Source: a virus. From it: a DNA stretch of 40,639 nt. Both the position numbers and the translations under genes were made by a program. How positions within the stretch are numbered: the first letter of the stretch is position 1; each line of letters starts with the position of its first letter. Location of the stretch: positions 1-40,639 of the IMG/VR virus record IMGVR_UViG_3300044833_000040; one strand, written 5' to 3'. The notes beneath the pieces were generated by a model. The model made no database searches. It had not been told where the DNA came from and was given only the letters and a program-made list of their open reading frames with translations. Of the stretch, positions 1-40,639 are shown piece after piece.

Positions 1-48
1 CGACTCTTAATCGACTGGTCGTAGGTTCGATCCCTACCGCGTCCACCA
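1..48 (+). other. attP: attP core: 3' part of a tRNA-Lys(CUU) gene
   Basis: The segment reads as an anticodon loop CTCTTAA (anticodon CTT), the 3' anticodon strand, a variable loop, a T-arm (GTAGG, loop TTCGATC, CCTAC), a 3' acceptor strand and an encoded CCA at 46-48. The 5' half of the tRNA is absent: before the other copy (40513) the phage has AGAGCATA, where a complete tRNA would need bases pairing with the 3' anticodon stem. Phages that integrate into tRNA genes carry such a 3' fragment to rebuild the gene after insertion. The integrase gene next to it supports this reading. The host gene is not in the window. Confidence 0.85.
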
Positions 49-94
49 TTCCTTTCAATAACTTAGCATGATATTTAGTGGGGAATTTCGCGGG

Positions 95-114
95 TACCGG
101 GGGCTTTACCGGGG
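95..114 (+). repeat. Arm-type integrase sites, P' side
   Basis: TACCGGGG occurs at 95-102 and 107-114, a direct pair 12 bp apart between the tRNA core and the integrase stop codon. The same pair with the same 12-bp period lies on the other side of the core at 40374-40392. Same-orientation short repeats flanking a tRNA core are what arm-binding domains of tyrosine integrases recognise. The assignment is inferred from position and repetition. Confidence 0.65.
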
Positions 115-118
115 AGGC

Positions 119-1240
119 TCAATGAACCCGCTTTTCCTTGCGCTCTGTTAACTGCGGCGGTTCGGGCGAGATAGCCTCGACCGCACTCCGGAGTTCATCC
201 ATGCGGTGATGACCGTACACCGTCGCCATCATTACGGTGGTGCTGGGCGCCCAGCCGACAATCTGCGCCACCTTGGTGAGTGGCACGCCGGCATTAATCA
301 TCCTCGAGACCGCCGTATGTCTGAGGTCGTGAAAGCGGTGCGTGATGCCGGCCCGCTTGCGGGCCTCGTTCCATGCGCTCTTGATGGAGCCGATGGGCTT
401 GGTGGGGTCCGTGTCGTATGCCTTACTCTCGCCATTCGCAAATTGATTCCCTACTGCCCCGTAGCGCTCGTATGCGAACACGTAGTGCTCGGGTAGCCGC
501 TGCGGGAAATTGGCGGCCCAGAATGCCAGCACAGATGCGGCGCGGGTGCTCATGGGAATGGTGCGGCCTTCATCGCGCTTGTCCTTGCCCCAGATGATGC
601 GCTGGCCCTCGAAGTCCACGTTGCGCCACAGGAGTGCTTTAATTGTCCCGTAGCGCGAGCCGGTCTCCATCGCCAGGATCACCATCGGCAGCAAAGAGCG
701 CGAGCGCGACTCGGAGCATGACTTCTCCAGCGCCAATGCCTGCGCCGGCGTCAGTGCCTTCCCGACGTCGCGCCGCGCCTTCAACATGGTCACATCCGGT
801 AGCAGCTTCGCCCAGTGTCCAGAGCGCTTGAGAATCGCACGCAGAGTGCCCACCTCCATATTCACGGTGCGGTTGGATGCCCCGTCCGCGAGCCGGTTGC
901 GCTGGTAGAGCGCGATGTGGGTCGCCTCGATGTCCGGCAGCATCTTTTTCCCGAAGGCAGGCAGTAGGTGCCCGAGCTCGGCCTGCGCGATCAGCAGCGA
1001 CCGGGGCCGCAGCGTGGCGCTCTTGAGGATCAGCCAATCGGCCGCCGCCTTGGAAAACAACTGCGCCTTCTCAGGCTTCTTGATGCCGGCAGCGCCATGC
1101 TCAAGCTCAAGCCGGCGCTTCTGCTCAATCTTGCGGGCGAGCGTCTTCGAGCGCGTGCCCGAGGTTTCGCGGATGCGCTGGCCGTGCAGTTGAAATTCGT
1201 AGGACCAGACCTTCGAGCCTTTGTAGCGGAATAACGACAT
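119..1240 (-). CDS. int: Tyrosine site-specific integrase
   Basis: A 373-residue phage integrase that would recombine attP with a host tRNA-Lys gene. The C-terminal catalytic domain keeps the family residues: Arg196 in TGSR, lysines around 219-221 in the beta-hairpin, His304 and Arg307 in HDLRH, Trp330 in the place of the second His (a common variant), and the Tyr342 nucleophile in VYGHH. Residues 1-55 look like an arm-binding domain and about 60-145 like a SAM-like core-binding domain. Length is normal. The gene ends 70 bp from the tRNA fragment and diverges from an excisionase-like gene at 1322. Its last three codons lie in the terminal repeat, so it is complete. Confidence 0.95.
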   Translation of the reverse strand: MSLFRYKGSKVWSYEFQLHGQRIRETSGTRSKTLARKIEQKRRLELEHGAAGIKKPEKAQLFSKAAADWLILKSATLRPRSLLIAQAELGHLLPAFGKKMLPDIEATHIALYQRNRLADGASNRTVNMEVGTLRAILKRSGHWAKLLPDVTMLKARRDVGKALTPAQALALEKSCSESRSRSLLPMVILAMETGSRYGTIKALLWRNVDFEGQRIIWGKDKRDEGRTIPMSTRAASVLAFWAANFPQRLPEHYVFAYERYGAVGNQFANGESKAYDTDPTKPIGSIKSAWNEARKRAGITHRFHDLRHTAVSRMINAGVPLTKVAQIVGWAPSTTVMMATVYGHHRMDELRSAVEAISPEPPQLTERKEKRVH

Positions 1241-1321
1241 TGACCATCACCCAAAAGTTGCAGAGGGGAATAAACCTTTGTACTGGTACATTTAGCCCAC
1301 CCCGAAATCAGGCCCGAGCCT
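1241..1321. promoter_or_regulatory. Divergent int/xis control region
   Basis: This 81-bp gap separates the start codons of the leftward integrase and the rightward HTH gene, so both promoters must lie in or near it. It contains a short dyad, TGTAC-TG-GTACA at about 1279-1290, placed where a regulator could affect both genes. No convincing -35/-10 pair was identified. Confidence 0.4.
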
Positions 1322-1507
1322 ATGACCGATAAGTTATTGACTGTCGCCGCTGCCGCCGAGGCGCTGGGCATGTCCGAGAAGGGTATCAGGAACTGGATAC
1401 TCCTGCGCCAGATCGCCTACGTTAAGTTACCGCAGGGGCCAGTCAGGATCAAGGAGTCCACGATTCAGGATTTGATTGAGGAGGGGACGGTGCGCGCGCT
1501 GCATTAA
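1322..1507 (+). CDS. xis: Excisionase-like HTH DNA-binding protein
   Basis: A 61-residue protein made almost entirely of one MerR/excisionase-type (HTH_17) domain. The N-terminal LLTVAAAAEALGMSEKGIRN segment has the expected spacing of the two DNA-contacting helices, followed by a wing and a short C-terminal helix. Its size, basic character and position divergent from int fit a recombination directionality factor that would bend attP DNA and favour excision. The family also contains plain transcription regulators, so control of int is an alternative. A start at the ATG of 1322 gives a complete domain. Confidence 0.7.
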   Translation: MTDKLLTVAAAAEALGMSEKGIRNWILLRQIAYVKLPQGPVRIKESTIQDLIEEGTVRALH

Positions 1508-1520
1508 AAGATGCATGATG

Positions 1521-1534
1521 TGACGTATCCGTCA
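1521..1534. promoter_or_regulatory. Small dyad before the XRE regulator
   Basis: TGACG-TATC-CGTCA forms a perfect 5-bp-arm inverted repeat 36 bp upstream of the XRE-type gene, with a further CGTCA at 1556-1560 nearer the start codon. Small XRE regulators often control their own promoter through such sites, so this is a candidate autoregulatory operator. Confidence 0.4.
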
Positions 1535-1569
1535 TATTCCAGAGCGTCCCATGTGCGTCATGCTATGTC

Positions 1570-1785
1570 GTGCAGACGACAATCCAGCAGAGATTCGGCA
1601 GGCGCATCGTCGCGCTGCGATCCGAGCGCGGAATCACGCAGGAGCAACTCTGCGAGCGGTCCGGACTCAGCCGCGAGCACATCAGCTATTTGGAAAACGG
1701 CCACCGCCAGGCGTGCCTGATCAACATCGGCCGGCTCGCGAAGGCGTTCTCTCTGACTATTTCGGAGCTGATGCAGGGGGTCTAG
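1570..1785 (+). CDS. Small XRE-family transcriptional regulator
   Basis: A 71-residue protein consisting of one HTH_3 domain. Residues 12-66 show the full pattern: RSERGITQEQL, then SGLSREHISYLENG as the recognition region, then IGRLAKAFSLTISEL. There is no dimerisation or protease domain, so it resembles Cro or restriction-modification controller proteins rather than a CI-like repressor. The start is a GTG; no strong Shine-Dalgarno sequence is visible, so the start is less sure than the domain. The stop codon shares CTAG with the stop of the convergent gene at 1782. It probably acts at the dyad at 1521 or elsewhere in the lysogeny region, which is inference. Confidence 0.8.
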   Translation: MQTTIQQRFGRRIVALRSERGITQEQLCERSGLSREHISYLENGHRQACLINIGRLAKAFSLTISELMQGV

Positions 1786-1967
1786 CGGGGTGCGCCGTCG
1801 CACTTTGGCACATGCTTGCGGCGCTCCATATAGCCCATCTCGACGCCGCACTTGGGGCATGGAGACAGCTTCTTCGGGCGCCCCTGTCCGTGACCGGGAC
1901 GCAAGGCCATACGCTTGCTGGACTCGCGGAAGATGTCGGCGTCGGGGACGGTGGAGAGATCGATCAC
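1782..1967 (-). CDS. Small zinc-finger-like phage protein
   Basis: About 61 residues with a zinc-ribbon-like end: CPKCG, then a basic stretch and HVPKC, preceded by a basic GRPKK hook. The N-terminal segment DLSTVPDADIFRE looks like a conserved protein start rather than random sequence. That argues for the GTG at 1967, one base after the upstream gene's stop, over the ATG at 1910 that would cut this part off. An ORF extending to 2057 would overlap the upstream gene by 89 nt. Metal-bound nucleic-acid binding is likely; no named function was recognised. Confidence 0.6.
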   Translation of the reverse strand: MIDLSTVPDADIFRESSKRMALRPGHGQGRPKKLSPCPKCGVEMGYMERRKHVPKCDGAPR

Positions 1968-1968
1968 G

Positions 1969-2232
1969 CTAGTGGCCGACCTTGATTCCACGCTTGATGT
2001 TAGTGAGTGGGGTAGCGGCGTGACGGGTGGCGGCATCAATTTCTTCCTGCCGCGCATCGTAGTCGGGGTCGATGGTCGCCGTCACGGGGCAGCTTGCGGG
2101 AATGAGTTGCTCGGCGCGATGGGCAATCCCCTTGGCGATCGCCTCCGCCTCGTCTGTGGCCCGCACCTTGATGTGCTCGACAACCTTTACCTGCTCGGCA
2201 TTCTTCCAGATTTTGATCTCATAGACTGGCAT
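1969..2232 (-). CDS. Hypothetical 87-residue phage protein
   Basis: The sequence begins with a likely beta strand (PVYEIKIWK) and has an acidic-basic helix around DEAEAIAKGIAHRAE. No family was recognised. The start at 2232 is well supported by an AGAGGAG Shine-Dalgarno sequence 6 bases upstream, and a promoter-like TTGACG-N17-CATGAT lies at 2261-2289. It heads a two-gene leftward unit with the zinc-finger gene at 1782-1967, opposite in direction to the morphogenesis genes. Such small leftward units near int are often expressed in the lysogen; that is inference. Confidence 0.6.
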   Translation of the reverse strand: MPVYEIKIWKNAEQVKVVEHIKVRATDEAEAIAKGIAHRAEQLIPASCPVTATIDPDYDARQEEIDAATRHAATPLTNIKRGIKVGH

Positions 2233-2260
2233 CGCGTCTCCTCTGTCTGCTTACATAAAC

Positions 2261-2289
2261 ATCATGCGCTAAAACTGTTTTTACGTCAA
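2261..2289 (-). promoter_or_regulatory. Candidate promoter of the 2232 leftward unit
   Basis: On the minus strand TTGACG (2284-2289) and CATGAT (2261-2266) are separated by 17 bp, a good sigma70 layout (5/6 and 4/6 matches), followed by a short leader with a Shine-Dalgarno sequence. The rest of the 258-bp gap 2233-2490 holds a TGCAC/GTGCA inverted repeat at 2305-2321 and two direct CTTATGG repeats (2448-2454 and 2469-2475, 21 bp apart) just upstream of terS, which may bind a regulator. No gene was seen in this gap. Confidence 0.5.
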
Positions 2290-2490
2290 GCTCAAAATGC
2301 AGTGTGCACCAAAATAGTGCAAATGGGGAGCTGATGCTGGGGGTGTGAGGGTGGGGGACGAGCAAACGCAAGGACTTATCCTGTGATGTCGCTGTCACCA
2401 TGCTCTGTGCTTGTTGCAAGCGAGCATAGCATACGCGTGTCAAGCTCCTTATGGCGATATAAGTTTTGCTTATGGTAGGCTTGGGCCATA

Positions 2491-2838
2491 ATGCCCGATG
2501 TGCCTGCAAACACGCCCAAGATCAAGCCCAAGGCGAAACTCACGCCCGAGATGGAGGCAGTGCAGTGGAAGCCAGGGCAATCGGGCAATCCATCCGGTCG
2601 TCCCAAAAAGAAGCCCATCACTGAGATGTATGAGCGCATCCTGAACAATCCAGAGGCTATAGCCGCGATCGAAGCGGCCACCATGAAGGCTCTGAAGGCG
2701 GGCAACATGGCGATGGTGCTCCAACTCCGGGAGATGGCGGACCGCACCGAGGGCAAGGTGACGCAGCCGATCGAGGCGGACATCTCGGTCAATTTGGCGG
2801 ATGCGATCGCGGCGGCGCGCAAGCGGGCTGGCAAGTGA
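2491..2838 (+). CDS. terS: Terminase small subunit-like protein (DUF5681)
   Basis: 115 residues. The central segment WKPGQSGNPSGRPKK is the signature of the DUF5681 family, found directly before terL in many phages. Helical segments and a Lys/Arg-rich end follow. Small terminase subunits recognise pac or cos DNA and load the large subunit. The stop overlaps the GTG start of terL by 4 nt, so the two are translationally coupled. It is shorter than the P22 small terminase (162 residues) and shows no clear sequence relation to it, so the function is assigned from family and position. Confidence 0.75.
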   Translation: MPDVPANTPKIKPKAKLTPEMEAVQWKPGQSGNPSGRPKKKPITEMYERILNNPEAIAAIEAATMKALKAGNMAMVLQLREMADRTEGKVTQPIEADISVNLADAIAAARKRAGK

Positions 2839-4316
2839 AAGGCGGCTTGGCTGCCGAGGAATTGGAGCTGGCTCAGGATATAGGCAGCTATTCGCTGGAT
2901 CCTGTGGGGTATATGCAGTATGCCTTTCCGTGGGGCTCGGATTCGCTTCCGCAGGCCGGCCCCCGAACGTGGCAGAACGAAATTAACCAGGCAATCGGCG
3001 ATCATCTTCAAAACCCCGCAACGCGCTTTCAGCCGCTCATGATCGCGATTGCGAGTGGGCATGGAATCGGCAAGAGTGCCGAGATCGGGATGCTCCTAAA
3101 TTGGGGGATGAGCACCTGTGAAGACTGCAAGGTAATCGTCACGGCCGGGACAGGGACGCAGCTCAGCACCAAGACTGTCCCCGAGGTGCAGAAGTGGTTC
3201 CGGCTAGCGATCAATGCGCACTGGTGGGATATAAGCGCGACCAGCATCCGGGTGAAGGATCCAAACCATCAGGCAAATTGGCGCACAGACTTCATCACCT
3301 GGAACATCCAGAAGCCGGAAGCGTTTGCCGGAATGCACAATATCCGCAAGCGCATCATCATCGTCATCGACGAAGCCAGCTCCATCGAGCGCATCATTTT
3401 TGAGGTCATCGAAGGCGCATTGACCGACGAAGACACGGAAATCATCGTGGTCGCATTTGGCAACCCCACCCGGAATACGGGATCCTTCTACGATGCAATC
3501 ACTCAGGCCAATCGCTGGATCAAGCGGCAGATCGACTCCCGCACTGTCGAGGGCACCAACAAAACCCTACTGGATGCCCAGATCAAGGAGTGGGGCGAGG
3601 ACTCCGATCGCGCCCGGGTCCGCATCCGTGGCGAGTTCCCGCGCGGGGGATCTACCCAATTCATCACCGGCGATCTGGTGGCCGGAGCCCGCAAGCGCGT
3701 GGTGCAGGGTCACGAATCGATGGCAGTGATTCTGGCGGTCGATGTGGCTCGATTCGGGGACAACCGCTCCGTGATCTTCAGGCGACAGGGCCGGCTGTCG
3801 GAATACTGCGGAGGCAAGGCCAAGGCGGTGTTCTATGGCATGGATACACAGGTCTTAGGCGGCCGCGTGCAGGAGGCCATCGACCGGGAGAAGCCGGATG
3901 CTGTCGTGATCGATGGCGATGGCATCGGTGGCGCTGTGTATGACTTCCTGAAGGCTCGCGGATATGACCGCAAGACCACACTGGTGGAGTTCCATGGTGG
4001 CTATGGGGCCAACGATCCCGACAAGTATCTCAATCGCCGCGCGGAGATCTGGGGGGACATGCGCGATTGGCTTCCCGGTGGCCAGATTCCCGACGATCCC
4101 GAGATGGATACCGATCTGACCGGCCCAGATTACGGATATCATCCCACCAGGGGATGCCTGGCGCTCGAGACCAAGGATGAGATGCGGTCGCGTGGCGTGG
4201 ATTCGCCGGACCTTGGGGACGCGCTGGCCATGACGTTCGGGATCAAGATCATGGCCAAGCCTAAGCCGCAGGCGCCACGCGGCAATCCAACTCACTCGGG
4301 CGGGTGGATGGGCTAA
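2835..4316 (+). CDS. terL: Terminase large subunit
   Basis: 493 residues, close to the 499 of P22 gp2. It is the packaging motor that pumps DNA into the procapsid and cuts it. Motifs in order: Walker A at about 73-81 (ASGHGIGKS), Walker B with the acidic pair 179-180 (IIIVIDEAS), and the coupling motif FGNPTRNTGSF at 208-218. The RNase H-fold nuclease has acidic residues at Asp303 (AVDVA), Asp360 (VVIDGDG) and about Asp459/Asp462 (DLGDAL). The start is a GTG overlapping terS. Its last codons (SGGWMG-stop) are repeated at 4585-4605 after the next gene, a sign of an insertion event. Confidence 0.97.
   Translation: MKGGLAAEELELAQDIGSYSLDPVGYMQYAFPWGSDSLPQAGPRTWQNEINQAIGDHLQNPATRFQPLMIAIASGHGIGKSAEIGMLLNWGMSTCEDCKVIVTAGTGTQLSTKTVPEVQKWFRLAINAHWWDISATSIRVKDPNHQANWRTDFITWNIQKPEAFAGMHNIRKRIIIVIDEASSIERIIFEVIEGALTDEDTEIIVVAFGNPTRNTGSFYDAITQANRWIKRQIDSRTVEGTNKTLLDAQIKEWGEDSDRARVRIRGEFPRGGSTQFITGDLVAGARKRVVQGHESMAVILAVDVARFGDNRSVIFRRQGRLSEYCGGKAKAVFYGMDTQVLGGRVQEAIDREKPDAVVIDGDGIGGAVYDFLKARGYDRKTTLVEFHGGYGANDPDKYLNRRAEIWGDMRDWLPGGQIPDDPEMDTDLTGPDYGYHPTRGCLALETKDEMRSRGVDSPDLGDALAMTFGIKIMAKPKPQAPRGNPTHSGGWMG
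4294..4314 (+). repeat. terL tail repeat, copy 1
   Basis: A 21-bp exact repeat of 4585-4605. This copy is the live end of terL and encodes the final SGGWMG before a TAA. The second copy encodes the same peptide before a TGA but is not attached to terL. The two copies lie 291 bp apart and bracket the 77-codon gene at 4338. Confidence 0.85.
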
Positions 4317-4337
4317 ACGGGGTATAATGCCTTCACT

Positions 4338-4571
4338 ATGACCGAATATCAATTAGGCATCCAGCGCGGTATTGAGATGGCCGCGCAGTATTGCAAGCAT
4401 GAGCCATACAAGCCACAAGGCAGCACGACCACAGCGTTCCTCTGCGAATTAGCCGAGGATATTAGGCGCATCGACCTGGATCAGGGCGATGCAAGTGGGC
4501 CGGTCGCGCTATCGCCTCCCGAACCAACCTATGCAGAACGCACCGCCTATACACGACCTAACGTCGGATAA
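4338..4571 (+). CDS. Hypothetical 77-residue protein in the terL insert
   Basis: Unrecognised family. Residues 4-19 (including GIQRGIEMAAQYC) resemble a segment of another 77-residue protein of this phage at 39916-40149 (GIQFGLELAAQYC), and both have an IR..E helix afterwards, so the two may share an ancestor. The gene lies wholly between the duplicated terL tail copies, which suggests that it arrived as a small cargo gene. The second half is Pro-rich and probably unstructured. The Shine-Dalgarno sequence is weak. It overlaps the end of the leftward HTH gene at 4547. Confidence 0.55.
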   Translation: MTEYQLGIQRGIEMAAQYCKHEPYKPQGSTTTAFLCELAEDIRRIDLDQGDASGPVALSPPEPTYAERTAYTRPNVG

Positions 4572-4792
4572 GGCAGCGCCACCAACTCGGGCGGGTGGAT
4601 GGGCTGAAATAGCAGCGTGAGAGAAAGCTCATTGAAGTTATTGACGCCTAGCTTGTCATAGGCTGATCTCCGCTCAGCATGAAACACTGTCTCATCTAGA
4701 GACAAGGCCGCACAGCAACGGGCGACGGAGGCAGGACTATACTCCAAAAGCGCCTCGATGACGGATGTTTCTTGTGGCGTGAGGGTTTCCAT
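4547..4792 (-). CDS. LuxR/GerE-type HTH protein, leftward cargo gene
   Basis: An 81-residue protein whose residues 3-60 follow the GerE pattern: LTPQE at the start, a helix pair, then YDKLGVNNFNELSLTLL, matching the KLGV.n..eL end of the family. It has no receiver or autoinducer domain, so it would be a bare DNA-binding module. The recognition helix (LSLDETVFHAERRS) is less canonical than usual. The gene runs against the structural genes. Its last 20 or so codons run antisense through the second terL-tail copy (4585-4605) and end inside the 4338 gene, so the original C-terminus may have been lost. A second GerE-type gene lies at 19706. Confidence 0.6.
   Translation of the reverse strand: METLTPQETSVIEALLEYSPASVARCCAALSLDETVFHAERRSAYDKLGVNNFNELSLTLLFQPIHPPELVALPYPTLGRV
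4585..4605 (+). repeat. terL tail repeat, copy 2
   Basis: This exact copy of 4294-4314 would encode SGGWMG-stop in the plus frame, as at the end of terL, but no terL body precedes it. It marks the right border of a 291-bp unit that holds the 4338 gene. The sequence just before it (GCGCCAC) also has a counterpart upstream of copy 1, so the homology extends a little further with a small indel. Confidence 0.85.
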
Positions 4793-4836
4793 GCCCCTGA
4801 GCTTACGCCCGATCGGTAGTTAGAGCCAGGCGATTT

Positions 4837-4863
4837 ATTTACTGCGAACGGATTCGCAGTAGC
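4837..4863 (+). promoter_or_regulatory. 27-bp dyad element, copy A (before portal unit)
   Basis: One of four gapless copies of an imperfect inverted repeat. Here the inner arms ACTGCGAA and TTCGCAGT pair perfectly around a 4-bp centre. It lies 15 bp upstream of the short gene that is coupled to portal. At least 13 of 27 positions are the same in all four copies (others at 7620, 13474 and 25749). No strong -10/-35 pair is seen directly upstream here, unlike the other three. Confidence 0.75.
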
Positions 4864-4878
4864 GTGTACAATCCATGC

Positions 4879-5016
4879 ATGCCCGATAGCCTCACCGCCC
4901 GCCAAGAAGCGCTGCAGTGGTTCGTTGCCTTCCGGCTATGGCAGGAGCGCAGGCAGCGCGACGATAGCAAGCGGGTGCAGTCCATCCTGAGCGCGTGGGG
5001 GATGAGTGCCCGATAA
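4879..5016 (+). CDS. Short 45-residue protein upstream of portal
   Basis: The ORF starts at an ATG of 4879, 15 bp after dyad element A, and overlaps the portal start by 11 nt, which suggests translational coupling. The product is strongly helical and charged, with Gln/Arg-rich middle (ARQEALQWF, QERRQRDDSK). No family was recognised. It could be a real small virion or regulatory protein, or simply a leader peptide that feeds ribosomes to portal. No good Shine-Dalgarno sequence is visible. Confidence 0.5.
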   Translation: MPDSLTARQEALQWFVAFRLWQERRQRDDSKRVQSILSAWGMSAR

Positions 5017-7180
5017 GCCCAAGCACGAATCTCTCCTAGCCAAGGCGCGCGAGCGTTTCGTCATCTCGTCCGACGCCGAGAGCCAGATCCGCAAGGAAGC
5101 GCTCGACGACCTCCAGTTCCGCAAGGGCGACCAGTGGCCGGACGAGATCAAGCGGCAGCGGTATGAAGATCAGCGGCCCTGCCTGACCATCAACCAGATC
5201 CCGCAGTTCATTCGCCAGATCACCAATGACCAGCGCCAGAACCGCCCCAGCATCCAGATCAACCCGGTTGACTCCGAGGCCGACGTGGACACCGCCGAGG
5301 TGCTTGAGGGCATGGTGCGGCACATCCAGTATGACTCGGGTGCGGATGCGGCCTATGACACCGCATTCCAGGCGGCTGTGACGGGTGGATTCGGCTACTT
5401 TCGCATCAACACGGCGTACACCGACCCCAACAGCTTCGATCAGGACATCAAGATCCTGCGCGTCAAGAACGCGTTCACGGTCTACTTCGACCCTTCCTGC
5501 AAGGAGCCGGACTATTCGGATGCCGCGTTCGCCTTCATCATCGAGAAGCTTTCCAAGGAGGAGTTCAAGGAGCAGTATCCGGATGCGGAACTGAGCAATA
5601 TGGGCAACTGGACCTCGACAGGCGACGGCTGGATCGAGTCGAGCGAGTGCCGGGTTGCCGAATACTTCTATCGCGAGTCAAAGACTGTCACCATCGTGCA
5701 GATGTCCGATGGCACGGTGCTTCCCAAGTCGGAGTTGCCATCCGATCTGCCCGAGGGCGTGACCGTCCTCAAGACGCGGCAGACGCAGGAGTTCTCAGTC
5801 AAGTGGTGCAAGATCACTGGACATGAGGTATTGGAGCAGACGGACTGGCCGGGCAAGTGGATTCCGATCATTCCCGTTTTGGGTGATGAGTTGGATGTCG
5901 ATGGCGAGCGCATCCTTGAGGGGATCGTGCGCCAGGCCAAGGATCCGCAGCGGCAATACAACTTCATGAGCTCTGCGACCACCGAGACCATCGCGCTGGC
6001 TCCCAAGGCCCCATTCGTGGGTGCTGCGGGCCAATTCGAGAACTTCGAGGGAGACTGGCAGCGGGCAAACGTCTCGAACGTGCCATTCCTGCAGTACAAC
6101 CCGATCAGCCTCAATGGCACGCAGGCCCCGCCACCGACCCGCAACACCTTCGAGCCAGCAATCCAGGCAACCACGATCGCGATGGGGCAGGCATCGCAGG
6201 ATTTGAAGGCTGTCACGGGCATCTATCAGGCTGCACTCGGAGCGCAGGGCAACGAGACCAGCGGCAAGGGAATTCTCGCCCGCCAGCAGCAGTCGCATGG
6301 AGCCAATTTCCATTTCGTCGATAATCTCAGCAGGTCGCTGCGTCAGGCCGGTCGCGTCATCCTCGACCTGATCCCGCACATCTACGACACCGAGCGCACC
6401 ATGCGCATCATCGGCGAGGATGGGACGCAGAGCACGGTGCAGCTGGCTCCGGGTGGCCAGCAGCAGCAAGACCCACAGCAGGCCCAGCAGCAGCAACAGA
6501 TGGGGCAGGCAGTCAAGAAGGTATTCGATGTCACCACGGGAAAATATGACGTCACGGTGAGCACTGGCCCCAGCTACCAGACCAAGCGACAGGAGGCGGT
6601 GGCGTCCCAGATGCAGTTGGTGTCGAGCTTCCCGCAGATCATGCCTGTGGCCGGAGACATCATGGTCCGCAATATGGACTGGCCCGGCGCGGACAAGATC
6701 GCGGACCGCATGGAGAAGATGCTCCCTCCGCAATTGCAGGAGAATGAGGGCGCACTACCCCCGCAGGCGCAGCAACAGCTCGCACACCTGACCGCACAGA
6801 ATCAGCAACTCACCCAGGCGCTGCATACGACCACCGAAGAGTTGCAGCAGAAGACCAACATCAAGGCGATGGAACTGGAGAGCAAGGAGCGCGTCCACTT
6901 CACGCAGCTCCAGTTTGAGAAGGAGAGCAGAATACCGCTCGATTGGGAGAAGTTGCGAGTGCAGTTGGCCGTGGCAGAGTTGGGCGCGAAGTCGCAGGCG
7001 AACATCGCGCAGGCCGAGCACGAAAAGGATTTGGTTATGCAGGCCGGCGAGCAGGCGCACGAGTACGCCATGCAGCAGGATGCGCAGCAGGCCCAGCAGG
7101 AGATGATGGCAGCCCAATCTCAACAGGAGCAGCAAAATGGCCAAGTTCAGCAGTCCGGTAACCAAGGCGCCCAGCAGTAA
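5006..7180 (+). CDS. Portal protein, P22 gp1 type
   Basis: 724 residues, almost exactly the length of P22 portal (725). It forms the dodecameric ring at the DNA-entry vertex and docks terminase. The N-terminal half has the family pattern around LTINQIPQFIRQITNDQRQN and an acidic DSEADVDTAEVLEGMVRHI segment, with the GGFGYFRI core after it. The last 200 residues are Gln-rich and helical, matching the long coiled-coil barrel of P22 portal that extends into the capsid. The start is a GTG. Position directly after terL and before scaffold and coat is P22 order. Confidence 0.93.
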   Translation: MPDKPKHESLLAKARERFVISSDAESQIRKEALDDLQFRKGDQWPDEIKRQRYEDQRPCLTINQIPQFIRQITNDQRQNRPSIQINPVDSEADVDTAEVLEGMVRHIQYDSGADAAYDTAFQAAVTGGFGYFRINTAYTDPNSFDQDIKILRVKNAFTVYFDPSCKEPDYSDAAFAFIIEKLSKEEFKEQYPDAELSNMGNWTSTGDGWIESSECRVAEYFYRESKTVTIVQMSDGTVLPKSELPSDLPEGVTVLKTRQTQEFSVKWCKITGHEVLEQTDWPGKWIPIIPVLGDELDVDGERILEGIVRQAKDPQRQYNFMSSATTETIALAPKAPFVGAAGQFENFEGDWQRANVSNVPFLQYNPISLNGTQAPPPTRNTFEPAIQATTIAMGQASQDLKAVTGIYQAALGAQGNETSGKGILARQQQSHGANFHFVDNLSRSLRQAGRVILDLIPHIYDTERTMRIIGEDGTQSTVQLAPGGQQQQDPQQAQQQQQMGQAVKKVFDVTTGKYDVTVSTGPSYQTKRQEAVASQMQLVSSFPQIMPVAGDIMVRNMDWPGADKIADRMEKMLPPQLQENEGALPPQAQQQLAHLTAQNQQLTQALHTTTEELQQKTNIKAMELESKERVHFTQLQFEKESRIPLDWEKLRVQLAVAELGAKSQANIAQAEHEKDLVMQAGEQAHEYAMQQDAQQAQQEMMAAQSQQEQQNGQVQQSGNQGAQQ

Positions 7181-7340
7181 GCCGTTCAGCCTGCCCAAGC
7201 TGCCACAGGGTAAGCCCATGTCGGCGGGCAATGCCGGACGTTCGAGCGCGTCCGGCTATGGCAAGGTGTCCAAAGCAAGCGGCGGAGGGACTTCGATCCC
7301 GATGCAGGTCCAGAACCACCCAGCATTGAAAGGATCGTAG
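7137..7340 (+). CDS. Small basic Ser/Pro-rich protein after portal
   Basis: 67 residues, overlapping the portal C-terminus by 44 nt in another frame. The start has an AGGAG sequence 7 bases upstream. The product is basic, rich in Ser, Gly, Pro and Lys, and probably disordered. Nothing like a fold or known family was recognised. The clear ribosome site and the next gene following after 2 bp argue that it is translated. A minor virion or assembly role is possible but unproven. Confidence 0.6.
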   Translation: MAKFSSPVTKAPSSKPFSLPKLPQGKPMSAGNAGRSSASGYGKVSKASGGGTSIPMQVQNHPALKGS

Positions 7341-7342
7341 AC

Positions 7343-7528
7343 ATGAGTCTTCCATATGAGTTCCACACGCACCAGCGCGCTGGCTGGCTAGAGGGATCGG
7401 AGCAGTTCCAGCCAACTATTTGCACGGAATGCAAGAAGCCGCTTACTGATAGCGACAAGCAGCATACCGCTCATGTGGGATTCTGCACCTCGTGCTGCAG
7501 CCGACTCATGGGAAATGCGCAGAGATAA
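7343..7528 (+). CDS. Small zinc-binding CxxC protein
   Basis: 61 residues with two Cys pairs (CTEC near residue 27 and CTSCC near residue 48) separated by about 20 residues, the layout of a zinc ribbon. It starts 2 bp after the preceding gene. It is one of many small CxxC proteins of this phage and the only one in the head region. No specific function was recognised. The unit ends here, followed by a 172-bp gap with dyad element B. Confidence 0.6.
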   Translation: MSLPYEFHTHQRAGWLEGSEQFQPTICTECKKPLTDSDKQHTAHVGFCTSCCSRLMGNAQR

Positions 7529-7590
7529 TCGCCAAATAAATTCACCTCGAAGCCACTACGTGGGAGGCCGAAACTGGTCTCCCTATTTAT

Positions 7591-7646
7591 TTGCTTGCCA
7601 TGAATTGCCTGTGTGTTATCGTTATTGCAAATGGATTCGCAATAAC
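7591..7646 (+). promoter_or_regulatory. Promoter-like site with 27-bp dyad element, copy B
   Basis: TTGCTT (7591-7596), a 17-bp spacer and TGTTAT (7614-7619) form a modest sigma70-like promoter. The 27-bp dyad starts at the next base (7620-7646), with outer arms CGTTATTGC and GCAATAACG pairing perfectly. The dyad would cover the transcription start and first transcribed bases, so it could act as an operator or as a hairpin in the leader. The scaffold gene begins 54 bp further on. The remainder of the gap 7529-7700 shows no gene. Confidence 0.65.
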
Positions 7647-7700
7647 GAATCTATACAAGTTTCCGTTCTGGGTCCGTACAACCCTGCAGTGGAGCGATCC

Positions 7701-8492
7701 ATGCCCGATGGTTTGGTTGAGCAAGAAGTCGTAACGCCCGCCGCGACCGAAGAGGTCACAACTACCACGGAGTCGGCAGCCGAGGAACAGCAGGAACCGC
7801 AGGAAGGCAAGCCCGGCGTATCTCCAAATGTTCAGAAGCGTATCGACCGGCTCACCCGCGAAAAAGCGGAGGCACTTCGGGAAGTAGAGTATCTGCGGAA
7901 CCTCGCACACTCCAAGCCCGCGCCCGTCGAGACGACCACGGCAGTTGAGCCAAAAGGCGAGCCATCTGAGGACAATTTCGAAACCCATGCGGCCTATGTC
8001 AAGGCGCTGACCAAGTGGACTGCGAACCAGGCCGTGGAAGAGTTCAAGGCATCGCAGCGAACCGAAGCGGTCAAGACGAGAACGCAGACGGTACAGCAGG
8101 AGTTCAAGGGACGGCAGGAAGCATTCAAGGCAGCCACTCCCGATTTCGACGAGGTTATCTCTTCCGCAGACGTGCAGGTATCGAATGCGGTGATTACGGA
8201 GATCGTCGAGAGCGAGAATGGCCCGGCATTGCAGTATTTCCTTGCCAAGAACCCTGACGAAGCGGAGCGGCTCTCGAAGCTGGCTCCCCTCGCGCTGGCC
8301 CGAGAAGTGGGAAAGATTGAGTCGCGGTTCATATCCTCGCCGGTCATTAAGACGGCAAAGACGACGACCTCGGCCCCGCCGCCCCCTACTCCCGGCAAGA
8401 CGACTTCGGGCAGGACGAAAAGCCTGTACGACGATGACTTGAGCCCCGCAGAGTATCGAGCGTTGAGGTACCCCAAGCAAGCCGGGAAATAA
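7701..8492 (+). CDS. Head scaffolding protein
   Basis: 263 residues at the scaffold position between portal and coat (P22 gp8 is 303 residues). It guides coat assembly and leaves the maturing head. The composition fits: an acidic Glu/Thr-rich N-terminus, a central helical charged region (KRIDRLTREKAEALREVEYL) and a basic C-terminal tail ending in LSPAEYRALRYPK, where P22-type scaffolds bind coat. The ATG at 7701 has a GGAG sequence at the right distance; the ORF stays open upstream to 7473, but that part reads through the dyad and promoter and looks non-coding. Confidence 0.8.
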   Translation: MPDGLVEQEVVTPAATEEVTTTTESAAEEQQEPQEGKPGVSPNVQKRIDRLTREKAEALREVEYLRNLAHSKPAPVETTTAVEPKGEPSEDNFETHAAYVKALTKWTANQAVEEFKASQRTEAVKTRTQTVQQEFKGRQEAFKAATPDFDEVISSADVQVSNAVITEIVESENGPALQYFLAKNPDEAERLSKLAPLALAREVGKIESRFISSPVIKTAKTTTSAPPPPTPGKTTSGRTKSLYDDDLSPAEYRALRYPKQAGK

Positions 8493-8510
8493 GCCGGCGA
8501 GGCTTCCTCG

Positions 8511-9725
8511 ATGGCAAACACCCTCCTCACCATTGGCATGATCACCAACGAAGCGTTGGCGGTCCTGCACAACATGTTAACCTTCACCAAGGGCGTCAAT
8601 CGCCAGTATGACGACAGTTTCGGCGTGGCCGGCGCCAAGATCGGCACCACCCTGAACGTCCGCAAACCACCGCGGTACGTGGGCCGCGTCGGGCAGAACA
8701 TCTCGGTCGAGAATGCGACCGAAACCAGCGTCCCGGTCGTCCTCACCACCCAGCGTGGCGTGGACATCTCCTTTTCCTCGCAGGATCTGGAACTCTCCAT
8801 CTCCGACTTCTCCGAGCAGTTCATCATCCCGGCGATTGCGAACGTGGCCAACCACATCGACATCGACGGCCTGACGATGGCGCTGCAGTCCACCTACAAT
8901 CAGGTCGGTACCCCCGGAACCACCCCGGCCAACATCCAGACCTACCTGAACAGCGGCGTGGTGCTTGACAATAACTCCGCCCCACGCGATGGGCGGCGCA
9001 ATCTGGTGCTGAACCCGCAGGCGCAGGCGACGATGGTCGGCTCGCTCAACAACATCTTCAACTCGCCGGGGCGCATCAGCCAACAGAACAACGAAGGCAT
9101 CATGGAATCCGGCTACGGGTTCAATTGGTCGATGGATCAGAACGTGGTGACCCAGACGACCGGGCCTCTGGGCGGGACTCCGCTGGTGAATGGTGCGGCG
9201 CAGTCCGGCTCGAACCTCGTCACCAATGGCTGGACCGCAGCCGCCGCAGTTCGCCTCAACCAGGGCGACGTCTTCACCATCGCGGGCGTCTTCGAAGTCA
9301 ACCCGATGAGTCTCCAATCCACCGGCCGGCTCAAGCAGTTCGTGGTGACCGCTGCAGTCTCCTCGGATGGCGCTGGCAACGCCACCATCCCGATCAGCCC
9401 CGCCATCGTCGGTGCTGGTACGGGCTTCCAGAACGTGAGCGCGCTCCCGGCTGCGGGCGCTGCAATCACGATCTCGGGCGCTGCTGGGGTCGTCTCCCCG
9501 CAGAACCTGCTCTACCACAAGAACGCCTTCACCCTGGCCTGTGCCGACCTGCCCCTGCCTCGCGGCGTGGATATGGCGGCCCGCAAGTCGGACAAGCAGA
9601 CCGGCCTGAGCGTCCGCATGGTGCGCGCCTACAACGTGACGACAGATCAGTTCCCCTGCCGCCTGGACGTCCTCTACGGCTGGGCTCCCTTGTATCCCGA
9701 ATGGGCCTGCCGGATCGCAGGCTAA
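8511..9725 (+). CDS. Major capsid protein, P22 coat (gp5) family
   Basis: 404 residues (P22 gp5 is 430). It forms the icosahedral shell. The N-terminal ANTLLTIGMITNEALAVLHN and the GTTLNVRKPPRYVGRVGQNI stretch fit the P22 coat family (HK97 fold). The end, YNVTTDQFPCRLDVLYGWAP, is the usual strand closing this family. A Gly/Ala/Thr-rich stretch around 250-325 lies where the P22 protein carries its inserted domain. It starts 18 bp after the scaffold stop, so scaffold and coat share a transcript led by dyad element B. Confidence 0.93.
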   Translation: MANTLLTIGMITNEALAVLHNMLTFTKGVNRQYDDSFGVAGAKIGTTLNVRKPPRYVGRVGQNISVENATETSVPVVLTTQRGVDISFSSQDLELSISDFSEQFIIPAIANVANHIDIDGLTMALQSTYNQVGTPGTTPANIQTYLNSGVVLDNNSAPRDGRRNLVLNPQAQATMVGSLNNIFNSPGRISQQNNEGIMESGYGFNWSMDQNVVTQTTGPLGGTPLVNGAAQSGSNLVTNGWTAAAAVRLNQGDVFTIAGVFEVNPMSLQSTGRLKQFVVTAAVSSDGAGNATIPISPAIVGAGTGFQNVSALPAAGAAITISGAAGVVSPQNLLYHKNAFTLACADLPLPRGVDMAARKSDKQTGLSVRMVRAYNVTTDQFPCRLDVLYGWAPLYPEWACRIAG

Positions 9726-9786
9726 CCGCAATTCTCCAGCGCGGGGTCGGAAGGTAGGCTCCGCGTCCTTTTCAAGAAAGGACAAC

Positions 9787-9951
9787 ATGACCGCGAACAC
9801 GCACGCGCAATTGTCCAGCCAGATCAAAGCCGCCGACCCAACCTTTCCCAAGGATGCATATTCCCCGGGTAAGATGGTTGTCACCGTCGCCACCGCAGCC
9901 GAATTGACCGCGCTCGGCACCGGGTGGTTTACCTACCGCGTCAGCGCATAA
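9787..9951 (+). CDS. Short 54-residue protein after coat
   Basis: A small gene with a good GAAAGGA ribosome site 4 bases before the ATG. The product mixes short hydrophobic strands (MVVTVATAAELTAL) with Gly and aromatic residues (GTGWFTYRVSA) and has no Cys. It starts 61 bp after the coat gene in the same direction. No family was recognised. A small head-decoration or completion protein is the natural guess from position, but nothing in the sequence proves it. Confidence 0.6.
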   Translation: MTANTHAQLSSQIKAADPTFPKDAYSPGKMVVTVATAAELTALGTGWFTYRVSA

Positions 9952-9961
9952 GAGAGGGACC

Positions 9962-10186
9962 ATGGAACGTTGTTCGTACACGCACGAAGAGTTGGCCGCT
10001 GACCTGAAGGAAGCATCGCCGGCCAGCGAGCCTGAACTGGTAGCAGAGCCCGCCATCGAACCAGTTGTGAAACTGGCAGAGCCTATCATCGAGCCCATCC
10101 CTAAACCCGCTGCGGAACCGATCGCAGCCGAGCCAACTGAAACCCCCGCCGAAGGAGCCACCGATGCCGCAGTACCCCAAGTATAA
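9962..10186 (+). CDS. Acidic Pro/Glu-rich 74-residue protein
   Basis: The middle of this protein is a run of short Glu-Pro-Ala units (EPAIEP, AEPIIEP, AAEPIAAEP), which points to an extended, unstructured acidic chain. The start has GAGGGA just upstream. The 3' end overlaps the next gene by 23 nt in another frame. No family was recognised. Extended acidic linkers of this type occur in virion accessory proteins, but the role here is unknown. Confidence 0.6.
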   Translation: MERCSYTHEELAADLKEASPASEPELVAEPAIEPVVKLAEPIIEPIPKPAAEPIAAEPTETPAEGATDAAVPQV

Positions 10187-10382
10187 GTACCATGCCGAAC
10201 TCGAGCCCGAGATTGTGCATGATGAGGCCGCTGAGGATGCCCTCGGAGGCGGCTGGGAGGACTCGCCCGCCGATCATGGCGTCATCACCAACCCTTCGAA
10301 GGAGCAGGCCCTGCAGATGCGTCAGGAGGCTTTGGCGAAGGAGCAGAAGCGCGGCCCCGGTCGCCCCAAGAAGGACGAATAA
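10164..10382 (+). CDS. Hypothetical 72-residue protein with GRPKK tail
   Basis: Starts at an ATG with AAGGAG 8 bases upstream, inside the end of the preceding gene. It is acidic in the first half (ELEPEIVHDEAAEDALGGG) and basic at the end (KRGPGRPKKDE), an AT-hook-like motif also seen in other small proteins of this phage. The stop overlaps the next start (TAATG). No function was recognised. Confidence 0.6.
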   Translation: MPQYPKYKYHAELEPEIVHDEAAEDALGGGWEDSPADHGVITNPSKEQALQMRQEALAKEQKRGPGRPKKDE

Positions 10383-10510
10383 TGTACATCCTCAAAGTGG
10401 AGGGGAGTGAGGCGGGGAAATATCACAGCGAGGAAATCGCGCAGGAAGTGCTCAAATTCCTGCGGCAACGCCACCCCCTCAAGCCTGTCACCATTGAAAG
10501 GATCGGATGA
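10382..10510 (+). CDS. Short 42-residue protein before gp4-like gene
   Basis: The ORF is coupled on both sides: its ATG overlaps the preceding stop and its stop overlaps the ATG of the gp4-like gene by 4 nt. The product begins with a strand (MYILKVEGSEAGKYHSEEIA) and continues as an amphipathic helix with several basic residues. No family was recognised. The tight coupling is the main argument that it is translated. Confidence 0.6.
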   Translation: MYILKVEGSEAGKYHSEEIAQEVLKFLRQRHPLKPVTIERIG

Positions 10511-11229
10511 GCACTGTACTCGATCTGATTGCCGGATCTCTCCGCCTGCTCGGCGCCGTGGCCAGCGGAGAGTCGCCGTCTGCGTCGGAGTCAGAGGACG
10601 CACTCTATGCCCTGAATGCGCTGATCGACACGTGGAAGCTCGAGAGTCTGATGGTCTACAACATCAGCCCGCAGGCTTTCGCTCTGGTGCCGGGGCAGAA
10701 GATGTACACCATGGGCACGGGTGGCAACTGGAACGCCGAGCGACCGGTGCAGATCGACTCCATGTTCCTGCAATACACGGGCACCGGCACTGGCGGCCCA
10801 CTTCCGCTGAACCTGCCCATCAAGCTGCTGAATCAGGATCAGTACAACGCCATCATCGTGCCGAATACGGCCTCGACATTCCCCACCGCTGCCTATGTGA
10901 GCGACGATTTCCCGTTGCGGCAGATCTTCCTGTGGCCGGTTCCGCAGATCAATTACAGCGTGAACGTCTTCACCTGGGGGCTGATCGACGGCTTCGGCGC
11001 GATCACGGACGATATCGCACTGCCGCCCGGCTATGAGCGGATGCTGCGCTTCAATCTAGCATTGGAATTGGCTGCCGAGTTCGGATTGACGCCATCGCAG
11101 ACCGTCGCCGCGGGCGCGCTCGACGCCAAGAGCGCCGTGAAGCGAAACAACATCAAGCCGCTATTCATGGCCTGCGACTCAGGCGTGACCCGGCGCAAAA
11201 CCGGGTTCAACTGGCTCACGGGCGCCTGA
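10507..11229 (+). CDS. Head-completion / tail accessory factor, P22 gp4 type
   Basis: 240 residues. The N-terminal helices (VLDLIAGSLRLLGAVASGE, then ALYALNALIDTWKLE) are typical of the P22 gp4 tail accessory family, which binds below the portal ring and starts the tail. The middle has an all-beta insert (GQKMYTMGTGGNWN) and the end returns to helix (GYERMLRFNLALELAAEFG). It is longer than gp4 (166 residues). It precedes the gp10-like gene as in P22, with only 1 bp between them. P22 gp4 also has muramidase activity; whether this one does cannot be told. Confidence 0.85.
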   Translation: MSTVLDLIAGSLRLLGAVASGESPSASESEDALYALNALIDTWKLESLMVYNISPQAFALVPGQKMYTMGTGGNWNAERPVQIDSMFLQYTGTGTGGPLPLNLPIKLLNQDQYNAIIVPNTASTFPTAAYVSDDFPLRQIFLWPVPQINYSVNVFTWGLIDGFGAITDDIALPPGYERMLRFNLALELAAEFGLTPSQTVAAGALDAKSAVKRNNIKPLFMACDSGVTRRKTGFNWLTGA

Positions 11230-11230
11230 C

Positions 11231-12958
11231 ATGGAATATGGATCGTTCGTCGGCCCAACCTACCAGTTACAGAATATCTCGGCGAACTGTCAGCGCTGCA
11301 TCAACCTCTACCCACAGGCGGATGAGAGCGGGGCGGGCAAGGGCCGCGCCTACCTGCTGAGTACGCCAGGGCTGGTGCGCGTTGCCGACCTGACCGGGAC
11401 CGCAGCGGGAGGCATCCGCGGCACCTATACCGCCTCCAATGAGCGGCTCTTTGCCGTGGTGGGTGCCTTCCTGGTGGAGTTAGGCGCAACAGGGGCGATT
11501 CTCGGCACCTATCCGCTCCCCGGCGAGACCGGCACCGGCTTAGTCAGCATGACCGACAATGGCCGAGACATGCTGATCTGCACCGGCCCAAACGCCTATT
11601 GGTTCCACTTCGCGGCGAATGGCGGAATCGGGACCATGATTCTCAATGCGGGCGGCACTGGCTGGGCGGTCGGCGACGTCTTTACTGCCAATGTGGGAGC
11701 GGGAGGAACGGGCACGATCGCAGCCGTGGGGGCGGGCGGGGTTGCTACTGCGATCACGTTCACCAGCGGAGGCAGCGGTTATGTGAGTGCGGCGGGCTCG
11801 ACCACAACGGCATCGCTACCTTCCTTGGGAATCGGCCTGACGGTGGATATTACGGTGGTCGCGGCCAACACGCTGACCCAGGTGACGGATGAGGTCTTTC
11901 AAGGCGCCGGCTCCTGCGGCTTTATCGACGGCTACATCGTCTTCAGCCAGCCGGGCACGCAGATCTTCTGGATCACGAATATCTATTCGACCGTCATCAA
12001 CCCGCTGGGGTTCGCATCGGCTGAGGGCGCGCCCGACAATTTGATTACCCTGCTGGTCGATCATCGCGAAATATGGCTGTTCAGCGATATTCATACCGAG
12101 GTCTGGTACGACTCCGGAAACGCGAACTTCCCCTTTGCGGCCATTCAGGGCGCCTTCATCTCGCATGGCATCGCCGCGGCGAAGTCTGCGGTGCGGTTGG
12201 ACAACACTACCTTCTGGATCGGCAATGACGAGTTCGGGCAGGGAGTGGTGCTCCGCGCGAACGGATATGCTCCGCTGCGGGTATCGAACTTCGCGATCGA
12301 GCAGGCGATGCAGAGATATCCCACCATCGCCGATGCGGTTGCATGGACCTATCAGCAGGATGGCCACAGCTTCTATGTGATCAACTTCCCGAGCGGCGAT
12401 GCGACCTGGGCCTATGACGCCGCCAGTGGCATGTGGCACGAGCGGGCCTACCTCGGGACGCTCGCCATCAATGATGGCCAACTGCACCGCGGCCGGGCAA
12501 ATACGCACAGTTTCGCATTTGGGCGGCACATTGTGGGCGACTGGCAGACCGGATACCTCTACCAACTCACGCCAGCGGCCTATGACGATGACGGGCGGCA
12601 GATCCAGCGTCTTCGCCGGGCCCCGTACATCGACAATGAGTTGCGCCGCATCTTTTTCGCACAATTTCAGCTTGATTTGGAGGTTGGTCAGGGAAATCCC
12701 GGCGCAGTTGAGCCTGTGGCGCCTCCCGCAGAGCCCGTCGATCCGCAAATTAGCCTGCGATGGTCGGATGATGGCGGCTATACGTGGTCCGGCTACAAAA
12801 CGATCAGCATGGGCGTCTCGGGGCAGTATCGCAAGCGCGTCGTGTGGCGCCGGCTGGGATATGCACGCTCCCGCACCTTTGAGGTGTCGACCGGCCAGCA
12901 CGGCATCGGGCTGTCGCTGTACAACGCATACCTCGAGTTGCAGGGGGTGCAGAGCTGA
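11231..12958 (+). CDS. Packaged-DNA stabilisation protein, P22 gp10 type
   Basis: 575 residues (P22 gp10 is 472). This family forms the hub below gp4 and closes the head after packaging. The start GSFVGPTYQLQNISANCQRC followed by INLYPQAD is the family signature, and the beta-propeller-like repeats after it are typical. Residues about 137-215 form a Gly/Ala-rich insert with GGTGWAVGDVF and GGSGYVSAAG motifs, also seen in the tailspike, which explains the extra length. The next gene overlaps its stop by 1 nt. Tail-hub position and order match P22. Confidence 0.88.
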   Translation: MEYGSFVGPTYQLQNISANCQRCINLYPQADESGAGKGRAYLLSTPGLVRVADLTGTAAGGIRGTYTASNERLFAVVGAFLVELGATGAILGTYPLPGETGTGLVSMTDNGRDMLICTGPNAYWFHFAANGGIGTMILNAGGTGWAVGDVFTANVGAGGTGTIAAVGAGGVATAITFTSGGSGYVSAAGSTTTASLPSLGIGLTVDITVVAANTLTQVTDEVFQGAGSCGFIDGYIVFSQPGTQIFWITNIYSTVINPLGFASAEGAPDNLITLLVDHREIWLFSDIHTEVWYDSGNANFPFAAIQGAFISHGIAAAKSAVRLDNTTFWIGNDEFGQGVVLRANGYAPLRVSNFAIEQAMQRYPTIADAVAWTYQQDGHSFYVINFPSGDATWAYDAASGMWHERAYLGTLAINDGQLHRGRANTHSFAFGRHIVGDWQTGYLYQLTPAAYDDDGRQIQRLRRAPYIDNELRRIFFAQFQLDLEVGQGNPGAVEPVAPPAEPVDPQISLRWSDDGGYTWSGYKTISMGVSGQYRKRVVWRRLGYARSRTFEVSTGQHGIGLSLYNAYLELQGVQS

Positions 12959-13467
12959 TGGCCACTGCTCCCACCCAGACACCGCCGCCGCTTCCGACGC
13001 GCAGCCCGATCATGGACAGCACTGGCCTTGTGACACGTACTTGGCTCAACTGGTTCACCTTTCTTGGGAATCTGTTCGCTACGGTCGAATCGCCTGCCTT
13101 CGCGGGATTGCCGACCGCTCCCACTGCACCATCCGGCACGAATACCACCCAGATCGCCTCGACAGGATTCGTCGGCATGGCCGTTGCTGCGGAAACCTCG
13201 CGGGCCGCAACCGCGGAGGCCGTGCTGAATGCCTCCGTTACTGCGGAGAGGGTGCGGGCGCAGGCAGCTGAGGCACTGCGGGCTCCGATTGCCTCGCCGA
13301 CCTTCACTGGCACTGTGAACCAGCCCACGCCGCCCGTGTTGACGGCAGCGGCCACGGCCACGACAGCGACGGCAGGGGCGGCAAGCGCGCTGCCTGCGAC
13401 ACCCACAGGCTACCTGCAGACCAGCATCAATGGCGTGGTTGTGAAGATCCCTTTTTATTCGATATGA
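12958..13467 (+). CDS. Tail needle- or fibre-like protein at gp26 position
   Basis: 169 residues, at the place where P22 encodes its tail needle gp26. The N-terminus is Pro-rich (TPPPLPTRSPIMD) followed by TWLNWF. A PTAPTAPSGTNTTQIASTGF segment, a recurrent motif of phage tail fibres, occurs near residue 50 and has a weaker copy in the tailspike. The middle (about 70-105) is a long Ala-rich helix, suitable for a trimeric coiled coil. A needle or small fibre role is inferred from position, helix and motif; there is no clear sequence match to gp26. Confidence 0.6.
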   Translation: MATAPTQTPPPLPTRSPIMDSTGLVTRTWLNWFTFLGNLFATVESPAFAGLPTAPTAPSGTNTTQIASTGFVGMAVAAETSRAATAEAVLNASVTAERVRAQAAEALRAPIASPTFTGTVNQPTPPVLTAAATATTATAGAASALPATPTGYLQTSINGVVVKIPFYSI

Positions 13468-13500
13468 TTTCTGCGCTAATGAGAATATATTCGCAATAAC
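13439..13500 (+). promoter_or_regulatory. Promoter-like site with 27-bp dyad element, copy C
   Basis: TTGTGA (13439-13444), an 18-bp spacer and TATGAT (13463-13468) make a fair sigma70-type promoter at the end of the preceding gene. Dyad copy C fills 13474-13500, 5 bp after the -10 box, and the next start codon follows 3 bp later. The left and right 12-bp halves pair at 9 of 12 positions. With only 3 bp before the ATG, the element also covers any ribosome-binding region. Confidence 0.65.
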
Positions 13501-13503
13501 AAC

Positions 13504-13629
13504 ATGAAACTACTCTGGCGCCGGTATTCACGCGAAACCGATATGTTCCTCTCGGGAATCTTCCTGAATGGCAAGCCCTGGCTTGTCTTCCAGAATTGCG
13601 GCCGCTATCTGTGTAGGGTGAAAATTTGA
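13504..13629 (+). CDS. Short 41-residue protein after dyad element C
   Basis: An aromatic and basic small protein (KLLWRRYSRETD, GIFLNGKPWLVFQNCG, YLCRVKI). The ATG lies 3 bp after dyad C, with no room for a normal Shine-Dalgarno sequence other than the dyad itself. The stop overlaps the TTG start of the oxygenase gene by 4 nt, so it may serve to couple that gene to the promoter. No family was recognised. Confidence 0.5.
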   Translation: MKLLWRRYSRETDMFLSGIFLNGKPWLVFQNCGRYLCRVKI

Positions 13630-14189
13630 AGAACTTTCAACTCATCGCCGGGGGCATCAGCGTGGCTCCACTGCTCAATGCGGTGCTGCGGAGCGACCTC
13701 TGGAGCGCGCACACCCTGCGCACGGCACACCCACTGAGCCCGCACCAGCAGGTTGAGGACATCTGGCTTCGCTTCAATGAACTGCCGACTCCAGGGCAGG
13801 AGAAGGAGGTGATCGACGATCACGAGAGCGTGAACTATCCGGCATGGTATGAGCTGTCGGAAGCACAGAGCGTCTGCCTGGACCTGATGCGGCAGATGCG
13901 GGGGGAACGGCTTGGACGTGCGCTCATTACTTCGCTGGCTCCGGGGAAGACGATCGCGCCGCATGTCGATGGCGGATCGCATGCCACCTACTATGACCGT
14001 TTCCATATCGTGCTGCAGGGGCTGCCCGGATCGCTGTTCTACTGCGGCGGCGAGACTGTTCAGATGCGAACCGGCGAGGTGTGGTGGTTTCAGAATCTCG
14101 CTGAGCATTCGGTCGTGAATAACTCTGCGGATGCGCGGATTCACCTCGTTGTGGACATCAAGACGCCGGATCGGATGGTGGCGCGGTGA
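13626..14189 (+). CDS. 2OG-Fe(II) oxygenase, aspartyl/asparaginyl hydroxylase-like
   Basis: 187 residues with the double-stranded beta-helix pattern of Asp/Asn beta-hydroxylase-type oxygenases. The iron ligands are His113 and Asp115 (HVDGG) and His161 (AEHSVVNNS), with Arg171 placed to bind 2-oxoglutarate. These enzymes hydroxylate protein side chains or other substrates using O2 and 2-oxoglutarate. The start is a TTG overlapping the 41-codon gene, and the stop overlaps the acetyltransferase gene. Its place among virion genes suggests that it modifies a virion protein or a host surface target; the substrate is not visible. Confidence 0.8.
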   Translation: MKNFQLIAGGISVAPLLNAVLRSDLWSAHTLRTAHPLSPHQQVEDIWLRFNELPTPGQEKEVIDDHESVNYPAWYELSEAQSVCLDLMRQMRGERLGRALITSLAPGKTIAPHVDGGSHATYYDRFHIVLQGLPGSLFYCGGETVQMRTGEVWWFQNLAEHSVVNNSADARIHLVVDIKTPDRMVAR

Positions 14190-14668
14190 CTGTCACCTAC
14201 GCGCTTGAGCCGCTGGCGACCGCGCGGCCTGAACTGGAGGCGCTGCTGCCCTTCCATTGGGCAGAGATCGCGCGGGACAAGGATAATCCCAAGTTCGCGT
14301 TGCGTCCGGATTGGGAGACCTACCACGCGCTTGAGGCAGCCGGCCAGTTCGCCATGATGGTGGTGCGTGTGGATGGCCGCATGGTCGGCTATCACGTCGG
14401 ATTCGTGCGCCGACAGTTGCATTATGTGGCCAGCCTCGCATTCTCGACCGACATCTATTTCGTGCTCGAGGAGTACCGCAAGGGTCGCATTGGCATTCAA
14501 CTCTTCAAGGAGACGGAAAAGGCGATGCGAGCGCGGGGCGTAGACAAGATGTACCTCGGCTGCAAGAGCGCCGGCCACCTCGATCGCTCGCGACTCTTCG
14601 AGCACCTTGGCTATTCGCGCATCGAGTACGTCTTCGCAAAGGTTTTAGGAGCCGACGATGAAGGGTAA
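14186..14668 (+). CDS. GNAT-family N-acetyltransferase
   Basis: 160 residues. The central strand-loop-helix with DIYFVLEEYRKGRIGIQLF has the acetyl-CoA pyrophosphate loop pattern (R/Q-x-x-G-x-G/A) seen here as RKGRIG, followed by an amphipathic helix. Later parts (GVDKMYLGCK, LFEHLGY) match the usual GNAT strands 6 and 7. It would transfer an acetyl group to an amine. The GTG start overlaps the oxygenase stop by 4 nt, and its end overlaps the next gene by 11 nt, so oxygenase and acetyltransferase are probably made together. The substrate is unknown. Confidence 0.8.
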   Translation: MTVTYALEPLATARPELEALLPFHWAEIARDKDNPKFALRPDWETYHALEAAGQFAMMVVRVDGRMVGYHVGFVRRQLHYVASLAFSTDIYFVLEEYRKGRIGIQLFKETEKAMRARGVDKMYLGCKSAGHLDRSRLFEHLGYSRIEYVFAKVLGADDEG

Positions 14669-15425
14669 CGAATTAATTAACTTCGATTATCGCGGCTCCC
14701 GCATGAAGGTTGCCGTCGCGGTCATCGGCGGCGTTGCCTCCCTTGCCGGCGGTGCGGTCTCGGCCATCGGAGCATCGAGTGCAGCCGACACGCAGGCAGC
14801 CGCAGCACAGCAGGCCGCACAGATCCAGCAGCAGCAGTATCAGCAGAACACCGCGAATCAACAGCCGTACATGTCTGCGGGAACCTCTGCGCTCAGCACC
14901 ATTGGGCAGGACCAGGCCAACGGGACGGGGTTTGCGGCCGCCTTCAATCCTTCGACCTACATCGACACGCCCGGCTATCAGTTCCAGCTCCAGCAGGGCC
15001 AGAGCGCCATCGACTCGTCCGCGGCGGCAACCGGAGGCGTGCTGAATGGGGGCACACTCAAGGCGCTCGATCAGTACACCACCGGCCTTGCGAATACGAC
15101 CTATGGGCAGGCTTACAGCCAGTACATGCAGAACAGCCAGCAGCAGTACAGCCAGCTTTATGGGGTAGCGAGCCTGGGCGAGCAGGCTGCGGGCGCGCTC
15201 GACGCGCAGGGCACGCAGTCGGCGGCCAATACCGGGAATTATCTCACCCAGGCTGGCAGTGCTACGGCTGCGGGGACTGTCGGCGTCAGCAATGCGATCA
15301 ACCAGGGCATCAGCGGCGTCAGCAATGCCGCCAGCACCTACGGAATCATGCAGGGATTGTCCTCGGCGTCGAGCTACAAGCCGACCAACACCACCAGCGC
15401 CCCGGTCAGCTATGGAGACGGATAA
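14658..15425 (+). CDS. Ejection / internal virion protein (gp7 position)
   Basis: 255 residues at the place of P22 gp7 (229 residues), the first of the three proteins ejected with the DNA. A short polar start is followed by an Ala/Gly-rich hydrophobic stretch (VAVAVIGGVASLAGGAVSAIG), then Gln-rich helices (AAQIQQQQYQQN). The segment TPGYQFQLQQGQSAIDSSAA is typical of a family found beside ejection proteins. The ATG has GGAG 7 bases upstream. No direct relation to gp7 was recognised beyond position, size and composition. Confidence 0.7.
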   Translation: MKGNELINFDYRGSRMKVAVAVIGGVASLAGGAVSAIGASSAADTQAAAAQQAAQIQQQQYQQNTANQQPYMSAGTSALSTIGQDQANGTGFAAAFNPSTYIDTPGYQFQLQQGQSAIDSSAAATGGVLNGGTLKALDQYTTGLANTTYGQAYSQYMQNSQQQYSQLYGVASLGEQAAGALDAQGTQSAANTGNYLTQAGSATAAGTVGVSNAINQGISGVSNAASTYGIMQGLSSASSYKPTNTTSAPVSYGDG

Positions 15426-15428
15426 ACG

Positions 15429-16898
15429 ATGATTGACGCAGCCATTCCGATGCAGATCCAGGCTCCGCAGATTACCCCGCCCATGCAGCTTCTCTCGCAG
15501 GCGGGGAATCTGCAGCAGCAGCAGGCCAACCTGCAGGCGACCCAGCAGGAGGGCCAGCAGCGCGGCATCGTCATGCAGGGGCAGCAACTGGCGCTCGCGG
15601 GCCAGCAGCAGTCCGCGCAGGACCAGGCTGACTACCGGGCTGCAATGGCGGCGGCAGTGGACCCGGCAACGGGACAGGTAAATCGCGGAGTCCTCCTGAG
15701 CACGCTTGGGAAATTGAACCCGACCGCGGCGGCGCAGACCTCGCAGACCCTCAGCCAGCAAGACACGGCATCGCAGGAGGCGGCGCAGAAGCTGCAGCAG
15801 GCGCAGTTGGCGACCGCATCGGCGCACGTGGAGGCGAAGGACAAGCTCCTGCAGGGCGTGAGCGACCAGATCACCTACACGAACGCGCTCAACCAGGGCT
15901 ACCAACTCGGCATCATCAAGCCGGGGGACCTGCCCGCCCAGTATGATCCGCAGCTTGTGCAGCAATTGCATGCACAGACGCTCACGCAGCAGCAGGCATT
16001 GAACAACCAGATGGCCGGGCAGAAGGAGAAGGATTCCGTCGCCCAGCAGCAGGCCACGCTCGCGAACACGCAGTCCTACCAAAAGGCGGAACTGAGCCAG
16101 GGCGCACAGCGCATCGGCATCGAAGGCGCGAAGCTGAACCTCGACCGGCAGAAGCAGGCATACGATCAGGGTCAAGCAGCGGACGCGAGCGGGACCGATC
16201 TCGCGACAGCGATAGCTTCGGGACATATCGCCCCTGATCGCATGGCCTATCTTTTGTCGAAGAATCCTGGCTTAGTGAATGCCGTCATGCAAAAAGACCC
16301 AAGCTTCGATAGCTCGAAGTCGGCTTCCTATGCTCAGGCATACAAGGACTTCACCAGTTCAAAGAATGGCTCTGCAGGCGGCGCACTGAACGCGGGCGGG
16401 ACTGCTCTCGGCCACTTGCAGGAACTGAGCAACATGAACACGGTAGCCAGCCATATCCCCGGAACGCCGTCCTACAACGCCTACATGAACAAGGTCGATA
16501 CGGTGGCGACGGAGCTGGCGAAGTTCTATGGCGATTCGACCGTCTCCGGAATCGGAGCAATCCGGAGCACGCTCGCATCGACGCTCCCCGGCACGCGCCA
16601 GGCCGCCATCAAGACGCAGGCGCAGTCGATGGGGGACAAGTTCGACGCCTATCAGCAGACGTGGGACAACGCGGCGCCCAGCAAGGCATATGAGGCGCCC
16701 ATGCCAGGGATCAGCCAGAAGGCGATGGAGGCACGGGCGGCGCTCGATCCTAGCTATCACGCAAAGGCCGTGGCCGCGACACAGCAGGGCGTGGCCGGCG
16801 CAACTCCTCCCCCCGGCGCAACGCACACGGTTCCCGGAAGCGATGGGAAGATGCACTACACGGACGGCAAGAGTGATCTTGGTGTGGTGCCGCAGTGA
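15429..16898 (+). CDS. Ejection / internal virion protein (gp20 position)
   Basis: 489 residues, compared with 471 for P22 gp20. It is extremely rich in Gln and Ala, with long amphipathic helices in the first 260 residues (such as AGNLQQQQANLQATQQEG) and a more mixed second half with SMGDKFDAYQQTWD. Such composition suits proteins that leave the head and form a channel through the cell envelope. It starts 3 bp after the previous stop and overlaps the next gene by 4 nt. The role rests on position, size and composition. Confidence 0.7.
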   Translation: MIDAAIPMQIQAPQITPPMQLLSQAGNLQQQQANLQATQQEGQQRGIVMQGQQLALAGQQQSAQDQADYRAAMAAAVDPATGQVNRGVLLSTLGKLNPTAAAQTSQTLSQQDTASQEAAQKLQQAQLATASAHVEAKDKLLQGVSDQITYTNALNQGYQLGIIKPGDLPAQYDPQLVQQLHAQTLTQQQALNNQMAGQKEKDSVAQQQATLANTQSYQKAELSQGAQRIGIEGAKLNLDRQKQAYDQGQAADASGTDLATAIASGHIAPDRMAYLLSKNPGLVNAVMQKDPSFDSSKSASYAQAYKDFTSSKNGSAGGALNAGGTALGHLQELSNMNTVASHIPGTPSYNAYMNKVDTVATELAKFYGDSTVSGIGAIRSTLASTLPGTRQAAIKTQAQSMGDKFDAYQQTWDNAAPSKAYEAPMPGISQKAMEARAALDPSYHAKAVAATQQGVAGATPPPGATHTVPGSDGKMHYTDGKSDLGVVPQ

Positions 16899-18928
16899 CC
16901 TATCCGGTAACGCTCGACTTCAGCAAGGCACAGCCGCTCCCGCAGGCATCGGGCGGTGTCATGCTCGATTTCTCAAAGGCGCAGCCGCTCCCCGCGGCCG
17001 ACGATCGCAACTCGATTCAGAAGTCATTCGACGCGAACACGAAGACGGACCCGAAGGAACCGTTGCTCGAGACCGGCCTGAAATCGGTTGTTGGCGCGGT
17101 CGGGGCTCCATTCGTGCACCCGCTGGACACACTGAATAGCCTCGGTAACCTCATCAATCCGGACACATCCAAGAATCCGATCCTGAACGCGGTGCAGTCG
17201 GTGGGCGCGGATTACAAGGCGGGCGGGGCCGGATATGCGGCGACAAAGCTAGCGGGCAATACCGTTGGCGGGGTTGCGCTGGGAGGGGCCGCCGGTGCGG
17301 TGGCGGATGTGCTCCCGGAGGCGGCCAGTGCGGTCAAGGGAGGCACTTCGACGGCGCTCGCAAAGGCGCAGAAGGTGCTCGGCAATGCCCCGGTGAGCGG
17401 CCAGAGCTACACGCCTACCCATGCGGCCGCATTCGAGGGAGCGATTGCCCCGGCGACGGCGATGGGGAAGAATTTCATCCCGCAGAATGTCACGCCAGAG
17501 GCCCTGACTCCCATTCGCACGACCGCCGCAAATATGGCGCAGGGAACTCCCGTGCAGCAAGGCATCGTGAAGGCTGCAACAGCATCGTCCACGCCCCCAA
17601 TGGAGCGACTGGGAGCCTATCAGGCCATCGTGCAGCAGTCGCTCAACGATCTTGAGGCCCAGCACGCCCCGGCGCTCGCGCAAGCGGCATCGGTTCCGGT
17701 CGATACCTCGGGAATTGTGAATCAGCTACAAAGTCACATCTCCGCTACGATGGCACCCGCGGATGTGTCGGCGGTCAACCAGTTGATCGATCGCGTGAAG
17801 CAGGCGAAGACCATCGGCGACCTGAATACCTTCCGGCAGGAGTTGAATACCTCGACCTCGCCTGAATATCGCATGAGCCAGGTGCAGGCGGGACGTACGG
17901 GAGTAAGCGCCCAAGCGGAGAGCGATCTCGCGGGATGGGTACGCAACGCCTATTACGACAACCTCCAGAAGGCAACGGGCACCGACTTTGCCCCCCTCAA
18001 GCGACAGGAGGCGAACCTCATCACCACGCAGGAGGCGCTGCAGAACCAGCAGGCTCCGCTGGCCAAGGCTGAGGCACAGTTCGCGGCACCGACGACATGG
18101 CGCACCAAGGCGGGCAATCTCGCAAACGTGGTCAAAGATCCGAAGACGACCGTGACTCAGAACGTTCTGCGGGAATCTCCAGCGACGGGCGTATCGACCT
18201 TGCTGCAGAAGTCGCTTGCAGATCTGCCCGCGCCCACGACTGCAGCGGCGCAGACTCCCTCCATCAACCTTCCGCAGCCTTCGACCCTACCGCAGTTGGG
18301 CCGGGGCCAGCCTCCAATTCTCAACGGAACGCCAGTGACGCCTGCGCCGCCTCCTGCCAGCCTGCCGCCGCCATCGCCTTCCGGCTTGCCTGCGCCTCCG
18401 CCTCCCCCCCCGCAGCCAACGCTGGCTGCGCCGCCACAACGGGCAGCATTGCCGGGAACGGCACCGCTGCAGCTACCGGCGTCCACCGCAGGCTATACGC
18501 CAACGCCCCCCTCCCCGCCGCCGCCATTCAATCCGGCCACCGCGCGGATGCGGGTGCAGCCCACGCAGTTCAGCCCGCAACCGACGCCGGCAGCCCCCTC
18601 CGGGCCGATCCCGGTCACGCCCGAAGGCCAGGCGGTGACGGGTGCTATGCAGCGCTATGCCCCGCCCGCTGCCACCGCACCGCCCACGGCAGCCACCACG
18701 CCCGCGCTCAAGGGGCAGGCGCTCTGGGCCTCGAAGGGTGCGGCCAAGCTGGCGCAGCAACTCCAGCAGGCACCCATCGCAGGGGTCAGCGCCGCGGATT
18801 TGGATGCGCTCGCGAAGACGACGCAGGGCAAGAAGCTGCTCGTGATCGCCAGCGACCTCAACCCCGGCTCCCCGGCGATGCGGAATTTGGTGCAGCAGAT
18901 CAAATCCACCTTGGGAGCGACACGATGA
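16895..18928 (+). CDS. Ejection / internal virion protein (gp16 position)
   Basis: 677 residues, compared with 609 for P22 gp16. The first 40 residues hold two copies of LDFSKAQPLP about 20 residues apart, perhaps a docking or packaging peptide. A Gly/Ala-rich hydrophobic region follows (VGGVALGGAAGAVADVLPEA, about residue 125). The middle is helical. About 440-600 is a strikingly Pro-rich linker (runs such as APPPPPPQP), and the last 80 residues are helical again. The GTG start overlaps the previous stop. Third place in the ejection set fits gp16, but no catalytic motif was found. Confidence 0.68.
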   Translation: MTYPVTLDFSKAQPLPQASGGVMLDFSKAQPLPAADDRNSIQKSFDANTKTDPKEPLLETGLKSVVGAVGAPFVHPLDTLNSLGNLINPDTSKNPILNAVQSVGADYKAGGAGYAATKLAGNTVGGVALGGAAGAVADVLPEAASAVKGGTSTALAKAQKVLGNAPVSGQSYTPTHAAAFEGAIAPATAMGKNFIPQNVTPEALTPIRTTAANMAQGTPVQQGIVKAATASSTPPMERLGAYQAIVQQSLNDLEAQHAPALAQAASVPVDTSGIVNQLQSHISATMAPADVSAVNQLIDRVKQAKTIGDLNTFRQELNTSTSPEYRMSQVQAGRTGVSAQAESDLAGWVRNAYYDNLQKATGTDFAPLKRQEANLITTQEALQNQQAPLAKAEAQFAAPTTWRTKAGNLANVVKDPKTTVTQNVLRESPATGVSTLLQKSLADLPAPTTAAAQTPSINLPQPSTLPQLGRGQPPILNGTPVTPAPPPASLPPPSPSGLPAPPPPPPQPTLAAPPQRAALPGTAPLQLPASTAGYTPTPPSPPPPFNPATARMRVQPTQFSPQPTPAAPSGPIPVTPEGQAVTGAMQRYAPPAATAPPTAATTPALKGQALWASKGAAKLAQQLQQAPIAGVSAADLDALAKTTQGKKLLVIASDLNPGSPAMRNLVQQIKSTLGATR

Positions 18929-19638
18929 AGGCATGGATTCTGGCAGCGATATTCGCATTCCCCCTCAGCGCCCACGCCCAGGTGCTCGGCGGGTCTGCGG
19001 CCATGGGGGGAGCGGTAAAATTGAGCGCTTCGGGGAGCGCTGTCGGCACGGTCACCTATATCCAATCGTGCGGCGCTCAACAAGCGGGTTCGCCCGTAGC
19101 TTGCGTCTTCTCGAATCCAGTCGGGGCCGGCCATCTGCTGTTTATCGCAGTCAATAACTTCGCCACTGGTTCGGGTTTCTCTATAGCCGGGGACAGCGGA
19201 ACGGTAACTCCTGATCTGGTGTCCTATTTCTGGAATGGCACCGCCGGGGAGCTCTCAACGTCTTACATCCTCAGCGCGGGCGGAGGAGAGACGGCGATTA
19301 CCCTGAGTCTTGCCAATGCCGTTTATCCTTCGATCGTTGTCGATGAATATGCATGCTCCCCGGCATGCTCTCTGGATACATCTGATCCGGGGTCGCAGGG
19401 GACTAGCTCAACCCTAACCACTAACAGCATCACCACCACTGCAATCGGTGGTCTTGTTATAGGCGCATTCATCGGCTCTGGTGGGTTTTCTGTAGGGACC
19501 GGATTTACCGCAGCCGGATCCTCCCCGTCTCCCGGTAATGACGAGTTTCTCATCAAAGCATCTGCGGGCGCAGTCTCTGCTTCTGCCTCATCTACGTCAA
19601 GCGTATGGGCCGCACATGTGGTCGCGTTCAAGCCATGA
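18925..19638 (+). CDS. Secreted beta-rich protein with signal peptide
   Basis: 237 residues. The N-terminus MKAWILAAIFAFPLSAHAQ is a textbook Sec signal peptide: a Lys, a hydrophobic core and an AHA-Q cleavage site. The mature part is Gly/Ser/Thr-rich beta sequence with few charges and four Cys that could form disulphides (SCGAQQAGSPVAC and ACSPAC). The ORF stays open upstream, but the ATG at 18925 overlaps the previous stop by 4 nt and begins the signal peptide, so it is the start. An exported protein inside a virion operon is unusual. It could be a surface or exclusion factor, or a periplasmic partner of the tailspike. Confidence 0.75.
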   Translation: MKAWILAAIFAFPLSAHAQVLGGSAAMGGAVKLSASGSAVGTVTYIQSCGAQQAGSPVACVFSNPVGAGHLLFIAVNNFATGSGFSIAGDSGTVTPDLVSYFWNGTAGELSTSYILSAGGGETAITLSLANAVYPSIVVDEYACSPACSLDTSDPGSQGTSSTLTTNSITTTAIGGLVIGAFIGSGGFSVGTGFTAAGSSPSPGNDEFLIKASAGAVSASASSTSSVWAAHVVAFKP

Positions 19639-19706
19639 CCTCCCTCCGCTGGACCCTCATCATCGCGGGCATCCTCTCGCTGCTGCTGACAGCGTGGGCA
19701 CGCTGA
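19635..19706 (+). CDS. 23-residue membrane microprotein
   Basis: The ORF is coupled at both ends: its ATG overlaps the previous stop (ATGA) and its stop overlaps the next ATG (TGATG). The product, TSLRWTLIIAGILSLLLTAW plus a terminal Ala-Arg, is one hydrophobic helix with a basic N-terminal flank and would sit in the inner membrane. No family was recognised. Real translation is supported mainly by the perfect fit between neighbours. Confidence 0.5.
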   Translation: MTSLRWTLIIAGILSLLLTAWAR

Positions 19707-20005
19707 TGGGACGCTTCGTTACGCAGCGCGCGACGGTCCCGCTCCCGGACCGGAGAGCCAAGTCCTGCAGGGCGAAGGCATTGGAGTCCCGTCAACTGAC
19801 TCGGCGCGAGCATGAGGTATTGGAGCTGATCTGCGAAAGCGGACCCACCTATCAGCAGATCGCGAACACGCTGGGCATCAGTTGGGAGACGGTGCGGCAG
19901 TATGTGGCCGCCATTTACCGAAAAACCGGATACGGCACCATGCCGGAATTGATCGCGAACACGCTGCACAAGCGGTACCAGGAGAATAAATGCTCGCCCA
20001 ATTGA
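19706..20005 (+). CDS. LuxR/GerE-type HTH regulator between tail genes
   Basis: 99 residues. From about residue 30 it is a clear GerE domain: RQLTRREHEVLELICESG, then YQQIANTLGISWETVRQYV as the HTH, and a final helix. The first 28 residues are basic and probably unstructured. There is no sensor domain. It overlaps the microprotein by 1 nt and the tailspike by 16 nt, so it is made with late proteins. In P22 the region between gp16 and the tailspike also carries regulatory genes (immI). A target could be the repeated 27-bp dyads, which is untested. Confidence 0.82.
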   Translation: MGRFVTQRATVPLPDRRAKSCRAKALESRQLTRREHEVLELICESGPTYQQIANTLGISWETVRQYVAAIYRKTGYGTMPELIANTLHKRYQENKCSPN

Positions 20006-23000
20006 AGAAGCTCGCCATTGCCGCACTCTTTCTCTTGCTGCTCACGCCTGCGGTTGCGCAACGGCCCGCATTCACGCCCCCGGTGGTGCGCTTCAGCGAC
20101 AGCAACGGCAAGCCGCTGGTATTCGGAAAACTGTACAGCTATCAGGCGGGCACCACGACGCCGCTTGCCACCTACGCGGACTCGACCAGCGGCACGCTCA
20201 ACCCGAATCCGGTCGTCCTCGACAGCACTGGCAGCGCGAGCATCTTCCTTGGCGCGAACGTCTACAAGTTCGTGCTCCAGAACTCCGCTGGCGTCGTGCA
20301 GTGGACCGCCGACAACATCGCCGAGGGCATGTTCCAGTCCGGCTACGTCAACAGCGTCTTCGGTCGATCTGGGACGGTCACGGCGCAAGCCGGCGACTAC
20401 ACATGCTCTCAGGTGACCGGAGCTATCTGCACGGCGGCGACCCTCTACTACCAGACGGTGGAGGCAGCCGGCACCGGGCAGACGCAGGAATCGAAGCTGA
20501 ATTTCATCACGGGCATCATCGGTTCGGTGGATCTGCCCACCATCACCGCAGGGGGCACCGGATACACCGGAGCGCCCTCGGTCGCCTTCAGCGGCGGCGG
20601 CTGCAGCTCTGAGCCGACCGGATCGGCGACGGTGACTGCGGGCGCGGTTGCATCCCTCGTGCTGGTGACGGGTGGGGTTGGTTGCACCTCTGTGCCCACG
20701 GTCGCATTCTCTGGCGGAGGCGGATCTGGGGCAACCGGAACCGTCTCGCTGGTGGCGAATGGGATCAGCTGCGTGGACAATCCGGCCGCCAACTCCACCG
20801 ACTGCATGTTCACCTTCGGGACAGGCAGCAGCGGTGGCGGAACTGGATCAGCAATCACCCAGAGCGACGTCACCACGCTGCGCACCTTCAACACCATCTA
20901 CCAAAACACCAGCACCACTGCGATGTATATCTCGGGCAGCGGGGCGGTCACGGGGGGCGGAGGGGATAGCCAGATCTATTGCCAGGACGGCCCTGGGCTC
21001 GCATCCGTAAATCAGAGCGTCTGGGCGACCACAGAGACAGCGACCGTCAGCGGAGAGGCGTCCGGATTCGCCTGCTTCGTGCCGGCTGGCTATTGGTACA
21101 AGATCGGCACCGTAGGCGGCATATCCGGGCCGGTGAAATGGTTTGAATATGCCGGATTCGGCGGTGGCAGCAGCGGAACGGGCGGCATCACGGCAATCTC
21201 TGGCGACCTCTCCGCAGCCGGCACCGGGACCGTCACTGGCACCCTGGCGACCGTCAACACCACGCCAGGAGCCTGCGGCGATGGAGGCCACGTCTGCACC
21301 GTGACCACCAATGCAAAGGGCTTGGTGACCGCGCAGACGGCAACTACGATCACCTCCGTCAATGGCGTGACCCCGACGACTACGGGGGCCTCCACCACTT
21401 ACCTGAATGGGACGGGCAGTTATACCACGCCATCCGGCAGCGGCGGCGGCACGGTCAACAGCGTTGGGCTATCTGCTCCCACATGGCTGGCCGTAGGCGG
21501 CTCTCCTGTGACCGGCAGCGGTGTGCTGGCAGTCACCCCGGCAGCATCGCAGACCGCGCATCAGGTCATCGGCACCTGCGGCACGGCGACTGCCTTTGGG
21601 CCGTGCTCCTTAGTAGCTGGCGATATTCCCGCGCTCTCCTACGATGCTGCAGGTGCGGCAGCAGGCGTCCTGGCCACGAGCGTGCAGAAGGCGAACAACC
21701 TCAGTGACCTTGCAAGCACTGCGTCCGCGCGGACGAATCTCGGTCTGGGCACAATCGCCACGCAGAGCACGGCGCTCACGGGCGTCTCGGTCAACGGGGT
21801 TACGCCGACTACGGCAGGCTCCGCAACCACCTATCTGAACGGAATTGGCACCTATACCACCCCAGCGGGAGGCAGCACCGGCTTCCCGATCGTTCTCGGC
21901 AGCACATCCATTGCGGCCGGTAGCACGACGACCTCTGTTGCCGGGCTCAATACGACCGGAACATCCGCCAATGTGACCGGTATCGTCGCCGCGGCCAATG
22001 GCGGTACCGGAGCAGCGACGGCAGCGGCAAACAGCGTCTTCGGCAACTTCACCGGCTCGACGGCCGCGCCAGGTTTCATGGCAGCGCCCATATTCTCGGC
22101 GGCGAACCTGACCAACTATTCCAGCGCCGCACTCAACACAGCGATTCAGGGGCTGACCGGCTGCGGAACCTCTGGCTTCGTCTATACGCCTTCCGGAAGC
22201 GATTGCGTCACAGCCGGAACCTCCACCACTTCGACCAATCTCGCGGGCGGTGCGCTTGGCTCAACTCCGTACCAGAGTGCGGCCGGGACGACGGCGTTCA
22301 TCGCGTCTCCGACTGCGGCGGGAACCTACCTGCAGGGCTGGACACCTGCGGGCTCTGCGATCGCACCCGCCGCCATCAATCTGACTACCCTGTTCGCCAG
22401 CCCGGCGCTCACCGGCACGCCTACGGTTCCGACCGCAACGGCAGGCACGAGCACCACCCAGGCAGCTTCAACCGCGTTTGCGTCCACCGCTGCCGCAACC
22501 GCACAGACCAACGCAACCGCCGCCCTCACCGGAGATGTCACCAAGCCAGCAGCCAGCTTCGCCACCACCCTAGCGAGCACGGCGGTCACCCCGGGAAGCT
22601 ATACGAGCGCTAACATCACCGTGGACGCAAAGGGGCGCATCACGGCGGCAGCGAATGGTACTGGCGGCGGTACCGGCACCGTAACCGCAGTCAGCATCGG
22701 CACGCAGGCGAACGGCATCACAGCCTCAGTCGCTACCGGCACCACGACACCGGTTATCTCGGTCGGCGGCAGCGCACTTACCCCGGCCACAGTCGCAGCG
22801 ACGACCTCCGTCAGCGCCCCGGCTGTCTCCGCGACCGGGACTGGCAACGGCTCGCTCAACCTGACCTACACCGGAACGGCGGCAACCGCGCCCGCTGCCA
22901 ACACGGTGCAGATCGCGCCCGCTGTGCCCATCACCACTGCCTATTCCATCTCGCCGGCTGGCGCACCGGCTACGGGAGTGATGTATGGCACCTATGGCTC

Positions 23001-24528
23001 CGTGGAGCAGGTCAGCTATATCCCCACGGCAACGCTGCTGGCTGGGTATCCGACGCTGGCGGCCGCGAACACGTTTACAGCCACAAATTATTTTAACAAT
23101 GGGTGGTCATCTCTTGCCGGATCCACCTTTGTTGCGCCGCTGCCCGCCACAGCATCAAACAACTATGCCACCCCCAATTTTGCATACAGCGCCACATACT
23201 GGAACGGATCCGCATCCGCATATGATGCATGCAATTCTCAATACACTCCAGGCACAGGGACAAACCCAAGCATGACGTTCACGTTCGCGTGCGGAACAGG
23301 GGGTGGGTCATCTACCGGCCCGCATAGCATCGCCTTCGGGAACCCCTTCACGGCGCCAAGCATAGGCAACGTCCTATTCGCGGATCAGTTCGGCGGCGCG
23401 GACATCGGCGCGAAGATCAATGCGGCATTCGCATCGCAGGCGGGGGCGTCTGGGCTTGGCGGGCTTGTCAAGCTTGCCCCGAATCAGACCTACACATTCT
23501 CCACGCAGGTTGTATTTCCTGCGAGCAATTCCGACTGGACATTAGACTGCCAGGGCTCCGTCCTGAACTGGACCGGGACCACGGACGCGATCAATGTGCC
23601 TACCGAATCCGCTCCCGGCTTCAGCGGTGCAATCAGGAATTGCATCATAGACGGCAGCGGCAGCAGCACTTCGGGAATAAATGGCGTCCATCAATACAGT
23701 CGCATCAACTTCACTTACGATAATGATTATTTTGTAAATTGGCACGGAACTTTGCAAAAAGGGCTTATGGTCGATAATACGGCTTCGGGCTTCAACGAGA
23801 GAACCCAGATCCTCAACAGCTATTGGGCGAACGATACTATCGGTATGGCATTTCAAGGGTCCAATGGTGGAACTGGCTCGTTCGCGCGGACCATTATTCG
23901 GAACGGCTGGTGCGGTCTCTCCTCCACTCAAACTTGCATGCAAATAACCGGCAGCGGTGGGGCGGCATCTGCAGAAATGTACGATTCGGTTATTGATCTG
24001 CGCGGTAACGGGGGAAACGGCACCAGTATTGCGCTCCAGCTTACCAACGGAGGATATATAGACAAAAGCGTTGTCAATCTGGGGTTCGAATCTGTCGGCG
24101 TGTTGATAAATCTCAATGGCGCCAATACTGCGATTCTTACTTCTGCGGGTGTCGTTGATCCTTACGGTTCGGCATATAGTTCCTTCACTGGCGGTGCAGT
24201 TGCAAGCCAGCTACATCTATTCAACTTGGCCGGTGGCGGGGTAACGATCACACCGACAGGCGGCACGGAAACTTGCGTATATACCTGCACCGGCTCATCT
24301 GGAACTCTGGCATATACCGCGACGTCAGCGACTGCAGCCAACACGATGCTGGTAAAAGTGCAGCCCACTGAATCATCGGGAAGCATCAATTGCATCGTGA
24401 GCCCCGCTGACGCCGTCACCGCCGCAATGCAGATGTGGGCCGGGGCATACGGCTCCTATCTAGGAGTCACCTTCGCGGTCGCTACCGTATCGGGCACCGC
24501 CTACCACTTCACATATAACTGTTTCTAG
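19990..24528 (+). CDS. Tailspike / tail fibre with beta-helix domain and signal peptide
   Basis: 1512 residues. The start MLAQLKKLAIAALFLLLLTP followed by AVAQ reads as a Sec signal peptide, rare for a virion protein. Residues about 28-115 match a common fibre N-domain (VRFSDSNGKPLVFGKLYSYQ, then VYKFVLQNS). A long Gly/Ser/Thr-rich middle has repeated VNGVTPTT.G..TTYLNG units near 455 and 600 and GGTGYTGAPSVAFSGGG-like units near 190. From about 1130 a pectate-lyase-like right-handed beta-helix begins (GADIGAKINAAF), which would bind and perhaps cut surface polysaccharide. The DNA from about 23080 is visibly richer in A/T, pointing to exchange of the receptor-binding part. Confidence 0.85.
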   Translation: MLAQLKKLAIAALFLLLLTPAVAQRPAFTPPVVRFSDSNGKPLVFGKLYSYQAGTTTPLATYADSTSGTLNPNPVVLDSTGSASIFLGANVYKFVLQNSAGVVQWTADNIAEGMFQSGYVNSVFGRSGTVTAQAGDYTCSQVTGAICTAATLYYQTVEAAGTGQTQESKLNFITGIIGSVDLPTITAGGTGYTGAPSVAFSGGGCSSEPTGSATVTAGAVASLVLVTGGVGCTSVPTVAFSGGGGSGATGTVSLVANGISCVDNPAANSTDCMFTFGTGSSGGGTGSAITQSDVTTLRTFNTIYQNTSTTAMYISGSGAVTGGGGDSQIYCQDGPGLASVNQSVWATTETATVSGEASGFACFVPAGYWYKIGTVGGISGPVKWFEYAGFGGGSSGTGGITAISGDLSAAGTGTVTGTLATVNTTPGACGDGGHVCTVTTNAKGLVTAQTATTITSVNGVTPTTTGASTTYLNGTGSYTTPSGSGGGTVNSVGLSAPTWLAVGGSPVTGSGVLAVTPAASQTAHQVIGTCGTATAFGPCSLVAGDIPALSYDAAGAAAGVLATSVQKANNLSDLASTASARTNLGLGTIATQSTALTGVSVNGVTPTTAGSATTYLNGIGTYTTPAGGSTGFPIVLGSTSIAAGSTTTSVAGLNTTGTSANVTGIVAAANGGTGAATAAANSVFGNFTGSTAAPGFMAAPIFSAANLTNYSSAALNTAIQGLTGCGTSGFVYTPSGSDCVTAGTSTTSTNLAGGALGSTPYQSAAGTTAFIASPTAAGTYLQGWTPAGSAIAPAAINLTTLFASPALTGTPTVPTATAGTSTTQAASTAFASTAAATAQTNATAALTGDVTKPAASFATTLASTAVTPGSYTSANITVDAKGRITAAANGTGGGTGTVTAVSIGTQANGITASVATGTTTPVISVGGSALTPATVAATTSVSAPAVSATGTGNGSLNLTYTGTAATAPAANTVQIAPAVPITTAYSISPAGAPATGVMYGTYGSVEQVSYIPTATLLAGYPTLAAANTFTATNYFNNGWSSLAGSTFVAPLPATASNNYATPNFAYSATYWNGSASAYDACNSQYTPGTGTNPSMTFTFACGTGGGSSTGPHSIAFGNPFTAPSIGNVLFADQFGGADIGAKINAAFASQAGASGLGGLVKLAPNQTYTFSTQVVFPASNSDWTLDCQGSVLNWTGTTDAINVPTESAPGFSGAIRNCIIDGSGSSTSGINGVHQYSRINFTYDNDYFVNWHGTLQKGLMVDNTASGFNERTQILNSYWANDTIGMAFQGSNGGTGSFARTIIRNGWCGLSSTQTCMQITGSGGAASAEMYDSVIDLRGNGGNGTSIALQLTNGGYIDKSVVNLGFESVGVLINLNGANTAILTSAGVVDPYGSAYSSFTGGAVASQLHLFNLAGGGVTITPTGGTETCVYTCTGSSGTLAYTATSATAANTMLVKVQPTESSGSINCIVSPADAVTAAMQMWAGAYGSYLGVTFAVATVSGTAYHFTYNCF

Positions 24529-24534
24529 ACGGTG

Positions 24535-25605
24535 TTACGGGTGGAGATAGATGCTTCGCCGAAAAGTATGGCGATATACCGCCTGGGATGCGCGCGCCAG
24601 CTTGTTGATGAGTTTGATCCATCGAATAGCGACCTCGACGACTCTCATCGGAGCGGACGAAACCGTATAGATGAACAGCCAGAAGCGCCAGTTTGATCTA
24701 TAGACCGGACGGAGTACGCGAGCGAAATCCTCGAACACCATCTTCTTGTGATCGCCGCGCCGCATATCCACAATGGCGGGCGGAAGCCAGTACCGGACGA
24801 TCCCGTTCATTAGGGAGTCTCTCAGCGCCAGATCGCTAGAAAAATAGTCAGAGGCAATTCGGTGCAACTGGACACCAAATAACTCACAGACGGCCCATCC
24901 TCCTGAATTGAAAGAGCGATAGGCAACGAGTCGCTGCCAGATGTATAAAACCCGGCAATTGCGCCGGATCAATGGGAACAGCCAGCCAACCTGGAGAAGG
25001 CTTGATCGGTTTAGATTTTCGATCGGAGGATGGCCAACTTCGAGCAAGCGATTCTTGTTGACGATGTTCACGCTGATGAGGCCGATGAGGGCGTTCACCT
25101 TTTCGAGAAAGTACGCTCCATCTGTGACGACTTCCGCAAATCGTCCCAGCTTATCTTGCCTTTCTGAGAGTGGGGGCAATTGATACTTCCCCGAAAAAGC
25201 GAAGGATGACAGATAAACGAGATCGAAGTCTCCCGACTCTTCTCCCTGTTGCAGCAGGGACACAATTTGCGGAATGGCCTGTGGCGTCAATATGTCATCG
25301 TCGCCCAACACCCAAACGTACTTCCCGGCTGAGAGATTGAGGCAGTTCAAAAAGTTCGCATCTGAGCCAATATTGACGGGGTTCCGAATGTAATCAAGGG
25401 CCAATCCGCGGGCGCGAAAGGATTCGAGCATCGCTTGCGTATCGTCCGTGGAGCAATTGTCGGATACGAGAAACTGGACGGACGCGGGATTGGCGATCAG
25501 GTCGGGCAGTATTCCCTCGATCAGTTCGGCGAGAAATGGGCTGCGATTGTAAGTAGGGATTGCAATGCTAAGGATGGGCTGGCAGGCGTACACTTCGACT
25601 GGCAT
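24535..25605 (-). CDS. Family 2 glycosyltransferase, lysogenic conversion candidate
   Basis: 356 residues. The N-terminal GT-A domain shows LSIAIPTYNR, SDNCSTDDT and the metal-binding VWVLGDDD motif, all standard for GT2 enzymes. The C-terminal part has a hydrophobic segment (FWLFIYTVSSAP) and a basic end that could touch the membrane. The ATG at 25605 has an AGAGGAG site upstream. The gene faces the tailspike (6 bp between stops), runs against the late genes and is more A/T-rich than its neighbours, as expected of acquired cargo. It probably alters host O-antigen or another glycan and so blocks related phages; virion or DNA glycosylation is an alternative. Confidence 0.85.
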   Translation of the reverse strand: MPVEVYACQPILSIAIPTYNRSPFLAELIEGILPDLIANPASVQFLVSDNCSTDDTQAMLESFRARGLALDYIRNPVNIGSDANFLNCLNLSAGKYVWVLGDDDILTPQAIPQIVSLLQQGEESGDFDLVYLSSFAFSGKYQLPPLSERQDKLGRFAEVVTDGAYFLEKVNALIGLISVNIVNKNRLLEVGHPPIENLNRSSLLQVGWLFPLIRRNCRVLYIWQRLVAYRSFNSGGWAVCELFGVQLHRIASDYFSSDLALRDSLMNGIVRYWLPPAIVDMRRGDHKKMVFEDFARVLRPVYRSNWRFWLFIYTVSSAPMRVVEVAIRWIKLINKLARASQAVYRHTFRRSIYLHP

Positions 25606-25716
25606 GGGTGCTCTCCTCTGACAAGGATGATGCTTTGTGCGGACGCCTCTGAATAGGCTCCGCAACCATGCCAGCCATCCTACAGTGTCAACCTCACAAT
25701 TGCATTGACTATTCCG

Positions 25717-25775
25717 TTGACGTGCGCCATTGCGGGAATTAAACTTATCGCTAATGCTGACTCATTTGCAGTAAG
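25717..25775 (+). promoter_or_regulatory. Lysis promoter with 27-bp dyad element, copy D
   Basis: TTGACG (25717-25722), a 17-bp spacer and TAAACT (25740-25745) form the best promoter of the four dyad sites. Dyad copy D spans 25749-25775, starting 3 bp after the -10 box; its halves pair less well than in the others, but the aligned positions are kept. The holin-like gene begins 28 bp further. In the same 198-bp gap (25606-25803) a perfect minus-strand TTGACA lies at 25686-25691, possibly the -35 of the glycosyltransferase gene, though its -10 is poor. Confidence 0.65.
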
Positions 25776-25803
25776 CCCCGCATCGCCTTGAGGAGCCTTG
25801 GAC

Positions 25804-26103
25804 ATGTCGGAGCACGTATGGGATGCGGAAGGGACCGAATCCATCGCTTCCGTAGTTCGCCGTCATGATAAGGATCTCTATCGCGGGAACGGAAAGCCCG
25901 GCCTGACGACGCGGATGGCTCGGCAGGAGGATGCAATGGATGCAGCGTGTGAGCGTCTCGATAAGTCAGACAAGCGGCAGGATCGAACGCAATCAATGTT
26001 CTGGGCAATCATTTTGCTGCTGCTGACCATTCTCGGCGGGGTCATCACGGACACGGTCAAAGCCCGCGGAGACTCTCAGCCCGCCACTACCCGGATGTAC
26101 TGA
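25804..26103 (+). CDS. Holin-like or XhlA-like membrane protein
   Basis: 99 residues: a charged helical N-terminal two thirds (DAACERLDKSDKRQDRTQS) and one C-terminal membrane helix (FWAIILLLLTILGGVI). Coiled coil followed by a membrane anchor is the layout of XhlA-type lysis accessory proteins. The ATG at 25804 has GAGGAG 8 bases upstream, which argues against the TTG at 25798. It lies directly before the lysozyme gene and after a promoter, so a role in timing or membrane opening for lysis is likely. Confidence 0.68.
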   Translation: MSEHVWDAEGTESIASVVRRHDKDLYRGNGKPGLTTRMARQEDAMDAACERLDKSDKRQDRTQSMFWAIILLLLTILGGVITDTVKARGDSQPATTRMY

Positions 26104-26110
26104 GGCTCCG

Positions 26111-26698
26111 ATGACGACAGCGACAGCGAGTAGCTACCTCGACGCGAGCGCGACCCGGATTTCCCTATTCGAGACTCCAGTTCCGTGGATGTACCTCGAC
26201 AGTCGCGGCAATGTCACGGCGGCCATCGGGCAGATGATCCCGAACCTTGCGGCCGCACGAGCGCTCCCGTTCCGCACCCCGGACCTTAGCGGCCTCGCGG
26301 ACGAGGAAGCGATCGGCATCGACTTCTTCCGCGTGCGCGGCATGGCGACCGGATGGGCCTTCAGCCATTACGCCAGCCCCAAGTCGCCGCGCTTGCTGCC
26401 CGAGGACATGCTGCACCTTCTCAAGTCAGCGCTCGGCTATCTGGATAAGCAGCTGCCGGGGCTCTATCCCGACTATGCGGACTTCCCGGATGCGGCGAAG
26501 CTCCCGCTGCTCGACATGATCTACAACCTCGGCGAGACCAAGCTGCGGGACGAGTACATCGACTTCAACGCCGCAGTATTGGCGCGAGAGTGGACCATCG
26601 CCGCCGTGGAGTGCCATCGCAACGGGCCGAATGAGGCGCGCAACGACTGGACGAAGGCGCAGTTCAATTTGGCAGCACGGGAGGCAGTGGCAGCATGA
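26111..26698 (+). CDS. Endolysin, T4-lysozyme-like muramidase
   Basis: 195 residues. The N-terminal part keeps the catalytic spacing of T4-type lysozymes: Glu21, Asp30 nine residues on and Thr36 six further, in FETPVPWMYLDSRGNVT; T4 uses Glu11, Asp20 and Thr26. It would cut the glycan strands of peptidoglycan. A later segment (LLDMIYNLGETKL) fits the conserved helix of the C-terminal lobe. There is no signal peptide, so it would need a holin to cross the membrane. It sits between two holin candidates and overlaps the next gene by 4 nt. Confidence 0.85.
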   Translation: MTTATASSYLDASATRISLFETPVPWMYLDSRGNVTAAIGQMIPNLAAARALPFRTPDLSGLADEEAIGIDFFRVRGMATGWAFSHYASPKSPRLLPEDMLHLLKSALGYLDKQLPGLYPDYADFPDAAKLPLLDMIYNLGETKLRDEYIDFNAAVLAREWTIAAVECHRNGPNEARNDWTKAQFNLAAREAVAA

Positions 26699-26925
26699 GC
26701 TACATCCGAGGCGAGGCGTGCGGAACCAAATGGGACGATGCGGAAGGCAAAGAGCATTCCTGCGGGCACCGCGAACTTATTAGCCCGGGAGGCCCCCACT
26801 ACCCGCATACCTGCGAGTGCGAGTGCGGGGCGCAGAGAGTTCGCGAGCAGATGGCTGGCCGGCCGAACAAGCGGCCGCCGCTGAAGTTGGCAAAGTGGAA
26901 GCGCGGGAAGCGGGTAATGGGATGA
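26695..26925 (+). CDS. Small Cys/His-rich protein in the lysis block
   Basis: 76 residues with several metal-ligand candidates (SCGH near residue 22, HTCECECG near 38) and a basic end (KRPPLKLAKWKRGKR). It overlaps the lysozyme stop and the next start by 4 nt each, so it is translated with the lysis genes. No family was recognised. A zinc-bound fold is likely from the Cys/His spacing, but a lysis role rests only on position. Confidence 0.6.
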   Translation: MSYIRGEACGTKWDDAEGKEHSCGHRELISPGGPHYPHTCECECGAQRVREQMAGRPNKRPPLKLAKWKRGKRVMG

Positions 26926-27131
26926 CCGATAAGCACGTCCAGTACATTGCCCTCTTCCTGATCATCCTTGCGACGATATGCATCGGCGTGGGCGAGAAAA
27001 ACAACTGGATCCACCTCGTAGATTTCGCCAACATGTTCGGCGGTGGTGGGGTCGGCATCCTGACCGGCAAGCAACTCAGCAACGTGAGCAACAAGGGGGA
27101 CGGCGCTATTACCGTAAACCCTACCGCATGA
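26922..27131 (+). CDS. Small membrane protein, second holin candidate
   Basis: 69 residues with a strong membrane helix near the start (YIALFLIILATICIGVG) and a weakly hydrophobic second half containing FGGGGVGILTG. Two such segments in under 70 residues resemble class II holins. It overlaps its neighbours by 4 nt on both sides. With the gene at 25804 it gives two membrane proteins around the lysozyme, perhaps a holin and an antiholin or pinholin pair. Which one triggers lysis cannot be told from the sequence. Confidence 0.62.
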   Translation: MTDKHVQYIALFLIILATICIGVGEKNNWIHLVDFANMFGGGGVGILTGKQLSNVSNKGDGAITVNPTA

Positions 27132-27745
27132 ACTGGCCATTTCACCGCGCGGTCCCGCGCTACGATCACGCCGCCAATCTCGCGCTCGTCAATGCGATGG
27201 CGCAAACTCCCTCCCCAGCGTCCACCGTCCTGCTTCCCACCTATCACGGAGGAAGCGTCAAAATCATCGCTCAACCCGCAACCGCAACCATCACCGCAAC
27301 CAAGGAGCAAACCGTGAGCTTTCTCTCAACCATCGGCAAGGATTTCAAGGCAGTGTTCGCGTTCCTCGGCTCGTCCAAGGGACAGGCAATCGTGGCGGGA
27401 ACCGAAAACCTCGTCGAAGTGGGCGCGACCGTTGTAGGCGTGGGCGCACCCGTTACGGCCGGCATCAACCTGCTCAACACGTGGATGGGCGAGATCGTCA
27501 AAGCACAGGCGCTCGGCGAAGCTGCTGCCGCCACGGGGACCACATCGGGCAATCTCGCGAAGGCGTCCTCCGTGCTGACCGCGATGGTTCCGCAGGTTGC
27601 GGCGTTCGCGCAGACGCAGGGCCTGTCCGCGACCTCGGCGGCGAATCTGAACCTCATCAACACGTCGCTCGTCACGGCGCTTACGGCGCTCGGCTCTGCA
27701 ACCACTGCCGCGCCTGCACCCACCCCAGCAGCTGCAGCCGCGTAG
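27128..27745 (+). CDS. Lysis-block protein of unknown function, possible dual start
   Basis: 205 residues from the ATG at 27128, which overlaps the previous stop by 4 nt. An in-frame GTG at 27314 has AAGGAG 6 bases upstream and begins VSFLSTIGKDFKAVF, the usual kind of start for this group of phage proteins, giving a 143-residue product. Either or both may be made. The shared part is Ala/Gly-rich with long hydrophobic stretches (VEVGATVVGVGAPVTAGI) and no catalytic motif. Membrane association is possible. The N-terminal 60 residues of the long form look unrelated to the rest. Confidence 0.62.
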   Translation: MNWPFHRAVPRYDHAANLALVNAMAQTPSPASTVLLPTYHGGSVKIIAQPATATITATKEQTVSFLSTIGKDFKAVFAFLGSSKGQAIVAGTENLVEVGATVVGVGAPVTAGINLLNTWMGEIVKAQALGEAAAATGTTSGNLAKASSVLTAMVPQVAAFAQTQGLSATSAANLNLINTSLVTALTALGSATTAAPAPTPAAAAA

Positions 27746-27752
27746 GAGCACC

Positions 27753-28352
27753 ATGGCCCTCCCCATGGACTTCGCAACCACGACCATTCCCAAGGTGAGC
27801 AAGGCGCAGTTCATCGCCGCCTTGCAGCCGGGGGATGCCGTCTATCTCTGGGGCATGGAAGCGATCAGCAAGGTCATCGAGGCGCTGGCAGGCGGTCCGT
27901 CGCACGTCCTGACCGTGTGGCTGCCGGGATGGCCGGGAGCGCAGTGGCTCACGATCGAATCGACGTTCCCGGACGTGTACCACATCAGCAAATCCGGCGT
28001 GCATGTCGGGATGCTCTATGACTACCTGACCGCGTACCCCGGCAACATGGTGCTGACGCGCAGGTCCATCGTCACGCCGGAGCAGGTCAACCTCGAACTC
28101 ACTACCGGCCTTGGGATGCTGGACGACAACTACAACTGGCAGACCGAAGTGAGCGTTGCCGCTCGCAAGCTGATTCCTTGGCTGCCGCTGATTCAGGAAA
28201 AGAATGAACTCTATTGCTCGGGGCTGCGCGAAGTCATGGCCTCGAAGACGGTCCCTTACCAGAAGTGTGGACCGTATCCGAATACGCCCGAGCAGTGCTT
28301 CCAAGACTCCACCACGGAAGCGATCTGCATCCTCATGCAGGGTGCTGCGTAG
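27753..28352 (+). CDS. Permuted papain-fold (NlpC/YiiX-like) hydrolase
   Basis: 199 residues. The catalytic set of circularly permuted papain-fold enzymes is in the right order: His51 in GPSHVLT, Glu69 in TIES, and Cys155 in ELYCSGL, each in the expected context (GDAVYLWG strand before the His). Such proteins cut amide or ester bonds in peptidoglycan or lipid. As the last gene of the lysis block, 7 bp after its neighbour, it could be an accessory wall hydrolase or act on a host membrane component. There is no signal peptide. Confidence 0.72.
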   Translation: MALPMDFATTTIPKVSKAQFIAALQPGDAVYLWGMEAISKVIEALAGGPSHVLTVWLPGWPGAQWLTIESTFPDVYHISKSGVHVGMLYDYLTAYPGNMVLTRRSIVTPEQVNLELTTGLGMLDDNYNWQTEVSVAARKLIPWLPLIQEKNELYCSGLREVMASKTVPYQKCGPYPNTPEQCFQDSTTEAICILMQGAA

Positions 28353-28370
28353 AGGATCCGGAGCAAGAAG

Positions 28371-28404
28371 AAGCCCCCGATGCGAATCGAGGGCTTTTCC
28401 TTTT
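28371..28404 (+). terminator. Terminator of the lysis operon
   Basis: An 11-bp stem (AAGCCCCCGAT with ATCGAGGGCTT, one C/A mismatch) around a GCGA loop, followed by TTCCTTTT. It starts 18 bp after the last lysis gene. The minus strand has the same stem followed by a weaker T-rich run, so some termination of leftward early transcripts is possible. Confidence 0.85.
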
Positions 28405-28551
28405 GCATGAGTTGGCCCCGAGTAGGAGGCGATGCTGTTCTCCTATACTTCCTTCCGCCCTCGGGGTTTGACGGATACGCTGCACTTGAATTGCGATGCG
28501 GTGGCTGGTCTAAGAGCTGGAAGCCGCATTGCGATTGATCCGAGCATAGCA

Positions 28552-28579
28552 CAGGCGACCTTAGCGGGTCGCCTGTTTT
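28552..28579 (+). terminator. Second terminator-like hairpin between late and early genes
   Basis: CAGGCGACC and GGTCGCCTG pair perfectly over 9 bp with a 6-base loop, then TTTT, on the plus strand. The hairpin includes the end of the leftward gene at 28561. It would catch rightward transcripts that pass the first terminator and prevent antisense into operon II. Between the two hairpins (28405-28551) no gene was seen, only a direct repeat ATTGCGAT. Confidence 0.65.
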
Positions 28580-28869
28580 GCCTGTAGCCGCTGCAGCCGG
28601 TCAATCTCTGCTGCGATGAGTGCGCCTGCCTTCTGCAGATTTCGGATCGGGTCGGGCGAAGGCTTCCACCACTCCTCATCCCACGGCCATTCCAGGGGGC
28701 TGATCTTCCTCGGCGTAATGTGGCACGCTTGAAGCGATGACACCTTCGCATAGCTTCGTGCCGCGTTAGCCATCTCTCCGGAAGTGTGCTGGTCGTCGTG
28801 CTCTGGCATCCAACCCTCTTGCGTTATCTGCCGTTCCCGTTCCTGCGCAATCAACTCTGCTCCGCTCAT
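28561..28869 (-). CDS. Conserved phage protein, last gene of operon II
   Basis: 102 residues of a type often seen in phage early regions: ELIAQERERQITQEGWMPEH with DDQH, then WPWDEEWWKPSPDPIRNL, and a helical end (KAGALIAAEIDRLQRL). The pattern of acidic and Trp residues is well kept, but the function of the family is not known. The start overlaps the previous stop by 4 nt. It is the last gene before the convergent lysis operon. Confidence 0.8.
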   Translation of the reverse strand: MSGAELIAQERERQITQEGWMPEHDDQHTSGEMANAARSYAKVSSLQACHITPRKISPLEWPWDEEWWKPSPDPIRNLQKAGALIAAEIDRLQRLQAKQATR

Positions 28870-29009
28870 GCTTCCTTCTTCCTCGCGTCGGTCGCGACCC
28901 CGTTCGGTTTATTCAACTTCGCCCACGCTCGCGCAAACTCTGCGTTCGCCCGCGTGCTCTGCTTGCGCGCCGCCGCCACCTTCTTGCGCGTATTGGTGCG
29001 CGCGGTCAT
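28866..29009 (-). CDS. Short basic 47-residue protein
   Basis: Starts and stops overlap the neighbouring genes by 4 nt each (ATGA), the standard layout of this operon. The product is strongly basic and helical (TNTRKKVAAARKQSTRANAE, then KLNKPN and ARKKEA). It could bind nucleic acid through charge. No family was recognised; the evidence for translation is the coupling. Confidence 0.6.
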   Translation of the reverse strand: MTARTNTRKKVAAARKQSTRANAEFARAWAKLNKPNGVATDARKKEA

Positions 29010-29155
29010 AGGTTATCCAGTGGGTCCAGTTGTGCCATCTTGCGTTCGAGTACAGCAATGCGCCTGCGGGCGCCGGCCAGGGTGCCATGGAGATGGGCGC
29101 ACCACATGCCGAGCGCGAAGACGGCCGCCACGAGCATAGCGATAAATTCGCTCAT
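29006..29155 (-). CDS. Small membrane protein with coiled-coil end
   Basis: 49 residues: a membrane helix (FIAMLVAAVFALGMWCAHL) followed by a basic helical tail with heptad-like spacing (AGARRRIAVLERKMAQL). An inner-membrane anchor with a cytoplasmic or periplasmic coiled coil is predicted. The ATG overlaps the previous stop by 4 nt. Layout is reminiscent of an inner-membrane spanin, but it lies in the early operon and has no outer-membrane partner, so that reading is weak. Confidence 0.6.
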   Translation of the reverse strand: MSEFIAMLVAAVFALGMWCAHLHGTLAGARRRIAVLERKMAQLDPLDNL

Positions 29156-29532
29156 ACTTGGCCCTTTGGCTCCGCGAGGAAGGGTTCGATCAGCTTGGTA
29201 ATGTCCGAGCATTCGTACTCGCAATCGTCGATGCCTTTCCGTATGCGCGTCGGCAGCTCCCGCATCCGCTGGTTGTCGGCCTCAGCCTTGGCCGCGCGCG
29301 CTTCATAACCGCACTCGTTGGCCGGGCAAGATTTGATTGCTGCGATCTGCGTTTTCAGTTGAAGATTCTCACACTGAAAGTCGATGCACAACTCCCTGTA
29401 GCATTCCATTGGCGTGCCGCCATACATCGAGTGCGCCATTCGTGCGACCACCAAATAGGCATCGCCCACCTCTTCTGCGGTCCATTTTGGCCACCGCTCC
29501 CGCTTCAACTCATCCCGCTCTGTTTGCGTCAT
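29152..29532 (-). CDS. Hypothetical 126-residue early protein
   Basis: A soluble, mostly helical protein with acidic segments (WTAEEVGDAYLVVARMAHS) and five Cys (CYRELC, CPANEC and a later CEYEC). The middle helix (NLQLKTQIAAIKS, RAAKAEADNQRM) may form a coiled coil. No family was recognised. It is coupled to both neighbours by 4-nt overlaps, within a run of small genes at the far end of operon II. Confidence 0.65.
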   Translation of the reverse strand: MTQTERDELKRERWPKWTAEEVGDAYLVVARMAHSMYGGTPMECYRELCIDFQCENLQLKTQIAAIKSCPANECGYEARAAKAEADNQRMRELPTRIRKGIDDCEYECSDITKLIEPFLAEPKGQV

Positions 29533-29717
29533 AACCTCTCCATTCTTGCGATCACTGTATCCACATCCTCAGCCGGCACGAACGTCCAGTCGGCATGATC
29601 GAACTCCGGGTCCAGCGTGCGGTACTTCTCCACCAGCGTCCGCGCAAGCCCTGTGGGCGCGTAGCCGTCCACGAACAGGGACAGCAGGCGCATGGCCTCG
29701 CGGGTCCAGGGGTTCAC
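29529..29717 (-). CDS. Hypothetical 62-residue early protein
   Basis: Starts at a GTG that overlaps the previous stop (GTGA). The sequence (TREAMRLLSLFVDGYAPTGL, then LVEKYRTLDPEF and DADTVI-like acidic end) is helical and soluble. No family was recognised. The longer ORF up to 29900 runs over the preceding gene and is not supported. Confidence 0.6.
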   Translation of the reverse strand: MNPWTREAMRLLSLFVDGYAPTGLARTLVEKYRTLDPEFDHADWTFVPAEDVDTVIARMERL

Positions 29718-29908
29718 TTGGGCGGCTCCGGGAGTGGCTGCCAGTGCGTGAAGTCGTGCTGGTCGGCCTCGATCCCATCCATGCAATCGGGAAACCACTT
29801 GCCTTCTGCCAACGCATATGTGTGGTGCTGCACGACACCCGTATACAAGGTGATGACATGCACGCCATCTTCCGGAAGCCGATCCTTCACGCTGATCCAT
29901 TCGCTCAT
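29714..29908 (-). CDS. DUF551 family protein
   Basis: 64 residues matching the DUF551 pattern from end to end: SEWISVKDRLPEDGVHVI at the start, a central strand pair (VQHHTYALAEGKWF), and the DFTHWQPLPEPP end. The family is common in enterobacterial and other phages and has no established function. The ATG overlaps the previous stop by 4 nt. Length is normal for the family. Confidence 0.88.
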   Translation of the reverse strand: MSEWISVKDRLPEDGVHVITLYTGVVQHHTYALAEGKWFPDCMDGIEADQHDFTHWQPLPEPPK

Positions 29909-30636
29909 GCCTGCTCTCCCGTGGTGTCGAGGATGCGCTCGCGGGTCTCTATCGCCATTGCCCTCTTGCGCATTTGATACGCGTGGAGGGTATGCGAGCA
30001 TTCTGGGTGCGCATCGCATCCGCACAGTTTGTCGGCGCACTGACCATTCCAGAAATCCTCGATTATTTTGTGGAGTCCTTTCGCCCCCTCCCGTAGCGCG
30101 GCGAGTTCGGCCTCGGCGGTTGCTACGCGGCCATCGAGTGCAGACAGGCGTTTATCGCGTAGACGGTCGTGATCCAGTTCGCACCCATCCGCAATCAGAT
30201 TGTTGACTAGATTCTTCGCGGTCTCAAAATCGCCCTTGTCCAGCAAGCGCTGCAATCCTCCCAGCGATGCATACCATCCGCCAAACTCCAGATCACATTC
30301 GGCAACATGGCTGTACAGAGCGCAATTCTCCGTATCTAGTTTCTCCACCTGCGCGGACAGGGTGGCGATCTGGGCGAGGGCTTCGTGGAGTTGGCGTTCA
30401 CGACAGGCCAAAATCGCTAATAGTTTTGGCTCTTGATTGACCCAACCCTCTTCACATGCCCGCTCGTAGTCTGCATCCACGAAGTCCAACGGCGGCAATT
30501 CCTGCTCCTTACTCACGATTGGCCACCCCTTCTTGCACTTTATGCAGCGCTCAATCCCAAAATGCGGGAGATTTACGATATCGTGCTGGCCCATCTTTCT
30601 GCCATACCACTCGCACTCATCTGCTTCCTTATTCAT
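29905..30636 (-). CDS. Hypothetical coiled-coil protein with CxxC motif
   Basis: 243 residues. An N-terminal part has CIKCKKGW; the middle is coiled coil (LLAILACRERQLHEALAQ, IATLSAQVEKLDTEN, and later RVATAEAELAALREG); the end has several Cys (CADKLCGC, HPECSH). A structural or adaptor role is possible. No family was recognised. The start overlaps the preceding microprotein stop by 4 nt. Confidence 0.68.
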   Translation of the reverse strand: MNKEADECEWYGRKMGQHDIVNLPHFGIERCIKCKKGWPIVSKEQELPPLDFVDADYERACEEGWVNQEPKLLAILACRERQLHEALAQIATLSAQVEKLDTENCALYSHVAECDLEFGGWYASLGGLQRLLDKGDFETAKNLVNNLIADGCELDHDRLRDKRLSALDGRVATAEAELAALREGAKGLHKIIEDFWNGQCADKLCGCDAHPECSHTLHAYQMRKRAMAIETRERILDTTGEQA

Positions 30637-30716
30637 CTCGATCTCCTCTCCTTCAATAGAAATCCACCTATAGCCGCAAGCGTCAGTATCAACAGTAAGA
30701 CCACGTATCTATCCAT
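30633..30716 (-). CDS. 27-residue membrane microprotein
   Basis: The ATG at 30716 follows a strong GGAGGGGAG site and overlaps the end of the preceding gene by 8 nt; the stop overlaps the next start by 4 nt. The product is a single hydrophobic helix (YVVLLLILTLAAIGGFLL) with a basic tail (KERRSR), so it should be anchored with the tail in the cytoplasm. No family was recognised. Confidence 0.6.
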   Translation of the reverse strand: MDRYVVLLLILTLAAIGGFLLKERRSR

Positions 30717-31194
30717 CTCTCCCCTCCAACTTCGCTCCGGTGCGGGCCTTCCTCGCTTTCTGCTGCGCGTAATATTTCGGGTTATACCCCTTGTAGCCCG
30801 CACGCCGCTTCACGAGGCACTCGGTGCAGTGGGAAGTGGAGTCCAGAGCCAATTCCTCCCCGGCACACTTCAGGCATTGTCCGGCCGCGCGCCTGCGGTC
30901 CTTCATGCGGGCCTGGCTCTCCCGGTGCCGCTTATTCCGCTCCTGCGCAGGCAAGCACTCGCGCACGATCTTTGGCGGCCGGATGCGTGCACGCTTGCGG
31001 GGCGTCTTCGTGGGCCGATGCGACTTCGGGCTGGGCGTGAACTTCCACGTGATCACCACCCTCCGCGCCGCAAGCTTGGCTGCGTCCTCGGCACGGATCG
31101 CGGCGGTGATCGGAATCGTGCGGCAGGGCGCGATGGGGGATGGCGCATCCACGGCGTCAATGGGCTCGTAGAATAGGTTGCGTTCAGCGTTCAT
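30709..31194 (-). CDS. Basic zinc-finger-like protein
   Basis: 161 residues. The C-terminal half has the pattern RRRAAGQCLKCAGEE, then HCTECLVKRRAGY, two Cys pairs in a basic context seen in small phage proteins thought to bind nucleic acid. The first half is Pro/Arg-rich and probably disordered. The ATG at 31194 overlaps the previous stop by 4 nt. It may be a DNA- or RNA-binding accessory protein; the target is unknown. Confidence 0.68.
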   Translation of the reverse strand: MNAERNLFYEPIDAVDAPSPIAPCRTIPITAAIRAEDAAKLAARRVVITWKFTPSPKSHRPTKTPRKRARIRPPKIVRECLPAQERNKRHRESQARMKDRRRAAGQCLKCAGEELALDSTSHCTECLVKRRAGYKGYNPKYYAQQKARKARTGAKLEGRDG

Positions 31195-31565
31195 ATGGTC
31201 AGCCCCTTCCATTCCATCCACCGACGCCGCAGTTCCGCTTTTGCCTCCACGGTCCGCAGGCGATCAAAGCAGGCCGTCGTGAGTTGCGGGTAAGCCTGCT
31301 CCATATCCTCCCAGAAGCACTCTCCGTGAAAGCGTCCGCCGCACTGGAATGCGTCCGCAATCTCGGCGCACACGAGACACGTCTTGGCATTTCCGTGGCC
31401 GTCAGCGAAAAACCAACTCGCCAACTCGTAGCGAGAACGCTTCGGGATCACGCACCCGCACTCAGAGCAATTCCACTGCTTGCCCGCCTTGACGATGACT
31501 TGGCGGTAGCCCGTGCACTCATTGCCTCCGCTGTAGCTACTTACGCACACTCCGCAACTGCTCAC
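31191..31565 (-). CDS. Cys-rich zinc-binding protein
   Basis: 124 residues with three or four Cys pairs: CGVC near the N-terminus, CSECGCVIPKRSRYELA (a zinc-ribbon followed by a basic turn), CLVC and later CGG. Such spacing suggests two zinc sites. The start is a GTG overlapping the previous stop. No family was recognised, though the CSECGC-x-I segment resembles rubredoxin-type knuckles. It is one of a row of CxxC genes here. Confidence 0.66.
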   Translation of the reverse strand: MSSCGVCVSSYSGGNECTGYRQVIVKAGKQWNCSECGCVIPKRSRYELASWFFADGHGNAKTCLVCAEIADAFQCGGRFHGECFWEDMEQAYPQLTTACFDRLRTVEAKAELRRRWMEWKGLTI

Positions 31566-31912
31566 GGTATGACCTCCATCACGCTATCTATTGCGCATCC
31601 AGACTTCACCATCTCAGTCGTGAACCGCAGCACCCTCCAGCCCATGAGCGCAGCGGTGTTGTATTTTCTGCAGTCCGACACGAATCCCTGACCGCGGGAA
31701 TGGCGACTCTTCCCGAACAGGGTGCCGCCCTCGATCTCGACTGCAATCTTCTGCTCAGGCCATGCGAAGTCAAACCTCCACTTCCGATCGAGGCAGAAAA
31801 TATGCTCCCGCTCGGGGTAGAGGCGATGCAGCTTGCATAGCCAAGCGAACTCTTCCTCGCCCTCGCTGAGCGCCTTCGGTATCGCTTCCGGACCCTTTGC
31901 GCGCTTAGGCAT
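31562..31912 (-). CDS. PD-(D/E)XK nuclease, resolvase/Vsr-like
   Basis: 116 residues. The core RKWRFDFAWPEQKIAVEIEG carries the Asp and Glu-x-Glu strand of small PD-(D/E)XK nucleases, and GWRVLRFT is the closing strand typical of the Vsr/DUF559 type. The helix between (CRKYNTAALM) fits too. Likely roles are Holliday junction resolution or nicking of branched DNA during recombination or packaging. The ATG at 31912 has an AAAGGGG site; a longer start at 31927 is less suited. It overlaps the J-domain gene by 8 nt. Confidence 0.8.
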   Translation of the reverse strand: MPKRAKGPEAIPKALSEGEEEFAWLCKLHRLYPEREHIFCLDRKWRFDFAWPEQKIAVEIEGGTLFGKSRHSRGQGFVSDCRKYNTAALMGWRVLRFTTEMVKSGCAIDSVMEVIP

Positions 31913-32486
31913 TGGCGCCCCTTTCATCTAGTCCGATCTGGCGGGCAGCGTTAACCGAAGCCATCGCATCATGGGAGCCGCCAGCGTCTGGGTGCGCTTC
32001 GCGAGCCTTGACGCGCCACCGTTCATTGATAGTTTCGGCGCTCGCATCGCGACTGCATCCAAGCGCTTCCCACCATCCATGAGGAGTCGGCGCATTCAGT
32101 TGCTTGAACCCAGAGAAGGCCCGCTCCATCATGTCGGAGGCTCCCCAGCGCTCAATGCCGCGCATTGCGTCGATGGTCTTCGCGATGGCGTAGATGTTGT
32201 CGCATGCGTCCCGGTACTTGTCGCAGGCGAAGACCATCGCCTTACCTTTGCGCTGGAAGTAGATTGCCACGCCGGGATCATTCCCATCTGGCCGCATGTT
32301 CGCGCGCGGCAATCCGTCGTTGCGGAGTGGAACGTTCGTCGACAGGATAATCTTCTGCGCTCCCATGCGAGCGAGCTCCGCGAACAGCAAATTGCGCGCG
32401 GAGCCAAATCCCGTTTTGAACCGAGAATGTTCGCGGTAAGCAGTTCGCTTCCACCCTTCCGGCCAATACAGCGGATATGCTTCCAT
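31905..32486 (-). CDS. Phage protein with C-terminal J-domain-like module
   Basis: 193 residues. The C-terminal part, WWEALGCSRDASAETINERW followed by AREAHPDAGGSHDAM, has the helix-HPD-helix layout of DnaJ proteins, including the His-Pro-Asp that contacts Hsp70. The N-terminal part (YPLYWPEGWKRT, LSTNVPLRNDGLP, DPGVAIYF) is a phage-specific domain often found joined to it. It could recruit host DnaK to a replication or recombination complex. The ATG at 32486 has GGAGG upstream and overlaps the previous stop. Confidence 0.82.
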   Translation of the reverse strand: MEAYPLYWPEGWKRTAYREHSRFKTGFGSARNLLFAELARMGAQKIILSTNVPLRNDGLPRANMRPDGNDPGVAIYFQRKGKAMVFACDKYRDACDNIYAIAKTIDAMRGIERWGASDMMERAFSGFKQLNAPTPHGWWEALGCSRDASAETINERWRVKAREAHPDAGGSHDAMASVNAARQIGLDERGANA

Positions 32487-33049
32487 CACTCGCCTCCGAA
32501 TCCATAGTCAGCATTGCCTTCGTCGTCGCGGTCCGGCTCCGGGTAGTCGACCGGATCGGCGTCCGGGCTGGCGACCAGTTCGCGCATCCGATCGTCGGCA
32601 GCCGCGATCTGGTCGGGGATTGCGGGTGCGGGCGCGGGCGTTCCCCCCTTCATCGCCTTCAAGACCGCCTTGAAGTTCTTGCGCCCCATCCTGGCAGCGA
32701 CCGCAATGTCGACTGCGATGTCGGGCGAGCCAGCGATGCGGAGCGCGTCCACCTGTTTCTCTCCAAATGCGACTTTGGTAGGAAAGAATGCAACGCGTTT
32801 GCCGACCCAACCGGAGATTTTGTTGCCAAACATTTCCTTCATGCAGAAGGCATTCGTCTTATTGCAGACGAGCTCCTTGTCCTTCCCGGAGAACGCTAGG
32901 ATAAGCTTGTTTTGCTTCCCTTTGTCGCCCTCCAGAATCTCCATGTATGCCTTCGTGATGGTGAGCGTTACTGTCTTTCCGTTGAGGATTGGGGCTGCGA
33001 GGAAGCGACCCGGGAATGCTTTCTCGTAAGTGAGTTCCTGCTCTGCCAT
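32486..33049 (-). CDS. Probable OB-fold ssDNA-binding-like phage protein
   Basis: 187 residues. The first two thirds are beta-rich with the pattern LNGKTVTLTITKAYME, LVCNKTNAFCMKEMFGN and WVGKRVAFFPTKVAFG, common in a phage family placed beside recombination genes and thought to be OB-like. The C-terminal tail is acidic (DPVDYPEPDRDDEGNADYG), as in ssDNA-binding proteins that recruit partners through such tails. Together with the RecE-like gene it would process DNA ends. The ATG has AGGAG 6 bases upstream. The exact fold is not proven here. Confidence 0.65.
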   Translation of the reverse strand: MAEQELTYEKAFPGRFLAAPILNGKTVTLTITKAYMEILEGDKGKQNKLILAFSGKDKELVCNKTNAFCMKEMFGNKISGWVGKRVAFFPTKVAFGEKQVDALRIAGSPDIAVDIAVAARMGRKNFKAVLKAMKGGTPAPAPAIPDQIAAADDRMRELVASPDADPVDYPEPDRDDEGNADYGFGGE

Positions 33050-33084
33050 GACTGCTCCTGTTTGGGCTAATTAGCCGGCGCTAC

Positions 33085-33993
33085 TCATGCTTCCAATTCA
33101 AGTTCTGTTTCCGCTTCATAGCTGGCCCATGCAGGCAGGGTCAGATCCTCTTCGATCTCCTGCGCTGCGGGCCAGTGATTCGATTGCTCGCACTCGCTGA
33201 GCCGGTCAATCAACTTGTCCAACTCCTCCAGTCCGACGAGCAACACATCCTCGGGGACGTTGTATGGTGCCCCTTCGTGCGGTGCCTTGGACTCCAGAGC
33301 GATCAACTTCACGATGGGCTTGTGACCGGTCAGGACTTCGTAGCCTTGGGCGTAGAGCGCCATCTTGACGACATATCCGAGTTGGTGTGCCTGCGGGCCG
33401 AACCGGAATGAGCGAGCGTCCCGCGTCGTCTTCAGGTCCACGATCGTGTGCCGCTCCGTCGGCGTCCGCACCATCTTGATGCGATCATGCGCTGCGACCG
33501 CCTTCTCTCCGCCTCCCGAAAACTTGTCCACGATCACCTTGTCAATCCGAGCCTTCATCCGCCTGCCGGTGTATGGATGCCGCCAGAACATCGACAGTTC
33601 CGTCTTTCCGGGAGCGTTCACGTACTTGCTGATGAGTGGGTGCCGGTTGGCCGCGCTCGCAATGTCGCACATGGATTCCCACTCGCCTTCCGTGACGATG
33701 TGCTTGTTCGCGTGCTCGGCCTGAAACTTATCCCAGACCCCTCCGCGCCGCACCTTCTGGTCTTCCTTCTTGCCCCAGACCTCGAAGTCGAGAACCGTCT
33801 TCGGCTCCAGGATCAGCTTGTGGGTCGCGGTCCCGAGCTTGAGCGCGGGAGTCTCCGGTGACGGGTTATCCTTCGCGTGCCGGTACTTGAGCGGCGACCG
33901 GCGCATGTGGATGATCGAGGAGCCATTCAGGGCGTCAACGGCGGCGTAGGTCGCATAATCCATGTGCTCGTAGAATCCGTTTAGCTCCGGCAT
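33085..33993 (-). CDS. RecE-like exonuclease (PD-(D/E)XK)
   Basis: 302 residues, matching the C-terminal nuclease of RecE (exonuclease VIII; DUF3799 type). It starts with FYEHMDYATYAAVDALNGSS and SPLKYRHAK, the family entry helix. Catalytic motifs follow: MKARIDKV (Asp), TIVDLKTTRD (Asp-x-Lys) and the QLGYVVKMALYAQGYE helix. It would resect double-stranded ends to 3' tails for strand annealing. No RecT homologue was found; the OB-like gene follows after 35 bp. Start has GAGGGAG upstream and overlaps the preceding gene by 13 nt. Confidence 0.88.
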   Translation of the reverse strand: MPELNGFYEHMDYATYAAVDALNGSSIIHMRRSPLKYRHAKDNPSPETPALKLGTATHKLILEPKTVLDFEVWGKKEDQKVRRGGVWDKFQAEHANKHIVTEGEWESMCDIASAANRHPLISKYVNAPGKTELSMFWRHPYTGRRMKARIDKVIVDKFSGGGEKAVAAHDRIKMVRTPTERHTIVDLKTTRDARSFRFGPQAHQLGYVVKMALYAQGYEVLTGHKPIVKLIALESKAPHEGAPYNVPEDVLLVGLEELDKLIDRLSECEQSNHWPAAQEIEEDLTLPAWASYEAETELELEA

Positions 33994-34136
33994 GACCGCT
34001 CCCTCATTTCACTTAGCGCATCGTGCATCTTGAGGACGAGCAGGAGGCCATCTTGCGTATTAGGCACAACCCACAACATGAGATTGAGCAGCCATATTAC
34101 CGCGATCATCCGCAACTCGTTCACTAGCTCACTCAC
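33981..34136 (-). CDS. Short 51-residue membrane protein
   Basis: The GTG at 34136 has GGAGG 7 bases upstream, better than the ATG at 34148. The product has one membrane helix (MIAVIWLLNLMLWVV) and a second amphipathic helix (GLLLVLKMHDALSEMRERS). It lies between a CxxC gene and the RecE-like gene and overlaps the latter. No family was recognised. Confidence 0.58.
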   Translation of the reverse strand: MSELVNELRMIAVIWLLNLMLWVVPNTQDGLLLVLKMHDALSEMRERSCRS

Positions 34137-34138
34137 GA

Positions 34139-34342
34139 CTACCTCCATTCCGCGATCTTCTGCGCCAACAACTTGCCCGCACATGCTTCCCCGCAGAGAT
34201 GCCGCAGGTAACTCCTATATGTTTCGGTGTCCCATGGGGAAAACGTTACCCCGAACTCGGAAGCGTTCGCGACCATGACCCAATGGTTGCTCTCCAGCTT
34301 CTCTACCCCGCAAATGTCGCACGTCGCCTTCTCAGTAACCAC
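34139..34342 (-). CDS. Small CxxC protein
   Basis: 67 residues with a zinc-binding layout: CDICGVEK near the N-terminus and HLCGEACAGK near the end. Between them is a Trp/Phe-rich strand region (WVMVANASEFGVTFSPWD). The GTG start has GGAGGA upstream; the ATG at 34381 lies inside the previous membrane microprotein and is unlikely. No family was recognised. It follows the microprotein gene after 8 bp. Confidence 0.6.
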   Translation of the reverse strand: MVTEKATCDICGVEKLESNHWVMVANASEFGVTFSPWDTETYRSYLRHLCGEACAGKLLAQKIAEWR

Positions 34343-34350
34343 GCTTCCTC

Positions 34351-34428
34351 CTAAATCCAAACCAGCATCAGTACCAGCCACAGGCCCGCGACCGCGAGCA
34401 CGTTGAGCGCGTGCCAGAGGTAGGTCAT
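34351..34428 (-). CDS. 25-residue membrane microprotein
   Basis: Found as an ATGA overlap with the preceding stop at 34425, ending 8 bp before the next start. The product (YLWHALNVLAVAGLWLVLML plus VWI) is one hydrophobic helix with two Trp near each face of the membrane. No family was recognised. Together with the ones at 30633 and 19635 it is one of three proteins of under 30 residues with the same design. Confidence 0.5.
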   Translation of the reverse strand: MTYLWHALNVLAVAGLWLVLMLVWI

Positions 34429-34859
34429 GCCGCGCTCGCGAGCGGCAGCGGGAACGCCTTCGCCAACAACTGCGCGATCGCGTCCTTGCCCCATTCGCCA
34501 GCCCACTGCGCTTCCTCGAAATCGAACCAGCGGTCGTCCAGGAAGTCGCAGATGACCGAGTTCGCGGCGCAGATCGGACAGTGGGCGTCGGTCAGCTTGC
34601 CATCGCTCGTCAGCTCGCGGAAGCGGACCTCGATCACCTTTTCGGGAAAGTCATCGTCGTTCAACCACAGCCCGCAACCACCACCGCACGTATGGACGCA
34701 CTTGCCGCACACGTCCTGCCCGTTCACGCGATGGTGCGCCAGCTCTGTGTACTCGTGGATTTCGCGGAGGCAGCGGCTGCACTCGAACAGCGGATCATCG
34801 TGGTGGTGGATGCGATCGTACATGGAGTCAGTGACGCCGGCGGGGAGGTAGCTAGACAT
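34425..34859 (-). CDS. Zinc-binding protein with multiple CxxC pairs
   Basis: 144 residues with CSRC, CGKC, a CGGGC group and CPIC, enough for two or more zinc sites, and an acidic C-terminal half (DFLDDRWFDFEEAQW). The ATG at 34859 has GGAGGG upstream and overlaps the previous stop by 8 nt. No known family was recognised. The layout CSRCLREIHE, then VCGKCVH resembles zinc ribbons of regulatory adaptors. Confidence 0.66.
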   Translation of the reverse strand: MSSYLPAGVTDSMYDRIHHHDDPLFECSRCLREIHEYTELAHHRVNGQDVCGKCVHTCGGGCGLWLNDDDFPEKVIEVRFRELTSDGKLTDAHCPICAANSVICDFLDDRWFDFEEAQWAGEWGKDAIAQLLAKAFPLPLASAA

Positions 34860-35205
34860 TGGAGCCCTCCAGTTGCGCTTCTTCGAGCGCGGACAGGATT
34901 GGATCGCAACGGTAAATCGCGGGCTTGGCGGGCTCGACCAGTTCGCAGGTGAGCGACTTGAGCACACATGCGTTCACGTCGATAGCGTCATTCTTGTAGC
35001 CAATCTGAATGCGGCTATAGGGTGAACCTATGCTTGTTTCGGATTTCTCGAAAGGACGCGGGACGATCTTTGCCGCGTTGAGAAATGAGTCCTTGGTCGC
35101 GCAGTGGAACCAGACCCACGGCCTAATCAAAGTAAGCTCCGGGTTGGCGTCGAGCGCATCGGCGAGCTTGCGAAGTTCGGTTGCAATTTCGTGTGCTTTC
35201 GGCAT
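34852..35205 (-). CDS. Hypothetical 117-residue early protein
   Basis: Two adjacent ATG codons open this gene; the one at 35205 has the better spacing to AGGAG. The N-terminal helix (AHEIATELRKLADALDAN) is followed by beta segments (TLIRPWVWFHCATKD, YSRIQIGYKND). This mixed layout is seen in small phage proteins of unknown role. No family name can be given. It overlaps the next gene by 8 nt. Confidence 0.65.
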   Translation of the reverse strand: MPKAHEIATELRKLADALDANPELTLIRPWVWFHCATKDSFLNAAKIVPRPFEKSETSIGSPYSRIQIGYKNDAIDVNACVLKSLTCELVEPAKPAIYRCDPILSALEEAQLEGSNV

Positions 35206-35244
35206 CATTCTCTCCTGTGCTGCGTGGCCCGGTTGTGGTGCTGG

Positions 35245-35565
35245 TTATGACTTCAGCGCACGAATATCTGCGGCGGCATAAGCAGACCCATAGCGGTCAG
35301 CGATAGATGCGCTGGCCTCGAAGGCATTATTGCGCCACTCTTTCGCTGTTCTCACCGAGCGCGGATCATGCTTGATAGCCGCACTCCAGGCTGCGTGCAT
35401 GAGCTCTTCAACGTCGTCCTCGCCCTCTATACCGGATCGATTCGACTCTACCCACTGGAGAAACCCGTCATCTTTCGGGATCCCATCTTCTTTGTGGGAA
35501 AGGGAGCAGTTGCTGAATCCATGCTCCACGCATAAGCCTTCGCTATCCTTCGCAAAGTCAGCCAT
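35245..35565 (-). CDS. Hypothetical 106-residue acidic protein
   Basis: The ATG at 35565 overlaps the previous stop (TGATG). The product is acidic in the middle (GIEGEDDVEELMHAAWSAAI) and has two Cys in the first quarter. The end, SIADRYGSAYAAADIRAL, is helical. No family was recognised. A GTG at 35574 in the same frame is an alternative start. Confidence 0.62.
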   Translation of the reverse strand: MADFAKDSEGLCVEHGFSNCSLSHKEDGIPKDDGFLQWVESNRSGIEGEDDVEELMHAAWSAAIKHDPRSVRTAKEWRNNAFEASASIADRYGSAYAAADIRALKS

Positions 35566-35783
35566 CAGTTCCACCTCTGCGAATCAATTTCCGTTTCGAT
35601 CCCGACCTGCTGCAGGGCCATGAGAGCGGTGTAGTGAACCGGCAGGCCAGCGATGATGCTTCTAACCACTGCATCCTGCGCGGCGTCCTCAGTCAGCGCA
35701 AGCACGGTCAGTTTGGTTTCGTAGTCGTGGAGGAGAATGTCTTGCATCTCCTCATCCAGTAGCCGGTCCAGTCCCTTGTGCAT
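35565..35783 (-). CDS. Hypothetical 72-residue early protein
   Basis: The ATG at 35783 has AGGAGG 6 bases upstream. The product is helical and acidic (LDRLLDEEMQDILLHDYETK, then VVRSIIAGLPVHYTALMAL). No family was recognised. It is the second gene of operon II, 44 bp after the membrane protein gene. Confidence 0.63.
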   Translation of the reverse strand: MHKGLDRLLDEEMQDILLHDYETKLTVLALTEDAAQDAVVRSIIAGLPVHYTALMALQQVGIETEIDSQRWN

Positions 35784-35827
35784 CGCTGCCTCCTGCTGCC
35801 GTGTGCGCCCCGGCTGGCGGTTGAGTG

Positions 35828-36013
35828 CTACAGCAGCCCGAACGCAGCCAGCGTGGTCGCGCCTACGGCAATGAAGGTGAATGCGATCCAGCCCGCGATG
35901 GCCATCCACTCGGGCAGGGTCTCGTCGCAGGGGGTGGAGATGATGGGCGCGTCCTCGGTCGTGGAGGCGTCCGTGGTCAGGTCGAGGGGTGCGGCTGCGG
36001 TCAAGTTGTACAT
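35828..36013 (-). CDS. Short membrane protein, first gene of operon II
   Basis: 61 residues: an acidic N-terminal part (TTDASTTEDAPIISTPCDE) and a C-terminal membrane helix (MAIAGWIAFTFIAVGATTLA). The ATG at 36013 has GGAG 7 bases upstream and lies downstream of the operator-bearing promoter; the longer ORF from 36061 starts inside that promoter. As the first gene of the early operon it would be made at once after infection or induction, a place where phages often keep exclusion or host-takeover factors. No family was recognised. Confidence 0.6.
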   Translation of the reverse strand: MYNLTAAAPLDLTTDASTTEDAPIISTPCDETLPEWMAIAGWIAFTFIAVGATTLAAFGLL

Positions 36014-36037
36014 GGTGGGCTCCGTTTCAATGTGAGA

Positions 36038-36066
36038 ACTGTACCCCTGCGCGGGGTACACGTCAA
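36038..36066 (-). promoter_or_regulatory. Early operon II promoter with embedded palindromic operator
   Basis: On the minus strand TTGACG (36061-36066), exactly 17 bp, and TACAGT (36038-36043). A perfect 8-bp-arm palindrome, TGTACCCC-N5-GGGGTACA (36040-36060), fills the spacer and enters the -10 box, so a bound repressor would block RNA polymerase. Operon II starts about 25 bp downstream. The HTH gene at 36128 is divergent and has one matching half-site in front of it. Confidence 0.82.
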
Positions 36067-36111
36067 GCGAATTCGTAAACTATCTTTGCAGCCATTCCCA
36101 TTCCCGCGGCT

Positions 36112-36121
36112 GGGGTACAAT
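36112..36121 (+). promoter_or_regulatory. Operator half-site and -10 box of the repressor gene
   Basis: GGGGTACA at 36112-36119 repeats one arm of the 36040-36060 palindrome. It overlaps TACAAT (36116-36121), a good -10 box only 6 bp before the ATG, so transcription would start at or within a few bases of the start codon and the mRNA would be leaderless or nearly so, as for lambda cI from PRM. No good -35 lies 17 bp upstream, suggesting weak or assisted transcription. Confidence 0.58.
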
Positions 36122-36127
36122 TTGCCT

Positions 36128-36337
36128 ATGACAGAGACGCAACTGCGGAAGCTCATACGAAAAAAGGTTGACGGCTACGGATCGCTGCGTGGGTATGCGG
36201 CGAGTGTCGGATTGAGGCCAAGCCTGATTTCCGACATACTCACCGGCACCAAGGGGATCAGTGATGCAGTGGCGCAGGTGTTCGGCTACCGGGAAGTGGC
36301 GCAGGAGCGGAAATACGAGAAGATCCGGGAGAAGTGA
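36128..36337 (+). CDS. Small HTH repressor of the early switch
   Basis: 69 residues. The middle, GSLRGYAASVGLRPSLISDI followed by LTGTKGIS, is a Cro/XRE-like HTH with the Ala-x-x-x-Gly turn of the first DNA helix. The last 15 residues are basic and polar. It faces operon II across a region with a palindromic operator and carries a half-site in its own promoter, so it most likely represses operon II and itself. It is far shorter than CI-type repressors and has no cleavage domain, so SOS induction would need another route. Its stop lies 8 bp from the stop of the convergent gene at 36346. Confidence 0.75.
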   Translation: MTETQLRKLIRKKVDGYGSLRGYAASVGLRPSLISDILTGTKGISDAVAQVFGYREVAQERKYEKIREK

Positions 36338-36345
36338 GGGCACGG

Positions 36346-36750
36346 TCATTGGGCCTCCAGCACGCAACCCAATTTCACCTTTGCAATCCGCTTCGATACC
36401 TTATGCTCCCTATCGCGCGGGAAGTTCACGCCCTCACCATGGCAGCGCGCACAGAGCACGGCGTCAGGGTTGGGGATAGCGCATATCTTCGCTTTTGTCC
36501 CGCCTACGGATAGCCAATGCTGGCAGTTGGTCACCGCGAAAATAACGGGCGACTGCAACCGCACCAGATACTCTCCTCCCGGCCCACACGTCCACCAGCG
36601 CAACCGAAGGTAGCTGATCTTGTGAACGAGGCAGGAATTCGCGCCCGTGGAGTAGGCGTAGGCGTGGCGCGATTTTGCGATCACGTACTCGCGCTCTTCC
36701 TTTCCCCAGCGCGGGGCGCGTATCTCTGTGTATGCCGCGACGTGTCTCAT
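36346..36750 (-). CDS. Hypothetical 134-residue protein, last of operon I
   Basis: Basic and aromatic, with beta-like segments (SYLRLRWWTCGPGGEYLVRL) and one CARCHGEG zinc-knuckle-like motif near residue 100. No family was recognised. The ATG overlaps the previous stop by 4 nt. Its end is 8 bp from the end of the convergent repressor gene, so read-through of operon I would run antisense through the repressor gene. Confidence 0.64.
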   Translation of the reverse strand: MRHVAAYTEIRAPRWGKEEREYVIAKSRHAYAYSTGANSCLVHKISYLRLRWWTCGPGGEYLVRLQSPVIFAVTNCQHWLSVGGTKAKICAIPNPDAVLCARCHGEGVNFPRDREHKVSKRIAKVKLGCVLEAQ

Positions 36751-36914
36751 GCCACCCTCCGTACCTTCGTAAGCGCCTTATTCATCGTGTCCGCAATCCT
36801 GTCTCCCGGCACATGGATCGCGCGCGTGGCCTTGGCTGCATAGCGGCAGAGGAGGAAGCGCACGGAGATGTGGTGGAGGGCGGCATGGACGTAGGTGGAG
36901 CGGGTGGGCTTCAT
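36747..36914 (-). CDS. Short basic 55-residue protein
   Basis: Coupled to both neighbours by 4-nt overlaps. The product is basic and helical (TRSTYVHAALHHISVRFLLC, then RYAAKATRAIHVPGDRIADT). No family was recognised. It is too small for a wider role to be read from sequence. Confidence 0.58.
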   Translation of the reverse strand: MKPTRSTYVHAALHHISVRFLLCRYAAKATRAIHVPGDRIADTMNKALTKVRRVA

Positions 36915-37054
36915 TCTTCCTCCGAGAGTTCGTGCATCGCGTCGTCATAGCATCCTTCGCAGATCGGATCGTTATCGACATCCACAAACTCGCCTGTAGC
37001 TTCATATGTCCCGCACCAACTGCATTTCCCGGGGGCATCTTCAATCAACGCCAT
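36911..37054 (-). CDS. 47-residue zinc-ribbon-like protein
   Basis: CSWCG near residue 11 and CEGC near residue 33 are spaced as in a zinc ribbon, with an acidic loop between (EFVDVDNDPI) and an acidic end (HELSEEE). Start and stop overlap the neighbouring genes by 1 to 4 nt. No family was recognised. It is the shortest of the CxxC proteins in operon I. Confidence 0.6.
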   Translation of the reverse strand: MALIEDAPGKCSWCGTYEATGEFVDVDNDPICEGCYDDAMHELSEEE

Positions 37055-37461
37055 CACGCTCCCTCTCTCTGCCGCCCACCAGCGCGACACGTTGCCATGT
37101 TGATCAACACCAAGCGCGCATCCTCGGCCATGAACGGGTTGTCGAGTGCATTCGCGCGGATCGCCGTCCTCCTTGCCTCAATGTTCGCTGCGGCCTGCAC
37201 AAGCCGGCAGCGCAAGCACCGCAGGAACCGCGATGCATTTCCACTCCCACACGCGATGCATTTCCCCTGCGCGTGCGCGGTCCGGCACCGCGTCGCCTCC
37301 GAGCGCCGCTTCTGCTCGCGGATGCGCTCACGGCAGCGCCTCGTGCGTGCGCGGGCCTGCTCGTTGCGGATCTCGCGGTGGACCTGGCAGTGCTGGGCGG
37401 TGACGGCGGCGGCTCGGCAGTGCTCGCAGAGGCCGAGGGTGCGTTTGACGGAGCGGGTCAT
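37054..37461 (-). CDS. Basic Cys/His-rich protein
   Basis: 135 residues. Cys/His sites: CEHC, HC..H (QHCQVHREIR), CIACG and CLRC, separated by a very basic segment (RARTRRCRERIREQKRRSEA). Such proteins often bind nucleic acid. The ATG at 37461 has GGAGG 7 bases upstream; the longer ORF to 37524 is not supported. It overlaps the stop of the gene before it by 4 nt. No named family was recognised. Confidence 0.66.
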   Translation of the reverse strand: MTRSVKRTLGLCEHCRAAAVTAQHCQVHREIRNEQARARTRRCRERIREQKRRSEATRCRTAHAQGKCIACGSGNASRFLRCLRCRLVQAAANIEARRTAIRANALDNPFMAEDARLVLINMATCRAGGRQREGA

Positions 37462-37646
37462 CCAGCTGCCTCCATCGCCGCGTTGCAATAAATGCAATCC
37501 GGCACGCCGGTCCTGCTCGCGCATTGATGGCCTCCCGTTTTACTTACACAGTCGAGCCCGTGGCAGCGGTAGACCAGAAATCCGCCATGCCTTGGCGATG
37601 GCTGCATCTCTTCGGCGCGGATGCGCGACCAGTTAACCGCGCTCAT
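37458..37646 (-). CDS. 62-residue CxxC protein
   Basis: The ATG at 37646 overlaps the previous stop by 4 nt. The product has CHGLDC, a CAS in the middle and CIYC near the end, so a zinc site is likely; the N-terminal part (NWSRIRAEEMQPSPR) is basic. No family was recognised. The long upstream ORF in this frame lies antisense-free but inside the previous gene and lacks protein-like composition. Confidence 0.6.
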   Translation of the reverse strand: MSAVNWSRIRAEEMQPSPRHGGFLVYRCHGLDCVSKTGGHQCASRTGVPDCIYCNAAMEAAG

Positions 37647-38080
37647 AGCGCCTTCCATTTCGCGACTTGGACGATAATCTCGGCCCACACATCCCGCGCC
37701 GCCACGTACTCCTCTGGGTGCGCCTTGCGGTGGGTCTCCTGCGCCAACTCCGCATCGCGCTCCGCCTGCACCGTCTCGGCCTCCCTGCGCCGCGCCTTGG
37801 CCGCGCGAATGGCTCCCTCCATCACGTCCAGTGCCGGGAACGCCGTTTCGAACTCGCCACGATTGCGGCCCAGCCAATCGAGCCCGGTGACGATATCCGC
37901 GTCCTCAAAACAGGCCAGATCCGCTGCCAAGACGAGGTAATCCGCCGTATCCAGACGAGCCTGGCGGCGTATACCCAGCCTCGTCAGCGCCATCACAATC
38001 TGCTGCTCTCTCGCCGATGATTCGGATGGCTTCGCGGGCTGCATCCATGCTGGATTCGGTTTTCGATTTGTAAGTTCCAT
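37643..38080 (-). CDS. Helical protein overlapping the replication gene
   Basis: 145 residues. The ATG at 38080 has an AGGAGG site 6 bases upstream, so the gene overlaps the end of the replication protein gene by 176 nt in another frame. Helices include QQIVMALTRLGIRRQARL and a long charged coil (AAKARRREAETVQAERDAEL). A helicase-loader or replication partner role would fit its place after the initiator-like gene, as P follows O in lambda, but no family was recognised. A later ATG (37993) would reduce the overlap to 89 nt. Confidence 0.66.
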   Translation of the reverse strand: MELTNRKPNPAWMQPAKPSESSAREQQIVMALTRLGIRRQARLDTADYLVLAADLACFEDADIVTGLDWLGRNRGEFETAFPALDVMEGAIRAAKARRREAETVQAERDAELAQETHRKAHPEEYVAARDVWAEIIVQVAKWKAL

Positions 38081-39050
38081 TGCTGCCTCCTGGTGCGCTT
38101 ACCGCTCCGTCCTGGGCCTTCGCCAGCCAGTTGCCGATGAATCGCGGCATCCCTTTCGGCGTCTTGCGATGGGTTGAATTCGTGATGAGCCACGTTCGCA
38201 TCTTGGCAAACTGATCCATCACGTTCACGGCCGGGTGCAGCGTCACCATCTCGCGGTAGAGCGCTTCGGGGACCGGCCATTCGCCTTGGGTGCCAGGGAG
38301 CGGAAGATCGAAGACTCCGGGCGAAGCTGCAGCGGGAACCGCGTCAGCGGTGGACGCAAGAGGTTCTTGTTTCTTCTCTGGCTTTGGCTCTGGCTTAGGC
38401 AAAGGCTTAGGCTTAGGCTTAGGCTTAGGCAGGACGCCGTTGTCCGACAACGGCAGACACGCAACTCCGCAGGCGTCCGAAATGTGCCGCAGCAGTTCAT
38501 CGGAAGGGGAAAACCATTCCCCCGTTTGGCGATATGCTGCGAACCGCTTGTGAAGGTCGATCTCAAGATTCCTTGTCCCGCGCACACTGCCAATGATCTC
38601 GAGACGCTCTGGGCACCCTGTTTGCAGCGCCTTCAGGCGGGAATCAACACTTCCCTCAGTAAACCCAACCTTGATGAGGCCATTCACTGTTCCGCGGATA
38701 AAGTAAATCCAAGGTCCAGACTTTCCACCAACAAATCCAGATCGCTCTAACTGCTTCTTGGTGGCATCGTCGCAGTGCTCCATCCAGTCATGCACTAGAA
38801 GCCGGTGCTCCTCGTCAATATCTAGCCATCCTGAAGCTAGAAGTCCCTGCACGAGCGCATCAGGATCTTCCCTCCAATCAATCTGAAGCGAGATGTCCTC
38901 ATTCGATAGCTTCCCGATATTGCCGATCGGCGTCTCCCGTGCCGTCAGGTGCCAGAGCGACTCCAAGATGCCGACCGCGACATACTGCGGGCAGTTCAGT
39001 GCCCGCATGAGTCGCTTGAGCTTGGTGTGCTGCATGGCTGTGCGCTTCAT
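37905..39050 (-). CDS. Replication protein with internal GIY-YIG domain
   Basis: 381 residues. Residues 10-105 match the winged-helix N-domain of phage replication proteins (QYVAVGILESLWHLTARETP, then VHDWMEHCDD). Residues about 113-192 are a T5orf172/MUG113-type GIY-YIG module: IYFIRG, LIKVGFT, RLKALQTGCP, EIDLHKRF and GEWFSPSDEL. A Lys-Pro linker (205-226) follows, then a part with NSTHRKTPKGMPRFIGNWL, usual in initiator C-domains. The module lies between normal halves in one open frame. The protein probably opens or binds the origin; a nuclease role of the module is inferred. The ATG at 39050 overlaps the previous stop. Confidence 0.82.
   Translation of the reverse strand: MKRTAMQHTKLKRLMRALNCPQYVAVGILESLWHLTARETPIGNIGKLSNEDISLQIDWREDPDALVQGLLASGWLDIDEEHRLLVHDWMEHCDDATKKQLERSGFVGGKSGPWIYFIRGTVNGLIKVGFTEGSVDSRLKALQTGCPERLEIIGSVRGTRNLEIDLHKRFAAYRQTGEWFSPSDELLRHISDACGVACLPLSDNGVLPKPKPKPKPLPKPEPKPEKKQEPLASTADAVPAAASPGVFDLPLPGTQGEWPVPEALYREMVTLHPAVNVMDQFAKMRTWLITNSTHRKTPKGMPRFIGNWLAKAQDGAVSAPGGSNGTYKSKTESSMDAAREAIRIIGERAADCDGADEAGYTPPGSSGYGGLPRLGSGSGLF
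38392..38430 (-). repeat. GGCTTA hexamer repeat coding for Lys-Pro
   Basis: Four exact GGCTTA units at 38404-38427, one more at 38392 after a short break, and a partial unit at 38428-38430. In the replication gene they encode the Lys-Pro run of the linker. Whole-unit slippage would add or remove Lys-Pro pairs without a frameshift. Confidence 0.85.
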
Positions 39051-39919
39051 AGTCCGCATACCCCTAAGCACTCCCGGCTGAAGTTGTCTTCGCGCCAGAA
39101 TCCAATCCTCTCTTGCCCTTCATGGGCTGCCGTCTTAGGCTTGAAGTCGATCTGCACGAGCGGCTTGCAGGATCGGTGCAGGAACATGTGTGCATCCATG
39201 TTCCGGTTCACAATCGCTCCGGGACGCCTCAAGGCTTCATCGACCTCCACGGCCCGCGCCCAGTCCTCTGGCACGGACTTGACGTTCTCCCATTCCGCAT
39301 CGTCGTGGAACGGGCAGAACACGCAGGCGGACCGTGGAACCTCATGCGGAACGTCGAAGCGTTCCCTAATCCAGTCCTTACAGTCGCGTCGTGTCATGTG
39401 GCGCTCAATCAAAGGTGCCCGCATCTCGCCCAGAGTGCGCCTCTTCAGCATCCGCGTGAATCGCCCGTGCTCGTCGACGGAGATCCCAACATACTGATGG
39501 ATAGAGAACTCCTTTTTGGGGATAGCGCGTCCGGGAGCGAGCCCGCAGAGTTCACGGCGGATTGTCCGCTCGATTACTTCGATCTTGTATTCAGCGGAGC
39601 ACTGGCGGCGCGTCTGCCCTGCATCGTCGGCACCCGGCATAATCGTGAACGCAGGGATAGAGGCAAACCGCTGGCCGGTTGAATTCTCCCCGCGCATCAG
39701 GTCATCGCCGAGCCGCGACCCCTTACCGCGAATCAGGATCGGCGGCCCATTGAGCGAAAGGAGCCAATTCACATGTTTGTAGACCGCAACCGGCTCTTCT
39801 CCAGGGTCCGCCATGATGGCGAAGTCAATCTGCACGTCAAGCTCCCCGCGCATAAACATCAGGTAGAGCGTCGTACTCTGCACGCCGGCCCCGAGATTGA
39901 GGACATGGATATCCTTCAC
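39047..39919 (-). CDS. PP-loop (PAPS reductase-like) protein with Fe-S cysteines
   Basis: 290 residues. The start has a PP-loop variant, LNLGAGVQSTTLYLMF, and ADPGEEP, as in phage members of the PAPS reductase / adenine nucleotide alpha-hydrolase group. Cys107 (RRQCSAEYK), Cys199 and Cys202 (CVFC), and Cys284 and Cys288 (CLGVC) could hold an iron-sulphur cluster as in DndC-like enzymes. It may activate a substrate as an adenylate for thiolation or another transfer to a nucleotide or tRNA; no dnd partners are present. The GTG at 39919 overlaps the previous stop by 4 nt. Confidence 0.8.
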   Translation of the reverse strand: MKDIHVLNLGAGVQSTTLYLMFMRGELDVQIDFAIMADPGEEPVAVYKHVNWLLSLNGPPILIRGKGSRLGDDLMRGENSTGQRFASIPAFTIMPGADDAGQTRRQCSAEYKIEVIERTIRRELCGLAPGRAIPKKEFSIHQYVGISVDEHGRFTRMLKRRTLGEMRAPLIERHMTRRDCKDWIRERFDVPHEVPRSACVFCPFHDDAEWENVKSVPEDWARAVEVDEALRRPGAIVNRNMDAHMFLHRSCKPLVQIDFKPKTAAHEGQERIGFWREDNFSRECLGVCGL

Positions 39920-40149
39920 AGCCCCACCTCCGCACCCGCATCGCTCAGCGCGACCTCGGCCTTGAGCTTGCGGATGCCGTCGGCGCACGCCGGAAAGAGG
40001 GATTGCACCTCGCAATACTGCGCGGCCAACTCCAGGCCGAACTGGATGCCGCGCGTGTAGATGGCTTGGCAGGCGGCGAGCAGCAATTTGTCTTCAGGCA
40101 CAGCGAGGGCGTTGACGCCAATTGGCGACTTATCCATTCCGGTTTTCAT
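39916..40149 (-). CDS. Hypothetical 77-residue protein, first of operon I
   Basis: The ATG at 40149 has AAAGG 7 bases upstream. The middle (IYTRGIQFGLELAAQYCEV) resembles the N-terminal part of the 77-residue protein at 4338, and the later helix (ADGIRKLKAEVAL) also has a counterpart. No family was recognised. Coding up to 40323 in this frame is unlikely because it runs through a promoter and a hairpin. As first gene after the structured leader it is probably made early. Confidence 0.62.
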   Translation of the reverse strand: MKTGMDKSPIGVNALAVPEDKLLLAACQAIYTRGIQFGLELAAQYCEVQSLFPACADGIRKLKAEVALSDAGAEVGL

Positions 40150-40194
40150 ATGGAGCCTTTCTTGGAGGACGCTCGTTACTCTTCCGTCGTGCTT

Positions 40195-40249
40195 CCCGAG
40201 AGGGGAGCGGCGGGCCGGGGAAAGGTACCCGGCCCTACATTCTCTCGGG
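40195..40249 (-). promoter_or_regulatory. Structured leader of operon I: nested inverted repeats
   Basis: Two perfect 8-bp stems are nested: outer CCCGAGAG (40195-40202) with CTCTCGGG (40242-40249), inner GGGCCGGG (40212-40219) with CCCGGCCC (40228-40235) around an 8-base loop. On the operon I transcript this gives a stable leader RNA 46 nt before the first ATG. There is no T-run after it, so it does not look like a plain terminator. An antitermination, stability or protein-binding role is possible. Confidence 0.65.
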
Positions 40250-40281
40250 CGAGGAAAGGTCAGTAGCAAGCTGACATGACG

Positions 40282-40310
40282 ACAATAGGCTACACTGTCC
40301 CGTTTTGCAA
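40282..40310 (-). promoter_or_regulatory. Candidate promoter of operon I
   Basis: On the minus strand TTGCAA (40305-40310), 17 bp, TATTGT (40282-40287): 4/6 matches for each box. It lies just upstream of the structured leader and the first gene of operon I. A GTCAG/CTGAC inverted repeat follows the -10 box at about 40258-40274 and could be an operator. The rest of 40311-40512 holds the P arm of attP and no gene. Confidence 0.55.
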
Positions 40311-40373
40311 CAGATTTCTTCAATTATTTTCGCATTATCGCCTTTACCCGCGCGGCTATTGGCGTTTTCTCAT

Positions 40374-40392
40374 TACCGGGGACGATACCGGG
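40374..40392 (+). repeat. Arm-type integrase sites, P side
   Basis: TACCGGGG at 40374-40381 and TACCGGG at 40386-40392, both followed by similar bases and spaced 12 bp apart, as at 95-114 on the other side of the core. The sites lie about 120-140 bp from the tRNA core, within a gene-free stretch, which suits an integrase-bound attP arm. Confidence 0.65.
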
Positions 40393-40512
40393 AGGCAGGC
40401 AAAGCATTGCAGGGTATGCTAAGGTAATGAAATTGGGCTATGTGCTTGATATACATGCCGGTTAACGCCGTAAGTCATTGATGGCAATAGCCCGAATTCC
40501 TGACAGAGCATA

Positions 40513-40639
40513 CGACTCTTAATCGACTGGTCGTAGGTTCGATCCCTACCGCGTCCACCATTCCTTTCAATAACTTAGCATGATATTTAGTGGGGAATTT
40601 CGCGGGTACCGGGGGCTTTACCGGGGAGGCTCAATGAAC
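40513..40639. repeat. Direct terminal repeat, right copy
   Basis: Exact copy of 1-127, holding the tRNA 3' fragment (40513-40560), the P' arm repeats and the final integrase codons. Joining it to the left copy gives one attP site with arm repeats on both sides. The two bases before it (TA, 40511-40512) are where the phage stops matching a plausible tRNA anticodon stem. Confidence 0.9.

Follow-up and report, generated by a model that had tools for sequence, protein, structure and literature searches.

Odn, the gp88 protein of phage ICP1, is a nuclease of the T5orf172 type with an N-terminal domain similar to the DNA-binding domain of a satellite's RepA; it cuts the origin of that satellite and needs its iterons (PMC8263062). 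Odn-like proteins, including convergent counterparts in coliphages, have been inferred to have arisen repeatedly (PMC10448857). In Burkholderia phage JC1 the T5orf172 gene gp19 adjoins the initiator gene gp20 in the locus gp19-gp21 (PMC9144972). Free-standing GIY-YIG genes such as JC1 gp19 and L096 (genome G1077) are of the same nuclease family as the module described below and lie near initiator or helicase genes, but they are separate genes and not fused; we found further ones next to or near such genes (L005 in Sphingopyxis phage VSN-002, L217 and L231). The O protein of phage lambda has an origin-binding N-domain, a linker that encodes the origin (which thus lies within the initiator gene), and a recruiting C-terminal module. 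Other replisome organizers and lambda O-like initiators have these three parts as well, without a nuclease domain.

Here we describe a gene that appears to have these three parts and has a GIY-YIG domain of the MUG113/T5orf172 type between the first two, found in a stretch of viral DNA of 40,639 nucleotides that was analysed as a whole and is called the window (Table 1). Like Odn, whose target is iterons, its product begins with a DNA-binding domain of initiator type, after which comes a GIY-YIG domain (T5orf172/MUG113). Odn, however, is a two-domain protein with a RepA_N-like part, whereas the window protein keeps an apparently origin-encoding linker and a C-terminal replisome module, and the N-domains here are unrelated; since linker and replisome module are kept, the window protein is by definition not an Odn. 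The parts are already known, and the fusion is present, unremarked, in Myxococcus phage Mx8. What appears new is the recurrence of the fusion, a pair of initiators with and without the module in one genome, and the position of the module at a putative in-gene origin. In the literature searched, with subscription papers mostly outside it, we found neither a published account of a full initiator that contains a GIY-YIG domain nor a mention of the Mx8 fusion. Our preferred reading, to which we give a probability of roughly 0.45, is that a GIY-YIG nuclease domain was captured by the phage's own replisome organizer and would be steered to origins by the DNA-binding domain of the initiator.

Table 1. 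Features of the fused initiator gene and of its linker in the window (residues are counted from the upstream GTG, the ATG being residue 8).
Feature	Position	Strand	Evidence or remark
Window record	40,639 bases		IMG/VR virus record IMGVR_UViG_3300044833_000040
Fused initiator gene	37905..39050	(-)	381 aa from ATG at 39050; open frame, MKR start
Initiator N-domain (DNA-binding, winged-helix-like), residues 8-112	38736..39050	(-)	phrog_9474 1.4e-15; 29 relatives; AlphaFold2 pLDDT 87.5
GTCTGGAC octamer	38714..38721	(-)	Directly before module; same as repeated octamer of relative L041
GIY-YIG (MUG113/T5orf172-type) module, residues 120-200	38472..38714	(-)	PF13455 1.2e-11; invariant columns; AlphaFold2
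Perfect palindrome GCCGTTGTC-C-GACAACGGC (given on +)	38436..38454	(-)	Proposed initiator-binding site, putative in-gene origin
Hexamer tandem array (CCTAAG)n, read as Lys-Pro linker	38376..38430	(-)	TRF; similar arrays in relatives, other frames
C-terminal replisome-organizer module, residues 255-345	38037..38309	(-)	tblastn and HMM 9e-32

Architecture of the fused initiator gene

The ORFs of the window include an integrase (119-1240), terminase, portal, major head protein, head-closure protein and an exonuclease VIII-like protein, from which the window looks like a temperate phage. The fused gene, known from this single metagenomic contig, lies in a minus-strand ORF (37905-39071) that is open from an upstream GTG, and we took the gene to begin at the ATG because this is where the N-domain family starts (MKRTAMQH). 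A first-pass annotation of the letters had proposed a GIY-YIG module within a replication protein, in an open frame, with joints near residue 105 and before the Lys-Pro linker; profile searches confirmed the module and the initiator domain, the frame is open on the minus strand, and the joints lie where they had been placed.

The N-domain matches the PHROG "replication initiation" family phrog_9474 in a profile search (residues 9-105), and its viral fold matches include a 'Primosomal protein 1' (3e-5) and a 'Replisome organizer' (1.8e-3). By tblastn, the C-terminal segment is similar to Vibrio phage proteins and to the protein of Ruminococcus phage phiRgIBDN1 that is called 'replisome organizer'. 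Between N-domain and Lys-Pro linker, MUG113 (PF13455) matches residues 134-196 with 45.5 bits against a Pfam cut-off of 22.3, and several PHROG families match the GIY-YIG part (residues ~110-200). N-domain and module were modelled separately with AlphaFold2, and the structure prediction that the first-pass annotation had suggested gave a confident fold for the module (mean pLDDT 92.5). The top PDB matches in a fold search with this model included the GIY-YIG proteins UPF0213, I-TevI and UvrC, with E-values near or above 1 and none below 0.001; a PDB sequence search with the module or N-domain profile gave nothing useful. An intein was considered and rejected, as no His-Asn end before Cys, Ser or Thr can be read from the translation around residues 196-215.

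In several relatives an ORF for a DnaB-type helicase lies nearby. A helicase or helicase-loader gene as neighbor is common and not obligatory, and none of the scanned window ORFs was recognised as DnaB- or DnaC-like. A 145-aa ORF (37643-38080, minus strand) without a Pfam or PHROG match overlaps the initiator gene at its 3' end. A PAPS-reductase-like gene adjoins the GIY-YIG-bearing gene both in the window (39047-40015) and in Rhizobium phage RHph_I3_18 (L196, 2567-3992).

Recurrence of the module in other initiators

A module is found at the same place in three more phages or prophages, whose initiators have other N-domains. The first is p19 of Mx8 (phrog_8130), annotated as 'replication initiation protein' and directly followed by a DnaC-like gene. 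As in the window, its GIY-YIG domain (50% identical to the window module) is preceded by an initiator N-domain and followed by a linker that contains palindromes and a tandem array, but the N-domain is of a different family and the C-terminal part is another one. The second, L054, is in a prophage-like bacterial locus (genome G208, of the phylum searched around L031) and combines an Mx8-type N-domain and a diverged module with the window-type C-terminal module. In the third, L145 from a metagenomic phage, the module follows a third kind of N-terminal region; this is the weakest case, since that region has no match among the named initiator families.

In a tree of 93 modules (72 columns, with many forks without resolution and a very long L054 branch) the four fused modules need four separate changes, and they were grouped together in 0 of 200 bootstrap trees. 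The sister group of the window module consists of the short free-standing genes L116/L120 (support 98/76). The occurrence of the same arrangement in unrelated phages suggests a recurrent weapon aimed at origins, or a selfish insert.

Across 60 aligned modules, Tyr123, Lys134, Gly136, Arg145, Glu170, Arg181 and Gly184-Phe187 are invariant. The modules of the window, Mx8 and L145 retain the Tyr, Arg and Glu as well as the GEWF motif, and the nuclease of the window module is probably active. In L054, a Lys replaces the conserved Arg; together with the long branch, this divergence means that activity is not conserved everywhere, and the replacement is as expected for a decaying copy. It would also suit a domain that no longer cuts and that gives the initiator a further DNA-binding element or a spacer, as would the wide shuffling of T5orf172-type domains among phage DNA-binding proteins. 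We consider such a role unlikely given the residues and motif that the other three fused modules have kept.

The domain order (a DNA-binding domain, then the nuclease) is also that of Odn, and the protein could be a dedicated weapon of this kind against satellites or rival phages that no longer is the phage's own initiator. The retained replisome-recruiting module and linker array speak against this, as does the DnaC-like gene directly after Mx8 p19, and the window ORFs that were scanned include no other recognisable initiator; we regard a dedicated weapon as very improbable.

Relatives without the module and a natural empty site

Relatives of the N-domain were found by scanning viral and bacterial contigs. 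We tallied 95 distinct initiator-type ORFs, of which 40 have the window-type N-domain; the GIY-YIG domain is absent from 39 of these 40 sampled initiators, the window being the exception (the searches were targeted, and these tallies should not be read as frequencies in a population). An old, non-catalytic fold with one architecture in all relatives, which the first-pass annotation had named as a finding that would refute its proposal, is thus not what we observed, and by comparison with these relatives the module in the window initiator is not ancestral. In the relative with the closest N-domain (L020, 67-70% identity), which is module-less, the N-domain runs straight into a Pro-rich linker, and five others (L039, L056, L199, L207 and L214) have the window-type N-domain and the same C-terminal module without the nuclease.

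Genome G208 holds a filled/empty pair, consisting of L054 with the module and a paralogous initiator, L067, without it. Their DNA is ~79% identical in the upstream region and the initial part of the N-domain; downstream, the identity is 86-87%, and the module segment is present only in L054. L067 is a natural empty-site counterpart of L054. We note that the linker repeats of the two paralogs differ (CACGCG-type in L054 versus TGCATGCA-type in L067), as if the origin specificity had been exchanged.

Repeats in the linker and a putative in-gene origin

The 19-bp palindrome listed in Table 1 is the sole one in the 40.6 kb with arms of at least 9 bp and a spacer of at most 3, and it is rarely matched in synonymous resampling (p ~0.006-0.008). 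On the basis of this one palindrome and the adjoining array, the window linker is a probable candidate for an in-gene origin. Module-less relatives also have repeats, some of them palindromic, often just after the N-domain (e.g. TGTCGCGACA in L037 and TGTCCGGACA in L041). Tandem arrays, mostly of hexamers, occupy the linkers of the L015-L043 genes at about nt 340-600 and are read as Glu-Pro, Ser-Gln, Pro-Leu, Ser-Ala or Lys-Pro; being read in differing frames, they suggest that it is a DNA element, and not a peptide, that is conserved. In 16 of 25 module-less genes, no synonymous-codon shuffle out of 60 scored as high as the best tandem repeat. This suggests that the DNA itself has a function, for which an origin within the initiator gene would be the simplest candidate. 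The linker repeats of the four fused genes likewise exceed the synonymous-codon expectation.

The position of these repeats differs between the two kinds of genes: they (or the array) directly follow the N-domain in module-less genes and the module in fused genes. After the module, Mx8 p19 has palindromes whose arms reach 11 bp and then a GGAGAT array, L054 has CACGCG repeats and then a GGGAAGG array, and L145 has GGTCAC-type repeats and then an AAGAG array. The order of DNA-binding domain, nuclease, origin-like repeats, array and remainder is the same in 4/4 fused genes. On the other side of the window module, the octamer just before it equals the repeat of L041, which would mean that the module splits the repeat region; this is suggestive only, the match not being significant alone.

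The first-pass annotation had offered that the nuclease nicks near the origin or marks phage DNA. The latter is without support. The former is plausible, and the putative in-gene origin adjoining the module makes it more specific. A nick at the phage's own origin might aid its opening or relaxing, or switch replication to a rolling-circle or recombination mode, and would suit a module that is tethered beside the origin-binding domain, whose coding DNA adjoins the probable origin, and that retains its active-site residues. But the great majority of relatives manage without the module, and the loss of the conserved Arg in L054 would not be tolerable were the nick needed; action at the phage's own origin is thus quite improbable in our view.

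Possible capture and mechanism of the nuclease domain

If the nuclease domain was captured by the replisome organizer, as we prefer to read the locus, the module would have been inserted in frame between the origin-binding domain and the origin-encoding linker. The N-domain would bind the linker repeats, and the tethered nuclease would cut or nick beside origins of the same type without the insert, in co-infecting phages, prophages or satellites; in such module-less targets the cut would fall immediately next to the repeats. The phage's own origin may be spared because the insert of ~290 bp shifts the repeats away from the coding end of the N-domain. Repair from an insert-bearing genome would copy the module, and the fused protein would still start replication via its C-terminal module. 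A counterpoint is that a nuclease carried on the phage's own initiator risks endangering the phage's own origin.

A homing-type insert had been raised by the first-pass annotation and gains support from the module-less relatives, the filled/empty pair in one genome and the free-standing sister genes. In its fuller form, the module would be a mobile, in-frame and non-splicing homing nuclease inside an essential initiator, using the DNA-binding domain of the latter, sited at the very in-gene origin that is targeted, spreading by cutting the origins of module-less relatives, and protecting the host phage by its own insertion. We hold this full scenario only tentatively and consider it somewhat unlikely.

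Should the nuclease be active, origin recognition, replication start and origin attack would be combined in one phage protein. Such a protein would be a plausible ancestor of, or intermediate towards, Odn-like anti-satellite nucleases and would explain the source of their targeting domain, and phage competition over origin types would be directly testable in the laboratory phage Mx8.

Candidates rejected and annotation of related proteins

Several tblastn candidates for further fusions were rejected. The translations from Pseudomonas phage U8, the Podoviridae records L075 and L076 and Bordetella phage IFTN4 are without a GIY-YIG domain, and the matches in Mycobacterium phage Heath and Mycolicibacterium phage phi1_186018 are GIY-YIG ORFs without an initiator domain. 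We also rejected the idea that members of the N-domain family carry 'HNH endonuclease' inserts, to which phrog_5718 and the labels on Bordetella avium phages had pointed, as inspection of L072 by eye gave no HNH motif. The label 'HNH endonuclease' on the L072 initiator (Bordetella phage vB_BaM-IFTN4) is a probable misannotation, and the same holds for two GIY-YIG proteins labelled 'helicase' (L010, Tenacibaculum phage PTm1) and 'DnaD-like helicase loader' (L071, Mycolicibacterium phage phi1_186018).

Follow-up and report, generated by a model that had tools for sequence, protein, structure and literature searches.

A GIY-YIG module inside the probable replication initiator of an apparently P22-like temperate phage

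P0001, a protein of 388 amino acids that is very probably the replication initiator of its phage, carries a GIY-YIG module of the MUG113/T5orf172 form between its winged-helix domain and its C-terminal initiator element, and is viewed here, tentatively and with somewhat less than even confidence, as a functional initiator equipped with a domesticated nuclease, which would cut the origins of rivals. The window, i.e., the whole stretch of DNA analysed, is a virus sequence of 40,639 bases, apparently of a P22-like temperate phage, in which integrase, terminase, portal, scaffold, and coat genes were recognised by Pfam and PHROG profile searches. The P0001 open reading frame (37905..39071, minus strand; delimited by its open frame, start context, and domain matches) runs without interruption from 39071 to 37905, also through the module, as a reading made from the sequence only had claimed, and comprises four sections: the winged helix, the GIY-YIG module, a Lys/Pro/Glu linker, and the C-terminal element. 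A GTG stands at its 5′ end, while ATG codons are found at 39059 and 39050, both with a Shine-Dalgarno-like stretch upstream, and one of these two is the likely start. The beginning of the gene is overlapped by a PAPS-reductase-like gene (39047-40015, minus strand; PHROG 424, E 1e-29). At the other end, the last 58 codons overlap, in a different frame, a downstream gene for a 145-aa protein (37643..38080, minus strand) endowed with a strong ribosome-binding site (AGGAGG before the ATG at 38080). This protein had no family match in the profile searches; going by its make-up only, it is possibly helicase-loader-like.

The winged-helix initiator domain together with a conserved tail ending in FVGGKSGP occupies residues 8-120 (38712..39050, minus strand) and was delimited with the help of PHROG 9474, a structural model, and 15 viral relatives. 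PHROG 9474, annotated as a replication initiation protein, matches residues 9-105 with an E value of 1.4e-15, and 15 IMG/VR proteins show 31-47% identity to the N-domain, whose relatives include initiators of Microcystis and Synechococcus phages. Its predicted structure is a winged helix (pLDDT 85). The top rows of the VIA comparison include the Rep initiators 4pql, 4pt7, 5kbj, and 4pta (Z 4.8-5.7, 77-79 residues aligned), which tie with the winged helices of RuvB, NtcA, and MarR, so that the resemblance concerns the winged-helix class in general and not RepA_N in particular. By sequence, a RepA_N domain is absent from P0001 (Pfam scan to E 1), and the resemblance to the RepA_N winged helices is structural only, and tied.

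The C-terminal element (residues 256-345; 38037..38306, minus strand), with the pattern WLxxNxxxRKTxKGxxRFIxxWLxxxQ, lies behind a Lys/Pro/Glu-rich interdomain linker evident from the translation (residues 201-255; 38307..38471, minus strand). Residues ca. 256-342 match proteins of Vibrio, Ruminococcus, Salmonella, and Sinorhizobium, and several of the matching phage proteins are annotated as initiators or as replisome organizers. The element is found behind quite different N-terminal domains: it follows HTH_36 in an initiator from a Vibrio phage, DUF1376 in a prophage-like Salmonella protein borne on a plasmid, and, in one proteobacterial genome, a further kind of winged helix; it is also present in a Ruminococcus phage replisome organizer. 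These matches, together with that to PHROG 9474, bear out the earlier claim of an initiator-like N-domain and a C-terminal segment set about 80 residues apart. P0001 is taken as the initiator because both its winged helix and its C-terminal element match phage initiator families. No initiator, helicase, or primase match to PHROGs was obtained for 29 further ORFs of the window, nor for the other window proteins scanned, and no helicase or helicase-loader gene was recognised in the window in the PHROG scans. P0001 is thus the only recognisable initiator among the window ORFs scanned, alongside which there are short unrecognised genes. The Lys-Pro part of the linker is coded by a near-perfect run of TAAGCC hexamers (38380-38427, minus strand), for which slippage and an origin element are both possible explanations. 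Convincing origin repeats were not found near the gene, the only candidates being the linker hexamers and weak pairs.

The module itself comprises residues 121-200 (38472..38711, minus strand), as defined by PF13455, conservation among 25 modules, a structural model, and an alignment with the ICP1 protein Odn. Pfam MUG113 (PF13455) matches residues 134-196 with 45.5 bits against a gathering threshold of 22.3 (E 1.2e-11) and PHROG 8130 matches residues 110-200 (E 9e-20), and the strength of these matches indicates that the module is not a chance resemblance. The profile searches, which could have refuted the presence of a GIY-YIG module within a replication initiator, therefore found one instead, and the motifs quoted in the sequence-only reading are all there: IYFIRG at residues 122-127, IKVGFT at 133-138, EIDLHKRF at 170-177, and GEWF at 184-187. 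The joints had been placed near residue 105 and before the Lys-Pro linker; they are observed at about 120, after the retained FVGGKSGP, and at about 200, with the Lys-Pro linker following at about 215-232, which is close to that claim.

Structure prediction, proposed in the same reading as a check, likewise gave a GIY-YIG fold. The winged helix and the module were modelled separately; MAFFT misaligned the two domains when they were taken together. The model of the module has a pLDDT of 91, and in VIA its 13 best rows are all filled by GIY-YIG proteins, with Z of 4.1-5.5 over a background of 3.7 (a ribosomal protein); 1ywl, Slx1, I-TevI, UvrC, and HIGLE are named among them. Foldseek on its own gave no significant match for the model, and a sequence search of solved structures returned spurious ankyrin matches only. 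Among 25 aligned phage modules, no variation is seen at Tyr123, Lys134, Gly136, Arg145, Glu170, Arg181, or the EWF core, and next to none at His174. The active-site positions of the module are all kept, and its nuclease is apparently active. As GIY-YIG domains may also function as DNA binders, the fold might be non-catalytic, or merely DNA-binding, and tune the contacts of the initiator with DNA. We consider this quite improbable, since five initiator-borne modules from two families, as well as Odn, have the Tyr, Lys-x-Gly, Arg, Glu, and His positions in common, which would be unexpected for a decayed active site.

An intein was considered and rejected, the module being a continuous stretch of 80 residues in one open frame with no match to a Hint profile. 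More generally, the initiator-borne modules are fused in frame, with no intron or intein around the nuclease. The third-position G+C content is 0.60 in the module and 0.27 at the joint, against a phage mean of 0.75, which weakly fits a later arrival of the module in P0001.

Relatives with and without the module were compared, as had also been suggested beforehand. The module is absent from all 15 IMG/VR relatives found via the winged helix, most of which have, after the HDW motif, a helix, then a conserved FADGxxP, and then a variable linker. P0001 keeps the counterpart of FADGxxP as FVGGKSGP, and its module starts directly after it. Two further IMG/VR proteins of the same winged-helix family, L136 and L137, found in a pattern scan with a wider gap, carry the module at the same joint; L136 is 40% identical to P0001 over residues 10-199 (E 1e-44) and L137 34% identical over residues 8-210. 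Their C-termini both differ from that of P0001, the one of L137 matching initiator PHROGs 270 and 9327. It is worth adding that the L137 phage seems to have a second, separate T5orf172-like ORF (1502-2305, minus strand; YLLRR...YKIG...EWF). The absence of the module from the 15 relatives found via the winged helix, along with the kept catalytic positions, speaks against the refuting alternative of an old non-catalytic fold present in all relatives. In a tree of the N-domain, P0001, L136, and L137 fall among module-less relatives of one subclade, a placement that accords with a single gain for the three as well as with several.

In another initiator family (PHROG 16167), the module is found at the matching joint in p19 of the Myxococcus phage Mx8 and in L047/L048. 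The next gene codes for DnaC after Mx8 p19 and for DnaB in L047/L048. The modules of Mx8 p19 and P0001 are 47% identical. The columns of the module tree are too few to resolve the position of P0001 relative to Mx8, but the L047 module belongs to a different supported group, and at least two changes of label are forced. The initiator-nuclease build is thus rare and scattered, and it was probably acquired more than once. These data also bear on another possible role of the module, in which the winged helix would bind the origin of the phage itself and the nuclease would nick it, the resulting 3′-OH starting strand-displacement or rolling-circle replication, or the unwinding being eased. Such a role is in keeping with the intact catalytic positions and with the nuclease belonging to the only initiator candidate. 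It is nevertheless disfavoured, and in our opinion rather unlikely, because the module is dispensed with by most relatives that have this winged helix (by all 15 of those detected through homology), and because the DnaC and DnaB genes following the Mx8 and L047 counterparts point to ordinary theta-type loading; moreover, the module is retained in members whose C-termini have been exchanged, so that its coupling to initiation is not required.

How often such fusions occur depends on the manner of searching. Narrowly defined DNA patterns (HDW, K[IV]G, and GEWF in this order, the first gap being 95-125 bases) yielded only noise in IMG/VR and in GTDB genomes; L136 and L137 were found only after the gap had been widened, so that misses with the narrow patterns mean little. 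No protein with both the winged helix and GIY-YIG was found with P0001 as a query in 398 Pseudomonadota genomes, and in a cellular-genome sample PHROG 8130 detected module-only or initiator-only proteins among the ORFs inspected. PHROG 5718, named an HNH endonuclease, begins with the winged-helix domain of Mx8 p19, as seen via P0002 and L047, which hints at initiator fusions with HNH modules as well; a screen of 299 genomes at E 1e-15 did not detect this family. Fusion of nucleases to initiators as a general rule is likewise no more than hinted at.

Elsewhere in phages the module is mostly free-standing or fused to unrelated parts, as seen in 51 viral loci, among which Mx8 provides the sole initiator. 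To judge from the sequences, a 718-aa ORF of L099 (around 2501-2698) appears to have a MUG113 module at the N-terminus of a large-terminase-like protein, and a 532-aa ORF of L107 (around 2501-2731) seems to have the module flanked by an N-terminal part resembling ParB and a C-terminal part resembling a DNA methyltransferase. The nearly identical Sulfitobacter phages phiCB2047-A and phiCB2047-C differ in one block (PMC4047441). In phiCB2047-A this block comprises an initiator-like gene whose start is overlapped by a free-standing GIY-YIG gene, and in phiCB2047-C it has a “primosomal protein” instead (the swapped replication blocks are L133 15957-17353 in phage A and L134 29987-30772 in phage C).

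Free-standing T5orf172 nuclease genes are regarded as putative homing genes at the boundaries of phage exchange (PMC10448857). The nuclease of P0001 could similarly cut module-less initiator alleles, or the nearby origin, in co-infecting phages, the repair copying the module together with the replication block with no benefit to initiation. The clean joint occupied by the module in two initiator families and the difference between phiCB2047-A and -C are both in agreement with homing of this kind, which we still regard as unlikely: near-identical alleles with and without the module were not found, the closest module-less winged helix being 47% identical to that of P0001, and the modules are in-frame fusions, not borne by introns or inteins. 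Of the three functional ideas put forward in the sequence-only reading—nicking near the origin, marking of phage DNA, and a domesticated homing-type insert—the last fits best, Odn being thought to be exactly such an insert, while no support was found for the marking of phage DNA.

In the preferred reading, that of a working initiator with a nuclease directed against rivals, the winged helix would recognise repeats in the replication origin and the C-terminal element would recruit the replisome in the manner of ordinary phage initiators, both roles being suggested by the respective families. The nuclease would stem from MUG113/T5orf172 genes, which are common as free-standing units in phages, and the same winged helix would carry it to DNA. 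By analogy with Odn, it would then cleave the origins of rival replicons, i.e., superinfecting relatives or satellites, with repeats resembling those of the phage. The origin of the phage itself might be spared by having no cleavable site at the right distance, a precedent for which is I-TevI, described as binding but leaving the DNA uncut if a site is not within reach (PMC10448857). Several negative results count against this reading: for P0001, a rival replicon whose winged helix nearly matches its own was not encountered (the closest being 47% identical), whereas the RepA targeted by Odn is closely similar to Odn; convincing origin repeats were not seen near the gene; and helicase or loader genes were not recognised in the window. 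We would extend this proposal, with slightly more reserve, to an “armed initiator” type of protein, which would both start replication of its own phage and destroy or recombine rival replicons at their origins, and whose build would have arisen more than once (P0001/L136/L137; Mx8 p19; L047), with the C-terminus freely swapped.

The fusion has been visible in public data, PHROG 8130 being built around Mx8 p19 and labelled “unknown function”. In a search of open-licence full-text literature, with subscription journals outside its scope, no paper dealing with phage initiators with an internal GIY-YIG domain was found besides those on Odn. Among nucleases that the DNA-binding domain of an initiator directs to a replication origin, Odn has been studied best, and it is understood as a dedicated weapon, while the P0001-type nuclease resides within what seems to be a functional initiator, in temperate phages that include Mx8, a classical laboratory phage. 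If active, it would unite the start of replication and interference with competitors in one protein, and one would have to ask by what means the phage protects the origin of its own DNA. Armed initiators could also help to explain the ready swapping of replication blocks between related phages.

Odn (gp88) of ICP1 is an origin-directed nuclease. Its winged helix is of the initiator type, similar to that of the satellite it attacks, and a T5orf172 module comes after it; the protein cleaves the satellite origin in an iteron-dependent manner, and both origin cleavage in vitro and activity in vivo depend on its Glu180 (PMC8263062). Its predicted homologues are ICP1 gp5 and proteins of the coliphages Inny, Muut, and Mt1B1_P17 (PMC10448857). 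P0001 is similar to Odn in the order of the two domains and in the catalytic glutamate, Odn Glu180 aligning with Glu170. P0001 could therefore be imagined as a dedicated weapon of the Odn kind and not the initiator of its phage, the more so as Odn, with the same two-domain order, is an accessory gene in ICP1 (PMC8263062). This appears highly improbable in view of several differences. Odn stops after the nuclease, whereas P0001 retains the initiator C-terminus; Odn is accessory in its phage, whereas P0001 is the only initiator candidate, with no other initiator-like protein among the window ORFs scanned; and the Mx8 and L047 counterparts stand directly before DnaC and DnaB. A separate point of difference is the origin-binding part: the RepA_N domain of Odn was taken from the attacked satellite, while the winged helix of P0001 belongs to another family.

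Mx8 p19 (PHROG 8130), annotated as a replication initiation protein, shares with P0001 a winged helix, the module at the matching joint, and an initiator C-terminal part, and differs in the winged-helix family (PHROG 16167) and in the C-terminus. The PHROG 9474 initiators, e.g., that of the Microcystis phage Mwe-Yong1318-1, and the proteins sharing the C-terminal element have, like P0001, a winged helix, a low-complexity linker, and a C-terminal replisome element, but their linker is devoid of a nuclease. Finally, I-TevI and the T4-type GIY-YIG homing endonucleases resemble P0001 in having the catalytic fold linked to a DNA-binding part, but they are free-standing or intron-borne and lie outside any replication initiator.
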